From Syntrophales bacterium (lineage in GTDB: Bacteria > Desulfobacterota > Syntrophia > Syntrophales > UBA4778): DNA of 44,509 nucleotides. The notes under the pieces were generated by a model, which ran no database searches, was not told the DNA's origin, and worked only from the letters and a program-made list of their open reading frames with translations. The translations under genes and the position numbers were made by a program. The stretch lies in contig JAQTPK010000021.1 of NCBI GenBank assembly GCA_028712885.1, positions 1 to 44,509 of the forward strand, in the 5' to 3' direction. How positions within the stretch are numbered: the first letter of the stretch is position 1; each line of letters begins with the position of its first letter. Positions 1 through 44,509 of the stretch are shown here, piece after piece.

Positions 1-21
1 TTTGAAATCCAGCGTCGCTTC

Positions 22-125
22 GCTCCGACAGGGCGGCCGATTTAAACCGGAACGGGTGGCTCTTTTGCGTCGGAACAGGTGGCCGTTTTGCTCCGGAATG
101 AGTGGCCGTTTTCACCGGAATACGC
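22..125. repeat. four tandem imperfect 22-23 bp repeats, probable IS21-type element end
   Basis: Four consecutive units share a core of the form GTGGCCG-TTTT-N-CCGGAA: they begin near 33, 55, 78 and 101 and each ends in CGGAA. Multiple direct repeats of this size are typical of the termini of IS21-family elements, where the IstA transposase binds. No transposase gene is visible here, so this would be the end of an element lying left of the window, or a remnant. The repeat structure is seen directly; the family assignment is from memory of similar sequences and is tentative. Confidence 0.4.
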
Positions 126-126
126 A

Positions 127-197
127 ACCCGGCCCCACCCGCGCACCGAAAATTTCCGGAAAACCGCTGGACTATTTGAGCAACAGGCCCTCAAGGG
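127..197 (+). repeat. dispersed repeat block A, copy 1
   Basis: About 70 bp beginning CCCGGCCCCACCCGCG and ending CAACAGGCCCTCAAG is repeated nearly exactly, in inverted orientation, at 19397-19464. It sits directly after the tandem IS21-like repeats. It carries no gene. The last bases (GAGCAACAGGCCCT) match the terminal sequence of the element described at 19397-19700, so this is probably one end of a further copy that extends leftwards. Confidence 0.7.
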
Positions 198-350
198 CAG
201 ACCCCTTTACCTTTCTAACCGATTTCTAACGGATTGGAATGAATTTTTCGGCTGCGCTGTAGTCGCAGGCTTCAGCCTGCGCAAGCACATGTATCTGTCT
301 ATTTTCTTCCTATGAAAAAAAGGGAAGGGGATTTCAGAATGGGTTGAAAG

Positions 351-480
351 GCCGGCGGTCGGGGCGGGTCCCTTCCTGCGCACAGGTCTTATCTGCCGAT
401 CTAATCTCTCGCTCCGCTGTAACGCACATTCGTCCGGAATCAAAGCATGAGGCGATGGCCGAGGTGAGTGGTCGGCCTCA
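351..480 (+). repeat. dispersed repeat block B, copy 1
   Basis: About 130 bp starting GCCGGCGGTCGGG and running through GTAACGCACATTCGTCCGG to GGCCGAGGTGAGTGG recurs in inverted orientation at 19531-19661. Blocks A and B occur in both places but in a different relative order. Short reading frames cross this block, but none has a recognisable product or a ribosome-binding site. The stretch between blocks A and B contains a small palindrome, GCAGGCTTCAGCCTGC, near 265-280. I see no gene from 1 to 781. Confidence 0.7.
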
Positions 481-781
481 GCCATGCCGATTGATTCAAG
501 CGATGCCTTGCCGATTTTAAAAACCCCTCATCGCCCGCCGCTCTTCAGCTCTTCATGGTGTAAATTTTTTCATCTTTATTGAAAGATGCATTTCTTCTTT
601 AATATGTTATTCAGCGATTCAATAGATTGTCGTGCAGATAATCCTTCGAATCTTCTCCAAACAGGCGAAAACCGGAATGACCTGCCGGAACTTGCCTGCA
701 TGTTTTGAAGATTGCATGCAAGGATAGCGGCCGTATATTTGCGGAGTGAAACCAGCTTATGTGAACTAAATAAAAATGGTT

Positions 782-1144
782 TCAATCTTTAGGGGCTTTA
801 ACAAAACCATAGCTTTTAACTATTCCTTCCGCGTCTAATACAACAGAAAGTTCATCACATTTCTCCTTCGAATCTGATGAACCTATGCCGGTGACCACTA
901 CATGAGATCCCGAGGTCTTGCAGAATTTGTAAACAAATAACTCCTCTTTACCTAATCGCGAAGTTCTAGTCGGTGCACCAAACCAAGCGAGGATATCAGC
1001 TCCGGTCGATTTCCCTTTTTCTATCCTGGAAACATAGCCTTCATTGATGGGCTTGCCGGTTTCTACTGTTGACCCATGGTAAGCACATCCTGTAATGACG
1101 ATAGTAATAGAAAGAATTACAAAAAAACATGAAATACCACGCAT
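782..1144 (-). CDS. small outer-membrane lipoprotein, SmpA/BamE-like
   Basis: A 120-residue protein with a classic lipoprotein signal: a hydrophobic stretch at residues 3-17 followed by the lipobox VITGC, so Cys20 would be lipidated and anchored in the outer membrane. The mature part contains GYVSRIEKGKSTGADILAWFG, which resembles the start of the SmpA/OmlA/BamE fold (a helix, then a turn leading to FGAPTR). The family is about this size. An upstream lipoprotein gene on the same strand starts 500 bp away with only a 21-bp gap, so the two may be cotranscribed. A ribosome-binding stretch GAGGAG lies just before the ATG. The lipoprotein call is firm; the BamE-like fold is a motif-level guess, and a role in barrel assembly is not shown. 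Confidence 0.7.
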   Translation of the reverse strand: MRGISCFFVILSITIVITGCAYHGSTVETGKPINEGYVSRIEKGKSTGADILAWFGAPTRTSRLGKEELFVYKFCKTSGSHVVVTGIGSSDSKEKCDELSVVLDAEGIVKSYGFVKAPKD

Positions 1145-1165
1145 AACTCCTCCTCTGGATAGATT

Positions 1166-1645
1166 TTAATGTTGATACTTTTTCATTATAGCTTTCAGAT
1201 TCTCTTGTTTTTGTTTGTACTGATTGCTCAGTTCATCTGAATAATCTTCCATTATTTCTTTAACCCTTTGTTTTGTAACTTGGTCTTTTTTATGCAGAAT
1301 AGCATTTATGCACACTTGGTCAGGTTTTCTTTCCTTGATAAAAACGTGTATTACCATAGGAAGGCCTGGCATCCTATCAAGTCCCTCTTTCCCGAAGATA
1401 ACAATGCCGTCTGCACCCCTGAAGCCCGTTGATTTTTCATAATACATGGGCGGAGGAAATCCCTTTTCTTTCCCTACCTCTATTGCTAATTCAAGAAATC
1501 CTATTTTGTCGAATTCTTCGATATTTCCAAAATCGTTGACATTGATTTTGGTTTGACACTCTTCTGTGGGATTGGGTTTAAATATTGCGCATCCATAAAA
1601 CAACAATGTGAAGACCAAAATGAACAAAACTAATGATCTATTCAT
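1166..1645 (-). CDS. hypothetical lipoprotein
   Basis: A 159-residue protein starting at the ATG at 1645, chosen over an upstream in-frame start at 1750. The chosen start has GAGGAG about 7 bases before it, and it puts a proper signal sequence at the N-terminus. The signal is hydrophobic (residues 3-16) and ends in a lipobox at LLFYGC. The rest is soluble and charged, with a lysine- and glutamine-rich C-terminal helix (QYKQKQENLKAIMKKY). I recognise no family. It precedes the 782-1144 lipoprotein by 21 bp, which suggests a two-gene envelope operon. The codon use of both is more AT-rich than the rest of the window, hinting at recent acquisition along with the neighbouring repeat debris. Confidence 0.6.
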   Translation of the reverse strand: MNRSLVLFILVFTLLFYGCAIFKPNPTEECQTKINVNDFGNIEEFDKIGFLELAIEVGKEKGFPPPMYYEKSTGFRGADGIVIFGKEGLDRMPGLPMVIHVFIKERKPDQVCINAILHKKDQVTKQRVKEIMEDYSDELSNQYKQKQENLKAIMKKYQH

Positions 1646-1954
1646 TTCAACGCTCCTCAGAAGTTCTTTTTGCATAAAAAAAGAGGCATCAATGCCTTTA
1701 GCGGCATCGAACCTCCCCGAATCGAAAACGCTTATCAAATTCTTTACCAAAAAGAATAAATATCTTCAAACAATTTCTGAATCAGGGATACACAGTGTAA
1801 CATATTCAATTTCGAACCAATGCTGATAAGTTTATTGGATTGAGTTGAATAACCGGGCATGTCTTTTTTCCAGATCCAAGATGGGTTTGGAATCCTCGCG
1901 ACAATCCCGTAATTAGCTCATATGCCTGAAAAACCATTTCTGCTCCGGGAATTG

Positions 1955-2060
1955 TCATTCCGCCCCGGGATCCATTTCCATATGTTATGCCCGACCTGAT
2001 CTGGCATCCGGAAGAGGCTGAAGATACTGGCCCCCCGGATCAAGTCCGGGGCAAGCTCTT
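1955..2060. repeat. extragenic palindromic repeat region
   Basis: The non-coding stretch 1646-2120 holds GTCATTCCGCCCCGGGATCC and the hairpin CCCCGGATCAAGTCCGGGG near 2033-2051. These resemble the dispersed extragenic palindromes common in intergenic DNA of many proteobacteria. No coding region with a credible start or product is visible in it. Confidence 0.4.
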
Positions 2061-2123
2061 CGTCGCGCTTCGCTTGCCCGGAATGGGGAGAGGAACATAC
2101 AAGGTGAGAAGACAAGGAAGATC

Positions 2124-2152
2124 TTGACAACTGTCACGTTATGCGTTACAGT
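2124..2152 (+). promoter_or_regulatory. higBA promoter with overlapping operator
   Basis: A good sigma-70 promoter is visible: TTGACA at 2124-2129, a 17-bp spacer and TACAGT at 2147-2152. Between and over these lies the imperfect dyad TGTCACGTTATGCGTTACA (2132-2150). Its arms TGTCACG and CGTTACA differ from perfect symmetry at one base. Toxin-antitoxin operons of the HigBA type are repressed by HigA at such a dyad covering the -10 box, so this is the expected autoregulatory site. Transcription would begin within a few bases of the GTG at 2159. Confidence 0.65.
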
Positions 2153-2158
2153 GGCACC

Positions 2159-2441
2159 GTGATCAAGACATTCGGCGACAAAACATACCCGGGGATTTTT
2201 CATGACTGGCGGGTCAAATCGACTCCAGCCTGATTTGTTGAAAAGGGCTCTCAGGCGGCTTGAATACATTGATTATGAAAGTTGCCTGGATGATCTCAGG
2301 GTTCCACCCAGTAACCGCCTGCACAGCTTGAAGGGAGATCGAAAGGGGCAGTATGCGATCTCGATCAATGACCAATGGCGGATCTGCTTCAGTTTTCGGG
2401 ATGGTGACGCATACGATGTCGAGATCATTGACTACCATTGA
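2159..2441 (+). pseudogene. higB: HigB/RelE-type toxin, reading frame shifted by one base
   Basis: The open frame from ATG 2202 to 2441 gives 79 residues. It carries the C-terminal two thirds of a HigB mRNA interferase: RALRRLEYID, DDLRVPPSNRLHSLKGDR, the core INDQWRICFSF and the typical end DAYDVEIIDYH. The missing N-terminus is present upstream in another frame from GTG 2159 (VIKTFGDKTY, IFHDWRVK). Reading AAA at 2216-2218, skipping T2219 and resuming at CGA 2220 gives VKRLQPDLLKRALRRL, exactly the family pattern, in a 93-residue protein, which is the usual length. So the gene has a single extra base. It may be inactivated, an assembly error, or made as a shorter protein from 2202, which has no convincing ribosome-binding site. 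higA follows 9 bp downstream. Toxins of this family cleave mRNA on the ribosome. Confidence 0.75.
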
Positions 2442-2450
2442 GGTGTAAAG

Positions 2451-2765
2451 ATGAGTATAGAAAATAGGGGAGTTCGAAAAGTATCGCCTGCGCATCCGGG
2501 TGAAATTCTCCGTGATGATTTCATGCCGGACTTTAAGCTGACGACCGCGAGCCTGGCTGCGGCGCTGGGCGTTTCGCGCCAGACGGTCAATGAGCTTCTG
2601 CGTGAACGCCGTTCCCTTACGCCCGTCATGGCGCTGCGTTTGTCGCGGTTGTTCGGCAACACGCCCGAGTTCTGGCTTAATGCCCAGAGGGCTTATGATC
2701 TGTGGCATGCGCAGGAAGACAGCCGGGCTGACCTTGAAAAAATAAAGCCGCTCCATGCGGATTAG
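2451..2765 (+). CDS. higA: HigA-type antitoxin, XRE-family DNA-binding protein
   Basis: A 104-residue protein of the HigA/VapI antidote family. The hallmark N-terminus PAHPGEILRDDFMPDF is followed by a helix-turn-helix (LTTASLAAALGVSRQTVNELL, roughly residues 29-50). Next comes LTPVMALRLSRLFGNTPEFW, also characteristic of the family, and a C-terminal dimerisation/toxin-binding segment. It should neutralise HigB and repress the operon by binding the dyad at 2132-2150. It begins 9 bp after the toxin stop, the standard toxin-first order of higBA. The antitoxin looks intact although the toxin frame is shifted, as expected if the toxin has decayed first or if the shift is an artefact. Confidence 0.9.
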   Translation: MSIENRGVRKVSPAHPGEILRDDFMPDFKLTTASLAAALGVSRQTVNELLRERRSLTPVMALRLSRLFGNTPEFWLNAQRAYDLWHAQEDSRADLEKIKPLHAD

Positions 2766-2776
2766 TATTAAAAACC

Positions 2777-2950
2777 AGGGACACTCCCCATATTTCCAAA
2801 TAGAAGCGATCAGCCGGTTTCCCATTTTTAATGATTGTAAAACGAAAAACGCCTGATGGGCGAAGGATATGGACTATAGCTTCAATCTGACATTGTTTCC
2901 GGTATTTAGAAGACTGGTCGTTCCTGGCGGGAAATATGGGGAGTGTCCCT
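2777..2950. mobile_element. 174-bp non-autonomous element (MITE-like), copy 1
   Basis: The element begins AGGGACACTCCCCATATTTCC and ends GGAAATATGGGGAGTGTCCCT, which are inverted repeats of each other. In this copy the symmetry extends outwards through AAAACC on the left and GGTTTT on the right, to about 2770-2958. A second copy in the same orientation, roughly 85-90 percent identical, lies at 11374-11548. The interior has no open frame of note. The length, terminal inverted repeats and repeated occurrence fit a miniature inverted-repeat element moved by a transposase encoded elsewhere. It separates higA from the end of the permease operon, and its strong hairpin could act as a transcription barrier. 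Confidence 0.8.
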
Positions 2951-2967
2951 GGTTTTTTAAGAATAAT

Positions 2968-3150
2968 TCAGGTCTTACGGTCCGCATTTTTTTCCGGGGC
3001 CCAGTGGGTCAGAAAAGAAAGAAGCATGGCAATTGACACCAGCGCCAGCCCCGCCTGCCAGATAAGGGGCGAACGCTCCAGACCTGAGGAGATCAGGGCG
3101 AGGCCGGCTATCACGAGCAGGCTTGAATAAATGTAAAGCTTCTGTTTCAT
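2968..3150 (-). CDS. small two-helix membrane protein paired with permease 1
   Basis: A 60-residue protein starting at the ATG at 3150, only 5 bases after the stop codon of the preceding permease; the permease end itself (CTGAAGAAA) supplies the ribosome-binding site. A longer frame exists upstream but would overlap the permease by 64 bases. Two hydrophobic segments (YSSLLVIAGLALISSGL and PLIWQAGLALVSIAMLLSFL) predict two membrane helices with a short loop and a charged tail. The WQAGLA motif is shared with the small proteins at 4846-5013 and 6669-6878, each of which follows a permease of the same family. I know of no described function; a small subunit or stabiliser of the carrier is the inference. 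Confidence 0.7.
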   Translation of the reverse strand: MKQKLYIYSSLLVIAGLALISSGLERSPLIWQAGLALVSIAMLLSFLTHWAPEKNADRKT

Positions 3151-3155
3151 TTTCT

Positions 3156-4823
3156 TCAGCTCAGGACGTATATAAGCATGGTCGCGGCCGAGATAATGCA
3201 GGCGGTCATAATGCTCCACGGGAGCGCCCTGGCGAGAATTACCCCGAGCCTTTCGGAAATACCTGTTACAGCGGCCCCGAGGAGGGCGTCCCCGGGGGAT
3301 ATGGCGTTTCCGGTAGCTCCCCCGGCAAATTGCCCGGCCAGTGCAAGCTCGACCTGTATTCCTTCCGCCTGGGCCGCCGTTGCCTGTAGCGGCGCGAACA
3401 GCACGTTGGACGCGGTGTTGGAGGAAGTTATCAGGGACCCGATCAGCCCGATGAAGTTACTCGCTCCGACATAGGCCATGGTCGGCGCGACATGGGCCAC
3501 GCCCAGGGCCAGGATAATTATCTGTCCTGAATGGTCCATCACTTTGCTGATCAGCAGAAGAGCCGTTATGGCCGTTGTTGCCGGGAGGGCGTCCTGTGAT
3601 GCCGACAGGATAATGGCGCCCGGCGTGAACTCCGGGGGATAGGCCTTTTTCTTCCGGAACAGAAGGTATCCCGCCAGCGCCGACAGAAGCAGCAGCGTTC
3701 CCGGGTGTGTCAACGGCGTGAAAGACGAGTAGGCGTCCGTGGCCTCGTTATAAACCCCGTATTCCGTCGTTGTTTCGGGGAAGGGCAGGCCCACCCTGAC
3801 CTGCTCGAGAAAGTCCCGGATAAAGGGAATCATGAGCGCAATGATCGAGATTGCCGCCAGGAAGGCGTAAGGGGCCAGGGCCGCCGCCAGCGACAGCCCC
3901 GTTTCTTTCTTGTCCTCCCCGGCGGAGTCGTCCTTCCGCCCCCCGTGAAATCTTTCTTCCTCCTCCCTGGCCGCCCGCTTGGACTCCTCCGTGAACACCC
4001 GGTCCGGCTCGTCCTCGTCATGCTGCCGGTAAAAGCTCCATCGTCCCAGAAGGAAAGTTGCACCGAGTGCCGCAGCGGAAGCGAAAAAAACCGCCAGCGG
4101 CGTTATAAAAGGAAGCAGGATGATCTGAAGCCCGCCGTGGAGCAGCGAAATGACCGCAATTGCCGGGAACCCCCTTTTGAGCGCCCACAGCCTGCCGTAC
4201 ATCCAGGCGATCGTAAGGCCGCCAGCCAAATTCGGAATCCAGATGAGGAGGCCGGAGTAGAGGAACAAAAGTTCCCTGTTCGGGATGTCGACGACGGCGA
4301 GGGTGGCGAACCAGCCGGCGCCAAGCGTCCCGTACATGTTGGCCCAGGCGGCGCCGATCAACGGCAGCACGACGGCGTAGACCGGCTTCACCCCGAGTCC
4401 CACCAGGAGGGGCGAAGTAATGGCGATCGGCGTCCCGAACCCCGCGATTCCCTGGATGAAGGACGACAGGACCCACGCGAAGGCCAGGACAACGAGGAGC
4501 CGGTCGGGGAGGAGCTTCCTTATCCCCTGCTGTATGGCGATGAAAGCCCGCGCCTTTTCAACAGTATTGTAGAGGATGAGCGCCGGCCAGATGACATAGA
4601 GGATGAAGATCGCGTCCCAGATTCCCTTGCCGGCGGCAACGGCCATGGTCCGCAGGGGGGTATGGAACAGCGCGATTGCGGAAACCGCCCCAATTGCAAG
4701 CGCGGCCGGCGCGGCGGAAGATGTGGACCATCTTCGCCAGATGAGGAGCAGCAGGAGGGCCAGGATCGGGAGAGACGATACGGTCCAACTGAGGACGGTT
4801 ATGGGTAATTCCGTTGCGGCCAC
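3156..4823 (-). CDS. L-lactate permease family transporter (permease 1)
   Basis: A 555-residue, very hydrophobic protein of the LctP/GlcA family (Lactate_perm), inner-membrane carriers that take up L-lactate, D-lactate or glycolate with protons. Recognisable family segments are WDAIFILYVIWPALILY, SFIQGIAGFGTPIAI, PLIGAAWANMYGTLG, the mid-protein FTPLTHPGTLLLL, and a C-terminal SNFIGLIGSLITSSNTASN with a GGATGNAISPGDALLG end. A long charged cytoplasmic loop (about residues 265-305) divides two halves of about six helices each. The length matches the family (about 550). Translation starts at GTG 4823, 22 bp after the preceding small gene. It is the third of three paralogues in one operon; the exact substrate cannot be read from sequence. 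Confidence 0.9.
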   Translation of the reverse strand: MAATELPITVLSWTVSSLPILALLLLLIWRRWSTSSAAPAALAIGAVSAIALFHTPLRTMAVAAGKGIWDAIFILYVIWPALILYNTVEKARAFIAIQQGIRKLLPDRLLVVLAFAWVLSSFIQGIAGFGTPIAITSPLLVGLGVKPVYAVVLPLIGAAWANMYGTLGAGWFATLAVVDIPNRELLFLYSGLLIWIPNLAGGLTIAWMYGRLWALKRGFPAIAVISLLHGGLQIILLPFITPLAVFFASAAALGATFLLGRWSFYRQHDEDEPDRVFTEESKRAAREEEERFHGGRKDDSAGEDKKETGLSLAAALAPYAFLAAISIIALMIPFIRDFLEQVRVGLPFPETTTEYGVYNEATDAYSSFTPLTHPGTLLLLSALAGYLLFRKKKAYPPEFTPGAIILSASQDALPATTAITALLLISKVMDHSGQIIILALGVAHVAPTMAYVGASNFIGLIGSLITSSNTASNVLFAPLQATAAQAEGIQVELALAGQFAGGATGNAISPGDALLGAAVTGISERLGVILARALPWSIMTACIISAATMLIYVLS

Positions 4824-4845
4824 GAATCATCCCTGCTCCAGGCGT

Positions 4846-5013
4846 TTATTTTTCGTCCTTACTGAACAGCCTGGCCGCGGGGGGGATCAGTGCGCCAATC
4901 GCAAATATGGCCAGGCCGGCCTGCCACACCAGGGGCCGGCCCCAGGCAAAACCCCAGCTGATGATCGGAAGCGAGGCAAGAAGAAGAATGAGGGAGATTG
5001 CGAGTCCTTTCAT
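4846..5013 (-). CDS. small two-helix membrane protein paired with permease 2
   Basis: A 55-residue protein starting at ATG 5013, 9 bases after the permease 2 stop, with GAGGTG just before it, and ending at TAA 4846. Two hydrophobic stretches (LAISLILLLASLPIISWGFA and PLVWQAGLAIFAIGALI) are separated by a short loop containing GRP, and the tail SKDEK is charged. The second helix shares the WQAGLA core with the partner of permease 1. It is easily missed because of its size, yet its position, ribosome-binding site and similarity to its two sister genes argue that it is real. The function is unknown. Confidence 0.7.
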   Translation of the reverse strand: MKGLAISLILLLASLPIISWGFAWGRPLVWQAGLAIFAIGALIPPAARLFSKDEK

Positions 5014-5022
5014 CTTTTCACC

Positions 5023-6645
5023 TCAGAAAATTATCAGGGCGATCGTGGCCGCCCCGGTCAGCAGGGAAACGGCTATCGCCCACGGGAACGTTTTCTTCAG
5101 GACCTCGCCCTCGCGCCCCGGGATGCCGGCGGTCCCCGTCCCCAGGACTGCATTGGCGGGGGCCACTGCATTGCCGATGGCCCCGCCGGTGCTCTGCGCG
5201 GCGAAGATCGCCGATTCGGAAAGGGTCTCGAGTTCGGCCACCCTCATCTGCAGCGGCATGAAAAGCACGTTGGATGCCGTATTGCTGGAAGTCATGAACG
5301 CGCCGAGCACCCCGATGAAATTGGCGAAGTAACTGTAAACCAGGGGGGGCGTTGTCACGGCCACGCCTTCGGCCAGGGTTATGACCTGGCCGGAGTGGTC
5401 CATAATCTTGCTCATCGTCAGGAATCCGATGACGGCAACGGATGAAGGTATTGCCGCCGAGGCCATCCCGCCGAAGATTCCGGAAATATCATCTTTGCGT
5501 TCCGCCCACTCACGATAGAAGCCGCGGTACAGGTAGTAGAGCCAGGTGAGTACGGAAGATATGATGAGAAACGTCCCGGGGTGGGTCAGGGGTGTGAAGG
5601 GCGAATAAGGTGTCTTGGCTTCCTGTCCGACACCGTACCCCGTTTCAACCTGCGGGAAGGGGAAACCGACACTGTATCTCTCGCCGAATTCCTTAAGAAC
5701 GGGGACCAGGAGGATAGATACGGACACGACAGTCAGAATTGCATAAGGGACCAGAGAATCGATGAAACCCATCACCGGGCGCGCCTCTTGTACCTTTTCC
5801 TGATCGCTGAGGATGGTCGATAGTTCCCTCAGGTCAGGATCTTCCTCACTGTATCGCTTCAGCCGCGACAGGGGATAGAGACAGGCCATTGCGGCTGTCC
5901 CGGCGAGAAAGTTTGAAAGCACCGGGGTCCAGAACATGAGGAGGATCTGGAGCCCGCCATGGACAAGGCTGATGATCAGCACCATCGGTGCGGAACGGGC
6001 GGCTGCGGACATGCGGCCGTATATCCAGGCGATGGAAAAGCCGGCCGTGATGTTCGGAATCCACAGAAGGGCAGCCGTTTCCAGGGCCGTTTTCAGCTCA
6101 TTTTCTATCTGGACCACCTGCTGCGTGGCAATCCAGCTTACGGCTATGGTCCCGAACATGTTTGCCCAAGCGTGGCCTATGAGCGGTATGACTACGGCGT
6201 AAATCGGCCGCACTCCGATGGCGAGCATGAGCGGCGCCACGACGGCAATGGGTGTCCCGAACCCGGCAACCCCCTGGAGGAAGGACGCGAAAATCCATCC
6301 GAACGCGAGGATCAGGAAGAGCTTGTTCCGGCTGAACCGCTCGATGCCCCTGCTGAGCGAATCGAACGCCCCCGCATTATCAGCTGTGCGATATAGCAGC
6401 AAGGCCGGCCAGATGATATAAAGGATGAAAACGGCATCCCACACGCCCTTACCGGCAGCCACCGCCAGCACCTCGCCGGAAGAGCGGAACATGGCCAGCG
6501 CGACGACGACCGCTGCTCCCACGGCAACAGGCGCTGCGGCTGCCGAGCCCCATCTCAGCATTATGAGCAATAACAGGAGAATAATAATGGGAGCCATCGC
6601 GCTCAGCCAGAACGTGATGTTAAGGGGCAATTCGTTTACAGTCAT
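5023..6645 (-). CDS. L-lactate permease family transporter (permease 2)
   Basis: A 540-residue paralogue of permeases 1 and 3 with the same architecture. It has the N-terminal helices, WDAVFILYIIWPALLLYRT, SFLQGVAGFGTPIAVVAPL, PLIGHAWANMFGT, then a hydrophilic loop (around residues 270-300). The second half contains FTPLTHPGTFLI, NFIGVLGAFMTSSNTASNVLF and GGAIGNAVAPANAVLGTG. The family couples monocarboxylate (lactate or glycolate) uptake to protons at the inner membrane. It starts at ATG 6645, 23 bp after the small gene at 6669. The sequence is clearly diverged from its neighbours, so these are old duplicates, which suggests different substrates or subunits rather than simple dosage. Confidence 0.9.
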   Translation of the reverse strand: MTVNELPLNITFWLSAMAPIIILLLLLIMLRWGSAAAAPVAVGAAVVVALAMFRSSGEVLAVAAGKGVWDAVFILYIIWPALLLYRTADNAGAFDSLSRGIERFSRNKLFLILAFGWIFASFLQGVAGFGTPIAVVAPLMLAIGVRPIYAVVIPLIGHAWANMFGTIAVSWIATQQVVQIENELKTALETAALLWIPNITAGFSIAWIYGRMSAAARSAPMVLIISLVHGGLQILLMFWTPVLSNFLAGTAAMACLYPLSRLKRYSEEDPDLRELSTILSDQEKVQEARPVMGFIDSLVPYAILTVVSVSILLVPVLKEFGERYSVGFPFPQVETGYGVGQEAKTPYSPFTPLTHPGTFLIISSVLTWLYYLYRGFYREWAERKDDISGIFGGMASAAIPSSVAVIGFLTMSKIMDHSGQVITLAEGVAVTTPPLVYSYFANFIGVLGAFMTSSNTASNVLFMPLQMRVAELETLSESAIFAAQSTGGAIGNAVAPANAVLGTGTAGIPGREGEVLKKTFPWAIAVSLLTGAATIALIIF

Positions 6646-6668
6646 AAATCACACTTTCCAATAGACCG

Positions 6669-6878
6669 TCACCCGCCTTTGTCCGGATCGCCTTCACCGT
6701 CCGCCGTGAAAAATCTGGTTATAAGCGGTATGGCCATTGCCGCGAAAAATACGGCGAGGCCGGCCCATGTTCCTGAAATGCTTCCCGCGATTGCCGAGCG
6801 GTACATCCACACGCCGCCTGCTCCGGCAAGCAGGACACCGATCCCGAGTCGCCACTCGCTTTTCTTCAGCCACTTCAT
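6669..6878 (-). CDS. small two-helix membrane protein paired with permease 3
   Basis: A 69-residue protein whose ATG overlaps the permease 3 stop codon (ATGA, 6875-6878), a sign of translational coupling. It has two predicted helices (LGIGVLLAGAGGVWMY and WAGLAVFFAAMAIPLI). The W-AGLA core of the second aligns with WQAGLA in the partners of permeases 1 and 2. The C-terminus is acidic and charged (TADGEGDPDKGG). The repeated order of permease then small protein, with tight coupling each time, is the best evidence for a functional link. I do not recognise a named family. Confidence 0.75.
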   Translation of the reverse strand: MKWLKKSEWRLGIGVLLAGAGGVWMYRSAIAGSISGTWAGLAVFFAAMAIPLITRFFTADGEGDPDKGG

Positions 6879-8527
6879 TGTGGTGCACCCATATAAAAAA
6901 CAATCACTGCAATGAGCCCCGCAAGGGCCACCGAGATCATCATAAAAACCAGGGTCCGGCGAATCACGCTTCCCTCCTGTCCGGGTATGCCGACGGCGCC
7001 CGTGCCGAGAAGGACATTGCCGGGGGCAATCGAGTTGCCGATTGCCGCCCCCGCTGTCTGGGAAGCAAGGGAAACGGACGTCGGAATGAACAGGGCCTCC
7101 GCCGTGCTTTTCTGGAGAGGGCCGAACAGGATATTGGAAGACAGGTTGCTCGAAGTCATGAATGCGCCGAGGCTTCCTATGAACGGGGCTGTAAAGGCGT
7201 AAGCCGTGCCGCTCGCCACGTTGGCGATGCCCAGGGCCAGGACCATAATCTGCCCCGAGCCCTCCATCACCTTGGCCAGGGGGATCAGCGCGAAAAGAGC
7301 CATTGCCGACGGGATGCTCGTTTTGACGGTATTGACGAGGATGTCGTCGATCCTCATTCCCGGGATATGCCCGCGCAGTTTAAATAACAGGAAAGCAATC
7401 AAGGCCGAGGCCAGCAGAAAGGTCCCCGGATGGGTCAGGGGCGAGAAGGCGCTGTAGGCCTCCTTCGCCTCCGTCACCACGCCCATTCCGGTTTCGAGCC
7501 GTGGAAAAGGAAGTCCTACCTGGAACGATTCCAGGCTGTCCCGGACCGGCGGGACCAGGAGGACGCCGACAATAAGCACAATGAGAACAAGGTACGGCGC
7601 CAGGGCGGTTGACAGAGGCATTTCCTCCCTCCTTCCCCCCTCTCCGAGCGCCTCTTCCTCCAGGGCGCGTCCCAGATCTTTCTGGTCCTCCTCCCGCATG
7701 ACGGGGCTTTGCTCCACAGCCGAGTCGCCCCTGTACCACCGGGTGCGGGCCAGGCCGATGACTGCAAAGACGGCTGCCGTGGCGGGGACAAAACCGGCCA
7801 GTGTCGGTATGAACGGAGCCAGCGCCAGCTGTCCTATTCCATGAATACCGGAAATGATAAGAACCGCCGGGAGCGCCTCCTTCAGGCCTGCTTTCCTCCC
7901 ATACAGCCAGGCAATTGAAAACCCGGCCAGGAGATTGGGAATGAAAAGCATGCCGGCGGCAAGTCCCGCCGTGAACATCGGGTCCGGTATATCTGCCGCG
8001 AGCCGCAGGCCCTCCCACGCCACGGCGAGCGTCCCGAAGGTATTGGCCCAGGAATGCCCGATGAGGGGGATGATAACCGCCCAGAGCGGCTTCACTCCCA
8101 CGGCGACCAGCAGCGGCGCCGTCACCGCTATGGGCGCGCCGAACCCGGTGATCCCCTGCAGGAAGCTTGCGAAAACCCACCCGAAGGCGAGAATATGGAG
8201 AAGGTTATTCGGGGTGTAAGCTTCGATCCCTATCCGCAGGGACCGGAAGGCGCCCCCCTCTTTGGATATCTGGTAAAGCAGCAGCGCCGGGACAATGACG
8301 TAAAGAATGAAAACGGCATCCCAGAGCCCTTTCACGGTCTGGAGGGCCATATTCCATGCCGATGTTTCGAAAAATAAAAATGCCGCGCCCATTGCGAGAA
8401 AATAGCCGGCTGGCGCGGCGCTGGCCGCCTGCCACCTCAGCCCCACGAGCAGAAACAGGATCGCCGCCAGCGGCACAATAGCGACTATCCACAAGAAGAG
8501 GGAGACTGCTATATTCGATCCAGGCAT
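6875..8527 (-). CDS. L-lactate permease family transporter (permease 3)
   Basis: A 550-residue LctP-family carrier, the first of the three permeases in transcription order. The family landmarks are WDAVFILYVIVPALLLYQ, SFLQGITGFGAPIAVTAPL, PLIGHSWANTFGTLA, FSPLTHPGTFLLA, FIGSLGAFMTSSNLSSN and GAAIGNSIAPGNVLLGTG. A charged loop (roughly residues 280-310) separates the halves. The start at ATG 8527 has GGAGGCGGGA just upstream and lies 36 bp after the gamma-glutamyltransferase-like gene, so the two are likely cotranscribed. Its stop overlaps the next small gene by 4 bases. Transport of a 2-hydroxy monocarboxylate is the family expectation. Confidence 0.9.
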   Translation of the reverse strand: MPGSNIAVSLFLWIVAIVPLAAILFLLVGLRWQAASAAPAGYFLAMGAAFLFFETSAWNMALQTVKGLWDAVFILYVIVPALLLYQISKEGGAFRSLRIGIEAYTPNNLLHILAFGWVFASFLQGITGFGAPIAVTAPLLVAVGVKPLWAVIIPLIGHSWANTFGTLAVAWEGLRLAADIPDPMFTAGLAAGMLFIPNLLAGFSIAWLYGRKAGLKEALPAVLIISGIHGIGQLALAPFIPTLAGFVPATAAVFAVIGLARTRWYRGDSAVEQSPVMREEDQKDLGRALEEEALGEGGRREEMPLSTALAPYLVLIVLIVGVLLVPPVRDSLESFQVGLPFPRLETGMGVVTEAKEAYSAFSPLTHPGTFLLASALIAFLLFKLRGHIPGMRIDDILVNTVKTSIPSAMALFALIPLAKVMEGSGQIMVLALGIANVASGTAYAFTAPFIGSLGAFMTSSNLSSNILFGPLQKSTAEALFIPTSVSLASQTAGAAIGNSIAPGNVLLGTGAVGIPGQEGSVIRRTLVFMMISVALAGLIAVIVFYMGAPQ

Positions 8528-8563
8528 TCCCGCCTCCGTGCAACAGGTCTTCAGGGGGGTTGA

Positions 8564-10249
8564 TCAGGCGCCCAGGGCGATCCCTTCTCCCCGGGGGTCT
8601 GCCCCGCCGTGCAGGGTATTGCTCGCCCGGTCAATCCGTATTGCCTGCGCATGTCCCATCTTCTGGGAGAAATGTTCAAGTATCTGCACGTCGTGGCCGC
8701 GGCGCTGCAGGTCGGTAAGTATGCCGTCCCGCACGCGGCTCTCTACCTTGAGCGAACTCGATTCCTCGCCCCACGTCCGGCCGTAGAGCCACCGGGGCGC
8801 CTCGATCGCCTCCTGCACGTTGAACCCGAAATCGACGAGGCGGGTCAGCATGGCCGCCTGTGTCTGCGGCTGGCCCTCTCCCCCCATTGTGCCGAAAAGC
8901 AGGGCCGGTTTGCCGTCCTTAAGGGCCATTGCCGGAATTATTGTATGGAACGGCCTTTTGCGTGGCTCCAGGAAGTTCACGTCATCGGGGTCAAGTTTGA
9001 AGAAGGAGCCCCTGTTCTGCAGGAGGATGCCTGTGCCCGGGGGCATGAATGCCGAACCGAACTCGAAGTAGACGCTCTGGATCATTGAGACGCACAGCCC
9101 TTCGCCGTCGACCGCGCACATGTAACAGGTGTCCCCTGAGGCTCCGGGGCGCGGCCTGCGCTCCTTATCCTCGGGCGAGGGGGCCTGGGGTTTTCGGGGG
9201 ATGCCCGGACGGATGTCCCGGGGCGGGCGCGCCTGCTTCATATCGATTTCGTCTGCGCGGTCCCGGGCGTAGTCCTTGGAGAGAAGCCTGTCGTACGGAA
9301 TCGCAATTTTCCCGGGATCGCCGATCCATTCGTCCCTGTCGGCGAAGACCAGCTTAACGGCCTCGGTCATCATGTGGTAGTAGTCCGCGGTCCCCTCGCC
9401 CGTCTTTTCCATGTCGCAGGTCTCGAGGATGTTGAGGAGCATGAGCGTTGCGATCCCCTGCGTATTGGGCGGGAGCTCCGTTACCTCATAGCCGCGGTAA
9501 GTCGTTCGGAGGGGGTCGACCCACTCTGATGCATGGGATCCGAAATCGTCCTCCGTGAGGACGCCCCCCGCATTGCGCAATCCCTCAATAATTTTCCGGC
9601 CCAGACTGCCGGTGTAGAAACTCTGCGGTCCTTCGGATGCAATTGTCTCCAGGGACGAAGCGAGGTCCTCCTGCTTTAGAACAGACCCGGCGGGGGGAGC
9701 GTTTCCGCCGGGCAAATAAATACGCGCCGCAGATTCAAACCGGCGGATTGTCCCGCTGTATTGCGCAACATAGTCGGAAAACTTCTGCGAAACGGGGAAC
9801 CCGTTGCGGGCGTACCCGACGGCGGGGCCGAAGAGCGCCTCCCATCCTAATTTCCCGAACTTTCGATGCAGCTCCGACCAGGCATGGACCACTCCGGGCA
9901 CGGTGTTCGCCGCCAGGGGGCCGCGGGCGTGTATCTCGTCCCATCCCCTTGAGCGATACAACTCTGCATCAACCCTCTCCCCGGAACGGCCGGACCCGTT
10001 AAGGGCCGTTACGGTTCCCGAACCGGGACTCCAGGCCTGCGCGAACATGTCGCCTCCCAGTCCGGCCATATGGTTATAGACAACACACAGGACGGCATTG
10101 GCGGCAATGAGCGCGTCTGCGGCTGAGCCTCCTCGGTCGAGCATGGAATACCCGGCCGCACTGGCCAGGTAATGTGACGTGGCAATCATGTGACGGGCGC
10201 CCATCACCACGGGCCTCCCCGTAACATAGGCATACCCCCGGCGCAACAT
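8564..10249 (-). CDS. gamma-glutamyltransferase family protein (YwrD-like)
   Basis: A 561-residue Ntn-hydrolase proenzyme of the gamma-glutamyltranspeptidase family. The large-subunit part has the usual GGSAADALIAANAVLCV and GGDMFAQAW. The predicted self-cleavage site precedes the catalytic Thr at about residue 374 (SGDTCYMCAVDGEGLCVSM), and the small subunit contains GTMGGEGQPQTQA. The length is normal. There is no signal peptide, unlike classical periplasmic Ggt, so it is probably cytoplasmic and closer to the YwrD group. Such enzymes cleave gamma-glutamyl amides such as glutathione or transfer the glutamyl group; the true substrate is not inferable. A strong GGGAGGAG site precedes ATG 10249. 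It sits between an outer-membrane protein and three permeases in one operon. Confidence 0.85.
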   Translation of the reverse strand: MLRRGYAYVTGRPVVMGARHMIATSHYLASAAGYSMLDRGGSAADALIAANAVLCVVYNHMAGLGGDMFAQAWSPGSGTVTALNGSGRSGERVDAELYRSRGWDEIHARGPLAANTVPGVVHAWSELHRKFGKLGWEALFGPAVGYARNGFPVSQKFSDYVAQYSGTIRRFESAARIYLPGGNAPPAGSVLKQEDLASSLETIASEGPQSFYTGSLGRKIIEGLRNAGGVLTEDDFGSHASEWVDPLRTTYRGYEVTELPPNTQGIATLMLLNILETCDMEKTGEGTADYYHMMTEAVKLVFADRDEWIGDPGKIAIPYDRLLSKDYARDRADEIDMKQARPPRDIRPGIPRKPQAPSPEDKERRPRPGASGDTCYMCAVDGEGLCVSMIQSVYFEFGSAFMPPGTGILLQNRGSFFKLDPDDVNFLEPRKRPFHTIIPAMALKDGKPALLFGTMGGEGQPQTQAAMLTRLVDFGFNVQEAIEAPRWLYGRTWGEESSSLKVESRVRDGILTDLQRRGHDVQILEHFSQKMGHAQAIRIDRASNTLHGGADPRGEGIALGA

Positions 10250-10273
10250 GGCTTCTACTCCTCCCGTTTGTAT

Positions 10274-11185
10274 TTAAAACACGAACACAAGACTGACCGA
10301 ACCGTAGATGACCGTGTTATCTGCGTCATCCAGCGGTTTTCTTGCCTTGGTCAATGCCGTCTCCCTCACGAGCAGAAAAGCGCCGGCCTTTACAGACCAG
10401 GCCCCGTAATCTGAAGGCACTATCTTGAGCGGCATCGACCCGACGAGGCCGAGACTCCCGTATACCGGCGTGCTTTTATCGGCGCCGTAATAATCATCGA
10501 TTCCCATTCCGAAAACGACGGGCAAATTGATCTGGAATCTGCTGTCTGAAAAAGGCTTGAACCCGGGATCGACTGAAAGCTCGGCGTAAACGCCCTTTCC
10601 ATCGGAAACAGGGACAGCTATCTTGACCTGGGGATTAAGCTTGTCCATGAACAGCGCGGCACCCTGATATCTCCCCGTGAACGCAATTTCCCGGGAAGAC
10701 CCGAACTGTCCGTTTGGACTAGTAAATGCTCCGAACGTGATGCCGAATTGCCAGTCCTTTCCGGCTCGCATCACCAGACCCGCGTTAGGGTTTGACTCGT
10801 ACCAGGTCTTTGGCGAGCGGGAGTCCGGGAAGAGATCGGTTTCCGCAAACGTGTTTTCGATGCCAACATTCAGATAAAGGTCGCTTACCATCCCCGGTCT
10901 GTCCCTCAGGATCTCTGCGATAATCGATACGGATACGGCGCCTCCCCAGTACCTGGGGTCCTCCTTGATTCCGTCGTACCGGCCCCGGCTGTAGTCCGCC
11001 GAGATGGCCCCGATACTTCCCTGGAGATGTATTTTTTCTGGTTTTATTCTCTCGAAAGATGAAATCGTCCCCAGCGAATCGGTGGTCAGGACCTCTTTTG
11101 ACGCATCCTCCGCGGCTGAAGCCGCCTGAAATCCCAATGCCGCGGCGATCAAAACCATAGCTATCCCTCTCACGGCTGATTTCAT
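10274..11185 (-). CDS. putative outer-membrane beta-barrel protein
   Basis: A 303-residue protein starting at ATG 11185, with AAGGGG 6 bases before it; an upstream start at 11218 lacks this and would precede the signal. A Sec signal peptide (GIAMVLIAAALGFQAASAA) is cleaved near AEDAS. The mature protein has many alternating, aromatic-rich strands with glycine turns and ends in the strand YGSVSLVFVF. A C-terminal phenylalanine is the recognition signature of barrel proteins inserted by BamA. I do not recognise the family. Being first in the permease operon, 24 bp before the ggt-like gene, it may provide the outer-membrane pore for the same substrate. Confidence 0.75.
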   Translation of the reverse strand: MKSAVRGIAMVLIAAALGFQAASAAEDASKEVLTTDSLGTISSFERIKPEKIHLQGSIGAISADYSRGRYDGIKEDPRYWGGAVSVSIIAEILRDRPGMVSDLYLNVGIENTFAETDLFPDSRSPKTWYESNPNAGLVMRAGKDWQFGITFGAFTSPNGQFGSSREIAFTGRYQGAALFMDKLNPQVKIAVPVSDGKGVYAELSVDPGFKPFSDSRFQINLPVVFGMGIDDYYGADKSTPVYGSLGLVGSMPLKIVPSDYGAWSVKAGAFLLVRETALTKARKPLDDADNTVIYGSVSLVFVF

Positions 11186-11252
11186 TGTTTTCCCCTTCAG
11201 TCCCGAGTCTGAAAGCAATTCCTGCCGGCCGGGCCGCTTCTTTCATTCTTAG

Positions 11253-11280
11253 AGTATAGTCCGCGCTGTTAAGGGAACAA
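11253..11280 (-). promoter_or_regulatory. possible sigma-70 promoter of the permease operon
   Basis: Read on the minus strand, TTGTTC (11280-11275) is followed after 16 bp by TATACT (11258-11253). The -10 box matches the consensus at five of six positions and the -35 at only three. It lies about 70 bp before the start codon at 11185 and directly after the MITE copy 2 region, so the whole eight-gene operon could be read from here. The match is moderate. Confidence 0.4.
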
Positions 11281-11373
11281 CCGGGCAAAATCTCATTTTG
11301 GCGAGGAAATTGTATTAAGGAGGAGGAAAAAGTATTTCGGCCATAACCGGGCCGAAGCTATGGCAGAAAAAAT

Positions 11374-11548
11374 AGGGACACTCCCCATATTTCCAAATAG
11401 AAGTGATCAGCCGGTTTTCCCATTTGTTAAACTTGTAAAACAAAAAACTCCTGATGGCCGGAGGATATGGGCTATTGCTTCGATCTAACATTATTTCCGG
11501 TATTTAGAAGACTGGTCGTTCCTGGCGGGAAATATGGGAAGTGTCCCT
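11374..11548. mobile_element. 175-bp non-autonomous element (MITE-like), copy 2
   Basis: The second copy of the element at 2777-2950, in the same orientation. It starts AGGGACACTCCCCATATTTCC and ends GGAAATATGGGAAGTGTCCCT. The interior is clearly homologous, including the shared stretch GGTATTTAGAAGACTGGTCG. Symmetry stops at the listed ends here, which defines the element boundary better than copy 1 does. It lies between the permease operon promoter and the 3' end of mgtE, and is flanked by a 23-bp direct repeat (11343-11365 and 11613-11635). Confidence 0.8.
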
Positions 11549-11610
11549 ACGTCGCCTCGCCGGGAAATCCGGCAGCAGGGAGCAAAGGATTCCCGGGGAT
11601 ATTCAGAATC

Positions 11611-12966
11611 TCATAACAGGGCCGAAGCTATGGCAAAATAAATCAGCAGCCCTAAAATATCGGCGAGCGAAGTGATGAGGGGACTGCTCGATACCGCCGG
11701 GTCCTGTCCGAGCCGCATCAGCACCAGAGGCAGGGCCGCTCCAATGATGTTCGAGAAAACGATTATGAATGCCATTGCCAGGCTTATCACCATGGCAATT
11801 TCCAGGCCGCCCCTGAACAGGCCCAGAAAGGAACTCACCGCCCCCAGGGTCGCTCCGAGCAGCACGCCCACCCGCAATTCCTTCATCAGCGCCCGGAACC
11901 ATTCGCCCGGTTTTATATCGCCCATTGAGAGGGCCCTTATTATGAGAGTAGCCGATTGAGCTCCCGTGTTGCCGCCGCTTGCGATCAGCAGGGGAATGAA
12001 AAATGCCAGCGTGATAAAAGAGCCGATGAGTTCTTCGTTGGCCCCCACTACGCCGGAAGAGATAATGTTGATGCCGAGCAGCATCATCAGCCAGAGCACT
12101 CGTCGCTTATAGAGCGTCCAGACGCCCGCTTCGCTGTAGCTCGTTTTCAAAGGCAGAACCGCCCCCGACTGGTGGAAGTCCTCCGTGAACTCGTCCTGGG
12201 CCACATCGAAAAGATCATCGAATGTGACAATCCCGAGCAGCACTCCGCTGTCATCCGTCACGGGCAGCACTTCGAGATCGTACCGGCTGACAAGCTCAAC
12301 CGCCTCTTCACGGTCCCTCAAGGCGGTAATGCTGATCACGAAATAATCCATGATATTCTCGATCCGCTGTTCGGGTCCGGCCAGGATTATTTCCCTCAAT
12401 TCGATGGAGTCCAGCAACTTCCACCTGCCGTCCGTAACGTAAATGGAATTTACGGTTTCACTGCCGGCGCCCTTTAAGCGGATCTGCTCGATGGCCCTCT
12501 GAATTGTCCAATCGGGGCGGACGGCCACATACCTCGGCGTCAGCAGCCTTCCCACGCTCTCCTCGGGAAATCCGAGAATTTCAAGAGTCTCCTTCCGCTC
12601 GGAGGGGCCGAGCAGATTTATCAGCCTCTGGATCGCCTGGCCGGGGAGGTGATGGAGAAAATCAACCCTGTCGTCAGGCTCCATATCGGTCAGAAACCTT
12701 CGGACTTCCTCGTCGGTAAGAGAAGCAAGGAGCAGGTCTTTTTGCCTGGAATCCAGGTAGGAGAAAACTTCCGCGGCGGTATCCCGGTCAAGGCGCCGAA
12801 GCAGCATGATGAACCGCGGCGCATCCAGCGTAAGCAGGAACTCTGCTGCATCGGGAGCAGGCGTTCTGGAAAGCAGCCGCCCGGCTGACTCAAAATCCCC
12901 CCGTGTTACAAGCGAGTTAAGGTTCTCCAGGTCAAGGCCGGACTTTTGTGTCGTATCAAAATCCAT
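11611..12966 (-). CDS. mgtE: magnesium transporter MgtE
   Basis: A 451-residue Mg2+ channel of the MgtE family. The start is set at ATG 12966, which has GGGAGGTG just upstream; an earlier in-frame start adds 40 unlikely residues. The domains in order are a cytoplasmic MgtE_N superhelix (about 20-135), a pair of CBS domains (about 140-265, ending VTDDSGVLLGIVTFDDLFDV), and the C-terminal membrane domain of five helices. That last domain carries the signature GGNTGAQSATLIIRALSMGD. The cytosolic domains sense Mg2+ and close the pore when it is replete. No M-box riboswitch is visible in the upstream 230 bp. It is divergent from the Mo/W oxidoreductase, with no evident functional link. Confidence 0.95.
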   Translation of the reverse strand: MDFDTTQKSGLDLENLNSLVTRGDFESAGRLLSRTPAPDAAEFLLTLDAPRFIMLLRRLDRDTAAEVFSYLDSRQKDLLLASLTDEEVRRFLTDMEPDDRVDFLHHLPGQAIQRLINLLGPSERKETLEILGFPEESVGRLLTPRYVAVRPDWTIQRAIEQIRLKGAGSETVNSIYVTDGRWKLLDSIELREIILAGPEQRIENIMDYFVISITALRDREEAVELVSRYDLEVLPVTDDSGVLLGIVTFDDLFDVAQDEFTEDFHQSGAVLPLKTSYSEAGVWTLYKRRVLWLMMLLGINIISSGVVGANEELIGSFITLAFFIPLLIASGGNTGAQSATLIIRALSMGDIKPGEWFRALMKELRVGVLLGATLGAVSSFLGLFRGGLEIAMVISLAMAFIIVFSNIIGAALPLVLMRLGQDPAVSSSPLITSLADILGLLIYFAIASALL

Positions 12967-13193
12967 TCCCCACCTCCCATGCCGGCCCTCGCTGCGCCGG
13001 GTTCTTTTAATCGTGATTGTAATATATTTCACCATGTCGTTCATACGCCGGAAACAGTTTTTTTGCCCTGAAGGAACTAAGAACACCCGGATCAGGAAGC
13101 TGTTTCAGACGATCTGTGAAATCGTCATATTTGACATACACAGGGGTATTTGCTAATTATTCGTATCTTTCTGAAGAGGAGCGGAGATTTGCG

Positions 13194-15293
13194 ATGGCAG
13201 AAGATATTCGCTGGGTGAAAACGCATTGCGCCCGCATGGACCACGGCGGCTGCGGCCTGCTGGTCGGAGTAAAGGGCAATGCGATTGTCGAGGTGAAAGG
13301 AGACCCGGATGGGTTTCTGAACAAGGGATATACATGTTTTAAAGGAAGGGTATCCGCCGACCGCCTTACGCACCCGGACCGCCTCCTGCATCCGCTGAAG
13401 CGGGCCGGAGAGCGGGGAGAGGGGAAATGGCGGCAGATTTCCTGGGACCAGGCGCTGGATGAAATTTCCGCAAACCTCCTGCGGATCAAAGAGACGCACG
13501 GGGCGCGGGCCGTGGCTTTCGGCGTAGGCATGCCGAAAGGACTCGAGCATTTCGTGCTGATCAGGCTGGCCAACATCTTCGGTTCGCCTAATGTCGTCGC
13601 CATTCAGGACGTCTGCCATGCCGGGCGGGAAGTAACGGGCATGCACACGTGCGGATTCTATCCGGTGGCCGATTTCCATAACCCGACGAAGCTGATGTTC
13701 TTCTGGGGCAGCAATCTCGCGTCCACCAATGAGGAGGGGAACATCTACAGCCAGGTAACCGCCCGGTTAAAAGACGGGGCCCAATTGATTGTCGTAGACC
13801 CGCGAAAAACGGAGCTGGCCCGGAAGGCGGACCTCTGGCTGCAATTGCGGCCCGGCACGGCCCAGGCGCTGGCCATGGGAATAATCAATGTTATCTGCGA
13901 GGAATCCCTTTACGACAGGGATTTCGTGGAAAAATATACCCACGGGTTCGAGGACCTGAAGCAGGAGGCAAAGAAGTACCCTCCTGACAAGGTAGAGGAA
14001 ATCACGTGGGTGCCGGCCGAACTGGTGCGCAGGGCCGCCCGCATGTACGCCGCGGCCAGACCGGCGACGCTCCAGTGGGGCAACGCGATCGAGCACGACA
14101 TGAATGTTTTCGATTCAGCCCGCTCGCTCGTGTGCCTGATGGCCGTCACCGGCAACCTCGACGTCCCCGGGGGGAATATCAATGCCCGTGAGCCCAAGAT
14201 TATGGGCCTGGCGCAGTTCGTCCGCGCCGGCCTCATTCCGGACAAGCGCAAGGAGATGTTGGGCGCCCATTACGGGGTGATCCCGCGGTTCATGACAACC
14301 CCGTCGACTTTTTTCCGCAGAGCCGTCCTGGACAGCGCGCCCTATCCCGTCCGGGGTTATTACGGCATGTGCACGAACCCGATGGTCGCCTGGGCGGACA
14401 GCCGGCTTACCTATAAAACCTTCCAGGGCCTCGATTTCTCCGCAGTAGCCGATATTTTCATGACGCCGACGGCCGCCATGGCGGATTTTGTTCTGCCCGT
14501 TGCCCACCAGTACGAAATGAACGACATCGGCCACTACGGGATCGGCCACGGTCTGGTCCTGGCCCGGCCCAAGGTCGTCGATCCGCCCGGGGAATGCTGG
14601 CCGGACATGAAAATTCTCAATGAGCTGGGAAAAAGGGTGAGCCCCCCCGAGTTGTGGCACGAGAATCACGAGGAATTCCTGGAGGACCTCGTCCGGCCGG
14701 CGGGACTGACATACGGGGAGTTCGTCGAGAAAGGCTGCCTGAAAGGGCCGGAAATATTCAGATCGTACGAGAGCAAGGGTTTTCCGACACCCACCGGCAA
14801 GGTCGAGCTGCGGCTGAGCACCGCCGAAAAGTTCCGCCTCAAGCCCCTACCTGAGTTCACCGGGCTGCCGGAAGCCGAGGACGCCGAATATCCCCTGACC
14901 GTCATCAGCGCGAAGAGCCGCTACTACCTCCTGTCGTCCTACCGGTGGGTGGCGAGGCTGCGCGAGAAGCGGCCGCAGCCGCTGACCGAGATCCATCCCG
15001 AAACGGCCGCCCGATACGGGATAGCCGACGGAGACGAAATCGTCATCGAGACCAGGTACGGGTCCATAACGCAGCGCGCCTGCCTGACCGATATCATCCA
15101 CCCGCGCGTGATCAGCGCCGCCCTGGGATGGTGGTTCCCCGAGGGCTCCCCCGAAACTCAGTACGAATGGAAGAGGTCCAATTTCAATATGCTGACCTCG
15201 GCCGGGAAACTTGGCAAAGAATTCGGTACGCCGAATATCATGAATCTGCCCTGCAGGATCCGCAAGGCGGCAGGAGAAGCAATCACGTCGTAA
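13194..15293 (+). CDS. Mo/W-bis-pterin oxidoreductase, acetylene-hydratase-like
   Basis: A 699-residue member of the DMSO-reductase superfamily; ATG 13194 has GGAG 9 bases upstream. Family segments are WRQISWDQALDEISANLL, LIVVDPRKTELARKADLWLQLRPGTAQAL and FMTPTAAMADFVLP, with a C-terminal molybdopterin-dinucleotide-binding barrel (EIHPETAARYGIADGDEIVI). The probable metal-ligand Cys141 lies in QDVCHAGREV. There is no twin-arginine signal, so it is cytoplasmic. The N-terminal Fe-S motif is unusual: Cys12, Cys20 and Cys48 are present, but the second ligand position is Met15-Asp16. The overall pattern resembles acetylene hydratase and related stand-alone enzymes. No electron-transfer subunit is adjacent. 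The reaction cannot be assigned. Confidence 0.85.
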   Translation: MAEDIRWVKTHCARMDHGGCGLLVGVKGNAIVEVKGDPDGFLNKGYTCFKGRVSADRLTHPDRLLHPLKRAGERGEGKWRQISWDQALDEISANLLRIKETHGARAVAFGVGMPKGLEHFVLIRLANIFGSPNVVAIQDVCHAGREVTGMHTCGFYPVADFHNPTKLMFFWGSNLASTNEEGNIYSQVTARLKDGAQLIVVDPRKTELARKADLWLQLRPGTAQALAMGIINVICEESLYDRDFVEKYTHGFEDLKQEAKKYPPDKVEEITWVPAELVRRAARMYAAARPATLQWGNAIEHDMNVFDSARSLVCLMAVTGNLDVPGGNINAREPKIMGLAQFVRAGLIPDKRKEMLGAHYGVIPRFMTTPSTFFRRAVLDSAPYPVRGYYGMCTNPMVAWADSRLTYKTFQGLDFSAVADIFMTPTAAMADFVLPVAHQYEMNDIGHYGIGHGLVLARPKVVDPPGECWPDMKILNELGKRVSPPELWHENHEEFLEDLVRPAGLTYGEFVEKGCLKGPEIFRSYESKGFPTPTGKVELRLSTAEKFRLKPLPEFTGLPEAEDAEYPLTVISAKSRYYLLSSYRWVARLREKRPQPLTEIHPETAARYGIADGDEIVIETRYGSITQRACLTDIIHPRVISAALGWWFPEGSPETQYEWKRSNFNMLTSAGKLGKEFGTPNIMNLPCRIRKAAGEAITS

Positions 15294-15316
15294 CGTCAAC
15301 TGTGATCGGTAATAAT

Positions 15317-15351
15317 CGGGCGGGAGACGGGGCAGCCCCCGCTCCCGCCCG
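15317..15351. terminator. bidirectional hairpin between convergent genes
   Basis: CGGGCGGGAG (15317-15326) pairs perfectly with CTCCCGCCCG (15342-15351), and the loop itself can form a GGGGC/GCCCC extension. It lies between the convergent ends of the Mo/W oxidoreductase and the alanine-rich lipoprotein. There is no clear T-run, so termination efficiency is uncertain. Confidence 0.55.
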
Positions 15352-15366
15352 GCTGTATGGACTTCT

Positions 15367-15699
15367 TTACTTCCTCATTGATTTCTCGAAAACGACGTCA
15401 GCCTTTTTTGCCCTTTCCTCGTCCTTTGCGGCCTTTTCAGCCATTGCAGCCTTTTCCTCTTCCGCCTTCGCAGCCTTTTCCTCCGCAGCTCTTGCGGCCT
15501 GTTCGGCGCGGGCCGCGGCCTCGGCTGCTTTAGCTGCCGCCGCATTGGCGTCTTCCGCCTTCTGCAGGGCCTGATCGGCTTTTGCATTTATCTGCTCTTC
15601 GCGCTGCTGCACTTTCTCGAGGTCGCCGGTCGTTGCGCAACCTGTGAGAGTAATGCCGGCGGCGAGCAGCATTGCCATAATCCAGTAAACCTTTCTCAT
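15367..15699 (-). CDS. alanine-rich coiled-coil lipoprotein, Lpp/OprI-like
   Basis: A 110-residue lipoprotein with signal MRKVYWIMAMLLAAGITLTGC and lipidation at Cys21. The mature part is one long predicted coiled coil, highly rich in Ala, Glu and Lys (AAAAKAAEAAARAEQAARAA and similar). This is the alanine-zipper style of Braun's-lipoprotein and OprI relatives. It ends KSMRK: the terminal lysine is the residue that L,D-transpeptidases join to peptidoglycan in Lpp. Two L,D-transpeptidase genes lie immediately upstream on the same strand, which makes covalent anchoring to the wall plausible. GAAAGGAGG precedes the ATG at good spacing. The lipoprotein and coiled-coil calls are clear; attachment to the wall is inferred. 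Confidence 0.8.
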   Translation of the reverse strand: MRKVYWIMAMLLAAGITLTGCATTGDLEKVQQREEQINAKADQALQKAEDANAAAAKAAEAAARAEQAARAAEEKAAKAEEEKAAMAEKAAKDEERAKKADVVFEKSMRK

Positions 15700-15779
15700 T
15701 TTCTACTTACCTCCTTTCTTTATTCACACCACCTGTGAAAGTTAAACCTCGACGCATCATCACCGGGACGGCGGCCGAT

Positions 15780-17081
15780 CTATTCATTCCCGGCAGGCTC
15801 GATCAATACGCCGTCGATTCCCAGATCGACCTTCAGCCGCCTGGCGGCATTCTCCGCTTCGCTGACATTCTTGAAGGGGCCCGCAAGGACCCGATACCCG
15901 CCGCCGCTCGGCAGCACTCTTGCCGGGATCGGCGGCCCCTGATGGTTGATCATTGCAGCGGTCCTCAAGGCGTCAACTTCTTCGCGTTCTTTCGCGGCCA
16001 GAACATACCACGCATCCATATTCAGTTCGGGGACTTCCGGTTCGCCGTGAAATTTGCCCGGGTGTTTGATTTCCACAAGTTCCGCGGCTTCCTTCATGCT
16101 TCCTTCGCGGAGCTCCAATACCGGAACAGGGATACCCCGGGCCTCGGCTACGGCCTTCTCGACTTTTCTCCAATCGATCTCCCGGTTCCACCGCTTTTCG
16201 ATTTTTCTCAATCTGGCAAACGTCTTCTCCAACTCGCCCGCGTTCGAATTTTCCAGGGCCGGATGGACCTCCAGGTAAAGTACTCCGCCGCGCCGGCCTA
16301 TGAGGTACGGCTGATTGACGATGAACACGGGTGTTTTAACGGGAGTGTTCTCATAAAGCTTTTTTACATTTTCGGGATAAAGCCGCATGCATCCGTTTGT
16401 CGCCTTAAGGCCGATGCTGGCCGGTTTATTCGTGCCATGGATCAGATATCCGGGTTTATCCAGGTACAGCGCGTATTCCCCCAGCGGATTCAGAGGGCCC
16501 GGCGGGACTTTATCAGGCAGAGGGTCTCCTTTTTTCCGATGGTCGTCGGCTATTGAGGCGGGCACATGCCAGGTCGGCCGCCTTATCTTGCGCCTTACGC
16601 ATGTTTCACCCAGGGGCGTAGGCCGCTCTTCGGAGCCGATGCCGACCGGATAGGTCCATACGGTCAATGACACGGAATTACCCTTTCCTCTGAATTGAAA
16701 AAGCCTCATGGCGGCCAGGTTGATCACGATGCCTCTCCTCGGGGCGTCCGGCAGTGTAAAGCTCAGGGGCAATATGATACGCCTTCCGCCGTCAGGCACC
16801 CATACGTCCACATCCGGATTCGCCGCACTGATTTCCTTGATTCCCAGGCCGAAGTGTCTTGCGACATCGGGCAGCGTGTCGCCCTTTTTAAGCCTGATGA
16901 CAGCAAGCCTGCCCAGCACGTCATCTTCTTTCAGAACCGAAAACCTGTTTTTTCCGATCTTGTCTTCCGATTGGATTGGAAACTGCCCGTACTGGAGCCG
17001 TGCATGATTCACGACGGCGCATCCATGAAGATACAAGATGAATAGCAGCAGAACTGTTATAGAAAAAATATTTCTGCACAT
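15780..17081 (-). CDS. L,D-transpeptidase lipoprotein with LysM-like and SPOR-like domains
   Basis: A 433-residue periplasmic lipoprotein (lipobox ILYLHGC, Cys21). After a LysM-like segment (about 65-105, VIRLKKGDTLPDVARHFGLG) comes a YkuD/ErfK catalytic domain (about 115-260). The catalytic stretch is HGTNKPASIGLKATNGCMRL: the Cys and preceding Gly are kept, but the usual Ser-His before them is Thr-Asn. The C-terminus (about 385-430, YRVLAGPFKNVSEAENAARRL) resembles SPOR peptidoglycan-binding domains. Enzymes of this class make 3-3 cross-links or attach lipoproteins to the wall. The gene starts 3 bp after the stop of the other transpeptidase gene, a clear operon, and is followed by the Lpp-like gene. 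Confidence 0.85.
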   Translation of the reverse strand: MCRNIFSITVLLLFILYLHGCAVVNHARLQYGQFPIQSEDKIGKNRFSVLKEDDVLGRLAVIRLKKGDTLPDVARHFGLGIKEISAANPDVDVWVPDGGRRIILPLSFTLPDAPRRGIVINLAAMRLFQFRGKGNSVSLTVWTYPVGIGSEERPTPLGETCVRRKIRRPTWHVPASIADDHRKKGDPLPDKVPPGPLNPLGEYALYLDKPGYLIHGTNKPASIGLKATNGCMRLYPENVKKLYENTPVKTPVFIVNQPYLIGRRGGVLYLEVHPALENSNAGELEKTFARLRKIEKRWNREIDWRKVEKAVAEARGIPVPVLELREGSMKEAAELVEIKHPGKFHGEPEVPELNMDAWYVLAAKEREEVDALRTAAMINHQGPPIPARVLPSGGGYRVLAGPFKNVSEAENAARRLKVDLGIDGVLIEPAGNE

Positions 17082-17084
17082 TGT

Positions 17085-18023
17085 TCATGGTCGGATCTCG
17101 ACAACGGTGCCATTGGGCACCAACTTCTCGATTTCTTCTATTTCTTCGTTCGTCACGGCAATACAACCTTTTGTCCAATCAAGATCTGCATGTTTTGCTC
17201 CAATCCGGGAAGCTCCGGTCCTCATGCCGTGAATCATGATATCCTCGCCCGGATGAACGCCGCGTTCTTGGGCTCGCTTTTTGTCCTGCTCGTTCGGATA
17301 AGAAATATGGAGCGACAGGTGATAACGGCTGTTGCTGTTCCTCGAATCAATGAAATAAATTCCCTCCGGGGTTTTGTCATCGCCTTCCCTTTCCTTTGGG
17401 CCGTTCGGGTCGCCCCCCAGGGCAACCTTGTATTCCTTGAGCGCCTTGTTTTTCGAAAGTAATGTCAATCGCCGCGCTTTCTTTTCAATGAGAATCCTGT
17501 CCGCCGGTCCGTTCTTAAAGGCGTAAACGGTTCGTTCCAGCGCTTCAACCCTCTTTTGCAGTTCGGCAGTCTCATCCCGCCTGCTTCTAACCTCTCGATC
17601 CAGAGTCTCTATCCGCGCATGCTGGGCGACGATCCTCTTGTCTTTGGCAATTTCTTTACTGATGAGATAGATCATCAGATCGCTTTCCTGCCTGTATCTG
17701 CTGCCCGGGTAATCCTTTTTGAGTTTCCGGAAACACTCCAGAGACTTCCGATAATCTTTCTGCACGTTCCTGAAATGGGAATAAATCACGCCCATCTCGA
17801 ACAGGACTCTGTCTTCTCCCACCCCGGGATGCTTCTCAATGATCTGCTGATATTTGTTCAAAGAGGCCGGGTAATTTCCCTCCCTGAAAAACTCCTGCGC
17901 TTCTTTGAAAGCCGATCCGGCCGCATAGCCCTGAAAATGACTGCACCCGCAAATAAGGATTAAGGTTATGCTGCAGAACAGAAAAGAGCGCTTCGCACTT
18001 TGCGGTGCAATTTTAATATCCAC
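17085..18023 (-). CDS. YafK-type L,D-transpeptidase lipoprotein with helical repeat domain
   Basis: About 312 residues from a proposed GTG at 18023; a TTG at 18044 is an alternative, and neither ribosome-binding site is ideal. The signal ends in lipobox LILICGC. Next come TPR-like helices (AQEFFREGNYPASLNKYQQI, then LECFRKLKKDYPGSRY), a coiled coil (about 140-175, LDREVRSRRDETAELQKRVE) and a C-terminal YkuD-fold catalytic domain. The catalytic residues lie in DIMIHGMR and LDWTKGCIAVTNEEI, the latter typical of the YafK/DpaA group, which includes enzymes that remove lipoproteins from peptidoglycan as well as cross-linkers. It is first of a two- or three-gene wall operon with the next transpeptidase 3 bp away. 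Confidence 0.8.
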   Translation of the reverse strand: MDIKIAPQSAKRSFLFCSITLILICGCSHFQGYAAGSAFKEAQEFFREGNYPASLNKYQQIIEKHPGVGEDRVLFEMGVIYSHFRNVQKDYRKSLECFRKLKKDYPGSRYRQESDLMIYLISKEIAKDKRIVAQHARIETLDREVRSRRDETAELQKRVEALERTVYAFKNGPADRILIEKKARRLTLLSKNKALKEYKVALGGDPNGPKEREGDDKTPEGIYFIDSRNSNSRYHLSLHISYPNEQDKKRAQERGVHPGEDIMIHGMRTGASRIGAKHADLDWTKGCIAVTNEEIEEIEKLVPNGTVVEIRP

Positions 18024-18395
18024 TCTCCTGTTTTTTGGAGTCAAAAGACCGCCCGGTATTGCCGGTAGAAGGCAGTTGAAAACGTACTCGCAACATATGT
18101 GCCACAAACGTTTTGGCGTCCGGTAAGTAACGGATTTTAAAAAGGTAAGATCAAAAAGGAGGGCATGGGCATTCAATTGTCCGCAAGAGGCAATTGCAGG
18201 AGATTTCCTACAGGTCATTGATTCCGATCTGCGGAATTCCGGAAGGAGGTCGTCTGCTTGCAGAGAGCGGGGTGAAACCGGGATCGAGGACACCGTATTT
18301 TATCTGGTGTCCTTTATTTCCTTCACTTAATGTCTTTTTATATAAAATACGCGGGTTTTTCGGGCTTCCCACACCGAGACGCAAAGAATGAGATA

Positions 18396-18474
18396 AGTTC
18401 CCGGCTCACAGTTCAGTTCGCGGTTCTTCAACACCGGACTGCTGCAGGACACTGTAAACCGTGAACCGGGAACT
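18396..18474. repeat. inverted repeat of the AGTTCCCGGTTCAC family
   Basis: AGTTCCCGGCTCACAGTT (18396-18413) pairs at 16 of 18 positions with AACCGTGAACCGGGAACT (18457-18474). The same sequence family recurs at 34985-35008, 35212-35235 and in part near 34016-34030. The stretch 18024-18479 has no other feature that I can support. Confidence 0.6.
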
Positions 18475-18479
18475 GCGAA

Positions 18480-19061
18480 CTAAGAATTCCAGAACGGATT
18501 ATAAGTTTTTGTTTTCGTGTAATGCATGTAGCCGATATTGGCGCCGGCCCGGAGGCCCACCCCCAGCCGTATCGGCGCGAGAACGACATTATCGCGCTGC
18601 TGGTAATTGATGCCTGCGCCGCCCACAAAATAAAAGCTGCCGTCCACCGCCGGATAGCGCCGGAAGATCTGCTCGGTCTTGTCGAGGTGATAAACCAGCA
18701 CAAAGACCTTCGCCGCATTGCCTCCGAAATCGAAGCCGATGGAGGGACCGCTCCAGTGGACCTTCCGGCTCCTGCCGTCCTTGAACTGCAGCACGCCGTC
18801 ACCGTAGCGCAGGCCCGCGATTATCGCTCCGCTTGCCTCCTCGCCTCTGATGCAGGCGTTCGGCCGGCCGTGATCCTTGAACGCCTTCTCGATCACCTTG
18901 GCCAACCCCTCCGTGCTCTTCCCGAAAAATTCGGAGGCGTCCTTGAGAACGGATTCCTGGTCGAAAGTCTTATTGTCCTTTTTTTCGGCGGCGAGCGCCG
19001 GCGTTGCGATCAGAGCCAGGCTGATCAGCAGCGCCGATGACTTGAGAATGAACCCGATCAT
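18480..19061 (-). CDS. DUF1134 (EipA-like) periplasmic envelope protein
   Basis: A 193-residue exported protein with a Sec signal (ALLISLALIATPALAAEKK, cleavage after ALA). The mature domain carries the DUF1134 core almost in full: EASGAIIAGLRYGDGVLQFK, HWSGPSIGFDFGGNAAKVFV, then LVYHL, and FYFVGGAGINYQQRDN with APIRLGVGLRAGANIGY. In Brucella and Caulobacter the family member EipA is a small periplasmic beta-rich protein needed for envelope integrity. The length is normal. It is not closely linked to a neighbour (the next gene upstream on this strand ends at 20362 or encodes GIY-YIG at 19104-19349). Family membership is confident; its molecular function is not known. Confidence 0.85.
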   Translation of the reverse strand: MIGFILKSSALLISLALIATPALAAEKKDNKTFDQESVLKDASEFFGKSTEGLAKVIEKAFKDHGRPNACIRGEEASGAIIAGLRYGDGVLQFKDGRSRKVHWSGPSIGFDFGGNAAKVFVLVYHLDKTEQIFRRYPAVDGSFYFVGGAGINYQQRDNVVLAPIRLGVGLRAGANIGYMHYTKTKTYNPFWNS

Positions 19062-19103
19062 GAATTTTCCCCCTGATTGTTATGTCCGAAAAATATCCAG
19101 ATC

Positions 19104-19349
19104 TTAATGAGGCCGCCTGATTAAAGCTGTCTTCTTCCGCCGCTGCGTTTTTTTTATCTTCATTTCCAGCCGGAGCGCCTCGGAGCGCGTCATCGGCACG
19201 CTCTGCGCCTCGATCCGGACGGGGAGCCTCCCGCGCGTGTACACGGCGCCCCTGCCGGCATTATGTTCCTTCATGCGCCTGGCAAGATCGTTGGTCACCC
19301 CGCAATAAAGGGTCCCGTCCGCGCACCGAACCAGGTAAACCAACCACAT
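19104..19349 (-). CDS. GIY-YIG nuclease domain protein (YhbQ/UPF0213-like)
   Basis: An 81-residue single-domain protein of the GIY-YIG superfamily. The two signature strands are VYLVRCADGTLYCGVTND (Tyr5 and the Y-C-G variant of YIG). They are followed by the conserved LARRMKEHNAGRGAVYTRGR with the catalytic Arg, and by a Glu in the SEALRLEMKIKK helix. These small stand-alone proteins resemble E. coli YhbQ, for which structure-specific DNA nuclease activity has been reported. The gene is solitary and its cellular role is uncertain. It ends 40 bp before the DUF1134 gene and lies next to the repeat element at 19397. Confidence 0.9.
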   Translation of the reverse strand: MWLVYLVRCADGTLYCGVTNDLARRMKEHNAGRGAVYTRGRLPVRIEAQSVPMTRSEALRLEMKIKKTQRRKKTALIRRPH

Positions 19350-19396
19350 CTTATTTTCGCCTCGGGTCAGGTATATTTCAGGGGAATGTCAAAAAT

Positions 19397-19700
19397 CAAG
19401 GGCCTGTTGCCCAAACAGTCCAGCGGTTTTCCGGAAATTTTCGGTGCGCGGGTGGGGCCGGGTTCCGGACGGCGCAATTAACAGGTCTTTTCGTTGCCGA
19501 TCTTCTCGCAGCGAAGCGGCAGTAACGCACCCTGAGTCCGACCACCCACCTCGGCCATTACCCCATGCTCTGATTCCGGACGAATGTGCGTTACAGCGCA
19601 GCGAGAGATTAGAGCGGCAGAAAAGACCTGTGCGCCGGGAGGAATCCGACCCGACCGCCGGACATTGAAAGTATAAATGAGTTTATTTGAGCAACAGACC
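19397..19700. mobile_element. about 300-bp element with imperfect terminal inverted repeats (blocks A and B)
   Basis: The left end reads AGGGCCTGTTGCCCAAACA and the right end TATTTGAGCAACAGACCCT, which are imperfect inverted repeats. Inside, block A (19397-19464) is the inverted copy of 127-197 and block B (19531-19661) the inverted copy of 351-480. There is no transposase gene inside, so this looks like a non-autonomous element or the shell of one. A further internal inverted pair flanks the middle (CTCGCAGCGAAGCGGCAGTA and its partner near 19589-19608). It occupies the gap between the GIY-YIG gene and gspB. Confidence 0.55.
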
Positions 19701-20378
19701 CTAAAGACCAGACCCCACCGGCACTTCAAAACTCTTTCCATTTTTCGAAAAGCGGATGCGGCTGGATTCAATCCGCTCGACGCGGACTCCGTCCACCGTG
19801 TCTCCCTCCCTCACGGTTGAACCGTTGACAAGCGCCCTGCGCCGCTCGATTTCTTCCGCCCAGATAATCCCGCCTATTGAAATCGGCGGGATGTCTCCCC
19901 GGGCGAATTTTCCGGCAGAGGTTTCGCCGGAGGCCTTATTCGAGGTTTTTCCCGGAACCTTCCCCGAAGCTGTTACGGGCGCGCTCCCGGCCTCCTGTTT
20001 CTTTTCAGCCTTACGGCGAGCGGCCTGACTTGCGGGGGGCTTCCCCGCCGCAAGCGGTTTCGCCATAACCGGGACGGGCGGAGCAGATTCGGATTGCGCG
20101 GGTTTTACCGGCGCCGGCTCGGCCGCCTTCGCCGGCGCATCCGGCACGGCTGCCGGAGCGGGCGCCGCCGGCTGCCCTTTTTCCGAAAAAAGGTAGTTCA
20201 TTCCCGCCCCTGCGGCCAGGAGAGCGGCTGCCGAAAAGAGAATACAGGAGATCAGCAGGACTTTGCCGCGCTTCGTCCCGCTGCCGGAATGAAGGACGGC
20301 TGCAGCAATGTTCTTCTTCTGCAGGGTCCTGGACTTGTCCTTATCTATTTTTTTAAGGGCTTCAAGAATGAGGCTCAT
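19701..20378 (-). CDS. gspB: GspB-like type II secretion accessory protein
   Basis: A 225-residue bitopic inner-membrane protein. The N-terminus MSLILEALKKIDKDKSR is the GspB/PulB-type opening. One membrane helix (about residues 40-61, LLISCILFSAAALLAAGAGM) is followed by a long Pro-Ala-Lys linker (about 65-155). The periplasmic C-terminal domain (PPISIGGIIWAEEIERRRALVNGSTVREG to the end) has the PilP/GspC-like GspB core. With GspA it helps the secretin ring pass through or assemble on the peptidoglycan. Its start overlaps the end of gspA by 17 bp. No other gsp genes are in the window, so the secretin and pseudopilus genes must lie elsewhere. Confidence 0.85.
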   Translation of the reverse strand: MSLILEALKKIDKDKSRTLQKKNIAAAVLHSGSGTKRGKVLLISCILFSAAALLAAGAGMNYLFSEKGQPAAPAPAAVPDAPAKAAEPAPVKPAQSESAPPVPVMAKPLAAGKPPASQAARRKAEKKQEAGSAPVTASGKVPGKTSNKASGETSAGKFARGDIPPISIGGIIWAEEIERRRALVNGSTVREGDTVDGVRVERIESSRIRFSKNGKSFEVPVGSGL

Positions 20379-22005
20379 GGTTGTCGATTCGCTTCAGTCG
20401 CGGGATTTCAAAACGGTCGATGGACCGGTACAGGACAAGCATCGTCCTGTTCCCCACAATGCCGTCCATCTCAAGCCCGTAAGCAGCCTGGAAAATCTTG
20501 ACGGCGGCCTGGGTGTCCTTGTCGTAAGTATCCCCCTGCGCGAGGTGGATCCCCGTCTCGCGCAAAAGCTGTTTCAGCAGTCTCGTTTCCTTCCCTCTGC
20601 TGCCGGGATAGAATCTTTCGGGGAGCTGGAGAAAATTTTTCCACGGGATATAAGCCTGTCCGGTCCAGTATTCCTTCAGGTCCGGCACCATTTTATCTCC
20701 CCTGACCCCGATCAGGGCCGCATAGCGCTTTTCCTCTTTTCCCGGAAAAGCCAGCTCCAGGATGGCCGGGCAGTCGATCTTTTTCAGGCTGTCAAGGTCT
20801 CCTGAAAAAGAGATGAGATTCAGCCCGCGCGGCTTGAGGGACGGCACAAAACCTTCGGGGTCAAATCCCTCTTCGGGGATCGGTTCCGCCTTCCAGAGGG
20901 GCGCCAGCTCATTAAAAGCCCTGCGCAGGCTTTCATTCTCCGAAATCTGCTCCAGCCAGGACCGGGTATCCCGGCCCGGTTCGGCAGGCGCTGCTTTTAC
21001 CTGCTGTTCGGGGATCGCCGCAGGAACGGCGGCGGGCGCCGCAGCGGGCGGCCCGACAACAACGGCCTCCTTATAAAAGGGATCGAGCACCGCGCTGGAC
21101 AAAGCGGTCATGTCAAGGACAAAAGGGGCCGCCGCCAGGAAAATCAGCAGAACGGCGAGGGGATAGAAAGCGGGCCGCATCAGGGCGGGCCGGCTCCCCT
21201 GCTTCGCCAGGTCCCTGATTCCGACGGCGGCGATACGGCCGGTGATTTCCCCCGCCTCGCGGGTGTAGCCCGCCAGCAGCGCCCGGTCGCAGGCGGCGTT
21301 TATCAGGCGGGGAAGACCTCCGGAATACCGGTAAACCTTTGCGACCGCCCGGCTGGAGAAGGATACCCGGCCCTGCGAAACTTCCAGTCTGTGATCGATA
21401 TATGCTTTGGTATCGTTGAAATCCAGGGGCTTCAGATGATACCGCACGGTGATTCGCTGGCTGAGCTGGCGAAGGTTCCTTTTTTTCAGCAGATCGAGCA
21501 ACTCGGGCTGGCCGGCCAGTATTATCTGGATCAGCTTGTCGCTGTTCGTCTCCAGATTGGAAATAAGCCGGATCTGCTCAAGGACTTTCGCTCCGAGGTT
21601 CTGGGCCTCGTCGATCACCAGAACGACCGTGCGCTTTTGGGCATTTTCCCGGATGAGAAAGCGGTTCAGTTTATCAAGGATGTCGTTGTCGGCTTCGTCT
21701 TCAAGGTCCGATACAATGCCGAACTCGCGCCCGATGCTCCGGAGCAATCCGGAAGGCGAGAGGGAGGGGTTGAAGACAAGCGCCGTCCGGTACTGGTCTG
21801 ATTCCAGATGACTCAACAGGGTCCGGAGGACGGTCGTCTTGCCGGAGCCGACCTCCCCGGTCAGGCTGATGAAACCGACGTGGTTATTTATCCCGTACAG
21901 CAGGTGGGCAATTGCCTCCCTGTGATTCCGGCTCAGGAAGATGAACCGGGGATCGGGAGTCAGATTGAATGGCCTGTCTTGAAAACCGTAAAAATCCGAA
22001 TACAT
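20362..22005 (-). CDS. gspA: GspA/ExeA-type AAA+ ATPase with peptidoglycan-binding domain
   Basis: A 547-residue protein from ATG 22005; this start gives the family opening MYSDFYGFQDRPFNLTPDPRF. An AAA+ ATPase domain (about residues 25-265) has Walker A GEVGSGKT, Walker B VVLVIDEAQ, and sensor-like QIILAGQPELLDLL with QRITVRYHL. A membrane helix follows (about 280-300, PLAVLLIFLAAAPFVL), then a periplasmic linker rich in Pro and Ala. At the C-terminus, a PG_binding_1 domain (about 475-530, AVKIFQAAYGLEMDGIVGNRT) follows a peptidase-like region. ExeA uses ATP to remodel or bind peptidoglycan so that the ExeD secretin can assemble. It is cotranscribed with gspB through a 17-bp overlap. Confidence 0.9.
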   Translation of the reverse strand: MYSDFYGFQDRPFNLTPDPRFIFLSRNHREAIAHLLYGINNHVGFISLTGEVGSGKTTVLRTLLSHLESDQYRTALVFNPSLSPSGLLRSIGREFGIVSDLEDEADNDILDKLNRFLIRENAQKRTVVLVIDEAQNLGAKVLEQIRLISNLETNSDKLIQIILAGQPELLDLLKKRNLRQLSQRITVRYHLKPLDFNDTKAYIDHRLEVSQGRVSFSSRAVAKVYRYSGGLPRLINAACDRALLAGYTREAGEITGRIAAVGIRDLAKQGSRPALMRPAFYPLAVLLIFLAAAPFVLDMTALSSAVLDPFYKEAVVVGPPAAAPAAVPAAIPEQQVKAAPAEPGRDTRSWLEQISENESLRRAFNELAPLWKAEPIPEEGFDPEGFVPSLKPRGLNLISFSGDLDSLKKIDCPAILELAFPGKEEKRYAALIGVRGDKMVPDLKEYWTGQAYIPWKNFLQLPERFYPGSRGKETRLLKQLLRETGIHLAQGDTYDKDTQAAVKIFQAAYGLEMDGIVGNRTMLVLYRSIDRFEIPRLKRIDNHEPHS

Positions 22006-22319
22006 GCAGCCGATCCACCGCCGTGATGGCAACAGAAACTTTTTTCCAAGTACATTATCGGCTGCGGAGACCAAAATATTGAATTATCAAGGTCACGGAA
22101 AATGGCATGAACAGCGAAAGTTGTTTCCGGAAGCGAGTTTTCGATTCGACGCGCCCTTTTCCAGGGGAGGGCGGGCTGTACGGCGGCGCGCGCCAGGAGC
22201 AGACTTTAAGCTTGCCGGGCTAAGCCTTATCGTATGCGGAAATCTGACCCCGGACAATAGTATTCCGATTCGCTTCGTGCAAGAAAAGGAGTGTATCTTC
22301 CTTTTTAAAGGAGCCCGAA

Positions 22320-24272
22320 ATGAAATCCTTGAAATATCCAAGCCTGTTTCAACCCGGCAGGATCGGAAAGATCCGCATAAAGAACAGGATCGTCATGCCG
22401 CCCATGGCAACGAATTATGCCGGACCGTCCGGGGAGGTTACCGAGCGCCTCATCAAGTATCACGTGGAAAGGGCGAAAAGCGAGGTCGGGTTGATCATTA
22501 TTGAAAACGTCCAGGTGAAATACCCGGAAGGCAAGAACGTCTCGTGCCAGCTCCGCCTCGACGACAGCAAGTATATCCCGGGGTTCCAGGAACTGGCGGA
22601 AGCGGTCCATCCCTATGGAACGAAGATCTTCATGCAGATCCACCACGCAGGAAGGCAGTATCATGGAATTGAGGGGGTGGAAGGCGTTGCTCCTTCCGCC
22701 ATACCGGATGGATTTCTGAATGTTCCGGTGCGCGAATTGACCGCCGGCGAGATCCTGGATCTGATCGAAAGATTCTCGGAGACCGCCCTGCGGGCGATGA
22801 GCGCGGGAATTGACGGCGTGGAATTTCACGGCGCACACGGCTACCTGATAGGGCAGTTCATGTCCCCCCATACCAACCAGAGAGTGGATGAGTGGGGGGG
22901 AACATTCGAAAGGCGGATGAAATTTCCCCTGGAGATAATCAGGAGGACAAGGGCGAAGACAGGTCCTGATTTTCCGCTCTCTTTCAGGTTCAGCGCGGAC
23001 GAATTTGTGCCGGGGGGGCTCAAGCTGGAGGATTCAAGGAAGATAGCCCGCATGGTCGAGGCCGCCGGAATAGACGTGATGCACGTGAGCGCCGGAATTT
23101 ACGAATCCATGCCAATCATTCTGGAGCCCATGCGTTTCGCCGAGGGATGGCGCGTATATCTCGCGGAGGAGATCAGGAAGACGGTCAACATCCCGGTCAT
23201 AACTGTCGGGGTGATCAGGACGCCGGAAGTCGCCGAGAAAATTCTGCGGGAAGGAAAGGCGGATTTCGTCGCAGTCGGGCGGACGCTGATAGCAGATCCC
23301 CACTGGGCGAAAAAAGCGAAGGAAGGCAGGGAAGAAGACATCCGCAAGTGCATCAGCTGCAATATCGGGTGCATCGGCGGATATGTCTTTAACGACCGGT
23401 ACATGCGCTGTACGGTCAATCCGGTCGTCGGACACGAGCGGTTCGAAGGATGGGCCGAGCTCAAACCGGCCGAACGGAAGAAGAATGTAATGGTGGCGGG
23501 CGGAGGACCGGGCGGGATGGAAGCGGCCCGGGTCGCCTCGCTCCGGGGCCATAACGTGACCCTGTATGAGAAAGAAAAAGAGCTGTGCGGGCAACTGAAA
23601 ATCGCCGCCCTGGGCCCGGGCAAGGACAAGCTGAATTTTATCAGGGAATATTATGCCAGTCAGCTTCCGAAAGCGGGGGTAAGGATTGAGCTGGGGAAGA
23701 AGGTTGACGAGAGTCTTGTCCGGGACTTCAAGCCCGATGTTCTCATCATCGCCACCGGCGCGGAACCGCTCATCCCGGACATTCCGGGAATAGACGGCGG
23801 AAACGTCTCGCCGGCATGGGACGTGTTGAGCGGGAAATCGAAAGTCCCGGGCGACAACGTAGTGATCGCCGGCGGCGGGCTTGTCGGCTGCGAAACGGCG
23901 CTCTTTCTGTCCAGGGAGGGGAGGAAAATAACCATCATCGAAATGCTGGAGGAACTGGCCGTGGACATGGAGCCGATTACGAGGTTCGACCTCCTGACGG
24001 AGCTGCTGCCCAAGGCCGGTGTCCGGGCGCTGACGAGGAGAGTGATAGCACAGATCTCGGAAAAGGGTGTAACGGTACTGGACCCCTTCCAGCGAAAGAC
24101 CCTGATCGAGGCCGACAGCGTGATCAACGCCATGGGCGCAAAATCTGTGGAAAATCTGGAAGAGAAGGTCAAGGAGTTTGTTCCGGAGGTTTTCGTGATA
24201 GGAGACGGAAGCAAGCCGCGGCGCATCATCAATGCGACTTTCGAAGGCGCAAGCGTCGCCCGGATAATATGA
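22320..24272 (+). CDS. FadH-like NADH:flavin oxidoreductase (old yellow enzyme with Fe-S and FAD domains)
   Basis: A 650-residue flavoprotein of the 2,4-dienoyl-CoA reductase/trimethylamine dehydrogenase group. Residues 1-340 form an old-yellow-enzyme TIM barrel (FMN) with HGAHGYLIGQFMSPHTNQR at 170-188. A 4Fe-4S motif follows (C344-x2-C347-x3-C351-x12-C364, CISCNIGCIGG). The C-terminal half is an FAD/NAD(P)-binding pair with VAGGGPGGMEAARVASLRG (about 392-410) and a second dinucleotide fold VVIAGGGLVGCETALFL. Electrons flow from NAD(P)H through FAD and the cluster to FMN, which reduces an activated double bond. The length matches the family (about 640-670). AAAGGAG precedes ATG 22320. The substrate is not predictable. 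The gene is alone, divergent from gspA; the 300-bp gap before it holds nothing I can name. Confidence 0.9.
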   Translation: MKSLKYPSLFQPGRIGKIRIKNRIVMPPMATNYAGPSGEVTERLIKYHVERAKSEVGLIIIENVQVKYPEGKNVSCQLRLDDSKYIPGFQELAEAVHPYGTKIFMQIHHAGRQYHGIEGVEGVAPSAIPDGFLNVPVRELTAGEILDLIERFSETALRAMSAGIDGVEFHGAHGYLIGQFMSPHTNQRVDEWGGTFERRMKFPLEIIRRTRAKTGPDFPLSFRFSADEFVPGGLKLEDSRKIARMVEAAGIDVMHVSAGIYESMPIILEPMRFAEGWRVYLAEEIRKTVNIPVITVGVIRTPEVAEKILREGKADFVAVGRTLIADPHWAKKAKEGREEDIRKCISCNIGCIGGYVFNDRYMRCTVNPVVGHERFEGWAELKPAERKKNVMVAGGGPGGMEAARVASLRGHNVTLYEKEKELCGQLKIAALGPGKDKLNFIREYYASQLPKAGVRIELGKKVDESLVRDFKPDVLIIATGAEPLIPDIPGIDGGNVSPAWDVLSGKSKVPGDNVVIAGGGLVGCETALFLSREGRKITIIEMLEELAVDMEPITRFDLLTELLPKAGVRALTRRVIAQISEKGVTVLDPFQRKTLIEADSVINAMGAKSVENLEEKVKEFVPEVFVIGDGSKPRRIINATFEGASVARII

Positions 24273-24317
24273 GCTTTTGAACAACGACAAGGCAGCCCTG
24301 CTCGGGGCCGGAAATTC

Positions 24318-24347
24318 GAAGGCGCAACTTCTTCAGGTTGCGCCTTC
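24318..24347 (+). terminator. hairpin terminator after the flavin oxidoreductase gene
   Basis: GAAGGCGCAAC (24318-24328) pairs perfectly with GTTGCGCCTTC (24337-24347) around an 8-base loop, 45 bp after the stop codon. The following bases are moderately T-rich rather than a true T-run. Confidence 0.6.
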
Positions 24348-24562
24348 TTCGCGCCCTTATTTATCCTTCCGGAAGATTATCATCGGGTTCCTCCGGAACG
24401 CGTCCCCTGATTAATTTTCCCGGCCTGCCATAAAGTCCAATCCCGGCGAACGTTCATTTTTGTTTTTAATTCTGTGTTTTCAACAAAAATGGAAATTTAT
24501 CGGGTTGTCTCAATGCGCCGCTGTTCCCGTCTTATTCAATACATATGAGCATTTCCCGAAGA

Positions 24563-24578
24563 TGGCATCGCGCTTGCT
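24563..24578 (+). promoter_or_regulatory. sigma-54 promoter of the amtB operon
   Basis: TGGCATCGCGCTTGCT matches the sigma-54 consensus TGGCAC-N5-TTGCW with the exact spacing between the -24 GG and the -12 GC. It ends 36 bp before the amtB start codon, which allows a short leader with the site CTGGAGGTG. Sigma-54 control is the usual arrangement for amtB-glnK operons in nitrogen-limited proteobacteria. An upstream activator site was not identified. Confidence 0.75.
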
Positions 24579-24614
24579 CCTGAAGAAGGGCAAGAATCTT
24601 CTGGAGGTGCAATT

Positions 24615-25844
24615 ATGAATTCCGGCGATACCGCATGGGTACTGGCCTCCGCGGCGCTTGTCCTGATCATGACGCCGGGGCTGGCCTTTTTTTACGGAGG
24701 GATGGCCAGGAGAAAGAACGTACTCTCTCTCCTGATGCAGTGCTTTTTCATCATGTGCCTGGTGGGCCTGCAGTGGGTCGCCTTCGGCTATTCGCTCGCC
24801 TTCGGGCCGGACATCAACGGACTGATCGGGAGCCTGGATTGGGCAGGTCTGGTCGGGGTAGGGGCCAAGCCTTTCGACGCCTATTCCAAGACCATACCCC
24901 ATCTCGCGTTCATGATCTTCCAGTGCATGTTCGCCGTCATCACGCCCGCCCTGATCGTCGGGGCGTTCGCGGAGAGGATCAGATTTTCCGCGTTCGCGGT
25001 CTTCATCCTGCTGTGGGCGACGTTCGTCTATGATCCCATCGCCCATTGGGTGTGGGCCGACGGCGGGTGGCTCAAGAAGATGGGCGCTCTCGATTTTGCG
25101 GGCGGGATCGTGGTGCATGTAAGCTCGGGAGTATCCGCTCTTGTAATGTGTCTCCTGATCGGCAGGAGAATAGGGTACAGCAACACCTCTTTTGCCCCGC
25201 ATAATCTTCCTTTTACCGTCCTGGGCGCGGCCCTGCTCTGGTTCGGCTGGTTCGGCTTCAACGCCGGGAGCGCCCTCGCCGCTGACGGACTCGCCGCCAA
25301 TGCATTTGTGACCACGAACACCGCGGCAGCGGCGGCGGGACTTGCCTGGGCCTTTATGGAATGGCTGAAGAACGGAGCATCGACCGTCCTGGGAGTCGTT
25401 TCGGGGATCGTCGCCGGGCTGGTCGCAATCACGCCGGCCTGCGGCTTCGTGAGCCCCCTCGCCTCCATCCCCATCGGTCTCGCCGCCGGCGTAATCTGCT
25501 TTTACGCGGTTGCGGAGCTCAAGCCGAGGCTGGGATATGACGACGCGCTCGACGTCTTCGGCGTGCACTGCGCAGGCGGCACCTGGGGCACGATCGCCAC
25601 GGGGATATTCGCCTCCAGGCTCATAAATGAAGCGGGCGCGGACGGGCTCCTCTTCGGCAACCCGAATCAGCTCCTGGTCCAGGCCGTATGCTTCGCGGTC
25701 TGCATTGTTTACGCCGTCGCCATGACCTGGATGCTTTACAAGCTGGTCGATGCGGTAATCGGCATGCGGGTAGGTGTGAGGGAAGAGACGATCGGCCTCG
25801 ATCTTACCCAGCACAATGAAGCGGCTTACACTGTGCTGGAATAG
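24615..25844 (+). CDS. amtB: ammonium transporter AmtB
   Basis: A 409-residue Amt/Rh-family channel with eleven predicted helices and no cleaved signal (opening TAWVLASAALVLIMTPGLAFFYGGM). The family core is present: VYDPIAHWVWADGGWLKKMG, then DFAGGIVVHVSSGVSALV with the first pore His, then NAGSALAADGLAANAF and DDALDVFGVHCAGGTWGTIATG with the second pore His. AmtB conducts NH4+/NH3 into the cell and is plugged by the adjacent PII protein when nitrogen is plentiful. The ribosome-binding site is GGAGGTG and the upstream sigma-54 site fits nitrogen control. The PII gene starts 11 bp downstream. Confidence 0.97.
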   Translation: MNSGDTAWVLASAALVLIMTPGLAFFYGGMARRKNVLSLLMQCFFIMCLVGLQWVAFGYSLAFGPDINGLIGSLDWAGLVGVGAKPFDAYSKTIPHLAFMIFQCMFAVITPALIVGAFAERIRFSAFAVFILLWATFVYDPIAHWVWADGGWLKKMGALDFAGGIVVHVSSGVSALVMCLLIGRRIGYSNTSFAPHNLPFTVLGAALLWFGWFGFNAGSALAADGLAANAFVTTNTAAAAAGLAWAFMEWLKNGASTVLGVVSGIVAGLVAITPACGFVSPLASIPIGLAAGVICFYAVAELKPRLGYDDALDVFGVHCAGGTWGTIATGIFASRLINEAGADGLLFGNPNQLLVQAVCFAVCIVYAVAMTWMLYKLVDAVIGMRVGVREETIGLDLTQHNEAAYTVLE

Positions 25845-25855
25845 GAGGGTGAGAA

Positions 25856-26197
25856 ATGAAATATATCGTTGCGATCATACAGCCGGACAAAGTGGATGAA
25901 GTCAAGCGGGCGCTGGAGGAAGCGAACGTCCAGCTCATGACCGTCTCCAACGTACTGGGGCGGGGCAGGCAGAAGGGAATAACTGAGGTTTACCGGGGCG
26001 CCAAGGAAATGCAGGACATGTTGAAGAAGGTCAAAATAGAAATCGCGGTCAACGAAGATTTCGTCGAGCCCGCGATAACCGCTCTGATGAAAGGCGCGCG
26101 CACGGGAGAGATCGGCGACGGCAAGATATTCGTCCTGGACCTCCATGAAGTGGTCCGCATCAGGACGGGCGAGCGCGACGGTAACGCCATCGGATAA
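25856..26197 (+). CDS. glnK: PII nitrogen regulatory protein GlnK/GlnB
   Basis: A 113-residue PII signal protein. Landmarks are MKYIVAIIQPDKVDEVKRAL, the T-loop GRGRQKGITEVYRGAKEMQD, the B-loop RTGEIGDGKIFV and the C-terminal VVRIRTGERD. In a trimer it binds ATP/ADP and 2-oxoglutarate and inserts the T-loop into AmtB. Tyr46 is kept, but residue 51, the uridylylation tyrosine of enteric GlnB/GlnK, is Glu here. Control by GlnD-type uridylylation at that site is therefore impossible, and regulation would rest on ligand binding alone or another modification. It is cotranscribed between amtB and the porin-like gene. Confidence 0.95.
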   Translation: MKYIVAIIQPDKVDEVKRALEEANVQLMTVSNVLGRGRQKGITEVYRGAKEMQDMLKKVKIEIAVNEDFVEPAITALMKGARTGEIGDGKIFVLDLHEVVRIRTGERDGNAIG

Positions 26198-26224
26198 CGG
26201 ATTTTAAAGGAAGGAGAAAATAAT

Positions 26225-27139
26225 ATGAACCGATTCATGTGCATTCTCACGGCAATGTTTGTCTGGCTCGCCGCGCAGCCAGTACCGGCGGCCGATGCGC
26301 CTCCGGTTTTTCCGGGATCGGGATCGCCGCCGGTTCAGGCCGCGGCCCCGCCGGAGGACAGGCCTGCTGTTGATTTCACAACGTACGCCCTTACGAAGTA
26401 CGTCTGGAGGGGATACGAGAACACGCGGAATTCGATCGTCATCCAGCCCTCCATGACGGTCGGCTACAAGGGATTCAGCGCCGGCCTGTGGGGAAACCTG
26501 GATACCAGGCCTTATTCAACCGGCGATATAAGTTTCTCGAGCACCTGGACGGAAACGGATTTTACGCTTGCCTATAACCGGACTTTCGGGCCGATAAACG
26601 CGGGCATAGGCTATATCTATTACAGTCTGGGCGCCCCTAATCCCGGCGGCGTCAAGCCGCCCGATTCGCAGGAGGTGTTTGCGACGATAGGCGTGAATAC
26701 GTTTCTGACCCCCACGCTGACGGTTTACAGGGAGATCGACCATTACAGGCAATATTATTTTCTCCTGGGCTTTTCCCATGCGATCGAGTTGAGCAAGGCC
26801 GTTACACTCAAGCTCGCGGCTTCCGCGAGCTATCTGAAGAGCAATTATGCGGATGCCGCCGTTTACAACCTGGGAACGGGCTACGGCGGGTATCCGAAAT
26901 TCAGCGGAAATTATCAGGCGACGAACGAAAAATTCGACAATTTTCATGACGGGGCCGTATCTGCTTCGCTTCCGATTTCGGTAGCCAGGCATGTGACCGT
27001 CACGCCGGTGATCTCTTACTCGTTCCCGCTGAGCAATGACGCCGGGAACGAGATCAAGGCCCGCGGGAAAAAGAGCAGCGGCGCGGATAACGAAAGCTCC
27101 TTCCTTTACTGGGGAGCGGGGCTGACCCTGGCGTTCTGA
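26225..27139 (+). CDS. putative outer-membrane porin of the amtB operon (TorF/Gcw_chp-like)
   Basis: A 304-residue exported protein. A signal peptide (CILTAMFVWLAAQPVPAADA) is followed by a Pro-rich stretch. The barrel-like domain opens VDFTTYALTKYVWRGYENTRN, the start pattern of the TIGR02001/TorF putative-porin group. Many amphipathic strands follow, and the end FLYWGAGLTLAF closes with the Phe expected of BAM substrates. It begins 28 bp after the PII stop, with AAGGAAGGAG upstream, so it belongs to the nitrogen-controlled operon. It may admit ammonium or small nitrogen compounds through the outer membrane; that role is inferred from context only. Confidence 0.75.
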   Translation: MNRFMCILTAMFVWLAAQPVPAADAPPVFPGSGSPPVQAAAPPEDRPAVDFTTYALTKYVWRGYENTRNSIVIQPSMTVGYKGFSAGLWGNLDTRPYSTGDISFSSTWTETDFTLAYNRTFGPINAGIGYIYYSLGAPNPGGVKPPDSQEVFATIGVNTFLTPTLTVYREIDHYRQYYFLLGFSHAIELSKAVTLKLAASASYLKSNYADAAVYNLGTGYGGYPKFSGNYQATNEKFDNFHDGAVSASLPISVARHVTVTPVISYSFPLSNDAGNEIKARGKKSSGADNESSFLYWGAGLTLAF

Positions 27140-27189
27140 AAAAAACCGGGTCGGATTACAAGCGGGAAGCGGGATGCGGATAAAAAACG

Positions 27190-27217
27190 AGGGGCGGCCG
27201 CGGCCGCCCCTTTCCTT
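27190..27217. terminator. GC palindrome terminator between convergent genes
   Basis: AGGGGCGGCCGCGGCCGCCCCT is a perfect 22-bp palindrome (27190-27211) that folds with a CGCG tip and is followed by TTCCTTT. It lies 50 bp after the porin-like gene and 22 bp after the convergent ferritin-like gene, so it can serve both. Confidence 0.65.
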
Positions 27218-27238
27218 TCCTTTGCGCCGTTCTTTTGA

Positions 27239-28483
27239 TCAGACGTCGATGCTCGTCTGGGCATTCAGTCCGGCCTCGTCCCTCTTCTGATAAATGCCGA
27301 CGGGGTGCGCCCCCAGCGCTTCGAACCGGTAATCCTTTTTGAATTTGCCGATGTGCTCCCGGATAACCTCCTGCGAAGGTATGAATTTTTTGTTCACCAT
27401 TTTCTGATAAGCGAAATAGCGATGGTCCTTCGGCAGCTGATCCACCGGTACGAGATCGGTCCCGTTTGCCGTCAGGTTCACCTGGGTGGAGAGTATATCC
27501 CGGACATATTCCATCTGGGATTCCAGGATGAGCGGCGCGGGCAGCACTTCGGGAAGGAGTTCCTCCGGGTCTTTCTTCTGGTATTTTCTGAAAATCTCAC
27601 CGGCCTTCTGGAGATGGCCCAGTTCCATTTCGAGGCACATCTTCCAGATTTTCTTGATTGCCGGATCCGGCTCCTGCTGGACAAGGGAGTGGTAAAGCCA
27701 TACTTCGTGGTACTCGTGCATGACCAGCCTTTCAAACCAGTTCGGCTTCGGATCGCAGAGCGATTCGTACTGCGTGACGTGCTGCTCCTCGATCATGCCG
27801 ATTTCCTGATACAGTCCCCGTCCCACCGGATCAATGGGCCGGTTGAGTACGTTCATGTAATAGTTCATCGTCTGCTGTTCGGCGGCAACCAGCGTGCAGA
27901 TGTTGAGGGATGAAGCCGGGTCGGATTTCATGTCGACCGGTTTTCGCACGTCGTCGAAAGGATTCCTGTGCTCGGCGATGGTCGGCCGTCCCGGCATGAT
28001 CTCCGTCATCTTTCCGACGATCTTCTCGGCCTTTTTCCCCTCCAGTGTTTCCAGGAGGTTGGCGTAGCGGTAGAGATGGTCGAAATCTTCGAGCAGGCCG
28101 AAATCGAATATCTTCTTTACATAGGGGTCGGATTCCATTTTGGCGAGAGTCGCCGTCAGATCGACCGCGAGCTGCTCGTAGCCGATCGTATTTTCGATGA
28201 CGCTCTCGTCTCCCGGGATAAGACCGTTTACCATCTTCTGCTGCTCCTGTTCGATTTTGCGCGTCATTGCGACCTGCCGATTAAGGTCGATGTCCGCGCT
28301 GTGACGGGCGAATTCGTGCTTGAAAAGTGCTGCGTCCACTTCGATGCCGTTCATCAGGATCACCCGGCAGCGCGTGTACGGGTCCACTTCGTTCTTATTG
28401 TAGGGCTGCACGTTTACTTCCGGCCAGCTTTTGACCTGCTTCTCGATGGGCATTCCTTTTTCCTGAAAAGGCTTGAATTCCAT
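27239..28483 (-). CDS. double ferritin-like-fold protein of unknown function
   Basis: A 414-residue soluble, all-helical protein starting at ATG 28483 (AAAGGAGGCG upstream; the longer frame to 28585 adds an unlikely leader). Two tandem ferritin-like halves are suggested by paired carboxylate-His motifs. The first half has E57, E103 and LLEDFDHLYR (E132/H136). The second has AAEQQ (E202), EEQHVTQYE (E233/H235), HEYHEVW (H256-H259) and EMELGHLQKAGE (E285-H290). ExxH-type helices build di-iron sites in rubrerythrins and related oxidases. There is no signal and no rubredoxin domain. It may handle iron or peroxide/oxygen stress, or be an uncharacterised di-iron oxygenase. I recognise no named family. 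A palindrome in its promoter (28537-28553) points to dedicated regulation. Confidence 0.75.
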   Translation of the reverse strand: MEFKPFQEKGMPIEKQVKSWPEVNVQPYNKNEVDPYTRCRVILMNGIEVDAALFKHEFARHSADIDLNRQVAMTRKIEQEQQKMVNGLIPGDESVIENTIGYEQLAVDLTATLAKMESDPYVKKIFDFGLLEDFDHLYRYANLLETLEGKKAEKIVGKMTEIMPGRPTIAEHRNPFDDVRKPVDMKSDPASSLNICTLVAAEQQTMNYYMNVLNRPIDPVGRGLYQEIGMIEEQHVTQYESLCDPKPNWFERLVMHEYHEVWLYHSLVQQEPDPAIKKIWKMCLEMELGHLQKAGEIFRKYQKKDPEELLPEVLPAPLILESQMEYVRDILSTQVNLTANGTDLVPVDQLPKDHRYFAYQKMVNKKFIPSQEVIREHIGKFKKDYRFEALGAHPVGIYQKRDEAGLNAQTSIDV

Positions 28484-28536
28484 ATTCCGCCTCCTTTCCT
28501 CATATATTAGAAAAAAAAGTTTAATATACTTTGGTG

Positions 28537-28553
28537 AGACAAATAATTGGTCT
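28537..28553. promoter_or_regulatory. near-perfect 17-bp palindrome upstream of the ferritin-like gene
   Basis: AGACAAATAATTGGTCT has symmetric arms matching at 7 of 8 positions around a central A. It lies 54 bp before the start codon in an unusually AT-rich stretch, about 8 bp upstream of a possible minus-strand -10 box TATATT (28528-28523), so it would cover the -35 region. Its size and position suit a dimeric repressor or activator. The factor is unknown. Confidence 0.5.
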
Positions 28554-28718
28554 AATCTGTAGATTGAGACTGCCCATCGGAGCATTTGATATGCGGGAAA
28601 TATTAAACCTGAAGAGGACGGGGCAGCGCCCGGAGAGGACGGCAGGGCGGGGAACGGATTAATCGATTTTAAGATGGGGCGTCCGGTTTTCAGGAAAAGC
28701 CGGCTTCCGCAGCTTCTG

Positions 28719-28922
28719 TCAGACTGCCGGCCTTCTCCGCGCGGCTGAAATTACGAACAATCCGGCAATAGCCGCGCATAAAATGAAGAGAAGCGAGATG
28801 GCCGTCACCGGCGCCTCGCCCGTGAAGAAAGGAAGGAGGAGCATGGAGGCGCCAAGCGCAATCAGCCCTGATGCTATCTGAAAGCGCTTGTCTATCCTGA
28901 CCGCAGCAATCCTTTTTCCAGA
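28719..28922 (-). other. small hydrophobic open frame without a standard start codon
   Basis: An open frame of about 66 codons reads SGKRIAAVRIDKRF, then a hydrophobic stretch (ASGLIALGASMLLLPFF), a short loop and a second one (AISLLFILCAAIAGLFVI), and ends SAARRRPAV. It looks like a two-helix membrane protein of the same general type as the permease partners. However, the only early start is ATT at 28910-28908, right after GGAAAAAGG. It is either a gene with an ATT start, a decayed gene, or chance. The rest of 28554-29205 contains no other credible gene. Confidence 0.3.
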
Positions 28923-29205
28923 CTAATATGGAAGGCAGGTGGTTCCTAACATTTTGTTTCCGCGGGCGAAAGATGAATCGGATGCCGGCTGCTCAGGCTA
29001 TACACTTTTCGGACATGCATGCCTCCCCGGCGGGATAAGCGTTTACAGGCATTTTTTTTGATTTTTCCCGATTTAGTAGTATTATGTCCGGCACGGGACG
29101 CAATATCCGGAAAGAATTTCAATACCGGCGAGAGTCCAGGCAGCGGATCAGGTATCGAGTCTATTGTAATCATCCAACGCTCAAACTACTTCGGAGGTGA
29201 ATATT

Positions 29206-30291
29206 ATGATTGGAAGAGTAGCCAAGGTGCTGTCGCTGATGCTCGCCCTCAGCATGGCCGTGGGGTGCGCGGCGCAGAAGCCCGCAATGATTCCGGCCCA
29301 GGACCTGAGCCCCAAACTGGCGGATGGCCGGCTGTCTCAAAAAGTGGACAATTTTGTCATTATCATGGATGGCACGGCTTCCATGGACAACCCGTACAAG
29401 GAATTCAGGAAGACCGATTACGAGAAGAACCTTGTATCCCTCCTGAACCGGACTATTCCAAATATGAAACTGAACGGCGCGATCAGGACGTTCGGAGACA
29501 TTTCCGCATGGACCGACCGGCAGACCGCGCTTCTGTACGGTATGACGCAGTATACGCGCGCGGGAATGGAGCCGGCAATCGATAAAGTCAAGACGTCCGG
29601 CAACAGCCCGCTGGAGACGGCAATATACGCAGCCGGAGGGGACCTGAAAGGCCTTCCGGGCGAAAGCGCCCTCATTATATTCAGTGACGGCGAGGATATG
29701 TCGAATGCCCCGGTCGGCGCCGCTGTGGAATTGAAAAAGATTTACGGCGACAAGTTGTGCATATACACTGTTCTGATCGGAGACACCGCTGTCGGCCGGA
29801 AACTGCTCGAAAAAGTCGCCAATGCAGGGCAATGCGGATTTTTCACCACCGGAGAAGATATCGCCTCCGCGGCCGGAATGGCCGGTTTCGTGGAAAAGGT
29901 GTTTTTTGGGCGGAAAACGGAAGATGCCGCCTCCCGGAAGGTTTCAATAACGCTGAATGTCAAATTTGATACAAACAAATCCGACGTAAAGCCTGTGTAC
30001 TTCGATGAAATAAAGAAAGTAGCCGATTTCATGAAAAAGTACCCTTCCACCCGGGCTGTGATCGAGGGACACACGGACAGCGTCGGCAAGGTCGCAAGCA
30101 ACCTGGTCCTGTCCCAGCGCCGCGCCGATGCCATCAGGAAGATTCTGGTGGAGAAATACGGAATTGACGGCTCGCGCCTGAAGGCCGTAGGCTATGGTTC
30201 CAAGAAGCCCGTCGCCAGCAATAAGACGGCGGAGGGGAAGAAGAAGAACCGTAGAGTCGAAGCCAAAATCGATTCTGGAGTCAAGAAATAA
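29206..30291 (+). CDS. lipoprotein with VWA domain fused to OmpA peptidoglycan-binding domain
   Basis: A 361-residue lipoprotein from ATG 29206, which has CGGAGG 8 bases before it; the GTG at 29197 overlaps that site. Lipobox AVGC ends the signal. A von Willebrand A domain (about 45-215) starts DNFVIIMDGTASMDN, where D-G-T-A-S is a MIDAS-type metal site (DxTxS), and continues with LIIFSDGEDMS. The C-terminal OmpA_C domain (about 240-358) has the strand NVKFDTNKSDVKP, the IEGHTDSVG motif that grips diaminopimelate, and the closing NRRVEAKI. It should sit in the outer membrane, bind peptidoglycan and hold a partner protein through VWA. Relatives occur in gliding, secretion and envelope complexes; no specific partner is evident here. 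Confidence 0.85.
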   Translation: MIGRVAKVLSLMLALSMAVGCAAQKPAMIPAQDLSPKLADGRLSQKVDNFVIIMDGTASMDNPYKEFRKTDYEKNLVSLLNRTIPNMKLNGAIRTFGDISAWTDRQTALLYGMTQYTRAGMEPAIDKVKTSGNSPLETAIYAAGGDLKGLPGESALIIFSDGEDMSNAPVGAAVELKKIYGDKLCIYTVLIGDTAVGRKLLEKVANAGQCGFFTTGEDIASAAGMAGFVEKVFFGRKTEDAASRKVSITLNVKFDTNKSDVKPVYFDEIKKVADFMKKYPSTRAVIEGHTDSVGKVASNLVLSQRRADAIRKILVEKYGIDGSRLKAVGYGSKKPVASNKTAEGKKKNRRVEAKIDSGVKK

Positions 30292-30320
30292 TCACACCCC
30301 GCTACAACTTTGCCGGCGTC

Positions 30321-30360
30321 CGCCGCCTGATCCGCCTTTTTGAAGGCGGATCAGGCGGCG
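30321..30360. terminator. perfect 18-bp stem-loop before mscL
   Basis: CGCCGCCTGATCCGCCTT (30321-30338) pairs without mismatch with AAGGCGGATCAGGCGGCG (30343-30360) around a TTTG tetraloop. It lies 29 bp after the VWA-OmpA stop and 25 bp before the mscL ATG. There is no T-run after it, so it could be a terminator, an mRNA-stabilising structure, or a control on mscL translation. Confidence 0.55.
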
Positions 30361-30385
30361 GCGCTGAAGTCCGGAGGAGAATACC

Positions 30386-30826
30386 ATGTTCAAAGAATTC
30401 AAAGAATTTGCCATGAAGGGAAACATGGTGGACATGGCGGTGGGCATCATCATCGGGGCCGCCTTCGGTACGATAATCAAATCGCTGGTCGACGACGTAA
30501 TCATGCCGCCAGTCGGCCTGCTGCTCGGCGGCGTCGATTTTTCAGACTTGTTCCTGGTCCTCAAATCAGGGGAAGTCGCCGGTCCGTACGCCACGCTTGC
30601 CCAGGCAAAGGCGGCCGGCGCCGTCACCCTGAACTACGGCCTGTTCGCCAATACGATCATCAGCTTTATCATCGTGGCTTTCGCCGTTTTCCTCCTGATC
30701 AAGCAGATCAACCTTTTGGCGCGTCAAGAGGAGGCCGCTCCGGCGACGAAACAGTGTCCCTTCTGCATTTCCGCCGTACCGCCGGCCGCGACGCGATGCC
30801 CGCAATGCACGGCGGAGATAAAATAG
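30386..30826 (+). CDS. mscL: large-conductance mechanosensitive channel MscL with C-terminal zinc ribbon
   Basis: A 146-residue MscL. TM1 is in [25 protein letters not shown], which is strongly conserved; the periplasmic loop follows, and TM2 is [21 protein letters not shown]. The channel opens under membrane tension to release solutes after hypo-osmotic shock. The C-terminal extension [19 protein letters not shown] is a CxxC-x11-CxxC zinc ribbon instead of the short helix of E. coli MscL; such tails occur in some MscL proteins. GGAGGAG precedes the ATG. It follows the VWA-OmpA gene after an 18-bp stem-loop, so it may be its own unit or share readthrough. Confidence 0.95.
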
Positions 30827-30834
30827 ATTCGGAA

Positions 30835-31608
30835 TCAGAATATTCTTTCGACCTCGTACGCGAGTTCCGTCCTCCCTTCGTCGCCGTAAAAGCACGTAGT
30901 ATTCGGGAGAATCCGTTTTGCCCGGTCCGCCAGCGCCTGTATCTCGCCCGGCGACGGCGCTCTCCAGGGGAGCCCCGGGATGGGGAGATAGGCGTCTATC
31001 CGCAGCGGGATGCCGGGGTCAACGGAGGCGATGAAGGCGGCGATCCGCAGTACTTCTCCCTCGTCCACGTAGCCGGGAATGAGAACCGTTTCGGCTCGGA
31101 GCGCTGCCGGCCTGCGCGAAGCGATCGCGGCGAAGTTCTTCAGGATGGTCCGGTTGTCGCGTCCCGTGTAATCCCGGTGCAGGGAAGGCGTGAAGGCCTT
31201 CAGGCTGAAAACTATTTCATTCAGGCTGAAAAGGGGAGGCATTTTCATTCCGTTGGTGAGGAGGATGGAACGGCAGTTCTTTGATCCCGCCAGGCAGTCG
31301 AGGACGGCGGGGAAAAGGGGATCGCAGACCGGCTCCGCTCCCATGAATACGGCCTGTTTTACCGGCAGCGGGTCAAGCAGCTCCCGAATCCGGCCGACAG
31401 TTAAAAAGCGGTCGGGCCTTCCGCTCTCGTATTCGCGTTCGTAAATCCTGAGGCGGTTTTCCGGAAGGTGGCAGTCAAAAGCTTCTTTTTTAAGCAGGCA
31501 GATTCTGCACTGCAAATTGCATCCCCAGAAGAACATGCAGCAGACGCCGTAAGCGCCGGCCCATGTGATGTGATAAACCCTGGTCTGCGAGGAATCTTTC
31601 TCTTTCAT
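30835..31608 (-). CDS. radical SAM enzyme of unknown substrate
   Basis: About 257 residues from ATG 31608. A longer frame to 31821 would overlap the neighbouring membrane protein gene by 100 bases and is not needed for the fold. The cluster motif GCNLQCRIC (C-x3-C-x2-C) binds a 4Fe-4S that cleaves S-adenosylmethionine to a radical. AVFMGAEPVCDP fills the place of the usual GGEP motif, followed by SILLTNG and VFSLKAFTPSLHRDYTGRDN. The pattern is closest to activating-enzyme-like radical SAM proteins (PflA-type), but no glycyl-radical enzyme is nearby. The ribosome-binding site is weak. Its stop lies 8 bp from the convergent mscL stop. Confidence 0.8.
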   Translation of the reverse strand: MKEKDSSQTRVYHITWAGAYGVCCMFFWGCNLQCRICLLKKEAFDCHLPENRLRIYEREYESGRPDRFLTVGRIRELLDPLPVKQAVFMGAEPVCDPLFPAVLDCLAGSKNCRSILLTNGMKMPPLFSLNEIVFSLKAFTPSLHRDYTGRDNRTILKNFAAIASRRPAALRAETVLIPGYVDEGEVLRIAAFIASVDPGIPLRIDAYLPIPGLPWRAPSPGEIQALADRAKRILPNTTCFYGDEGRTELAYEVERIF

Positions 31609-31721
31609 ACGCCGATGAACCGGAAGGAAAATTACGTCTGCCGGCCGGAAACCGGCAGTTGCCGTATGAGCATATCGGCTGAAGCGGAGTTTTTCAACGG
31701 GGAATTGCGGCTTAAGGCTCC

Positions 31722-32231
31722 TCACCAGTTGAAAACCGACCCGCGCGGGCCCCGGTCCGGAGGGTACTTCCAGAGGACGATAAATATTATATAGTGGGTC
31801 ACCAGCAGCGCGGGAACCCACAGCGCGGGTATCCAGTATGCCGGGCCCATGTAAGCCGCCGCCTCATGAATTGTCGCCAGCGTTATGGCCGCGATCAGGT
31901 CCACGGTTCCCGCAACGTTGAAGATCAATATGAGCAGACGGCTGATACGGGAGTATCGGAACACTGCAGGAATCGCGGCCATGGCCAGCAGGGCGGCAAG
32001 AAAGTCTCCCATCGCCGCCGGCCGGGCGAACTCCTGAGGAATGCCCGCGTAAGTCGCCCCCGGCTCGAGGAACATCAGTCCGAGGTGCCGGAACGAATGG
32101 AGGAGTAGAATCGGAATCAGGACGGCCCGCGGCCTCAGGCGGGGAAGCCGCTGGATTACATAGGTCCTGGCGGCGATCCAGAATATAAAGGTACTGAACA
32201 GGAGATTGATGGTAAGAATGTTCACCGGCAT
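31722..32231 (-). CDS. hypothetical multi-helix membrane protein
   Basis: A 169-residue hydrophobic protein with about five predicted helices (TINLLFSTFIFWIAARTYV, VLIPILLLHSFRHLGLMF, FLAALLAMAAIPAVF, LLILIFNVAGTVDLIAAI, WVPALLVTHYIIFIVLW). Conserved-looking polar spots are HSFRHLG and ATIHEAAAYMGPAYWIP. I do not recognise a named family. It precedes the radical SAM gene on the same strand and the DUF6496-like gene ends 15 bp upstream, so the three may form a loose operon. The coding evidence is the consistent membrane pattern. Confidence 0.6.
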   Translation of the reverse strand: MPVNILTINLLFSTFIFWIAARTYVIQRLPRLRPRAVLIPILLLHSFRHLGLMFLEPGATYAGIPQEFARPAAMGDFLAALLAMAAIPAVFRYSRISRLLILIFNVAGTVDLIAAITLATIHEAAAYMGPAYWIPALWVPALLVTHYIIFIVLWKYPPDRGPRGSVFNW

Positions 32232-32245
32232 GCGACGCCGCTCTT

Positions 32246-32701
32246 CTATTTCGGACGCGCCGTTTTTTTGCGGGTGGAGGCGGCTTTTCGCGATGCGGCG
32301 GAGCGCTCCCCGTGGGACCGTTTTTTTGCCGCCGAACGCGCCTGGCGGGACAGCGAGGAATGCGACGCCGCCGTGCGCGGTTCACGCTTAAGCGCTTTCT
32401 CCCCGGCCCGCGAACGCGCCGGCGAGACCGGCTCGCCGGACCGGCCTTTTCCGTAGGCGCTTTCCGCGCTTTTGCGCGTCTTCTCGGAGGTGGTCCCCTT
32501 TTTGGGGGGTGGAAGTTTTACGCCGGCCCGGCGCGCCTTGGAAAGACCGATGGCGATCGCCTGTTTCGTCGATCTCGCTCCGTGTTTGCCCTTCCGGATG
32601 TGTTCCATCTCTTCGCGCACAAATTCCCCCGCCTGCGTGCTCGGAGCCTTTCCCTCCTCCGCCTTGCGGCGCGCGCGCTCGATCGTTTTTTTCTCCGGCA
32701 T
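32246..32701 (-). CDS. DUF6496-like protein with highly basic tail
   Basis: A 151-residue, strongly basic protein from ATG 32701, which has AAAGGAG upstream. The first 60 residues (TIERARRKAEEGKAPSTQAG and IRKGKHGARSTKQAIAIGLS) match a small conserved domain found in many bacteria as DUF6496. The remainder is a low-complexity tail rich in Lys, Arg, Ser and Ala (SAAKKRSHGERSAASRKAAS). The charge suggests nucleic-acid binding, like small histone-like proteins, but this is inference. It is the second very basic tailed protein in the window, the other being at 43109-43465. Confidence 0.75.
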   Translation of the reverse strand: MPEKKTIERARRKAEEGKAPSTQAGEFVREEMEHIRKGKHGARSTKQAIAIGLSKARRAGVKLPPPKKGTTSEKTRKSAESAYGKGRSGEPVSPARSRAGEKALKREPRTAASHSSLSRQARSAAKKRSHGERSAASRKAASTRKKTARPK

Positions 32702-32880
32702 GCTGATCTCCTTTGCAGACCTTTCATCCTGCTTGTTTCCTAATATCACTGCAAAATCCGGTTTTTTCCATCAGGTAGATATTGATTTGATAATTCGAAA
32801 AGTCTTAGCCCCGGCCGGAACGGCTTTATGCCGAAATTCGGTTTCGGAATCGTTTGAATCGGTTTTCCTTTTCAGGTAAG

Positions 32881-32994
32881 ATGCACCCCGGGAGGAGGCT
32901 GATAAAGGCTCGGACCGTTATCGCGGCCGTCTTTATAGCCGCCCTTGCGTCTTTTTCATTTTTTGTTTTCCCCACGCAGCACCTGATTCCCTGA
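32881..32994 (+). CDS. possible 37-residue single-helix membrane peptide before resB
   Basis: ATG 32881 opens a short frame: a basic start (MHPGRRLIKAR), one hydrophobic helix (TVIAAVFIAALASFSFFVF) and the end PTQHLIP. It stops 17 bp before the resB ATG. AGGTAAG precedes the start. The shape is that of a small membrane peptide, positive-inside, and its spacing fits the resB-ccsA operon. It is too short for confidence and could be chance. Confidence 0.35.
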   Translation: MHPGRRLIKARTVIAAVFIAALASFSFFVFPTQHLIP

Positions 32995-33011
32995 CCGCAA
33001 AAAACTGAGGC

Positions 33012-34058
33012 ATGAAGCCAACGAGGTTATTCGCTTCGACAAGAACGGCCGTCGGCCTGCTCGCGCTTATTGCCGCCGCATCGACGGCCGGAACATTCGC
33101 GCCGTCCCTGGACGTATTCCGCTCCGCATGGTTTGCATTGCTTCTGATCCTGCTCGCCTTGAACCTGGCCGTCTGCACCGCGCAGAGGACGCCCGCTCTC
33201 TGGAAAGGGATCCGCTCATCGGGTCCTTCCTCCCGCAAAGAAGCAGCCGGCCGCCTCGGCTTATATTTTATCCACGGCGGAGTGCTGGTGATCATCGTTG
33301 GGGCCTTGATCGGGGCGGTCTCGGGTTTCTCCGGGGAAATGAGGATCGCCGAAAAGGAGAGCGCCGGCGTTTTCCATGCCGCGCCGCAGGGCGCAGCCAG
33401 GGAACTGGGATTCTCGGTCCGGCTCGACCGTTTCCTTGTCGAGCATTACAGCGGGGGCGCACCGAAGACTTTCCGTTCCGACATAACCTTCGTCCGCGAT
33501 GGAGCGGTGCTCGGCGGAGGCGTTCTCCTTGTGAACCATCCGGTTTCCTTCCAGGGACTGCGTTTTTTTCAGGCAAGCTATGGCAGAGAAGCTGTTGCCG
33601 CCGAGCTCACTGCGGATGACGGCCGCCGCAGGGCGGCGCGCCGGATGGCAGCCGGGGATAAGTGCTTTCTTCCGGACGGGACGTCGGTCCGGGTGCTCCG
33701 AATCGAGGAGGACTTGATGCGCATGGGGCCGGCGGTGAAGCTCCAGGTGGAATCAAAGGAAAAAGAGGCCCTGTTCTGGGTTTTCCAGCGGATTGAAGAA
33801 TTAGAAGAGCAGTATCCCGATGTATCCGCCGCGCACCCTCAATTCAACCCGGGTCTTTTCAAGCCATGGAGGCTCAGACTGAACGGCGTGGAAGGGCGCT
33901 ACTACGCCGGGATCCAGGTGGCGCGTGATCCCGGGGCGCCGTGGGTTGCGGCGGGCGCCGTCCTGATGCTGGCGGGGCTTGCACTGCTTTTTTTCAGGAT
34001 TATCGTGAATGGAGTTCACAGTTCACGGTCGGGAAAAGCAGATTTCCGGCCGCTCTGA
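33012..34058 (+). CDS. resB: ResB/Ccs1-like cytochrome c biogenesis protein
   Basis: A 348-residue membrane protein of the ResB family. N-terminal helices (AVGLLALIAAASTAGTFAPS and AWFALLLILLALNLAVC), a third helix near LGLYFIHGGVLVIIVGALIGAVSG, a large periplasmic domain (about 115-310, with FSVRLDRFLVEHY and NHPVSFQGLRFFQASYG) and a final helix (PWVAAGAVLMLAGLALLFF). With CcsA it forms the system II haem transporter/ligase that attaches haem to apocytochromes c outside the inner membrane. The protein is shorter than Bacillus ResB but typical of deltaproteobacterial ones. ccsA follows 68 bp later. Confidence 0.85.
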   Translation: MKPTRLFASTRTAVGLLALIAAASTAGTFAPSLDVFRSAWFALLLILLALNLAVCTAQRTPALWKGIRSSGPSSRKEAAGRLGLYFIHGGVLVIIVGALIGAVSGFSGEMRIAEKESAGVFHAAPQGAARELGFSVRLDRFLVEHYSGGAPKTFRSDITFVRDGAVLGGGVLLVNHPVSFQGLRFFQASYGREAVAAELTADDGRRRAARRMAAGDKCFLPDGTSVRVLRIEEDLMRMGPAVKLQVESKEKEALFWVFQRIEELEEQYPDVSAAHPQFNPGLFKPWRLRLNGVEGRYYAGIQVARDPGAPWVAAGAVLMLAGLALLFFRIIVNGVHSSRSGKADFRPL

Positions 34059-34126
34059 GCCGGGGGGAGGAATTTCTTCCCGGCAGGCAGGCTGAAGTCG
34101 AATATAACAGGAGGAGTAAGCATTCC

Positions 34127-34969
34127 GTGCAATCTGCTGCAAACACGACAGTCTTCGCCTGGGCGGCAGTGATCTATTTTCTGTCCGCGCTGATTTATAT
34201 CGCCGCGGCGCCCGGTAAAAGAGAGAACCGGCTGAAGACGGCGGCGTACAGCGCATGGGCCGGTTTCGCCCTGCATACCTTTGCACTTGCCCTCCGCTGG
34301 ATCGAATCATACCGGATGGGAATCGGACACGCGCCTCTTTCCAACTTTTATGAATCAATCGTTTTTCTCGCATGGGCGGGCGTCCTGTTCAGCCTTGTCA
34401 TGGAGCGGAGGAGCGTCGGCGTCCCCGGCGTTTTCATCCTCCCCGCAGCTTCTCTCGTCATGTTCTATGCCTCTTTTTCTTCCGGAATAGAAAGGGGAAT
34501 TCAGCCCCTTGCGCCGGCGCTCCGGAGCAACTGGCTGGCAAGCCACGTCATAAGCTGCCTGATGGGATACGCTTCCTTTGCGGTCGCCTGCGGGCTCGGA
34601 GTCATGCTGCTGGCCGGCGAAAGGAAAATTCGCGCTGGCGGTCCCTCCGGAAAATTCATGCCCGATGCAGCGCGTCTCGATGAGCTTATCTACTGCAGTC
34701 TCGTCGTGGGATTTATTCTTCTCAGCATCGGCATAGCCGCCGGGTCCGTATGGGCCCACAGCGCGTGGGGAACATACTGGAGTTGGGACCCGAAGGAAAC
34801 ATGGTCGCTGATAACCTGGATCGTCTATGCCGCCGCGCTGCACCTTCGGCTCTCCCGGGGATGGCAGGGGAAAAGGACCGCCGCGCTCGCCATATTAGGA
34901 TTTATTTCCGTTCTCTTCACCTATCTCGGGGTAAATTTTCTCCCGGGACTGCACAGCTATCTCAACTAA
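34127..34969 (+). CDS. ccsA: CcsA/ResC-like cytochrome c biogenesis protein
   Basis: A 280-residue integral membrane protein from GTG 34127 (AGGAGGAG 10 bases upstream); an upstream in-frame start would overlap resB and add a non-membrane leader. Eight helices are predicted. The haem-handling WWD-type motif is clear: VWAHSAWGTYWSWDPKETWSL, followed by helix ITWIVYAAALHLRL and the end FTYLGVNFLPGLHSYLN. Conserved periplasmic His residues flank it. With ResB it moves and ligates haem to c-type cytochromes, so the organism makes multihaem or other cytochromes c by system II. The call is strong because the motif is nearly invariant in the family. Confidence 0.93.
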   Translation: MQSAANTTVFAWAAVIYFLSALIYIAAAPGKRENRLKTAAYSAWAGFALHTFALALRWIESYRMGIGHAPLSNFYESIVFLAWAGVLFSLVMERRSVGVPGVFILPAASLVMFYASFSSGIERGIQPLAPALRSNWLASHVISCLMGYASFAVACGLGVMLLAGERKIRAGGPSGKFMPDAARLDELIYCSLVVGFILLSIGIAAGSVWAHSAWGTYWSWDPKETWSLITWIVYAAALHLRLSRGWQGKRTAALAILGFISVLFTYLGVNFLPGLHSYLN

Positions 34970-34984
34970 ACCGGACATGGCATA

Positions 34985-35235
34985 AGTTCACAGTTACCGG
35001 TTCGCAGTTCACAGTTCAATGCACAGTCAGGGTACGCAATAAGTCATCATTTATAATGAAAGAAATAGAAGTAGTTATAAGGTGAAAAACCATACAGAAG
35101 GCGCCATAAAATTGACACGTTTCATGCTGAAATGCCCTTATGCAAAGCTGCACCATCTCCATATTTCTGCTCACATCCAGTTTTCTTGTATTCAAAACTC
35201 CTTTTTTAATTACTGTGAACCGGGAACTGTGAACT
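34985..35235. mobile_element. about 250-bp AT-rich element with 24-bp inverted ends
   Basis: AGTTCACAGTTACCGGTTCGCAGT (34985-35008) and ACTGTGAACCGGGAACTGTGAACT (35212-35235) are inverted repeats matching at 22 of 24 positions. The interior is clearly more AT-rich than the surrounding genes and has no credible open frame. The end sequence belongs to the same family as 18396-18474. This fits a miniature inverted-repeat element inserted between ccsA and the PHA-type operon. Confidence 0.6.
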
Positions 35236-35345
35236 ATTCCAACGGGATTTCCTCATCCTATTCGAGCCTGAAAATCAGTCTTTTTGTCTATTTAGGGTAT
35301 GTATCTTTTTTATTTTAATGAAATTAATTTTGCAGCAGAGGAACA

Positions 35346-35720
35346 ATGATGAGAGAATCCCGTTTTGAAGAGCAGAGGGAAATAATGGAGCTTCCCGCCC
35401 AAGGCATGGAATGGTTTCTGCAAGGGTTGGAAATGTATGTCAGGACAACCAGGTTCTGGATGAGAAGCCTGGAAAACATAAACTCTGCCCGGGAGGCGCG
35501 GACTGCTCCCCAGACTGCGTTCAGAAGCCTGCCGGATATCCCCGGATTCATTTCATGGGAGAAAGCGATCGGGAATTGGCAGCGTTGGGCGGTATTGCCA
35601 TGGTCAGGGATCCCATCCTCCGCCCTGGAAGAATGGGCGCGGTTCGCCCGGAACTGGGCGGAAGAATACGCCGGATCGGGACGGGTGACTTTCTGCATAT
35701 TTTATTCGCCCGAAGGCTGA
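35346..35720 (+). CDS. hypothetical Trp-rich protein, candidate PHA accessory protein
   Basis: A 124-residue protein without signal or membrane helix, rich in Trp, Glu and Arg: QGMEWFLQGLEMYVRTTRFWMRSL, then PGFISWEKAIGNWQRWAVLPW and ALEEWARFARNWAEEY. Amphipathic helices with regularly spaced Trp suggest a surface- or protein-binding role. It lies 162 bp before the KAS III-like gene on the same strand and the organisation ends in a PHA synthase, so it could be a phasin- or PhaE-like partner. No sequence motif proves that. The ATG at 35346 has AGAGGA upstream; a second ATG follows at once. Confidence 0.5.
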   Translation: MMRESRFEEQREIMELPAQGMEWFLQGLEMYVRTTRFWMRSLENINSAREARTAPQTAFRSLPDIPGFISWEKAIGNWQRWAVLPWSGIPSSALEEWARFARNWAEEYAGSGRVTFCIFYSPEG

Positions 35721-35882
35721 AATTTCCGGCTGTCGTTTTTTAAAGCTGAGCGCGGAAAAAGACGATATTACTGAAAAGACTGTTTTTTTTGGCTGATGAG
35801 GATGGAGTAGAAAGAAAAAGCCCGTCGGATGTGCGGCAGCGAAACAGGCGCGTTTCGATCTTCAATTCCAGCGGAGAGGCAA

Positions 35883-36863
35883 ATGATGAAAACTCTGGTC
35901 CATTCGACGGGAAGTTATTTGCCGAAAACCGTCCTCCGGAACGAGGAATTGACTCAGTTTTCCCGTGAAGCCGTCCGGCTGATCAGCGAGAAGACCGGCG
36001 TCCTTGCCCGGCGCGTGGCTTCCGAAGATGAATGCACCTCGGATCTGGCCGTGAAGGCCGCGGTCCGCTGCCTCGAAAAAGCGGGATTCCCGCCGGAAAA
36101 AGTTCAGTGCATAATGGTCTCCACATCTTCGCCCGACAGGACTCAGCCCGCCACGGCAACCCGCGTGCAGTTCCTGCTGGGAGCGGTTAACAGTTTTGCC
36201 TTTGACATCAATTCCGTGTGCTCCGGCAGCACGTTCGGGATTTCGCTCGCGGACTCCATGATCCGTTCGGGGCAGTGCGGGAACGTCCTCTTTATTGCGT
36301 CGGAAGTATACTCGCGCATCCTCAATAAGAATGATTTTTCCACTTACCCGTTCTTCGGGGACGGTGCGGGCGCCGTTCTTTTCCAGGCAGGAGACTCGAC
36401 TCCGAAAGGCGTCCTGCGTTCCTGTCTCATGACGGATGGAAGCACGCACGATGTAATCTGCGTTCCCGGCGGCGGAACGATGCTGCCCTACGAAAAAGTG
36501 GAATCTCAGCGCTCCCTCTATTTCAGAATGAAAGGTGAACGGGTGATGGCCTTCTCCATCGAGAGGGGCCCCGAGGTCATCAGAAAGGTCGCCGAAGAAA
36601 GCGGGACGGATCTTGAAGACATCCGCTGTATTCTCTGCCATCAGGCCAATATCAACATCATACGGCGGATTTCCGAGGATCTCGGGCTTCCCTTCGCCCG
36701 GTTTTTCGTAAACCTTTACAATTACGGGAACACCGCCAGCGCCTCGGTGCTGATCGCCCTGGACGAGGCCATTTCGGCGGGTGCGGTTTCGGAAGGCGAT
36801 CTCATCATAACAGTTTCTTTCGGAGGAGGGCTGTCCTGGGGGGCTAACCTCATCCGTATTTAG
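35883..36863 (+). CDS. beta-ketoacyl-ACP synthase III (FabH-like)
   Basis: A 326-residue thiolase-fold enzyme from ATG 35883 (GGAG 6 bases upstream). The catalytic triad is visible: Cys113 in NSVCSGSTFG, His253 in LCHQANINIIRR and Asn283 in NYGNTASAS. The closing SFGGGLSWGANLIRI is typical of KAS III. Such enzymes condense an acyl-CoA primer with malonyl-ACP to make 3-ketoacyl-ACP. It is separated by 129 bp from an ACP gene and by further tight overlaps from a PHA synthase and a malonyl transferase gene. It could be a dedicated enzyme of this operon or the housekeeping FabH; no other fatty-acid genes (fabG, fabF, plsX) are present. Confidence 0.9.
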   Translation: MMKTLVHSTGSYLPKTVLRNEELTQFSREAVRLISEKTGVLARRVASEDECTSDLAVKAAVRCLEKAGFPPEKVQCIMVSTSSPDRTQPATATRVQFLLGAVNSFAFDINSVCSGSTFGISLADSMIRSGQCGNVLFIASEVYSRILNKNDFSTYPFFGDGAGAVLFQAGDSTPKGVLRSCLMTDGSTHDVICVPGGGTMLPYEKVESQRSLYFRMKGERVMAFSIERGPEVIRKVAEESGTDLEDIRCILCHQANINIIRRISEDLGLPFARFFVNLYNYGNTASASVLIALDEAISAGAVSEGDLIITVSFGGGLSWGANLIRI

Positions 36864-36992
36864 TCCAGGCGTTCGGGGCATGATCGCCTCCTTCGGTTCA
36901 GAATTCAGTGCTATCCGGATTGCCGCATGGGCAGGCGGCAGACGGCGATTCTGGACCGGAACAGAGAGGCTCGACAAAAAAGGAGGGGGAAG

Positions 36993-37250
36993 ATGGGAGA
37001 TACTTTCAAAATTATCGCCAAGGGAATGAAGGATCTTTTCCCCGACATGGGCTCCGGGATCAGCCCGGATACCCGTCTCGGCGAAATTCCTGACTATGAT
37101 TCCATGGCCGCCGTCAATCTGCAGACGTATCTTGAAGAAACTTTCAAGGTGGCGATTCCGCTCGATCTGCTCGGAGAAGAGCTTACGATCAGGGAGCTGA
37201 TGGAGTACATCGAGCAGCCGGAAAAGCTGAAGACGGCGGAGGCAAGGTGA
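36993..37250 (+). CDS. acyl carrier protein
   Basis: An 85-residue acidic helical protein with the phosphopantetheine-attachment sequence DYDSMAAVNLQTYLEE, in which Ser41 or so would carry the arm. ATG 36993 is preceded by AAAGGAGGGGG. The usual DSL motif reads DSM here, a common variant in specialised carriers. It overlaps the PHA synthase start by 4 bases (GTGA, 37247-37250), so the two proteins are translated together. A dedicated ACP next to a polyester synthase is unusual. It may shuttle 3-ketoacyl or malonyl groups between the KAS III and the transferase. Confidence 0.9.
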   Translation: MGDTFKIIAKGMKDLFPDMGSGISPDTRLGEIPDYDSMAAVNLQTYLEETFKVAIPLDLLGEELTIRELMEYIEQPEKLKTAEAR

Positions 37251-38950
37251 AAGATACCGAACGAGAGATCCGGAAGGAGCGCGATCCCTTCGAGATCGGC
37301 ACTTCATTGATGGATGTGTACGTCGGGTGGGTTCAGAACGATCCGGCCGGCTTGAACCGGAAGCTGGCGGAACTTGCCGGCAGGTTTCATTCGGCCTGGC
37401 TGGAGGAATGGGACCGCTTTTCCGGTTTCATTTACGGAACCGGCGGCGACGGCGAGAGCGGGCAGGGAAAATTCCGGGAGTTTGTCGGAAACTACGGGCA
37501 ACTGGCCAGGAAATTCCATGGCGTTTTTGTGAATTGGACCCGCGAGTTCACGGCCGGCGCGCCGGGCGTCGACGACAGGACCAGGCTCCGCGCGCTCTTC
37601 TGGGCCGACCGTATCCTCCAATCCGTCGCGCCCGCGAATTTCTTCTGGACGAATCCGGGCGCCGTTCAGAAGTTCTTCGAAACCGAGGGGGACAGCCTGC
37701 TCCGCGGGCTGGAAAACAGGCTGGCCGATTTGAGAAAAGGCGAGTTCTGGGGGCGGATGGTGGACTCAACCGCTTTCAGAATCGGCGAAAATCTGGCGGC
37801 CACCCCCGGATCGGTCGTATTCCGCAACGAGCTGATGGAGCTGATCCAGTACGAGCCCGCCACCGACGAGACGTATTCCGTTCCGATCGTCTTCATCCAG
37901 CCCTGGGTGAACAAGTACTACGTTTTCGATCTCTGCAACGAATCGAGTTTCGTGCGCTACATGACGCGCAACGGCTATACCGTTTTTATCACGAGCTGGA
38001 AAAATCCGGACTCGGATATGGCCGGCATCCGGTTTGACGATTACATGCTGAGCGGCGCGCTGAAGGCGGTCGAGGTGGCCGGGGAAATATGCGGCGGCCG
38101 GAAAGTGCATGCCGCGGGATACTGCATCGGCGGGACCGTTCTGGCGTCGATGATGGCTTGGGCAAACCGGACTCTCCATGAATCCCGCGTCCCGGTCGTG
38201 GACTGGACTCTATTTTCTACATTGACCGATTTTTCCGAGCCCGGAGAACTGGGCGTATTCATGAGCGAGCCGGCCATCCAGGCGATCGAGGGCCTGATGC
38301 AGAAGAAGGGATACCTGGACAAGTTTTTCATCAGCTCGATCTTCCGGCTGCTGGGTTCGGAAAGCCTGATCTGGCGGAATTCCGTCCAGAATTATCTCTA
38401 TGGGGGGAGGCCTCCGAGGTCTGATATGCTCTTCTGGAACAATGACGGAACCCGCCTGCCGGAGGCCATGTGCTCTTTTTACCTCCGCAAATTATACCTG
38501 GAAAATAAACTGGCGGAAAAAGACGGGATCTCGCTGGGGGGAGCGCCCATCGATCTCGGAAAAATCCGGCAGCCGCTGTACGCGGTCGGCGCGCAGCAGG
38601 ATCACATCTGCCCCTGGAGAGGCACCTTTCTGACCTGCCGTCTTACCCGGTGTCCTGTTCGATACGTACTGACTTCGGAAGGTCACATTACGGGAATAGT
38701 GAATCCTCCTTCCGAGAGGTCGCGCAGGAAATACTGGGCCGGGGATTACGCCGGAGAGAATGATGCGGAAACATGGCTCTCCGGCCGGGATGAGAACAGG
38801 GGGTCCTGGTGGACGGACTGGCTGGAGTGGATGCAGGAGAGAAGCCTGCCCAAGACCGCCCCTCCGGCGATGGGCTCTTCGCTGTATCCTGTGCTCGGGA
38901 AAAGCCCCGGGAAATATGTCCTGCAGAACGGGACACCGGAGGGAGGATGA
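37247..38950 (+). CDS. phaC: polyhydroxyalkanoate synthase (PhaC, class I/II length)
   Basis: A 567-residue alpha/beta-hydrolase-fold polymerase. The lipase-box variant GYCIGGT holds the nucleophile Cys293. Asp452 (GAQQDHICPW) and His480 (SEGHITGIVNPPS) complete the triad, as in Ralstonia PhaC. VPIVFIQPWVNKYYVFDLC and FITSWKNPDSDMAG are PhaC signatures; the N-terminal half is the PhaC_N domain. It joins 3-hydroxyacyl-CoA units into polyester granules in the cytoplasm. The start is GTG 37247 with GGAGG upstream. It overlaps the ACP gene by 4 bases and the malonyltransferase gene by 4 bases. No phaA or phaB is present, so the monomer source is not the usual one. Confidence 0.92.
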   Translation: MKDTEREIRKERDPFEIGTSLMDVYVGWVQNDPAGLNRKLAELAGRFHSAWLEEWDRFSGFIYGTGGDGESGQGKFREFVGNYGQLARKFHGVFVNWTREFTAGAPGVDDRTRLRALFWADRILQSVAPANFFWTNPGAVQKFFETEGDSLLRGLENRLADLRKGEFWGRMVDSTAFRIGENLAATPGSVVFRNELMELIQYEPATDETYSVPIVFIQPWVNKYYVFDLCNESSFVRYMTRNGYTVFITSWKNPDSDMAGIRFDDYMLSGALKAVEVAGEICGGRKVHAAGYCIGGTVLASMMAWANRTLHESRVPVVDWTLFSTLTDFSEPGELGVFMSEPAIQAIEGLMQKKGYLDKFFISSIFRLLGSESLIWRNSVQNYLYGGRPPRSDMLFWNNDGTRLPEAMCSFYLRKLYLENKLAEKDGISLGGAPIDLGKIRQPLYAVGAQQDHICPWRGTFLTCRLTRCPVRYVLTSEGHITGIVNPPSERSRRKYWAGDYAGENDAETWLSGRDENRGSWWTDWLEWMQERSLPKTAPPAMGSSLYPVLGKSPGKYVLQNGTPEGG

Positions 38951-39897
38951 GCGGATTTGCGGTGATCTTTCCGGGTCAGGGCGTCCAGCACGTGGGAATG
39001 GGCACCGAGCTCTGCGCTGCATCCGAAAAAGCCCGGAAGGTCTTTTCGGACGCCGGCCGGGCCCTGGGAAGGGACATCGCCGGCCTGTGCCGGGAAGGAC
39101 CCAAATCGGAGCTAGACAGGACTGTTAATACTCAGATCACGGTGTTCCTCTGCAATATTGCCGCTTACGTCATTTTCCGCGAACTGGCAGGTTCGGATCC
39201 GCAGGCCGCGGCGGGACACAGTCTGGGAGAGTATGCGGCGATTTTCGCCGCCGGCGCCCTCGGCGCGGAGGAGCTCGCGGTTGTCGTCAGGGACCGCGGA
39301 GAAAGGCACGAAAGGGCTTTTCCTTCGGGTGCCGGAAAGATGGCGGCGATCATCGGCCTTGAGGAAGTAATCATTGCCCGCCTGTGCGCGGAGGCGTCAT
39401 CGGCGGCGGAGATAGTGGAAATGGCGAACCTCAACGCGGTCAACCAGACGGTCGTGTCCGGTCACGCGCCGGCGGTGGACCGGGTGCTCGAAGCCGCCGT
39501 GCAGGCGGGGGCGAAAAAAATCGCCGCCCTGCCGATCAGTGTTCCCTGTCATTCCAGTCTTATGGAGGAAGCCGCGCGCCTCTTCCGGGAGGATCTCGAT
39601 CGCGTTTCGTTCCGCGACTTCCGCATACCGGTGATTCCCAATTGCGATCCGGGCGCCCGCTACTCTCCGGAAACGGCAAAGAACCTTCTCTGGAAACAGA
39701 TCGTCTCGCCCGTCAGGTGGCACGAAACCGTCCGTCGCATGGCCTACATGGGCATCGATACAATCGTGGAGATAGGTCCGAAGAAGGTGTTATCCGGTCT
39801 TATTCCCGCCATCGATAAACGCGTCCGGCCGCTGTACGGCGGCAATGACGCAGCCTCTCTTGAAAAGTGCGCGGAAGCCGTCAGGGGCTCAGTTTAG
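38947..39897 (+). CDS. fabD: malonyl-CoA:ACP transacylase (FabD-like)
   Basis: A 316-residue acyltransferase from ATG 38947, which overlaps the PHA synthase stop (ATGA); a longer upstream frame is a shadow of phaC. The opening FAVIFPGQGVQHVGMG, nucleophile Ser92 in GHSLGEYAA, catalytic His202 in ISVPCHSSLMEEAA and IEIGPKKVLSGL-like end VEIGPKKVLSGLIP mark a malonyl-CoA:ACP transacylase. It loads malonyl groups onto the neighbouring ACP, which the KAS III can then use. It could be either the cell's fabD or a dedicated copy; coupling to phaC suggests the latter. Nothing clearly follows it in the operon. Confidence 0.92.
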   Translation: MSGFAVIFPGQGVQHVGMGTELCAASEKARKVFSDAGRALGRDIAGLCREGPKSELDRTVNTQITVFLCNIAAYVIFRELAGSDPQAAAGHSLGEYAAIFAAGALGAEELAVVVRDRGERHERAFPSGAGKMAAIIGLEEVIIARLCAEASSAAEIVEMANLNAVNQTVVSGHAPAVDRVLEAAVQAGAKKIAALPISVPCHSSLMEEAARLFREDLDRVSFRDFRIPVIPNCDPGARYSPETAKNLLWKQIVSPVRWHETVRRMAYMGIDTIVEIGPKKVLSGLIPAIDKRVRPLYGGNDAASLEKCAEAVRGSV

Positions 39898-39934
39898 CAG
39901 GTTTTTGAAAAACTCTTGTTTGGCTGCTCAATTC

Positions 39935-40085
39935 TGTCATACCCGCCCTTCGAATTCCTCAGGGTAAACTCCGGCGGGTATCCAGACGCCGTCCCCGCGG
40001 AAGCGGGGGGCCAAGACAAAAAACCGGATTCCCGCTCCCCGATTAAATACTTCGGGGACAGGTTTCGCGGGAATGACGATTTTAA
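39935..40085. repeat. dispersed extragenic palindromes
   Basis: The stretch from CATACCCGCCCTTCGAATTCC through CCGGCGGGTATCCAGACGCC and GGATTCCCGCTCCCCG to TCGCGGGAATGACG is the familiar CATACCCGCG/GGTATCCAG and GGATTCCCGC/CGGGAATGACG intergenic hairpin pair. No coding region is visible from 39898 to 40153. Confidence 0.55.
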
Positions 40086-40153
40086 GCTCCGAAATAGTTT
40101 TTCAACAACGTTAGATTTCCGAGTCCCGAGTCCCGGATATTCTCATCCGGACT

Positions 40154-40318
40154 TCAGCTTTTTCTGGACGTCTTGACCAGAAAGGGGGTGATCAGCTGCT
40201 TGACGTCCCTGCTCTTGCATCTGGGACAGGCGGTCCGGCTTTTTTCGTGCTGGGATATGCTCTGGACAACGGTAAACTTCTTTTTGCAGGATTCGCAACG
40301 GTAATCATAAGTCGGCAT
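40154..40318 (-). CDS. FmdB-type zinc ribbon protein
   Basis: A 54-residue protein of the FmdB/CxxC_CXXC_SSSS group: MPTYDYRCESCKKKFTVVQS, then ACPRCKSRDVKQLITPF. Cys8, Cys11, Cys31 and Cys34 form two CxxC knuckles that bind zinc. The family is linked to regulation or nucleic-acid binding (FmdB was named from a formamide-metabolism locus), but no precise function is established. ATG 40318 has CAGGAGG upstream. It is a single gene, and the longer upstream reading frame is a shadow. Confidence 0.9.
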   Translation of the reverse strand: MPTYDYRCESCKKKFTVVQSISQHEKSRTACPRCKSRDVKQLITPFLVKTSRKS

Positions 40319-40518
40319 GGATTCCTCCTGTGAGTAAATCAGTTCATCCTGAAAAAAACATCCGGCTCTGAGTCCCAATTTTAATTCGGTCGGGAGGCAT
40401 TTCGCAACTTCAAAGTTGACGCGAGGCGAATTTTTCGGTCGAACGGTGCCTGATTTCTCTTCCGTTGACACTCCCCGCGGAATGCTGGTATGGAATCGGG
40501 GACCAGGGAGGACAATAC

Positions 40519-41013
40519 ATGGGAAAGAGAAAAGGATGTCTCCTCGCATCGCTGCTTTGCCTTGCGCTGCTGGCGGCATGCGGCTGCGCGGAAATGAAGG
40601 ACTTCCGCCCGGGGAGCGGGTCCTCGGGCGATGGAGCCGGCTCCGGGTTACCGGGTTTCGAGCCGGACGATGTAATGGCGACAAGCAACGGGGAAGAGTG
40701 GCAGGCTGCCAAGATCCTGGCCTCCGCCGGGACCGGCGGCAGGGAGATGCACCATGTCCTTTTCGCGGACGGAGAGGAAGCCTGGGTTGCCCGTGAATAC
40801 GTGATCAGGTCCTTCCGGCCTGTCCGGCAAAATGAGCTCAAAGTGGGGCAGAGGGTGCTCTTTACCATTGAAGATCCGGAGGAGTGGCCGGACCGCTCCA
40901 TCCGTTACGCGTATTTTTCCAAAGGAAAGATTACAGGCCTCGGAAAGGGCAAAGGGCCCGTATCCGTCAATTCATATGAAGTCGAATGGGATAAACAGGT
41001 GCTTATCTGGTAG
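40519..41013 (+). CDS. hypothetical lipoprotein with SH3/Tudor-like domain
   Basis: A 164-residue lipoprotein from ATG 40519 (AGGGAGGAC upstream). The signal CLLASLLCLALLAACGC ends in two possible lipid Cys. After a Gly-Ser-rich linker, the C-terminal part (about 55-164) is beta-rich (VMATSNGEEWQAAKILASAG, HHVLFADGEEAWVAREYVIR, VGQRVLFTIEDPEEW, SYEVEWDKQVLI). This looks like two small SH3- or Tudor-like barrels. No family name is certain. It ends 62 bp before the isochorismatase-like gene on the same strand, so cotranscription is possible. Confidence 0.7.
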   Translation: MGKRKGCLLASLLCLALLAACGCAEMKDFRPGSGSSGDGAGSGLPGFEPDDVMATSNGEEWQAAKILASAGTGGREMHHVLFADGEEAWVAREYVIRSFRPVRQNELKVGQRVLFTIEDPEEWPDRSIRYAYFSKGKITGLGKGKGPVSVNSYEVEWDKQVLIW

Positions 41014-41075
41014 CCGGGGCTTGAAAAGGCGGCAGAGTTCCGCCCCGGTGGAAAGACCGGACGCAGGAGGGGGCG

Positions 41076-41624
41076 ATGAAAAGAGCGCTGCTGGTGATAG
41101 ACGTGCAGAACGAGTATTTCACGGGCAGGATGAAAATAACCCATCCGCCGGGAAGCCTGAACAATATCCTGATGCTGATCGACGGCGCGCGCAGCAAAGG
41201 CGTTCCGGTCGTCGTCATCAGGCATACGGTTCCGCAGGAAAATGCGTTGTTCTTCAGAAAGGGAACGGAAGGGTGGAATCTTCATCCGGAAATCGCCGCC
41301 CGCCCGTACGACCATCTTGTCGAAAAGAATCTCCCCGGGAGCTTTACCGGCACCGACCTGGAGCTCTGGCTGCGCGGCCGGAGCATCGACACAGTCGCCA
41401 TCAGCGGATACATGACCCAGATGTGCTGCGACACCACGGCCCGGCAGGCGTATCACCTGGGTTTCGCGGTGGAGTTCGTTTCGGACGCCACCGGCACGCT
41501 TTCGGTTTCGAATGCGGCGGGCCGTGTCACGGACGAAGAACTGCATCGCGCGATCCTGGTAACCCAAGCCATGCGCTTTGCGAAGGTGCTGACCGCCGGA
41601 GAATGGATGGATAGCGTTTCCTGA
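41076..41624 (+). CDS. isochorismatase-family cysteine hydrolase
   Basis: A 182-residue alpha/beta hydrolase of the isochorismatase-like cysteine hydrolase group. The catalytic triad Asp9 ([12 protein letters not shown]), Lys84 ([16 protein letters not shown]) and Cys117 ([17 protein letters not shown]) is intact. Members hydrolyse nicotinamide, N-carbamoyl compounds, biuret or peroxyureidoacrylate; the substrate here cannot be told. GGAGGGGG precedes the ATG. There is no signal, so it is cytoplasmic. It follows a lipoprotein gene by 62 bp and is convergent with the next one (stop 4 bp away). Confidence 0.9.
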
Positions 41625-41628
41625 CGGA

Positions 41629-42099
41629 CTATTTTTTATTGAAGCCGATACGGCCTTCGTTGCGGAAGGGAATGTCTGCGGCGCCCAGGAAGGTTTTGAC
41701 GTGCGCCTTCCCTTCCAGCTTGTACGGCGCCTCTTTGCCGGAGAAGATGAGTTTCAGATGGGGAATGACATCCCCGTAGGATACAACTATCGGCACGCTC
41801 ACCCTGGCTGCGGAGGACTTTTCAATGCGCAGCTCCTCGACTGTCCGCCCCCGGCCTGCATCCTTTTCATCGAGCTGAAAGGAAAATTCGAGCGATTTCA
41901 ATTCCAGGGCAAAGCGGTTTGGATTCCGGACATCCAATCCGAGCACGATCTTGAGATCGGTCAGGGAAACCTGTTCGACCGCGATCTCCCTGATCTCAAT
42001 GACCGGTTTCTCGATCATCCGCCCCAGGCATGATACCGTGCCTAACAGAATCAACGAGAGCACAATAACGAAAAATCCGGATATCAGCCCGTCTTTCAT
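41629..42099 (-). CDS. LEA14-like (WHy domain) lipoprotein
   Basis: A 156-residue protein from ATG 42099; an earlier start at 42120 is possible. The signal ends LGTVSC, a lipobox. The mature part is a single water-stress/hypersensitive-response (LEA type 2) beta-sandwich: IEIREIAVEQVSLTDLKIVL, LDVRNPNRFALELKSLEFS and FSGKEAPYKLEGKAHVKTF. The DVRNPN motif is the family signature. Bacterial members are anchored periplasmic proteins thought to protect against desiccation or other stress, but the evidence is thin. It is separate from neighbours on the minus strand. Confidence 0.85.
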   Translation of the reverse strand: MKDGLISGFFVIVLSLILLGTVSCLGRMIEKPVIEIREIAVEQVSLTDLKIVLGLDVRNPNRFALELKSLEFSFQLDEKDAGRGRTVEELRIEKSSAARVSVPIVVSYGDVIPHLKLIFSGKEAPYKLEGKAHVKTFLGAADIPFRNEGRIGFNKK

Positions 42100-42104
42100 T
42101 GACC

Positions 42105-42335
42105 AACCCTGAAATTCCAAATTACAGATCCCAAATCACAAACAAATTCCAATTTCAAAATATGAATCACGAAAACCAGCAGTCGTGATGTTCCCCCGAA
42201 AAAGAGGACACACAGTTAAGCTGCTTGGGTTGACATATGAGCCAAAAAGTCGATCGGCTGTGCCTGATTCGAATTTGGGATTTCGGATTTGGAGCTTGTT
42301 TGGGATTTGGTGCTTTAGGTTTGGGATTTGCATTT
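42105..42335. repeat. GGGATTTG / CAAATCCC repeat cluster
   Basis: On the left, AATTCCAAATTACAGATCCC and CCCAAATCACAAACAAATTCC repeat CAAAT/CCAAA units; on the right, TTTGGGATTTCGGATTTGGAG and GTTTGGGATTTGGTGCTTTAGG repeat GGGATTTG. The halves are complementary in bias and could pair. This is a low-complexity intergenic repeat with no gene. Confidence 0.5.
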
Positions 42336-42348
42336 CGCGGCTCCGTAA

Positions 42349-42954
42349 TCAGTCAATAAATACTTCCATCACCGCTTCGGCCATCAGCTTATACCCCGCC
42401 TCGGTCGGATGCACCATATCATACTGGACAAGGCGGCCGAACTGCACGCCCCCACTTATCTTCTCTCTCCAGTATTTGTGAACGGCCGCCAGCGGCAACG
42501 AGTATTCTTCCGCGAGATTTTCCAGTCTGCCGTAATACTGGTCGATGAAACGGTCTTCGCGCTCGTCATTCAGGCAGACGGAAGTGAGAAGTATCATGTC
42601 GGCGCGGGAAGATGAACGGACCCTGTCGATCATGGACCGAACGTTGCTTTCGAATTCCGGCGGCGGATAGCCGGCGAAAGCGTCGTTGAGCGCGAACTGG
42701 ATCAGCACGCAATCGGGGTTCCGGGAAATAACGTCGTATTCTATCCTGTGCATGCCGCCTTCCGCGGTATCCCCGGGAATGCCTGCATTGATGATGCTGA
42801 ATTTCGCGCCGGGATACTGCGCCGCAATCATGTCCTGCAGATATCCGAGATATCCCCTGCTTACCATCCAGCCGTATGTGAGGGAGTCTCCGATTGCGGC
42901 TATCCTGACCGCTTCGCCCGCTTTCAATTTTTTTATTGTCGACATCGGCTTCAT
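42349..42954 (-). CDS. SGNH/GDSL-family hydrolase
   Basis: A 201-residue enzyme with the GDSL block AAIGDSLTYGWM (Ser24 nucleophile), block III Asn90 (VLIQFALNDAF) and block V Asp179/His182 (QYDMVHPTEAGY). SGNH hydrolases are esterases, thioesterases or carbohydrate deacetylases; the substrate here is open. No signal peptide is seen, so a cytoplasmic role is likely. An alternative start four codons later (42945) is possible. Its neighbours give no functional clue. Confidence 0.9.
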   Translation of the reverse strand: MKPMSTIKKLKAGEAVRIAAIGDSLTYGWMVSRGYLGYLQDMIAAQYPGAKFSIINAGIPGDTAEGGMHRIEYDVISRNPDCVLIQFALNDAFAGYPPPEFESNVRSMIDRVRSSSRADMILLTSVCLNDEREDRFIDQYYGRLENLAEEYSLPLAAVHKYWREKISGGVQFGRLVQYDMVHPTEAGYKLMAEAVMEVFID

Positions 42955-43108
42955 TTTCTCACCCCAGCTGCCGATACTATTTAGGTGAAATTCGCGCCGC
43001 GGTCAAGCGAGAAGAGAACAGGGGAAAGGAGTTGCATTATTGAGTTGATTCGGATACAAAGCACAGGAGTGTTTTTCCCGAAACGTTTTTCAAACTGAGG
43101 AGGAGACT

Positions 43109-43465
43109 ATGGCGAAGACGAAGAAGGGCGATAAGTTCACGTGCGACGTTTGCGGTCTCGTCGTAACAGTCGATGAGGCGTGCGGCTGTGCAACCGAAGA
43201 GATCCTCTGCTGCGACGTTCCGATGTTGAAGGGAAAAGCCGCTGCGAACAAGGCGAAGAAGAAAGCCGCGAAAAAGGCCCCGGCGAAAAAAGCCGCCCGG
43301 AAGCCGGCAAAGAAAGTCACGGCGAAAAAGACCGTGAAGAAAGCCGCCGCAAAGAAGGCGCCGGCGAAGAAGACGAAAAAGGCTCCGGCAAAAAAGACGA
43401 AGAAAGCTCCGGCGAAGAATACCGCCGGGAAAAAAGCGAAGAAGACTGCCCCCGGGAAGCGCTGA
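43109..43465 (+). CDS. desulforedoxin-like domain fused to histone H1-like Lys/Ala tail
   Basis: A 118-residue protein in two parts. Residues 8-40 (FTCDVCGLVVTVDEACGC, then EILCCDVPM) match desulforedoxin: C-x2-C at 12/15 and the adjacent Cys pair 34/35 that bind Fe or Zn. Two extra Cys at 25 and 27 replace the usual glycine region. Residues 41-118 are a low-complexity tail of KKAAKKAPAKK and TKKAPAKK units, as in bacterial histone H1-like proteins that bind DNA. The ATG follows GAGGAGAC. A strong terminator follows. A metal or redox site joined to a DNA-binding tail is not a family I know by name. Function is unknown; the tail is likely nucleic-acid binding. Confidence 0.8.
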   Translation: MAKTKKGDKFTCDVCGLVVTVDEACGCATEEILCCDVPMLKGKAAANKAKKKAAKKAPAKKAARKPAKKVTAKKTVKKAAAKKAPAKKTKKAPAKKTKKAPAKNTAGKKAKKTAPGKR

Positions 43466-43478
43466 TCGAAGCAGCGAT

Positions 43479-43522
43479 AAACTAAGAAAGGCCCCGATTA
43501 AAAAAGGGGCCTTTCTTAGTTT
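43479..43522. terminator. bidirectional terminator between convergent genes
   Basis: AAACTAAGAAAGGCCCC (43479-43495) pairs perfectly with GGGGCCTTTCTTAGTTT (43506-43522) around a 10-base loop. T-runs follow on the plus strand, and the AAA at its left gives T-richness on the minus strand. It serves the desulforedoxin-H1 gene and the convergent flagellar-rod-like gene. Confidence 0.9.
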
Positions 43523-43864
43523 TTACGCGATAATGTCGATAAGAGCCTGCGCCGTTTCTTCTTCCACGCGGATGACTTCGAGATTGGCGGTGTAATAATG
43601 CTCTGTCGTGATGAGGTCGACCAGTTCTTCCGCGATATTCACGTTGGAAGATTCCCTCTCCGGCGCCGATCCTTCCGCCGGCAGGATCATGCCGGGCGTG
43701 TCGACAGTGTAAATGGAAACCTCGACTCCGGCGGGGCAGGTCTCTGAAAATTCCGCGCGGGATCTCTTGAAATTGTCGGTGTTCACGTTGGCGACGTTGT
43801 CTGCGGTCACGTCGAGCTTCTTGTCGAGGGCCCGCAAACCGGTCAGGGCGATATTCATGGACAT
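43523..43864 (-). CDS. flagellar basal-body rod-type protein, FlgC/FlgG-like
   Basis: A 113-residue protein from ATG 43864 (GGAGG 6 bases upstream). The N-terminus MNIALTGLRALDKKLDVTADNVANVNTDNFKRSRAEF is the Flg_bb_rod signature (the ANNIANVNTxGFK motif). The C-terminus SSNVNIAEELVDLITTEHYYTANLEVIR is the matching Flg_bbr_C segment. The middle is very short, so it resembles a minimal FlgC-like rod protein; relatives are usually about 130-150 residues. It is alone, with no flagellar genes beside it. It may be an orphan paralogue rather than part of a basal body. Confidence 0.8.
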   Translation of the reverse strand: MSMNIALTGLRALDKKLDVTADNVANVNTDNFKRSRAEFSETCPAGVEVSIYTVDTPGMILPAEGSAPERESSNVNIAEELVDLITTEHYYTANLEVIRVEEETAQALIDIIA

Positions 43865-43989
43865 TGCCGTCCTCCGTTGGAATATTCTACCCCACAATTC
43901 TTATCGTCATCTTCAGGAAAAAACTTTAATCAGGTAATAGAGGAGAAGAAGGAGATATTTTATTATAGCCTCCTCGTTGTTGGGCTTAA

Positions 43990-44100
43990 GGCTTACAAGG
44001 ATGTCATGGTTCGACAAGCCTGTCCTGAGCCAGTCGAAGGAGCCTGTCCTGAGCTGTTTGCCCTGAGCTTGCCGAAGGGTCGAAGGACTCACCATGACAA
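43990..44100. repeat. extragenic repeat with CCTGTCCTGAGC units
   Basis: GGTTCGACAAGCCTGTCCTGAGCC, CAGTCGAAGGAGCCTGTCCTGAGC and GCCCTGAGCTTGCCGAAGGGTCGAAGGACTCACCATGACA are shuffled units of the widely dispersed repeat typified by TTCGACAAGCTCACC and CTGAGCCTGTCGAAGG. They form several overlapping hairpins. No gene lies between 43865 and 44182. Confidence 0.6.
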
Positions 44101-44182
44101 GCCCCCTATCTTCGCAACTTTGCAACCTCGCATCTTCGGTTCCCACCCTCTCAGCCTATCACCTTCTATCTTCTGGGCGGGC

Positions 44183-44509
44183 TCACTGCATCGAGGAGAT
44201 TTCTTCCAGCTTCCGTTCCAGGCGCTTGGGGGATACGGGATACAGGGTGCGGATCTTGGGGGCGAAGACGGAAATGCGGTATTCCTGGAGCATCCATCGG
44301 AATTCCTCGATCGCCTTGACTTTGTCGGAAGAGGATGCAGGGTCGACGCTGCCGGCGATCGCTTCGCAGCGCTCCTCGAAAGTCTTCACGGCGACGTTCT
44401 CGATCCGATCCTTTTCCAGATGCAGCAGGCCCCGCTCGGCTCTTTCCAGCAGGGCCGACATATACACGGGGAGGCGCCGCAGGCGTTCCCGCGTATAGCG
44501 GAGCGCAAA
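44183..44509 (-). CDS. hrpA: ATP-dependent RNA helicase HrpA, C-terminal fragment (truncated by window end)
   Basis: The last 108 codons of a minus-strand gene that runs off the right edge; no start is in view. The sequence contains EEFRWMLQEYRISVFAPKIRT and LYPVSPKRLERKLEEI, matching the extreme C-terminus of the DUF3418 region of HrpA-type DEAH helicases (E. coli has FRVSLFAQ and YPVS-KRLEK there). HrpA is a large (about 1300-residue) RNA helicase recently linked to resolving stalled or collided ribosomes. The fragment alone shows no catalytic motif, so the call rests on the C-terminal signature. Confidence 0.8.
   Translation of the reverse strand, partial: FALRYTRERLRRLPVYMSALLERAERGLLHLEKDRIENVAVKTFEERCEAIAGSVDPASSSDKVKAIEEFRWMLQEYRISVFAPKIRTLYPVSPKRLERKLEEISSMQ

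Follow-up and report, generated by a model that had tools for sequence, protein, structure and literature searches.

A PHA synthase encoded with its own acyl carrier protein and KAS III in Syntrophales and related orders: a candidate ACP-based monomer supply

PHA synthases are assumed to depend on CoA thioesters, with fatty-acid synthesis reached through a transacylase such as PhaG, and a native block of PhaC, ACP and KAS III genes like the one described here makes that assumption testable. Class III PHA synthases consist of a short PhaC (about 40 kDa) and a PhaE subunit. NphT7, which has been placed in a route to PHB, is a KAS III-type enzyme. In that malonyl-CoA route, condensation of malonyl and acyl groups replaces the thiolase (PMC10530661). 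PHA synthases are described as users of CoA substrates, a statement made for class II enzymes (PMC8357295), and overexpressed fabH or fabD supplies PHB monomer in E. coli, as Taguchi 1999 is cited in that article. The first-pass annotation of the present locus knew of no system with exactly this coupling of PHA synthase, ACP, KAS III and malonyl transferase; our search of the open-access literature, with subscription papers outside its coverage, likewise found no description of a phaC-fabH-acpP-fabD block.

The window, meaning the whole 44,509-nucleotide stretch of DNA that was analyzed, is contig C24 of a 2.93-Mb Syntrophales genome in 97 contigs (99% complete). The features of the locus are as follows.

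35346..35720, + strand: Trp-rich 124-aa ORF of doubtful membership, possibly no gene (no family, no relatives, weak coding, pLDDT 42)
35886..36863, + strand: KAS III of a specialized subfamily, 325 aa (Pfam and NCBIfam matches; residue comparisons with E. coli FabH and with canonical FabHs of the phylum)
36993..37250, + strand: dedicated ACP, 85 aa (PF00550; family alignment; helix II comparison)
37247..37250, + strand: GTGA, overlap of the ACP stop and the PhaC start (read from the sequence; coupling presumed)
37247..38950, + strand: PHA synthase (PhaC), class I-like, 567 aa, GTG start (PhaC_N; TIGR01838; alignment and tree; PDB matches)
38947..38950, + strand: ATGA, overlap of the PhaC stop and the FabD start (read from the sequence; coupling presumed)
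38947..39897, + strand: FabD, malonyl-CoA:ACP transacylase, 316 aa (TIGR00128; active-site residues)

Frames, strand and family searches confirmed the order KAS III, ACP, PhaC, FabD and the intact catalytic residues in each, as first annotated, and the Pfam families at the locus were ACP_syn_III/ACP_syn_III_C, PP-binding, PhaC_N and Acyl_transf_1. Translational coupling, which had been proposed for the whole block, held for ACP/phaC and phaC/fabD with their 4-bp overlaps, but KAS III is separated from the ACP by 129 bp, and coupling is therefore not continuous through the block. A promoter and terminator scan gave no signal exceeding that of shuffled sequences. The Trp-rich frame upstream is present with only a weak coding signal, and its product had no match in the family searches, no counterpart at any of the related loci, and a predicted structure of low confidence that was uninformative. 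On these grounds the ORF was left out of the unit, and the earlier suggestion of a phasin- or PhaE-like partner was rejected.

The gene order had been proposed as something to look for in other genomes, and KAS III-ACP-PhaC indeed recurs in 14 independent public loci (L065–L074, L076, L077, L084, and L096). These are MAGs and assemblies of Syntrophaceae, Syntrophobacteraceae, Desulfobacterales, and Desulfarculales, all within Thermodesulfobacteriota, and nearly all of the sources are MAGs. The same order was also seen in further genomes of Syntrophales, where FabD lies 3′ of PhaC in most loci. This ACP is encoded in 22 of 155 Syntrophales genomes, and this PhaC in 16. There are exceptions to the order: L078 begins at a contig edge, L075 has ACP, PhaC, and a reductase with no KAS III on its contig, and G530 gave a partial PhaC match and no ACP match. 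Searching the phylum for the ACP with a strict cut-off returned only members of the same order; more divergent ACPs, those of L073, L077, and L084 for example, would escape such a search. Of the neighboring genes, ACP and PhaC lie closest together: in most loci their spacing ranges from a 4-bp overlap to a gap of about 10 bp. Across 18 loci, pairwise distances of KAS III and PhaC were correlated (r 0.954), and none of 5,000 permutations gave a value as high. Together, this recurrence and co-inheritance rule out a chance neighborhood.

The KAS III-ACP pair was also found without PhaC, in G008, G040, G054, G487, and G488. Where their surroundings were read, the neighbors included a family 2 glycosyltransferase and an MMPL-type protein (exporter type), with a B12 radical SAM gene nearby; in G054, a 4HBT thioesterase was among them. 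The pair is therefore a general module that was combined with PhaC in one lineage and with different enzymes in another.

Downstream of PhaC, two versions of the cluster were observed. The FabD of the window scored 265 bits against TIGR00128, over the cut-off of 260.9, and its Ser-Arg-His-Gln active-site set is intact, including the Arg typical of malonyl-type transferases. In L073, L074, L075, and L077, an SDR replaces FabD; it scores best as a 3-ketoacyl-ACP reductase (over the cut-off for that function in L074) and clearly lower against acetoacetyl-CoA reductase models. This reductase version was found in Desulfarculales, Syntrophobacteraceae, and one member of Desulfobacterales, and in L077 a PhaR-type PHA regulator lies upstream. 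Neither FabD nor a reductase is near the cluster in L050, L051, and L084, and in the window genome no reductase adjoins it. Combined, the FabD and reductase versions give a complete route from malonyl-CoA to 3-hydroxyacyl-ACP, and with PhaC they would cover malonyl loading, condensation, reduction, and polymerization, a predicted path from malonyl-CoA to polyester via ACP-bound intermediates.

The KAS III of the cluster retains its catalytic residues and has lost others that are typical of FabH. Cys112/His252/Asn282 are intact in the window, and both the Cys-His-Asn triad and the FGG loop are kept in all 19 cluster copies compared (the row for L231, in an antisense frame, was left out of the table). 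FabH residues W32, R151, and R249 are changed in 19/19, with W32/R151 replaced by L/F and R249 by N in the window; canonical FabHs of the same phylum keep W32 and R249 in 14/14 and have Arg or Lys at position 151. We take Arg249 to be the main ACP-docking residue of FabH, and position 87, which is Gln in every one of the 19 cluster copies, to be the site that restricts the length of the primer in the E. coli enzyme. Trp32 and Arg151 of FabH stack on the adenine of CoA (PMC4606726). Against TIGR00747, the window KAS III scored 274 bits, just below the cut-off of 292.1, which one cluster KAS III, that of G027, exceeded.

Helix II of the ACP is likewise altered. The phosphopantetheine Ser37 is intact, within DSMAAVNLQ, and the protein matched PP-binding (PF00550) weakly at 25.7 bits (cut-off 20.8); against the acyl_carrier models it reached 15.3 bits, far below the cut-off of 70.45 for housekeeping AcpP. 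At AcpP positions 38 and 41, the window ACP has Ala and Asn (D38A, E41N), and the cluster ACPs have Ala, Thr, or Ser at the former and an invariant Asn at the latter (the L065 row, out of frame, was omitted). Asp and Glu occupy these positions in AcpP, as they do in the housekeeping ACP of this genome. The charge losses in KAS III and ACP match, as would be expected of a private KAS III-ACP pair, and we regard this as suggestive.

The PhaC of the window has an intact catalytic triad (Cys293/Asp452/His480), and the Cys-Asp-His triad is present within the PhaC motifs (GYCxG, DH, GH) in all 20 members of its clade. It scored 155.8 bits against PhaC_N and matches solved PhaC structures in the PDB. 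The best-scoring class model was that of class I, TIGR01838, at 515 bits and below the curated cut-off of 622.65; six relatives gave 492–588 bits, and the same cut-off is also missed by other class I-like PhaCs (531–541 in the same order and 597 for one from Competibacteraceae). It does not resemble class III, with its length of 567 aa, no adjoining PhaE, and 92 bits against TIGR01836 (cut-off 365). A phylogenetic tree with 90 PhaCs placed the 20 cluster-group sequences in one clade (SH-aLRT 100); except for L075 and L078, all of them (18) come from loci where both KAS III and ACP were seen. Outside the clade, the closest PhaCs are beta- and gammaproteobacterial, with neither KAS III nor ACP nearby; within it, the closest relative of the window PhaC comes from a Syntrophaceae MAG, which points to a Syntrophales-type host within Thermodesulfobacteriota. 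Two positions flanking the catalytic His set the clade apart. Position 478, two residues before it (Glu478 in the window), is Glu or Asp in 20/20 clade members and 0/70 others; position 482 carries Thr or Ser in 18 clade members and Ala in the remaining two, and none of the 70 others has Thr or Ser there. Thr482 of the window aligns with C. necator Ala510, so that the conserved Ala of class I is missing here. The natural Thr matches changes in engineered synthases, where Ala to Thr or Ser at the Ala510 position raised the content of 3-hydroxyhexanoate (C6) (PMC9760699), which makes it a reasonable guess that the cluster PhaC may favor longer monomers.

The genome holds further genes for both fatty-acid and PHA synthesis. 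Contig C33 carries a housekeeping fabD-fabG-acpP-fabF block with no fabH, and class III phaEC lies with a PhaR-type regulator on C15. The first-pass annotation had noted that none of the usual PHA supply genes is adjacent, which is right for the surroundings of the cluster, where phaA/phaB-type genes are absent, but such functions are present elsewhere in the genome as seven thiolases over cut-off and FabG/SDRs. With phaEC on C15, the fatty-acid genes on C33, and these thiolases, conventional PHA synthesis would be possible in principle without the cluster. It had also been reasoned that, were these fabH, fabD, and acpP the only copies, the operon would simply be primary fatty-acid genes next to phaC. 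For fabD and acpP, further copies do lie on other contigs, C33 among them; the case of fabH is subtler, as C33 has none and the other KAS IIIs are on C56 and C11. Within the genome, TIGR00747 is matched best by the KAS III of the cluster, followed by two KAS IIIs on C56 and one on C11. Among 60 related genomes, KAS III matches this strong occurred only in 10 with the PhaC cluster and three with the KAS III-ACP pair elsewhere; complete cluster-type copies score about 266–307 bits, and the partial copy of G045 scores 187. In the other 47, which have no KAS III-ACP pair, the best KAS III reached at most 154 bits and was distant and C11-like. The cluster KAS III is thus not needed for primary fatty-acid synthesis or growth in most of the order.

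On balance, we favor the view that the cluster is a self-contained unit for monomer supply and polymerization, in which a dedicated, ACP-borne source of 3-hydroxyacyl groups would serve a second PHA synthase. A dedicated malonyl- and ACP-based supply tied to the synthase, as the first-pass annotation had suggested, is supported by the recurrence of the gene order, the single PhaC clade, the correlated KAS III and PhaC distances, the two downstream versions, the PhaR-type regulator of L077, the shared residue changes in all three proteins, and the cited fabH/fabD supply of PHB monomer in E. coli. FabD, judging by its intact family signature, would load malonate from malonyl-CoA onto the ACP, and KAS III, with Cys-His-Asn kept, would condense an acyl primer with malonyl-ACP to 3-ketoacyl-ACP. 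A 3-ketoacyl-ACP reductase, encoded beside PhaC in other lineages and probably supplied here by FabG in trans, would then yield (R)-3-hydroxyacyl-ACP. PhaC is predicted to polymerize the resulting 3-hydroxyacyl groups, taking them from the ACP itself or from CoA once they have been moved there. That PhaC draws them directly from its dedicated ACP, in a malonyl-driven system of co-adapted KAS III, ACP, and PhaC independent of the CoA-thioester route, is a more tentative proposal, suggested by the sequences, to which we give somewhat less than even weight; mutual contact of the three proteins is likewise predicted. Synteny can mean co-regulation rather than a common substrate, which counts against the unit as a whole. 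Should polymer form from ACP-bound units, this would represent a decarboxylation-driven bioplastic route with possible control of monomer length.

Three other explanations were weighed. KAS III, ACP, and FabD might supply 3-hydroxyacyl groups that another enzyme moves to CoA, leaving PhaC an ordinary CoA-dependent enzyme without ACP docking. This agrees with known PHA synthases, for which the substrates are CoA thioesters and PhaG provides the link to fatty-acid synthesis (PMC8357295), and with the class I type of fold and triad in the cluster PhaC; however, the cluster contains no conserved gene for a transacylase or ligase, and ACP and PhaC are its tightest pair, persisting together on L075 even where KAS III is missing. 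We consider this explanation rather unlikely, though it is the strongest of the three. Alternatively, PhaC could have turned into a transferase that contributes acyl or oligoester groups to an envelope lipid or a secondary metabolite; the KAS III-ACP pair would then make the acyl unit, and no storage polymer would be formed. The 4HBT thioesterase, family 2 glycosyltransferase, and MMPL-type protein beside the sister pairs would fit such a role, as would the clade-specific changes at the PhaC active site and the other PHA synthases already present in genomes such as this one. We nevertheless find it improbable, since the PhaC version has no linked glycosyltransferase or exporter, the catalytic residues of PhaC are all kept in 20/20, and PhaR lies upstream in L077.

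Much the least probable is that ordinary fatty-acid genes came to lie beside phaC by happenstance. FabD and KAS III do belong to fatty-acid families, and no KAS III in the genome matches the FabH model better than that of the cluster. Against this, several orders share the conserved block, whose PhaCs form a clade of their own, the hallmark residues of FabH are lost, a separate housekeeping fabD-fabG-acpP-fabF block exists, and 47/60 relatives without the KAS III-ACP pair also lack such a KAS III. On these last two observations, a primary fatty-acid operon was rejected. We also note the observations that were counted against the self-contained unit: the descriptions of PHA synthases as CoA users, the KAS III-ACP pairs without PhaC, L050 and L051 without FabD or reductase, L075 without KAS III, the window genome without a reductase beside its cluster, and the origin of nearly all the sequences from MAGs.

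Compared with known systems, each protein of the cluster has a familiar homolog. The cluster PhaC shares with class I PhaC of Cupriavidus necator its fold family, Cys-Asp-His triad, and single-subunit length; it differs through its shortfall against TIGR01838, the Glu/Asp before the catalytic His, and the Thr after it, and whereas the C. necator enzyme goes with phaA/phaB, that of the cluster goes with its own ACP and KAS III. E. coli FabD, FabH, and AcpP are likewise homologous to the cluster proteins. Catalytic residues are kept in FabD and KAS III, but W32, R151, R249, and K256/K257 of FabH are absent from the cluster KAS III, as are D38 and E41 of AcpP from its ACP. Among supply routes, PhaG-linked mcl-PHA synthesis also ties ACP-bound fatty-acid intermediates to PHA, but PhaG shifts the 3-hydroxyacyl group from ACP to CoA, and the cluster has no conserved gene of this kind. 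The NphT7 route also puts malonyl/acyl condensation in place of a thiolase, but it uses CoA thioesters, whereas the cluster has an ACP, FabD, and a KAS III without the adenine clamp of FabH (PMC10530661). The supply of PHB in recombinant E. coli, as it is cited, feeds a PHA synthase through the same two enzyme families, FabH and FabD; there it is an engineered overexpression of housekeeping genes, and the cluster is native, conserved, and equipped with its own ACP. Class I PhaC, FabD, KAS III, ACP, engineered fabH/fabD supply, and the NphT7 route are thus already known. As far as the open-access literature shows, the novelty lies in a conserved block that is native, includes a dedicated ACP, and ties a KAS III subfamily lacking the hallmark residues of FabH to a single clade of PhaC.

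Across the 60 related genomes scored against the FabH model, a high-scoring FabH was absent from most members of the order, and the sole KAS III in most of them was a divergent enzyme of the C11 type (a distant KAS III, ≤154 bits). In the window's own genome, the KAS III of this type is neighbored by FabF, FabZ, ACP, and FabD. Another cluster was located on contig C56 of the same genome, and the specialized KAS III and its ACP were also found as a pair lacking PhaC.

L060:4822-8922 (contig C56), tandem pair of KAS IIIs with an ACP-like gene, an SDR, and a FabD-like gene
L180:8643-14277, L178:9396-10673, L179:618-2995, and L196, KASIII-ACP pair, PhaC absent

Neighbors of the C56 cluster resemble a sugar acetyltransferase and a deacetylase. 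In L179 and L180 the PhaC-less pair lies beside genes for a family 2 glycosyltransferase and an MMPL/methyltransferase protein, and the L180 pair is also accompanied by a 4HBT thioesterase. A B12 radical SAM gene was seen in the vicinity of the pair. These PhaC-less loci are a putative gene cluster of this order for a lipid or other metabolite, not previously described.

Other genes were observed directly upstream of the KASIII-ACP-PhaC order in relatives.

L066:8200-8439, L067:8062-8301, L068:541-780, and L070:8198-8437, conserved 79-aa protein, directly upstream of KAS III
L084:3837-7762, DUF3141 protein and distant PhaC-like hydrolase, directly upstream of the cluster

The 79-aa protein, conserved in one subgroup of loci and beginning LLVEDLHTGELIVERANGEKW, returned no match in a Pfam search.

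In the window itself, two further proteins were recorded.

27239-28585, minus strand, 448-aa protein
43109-43465, small N-terminal domain with Cys, then a long tail rich in Lys and Ala (AKK repeat)

The former had no Pfam match (412 aa tested), and the AKK-repeat tail of the latter resembles a histone H1-type tail.
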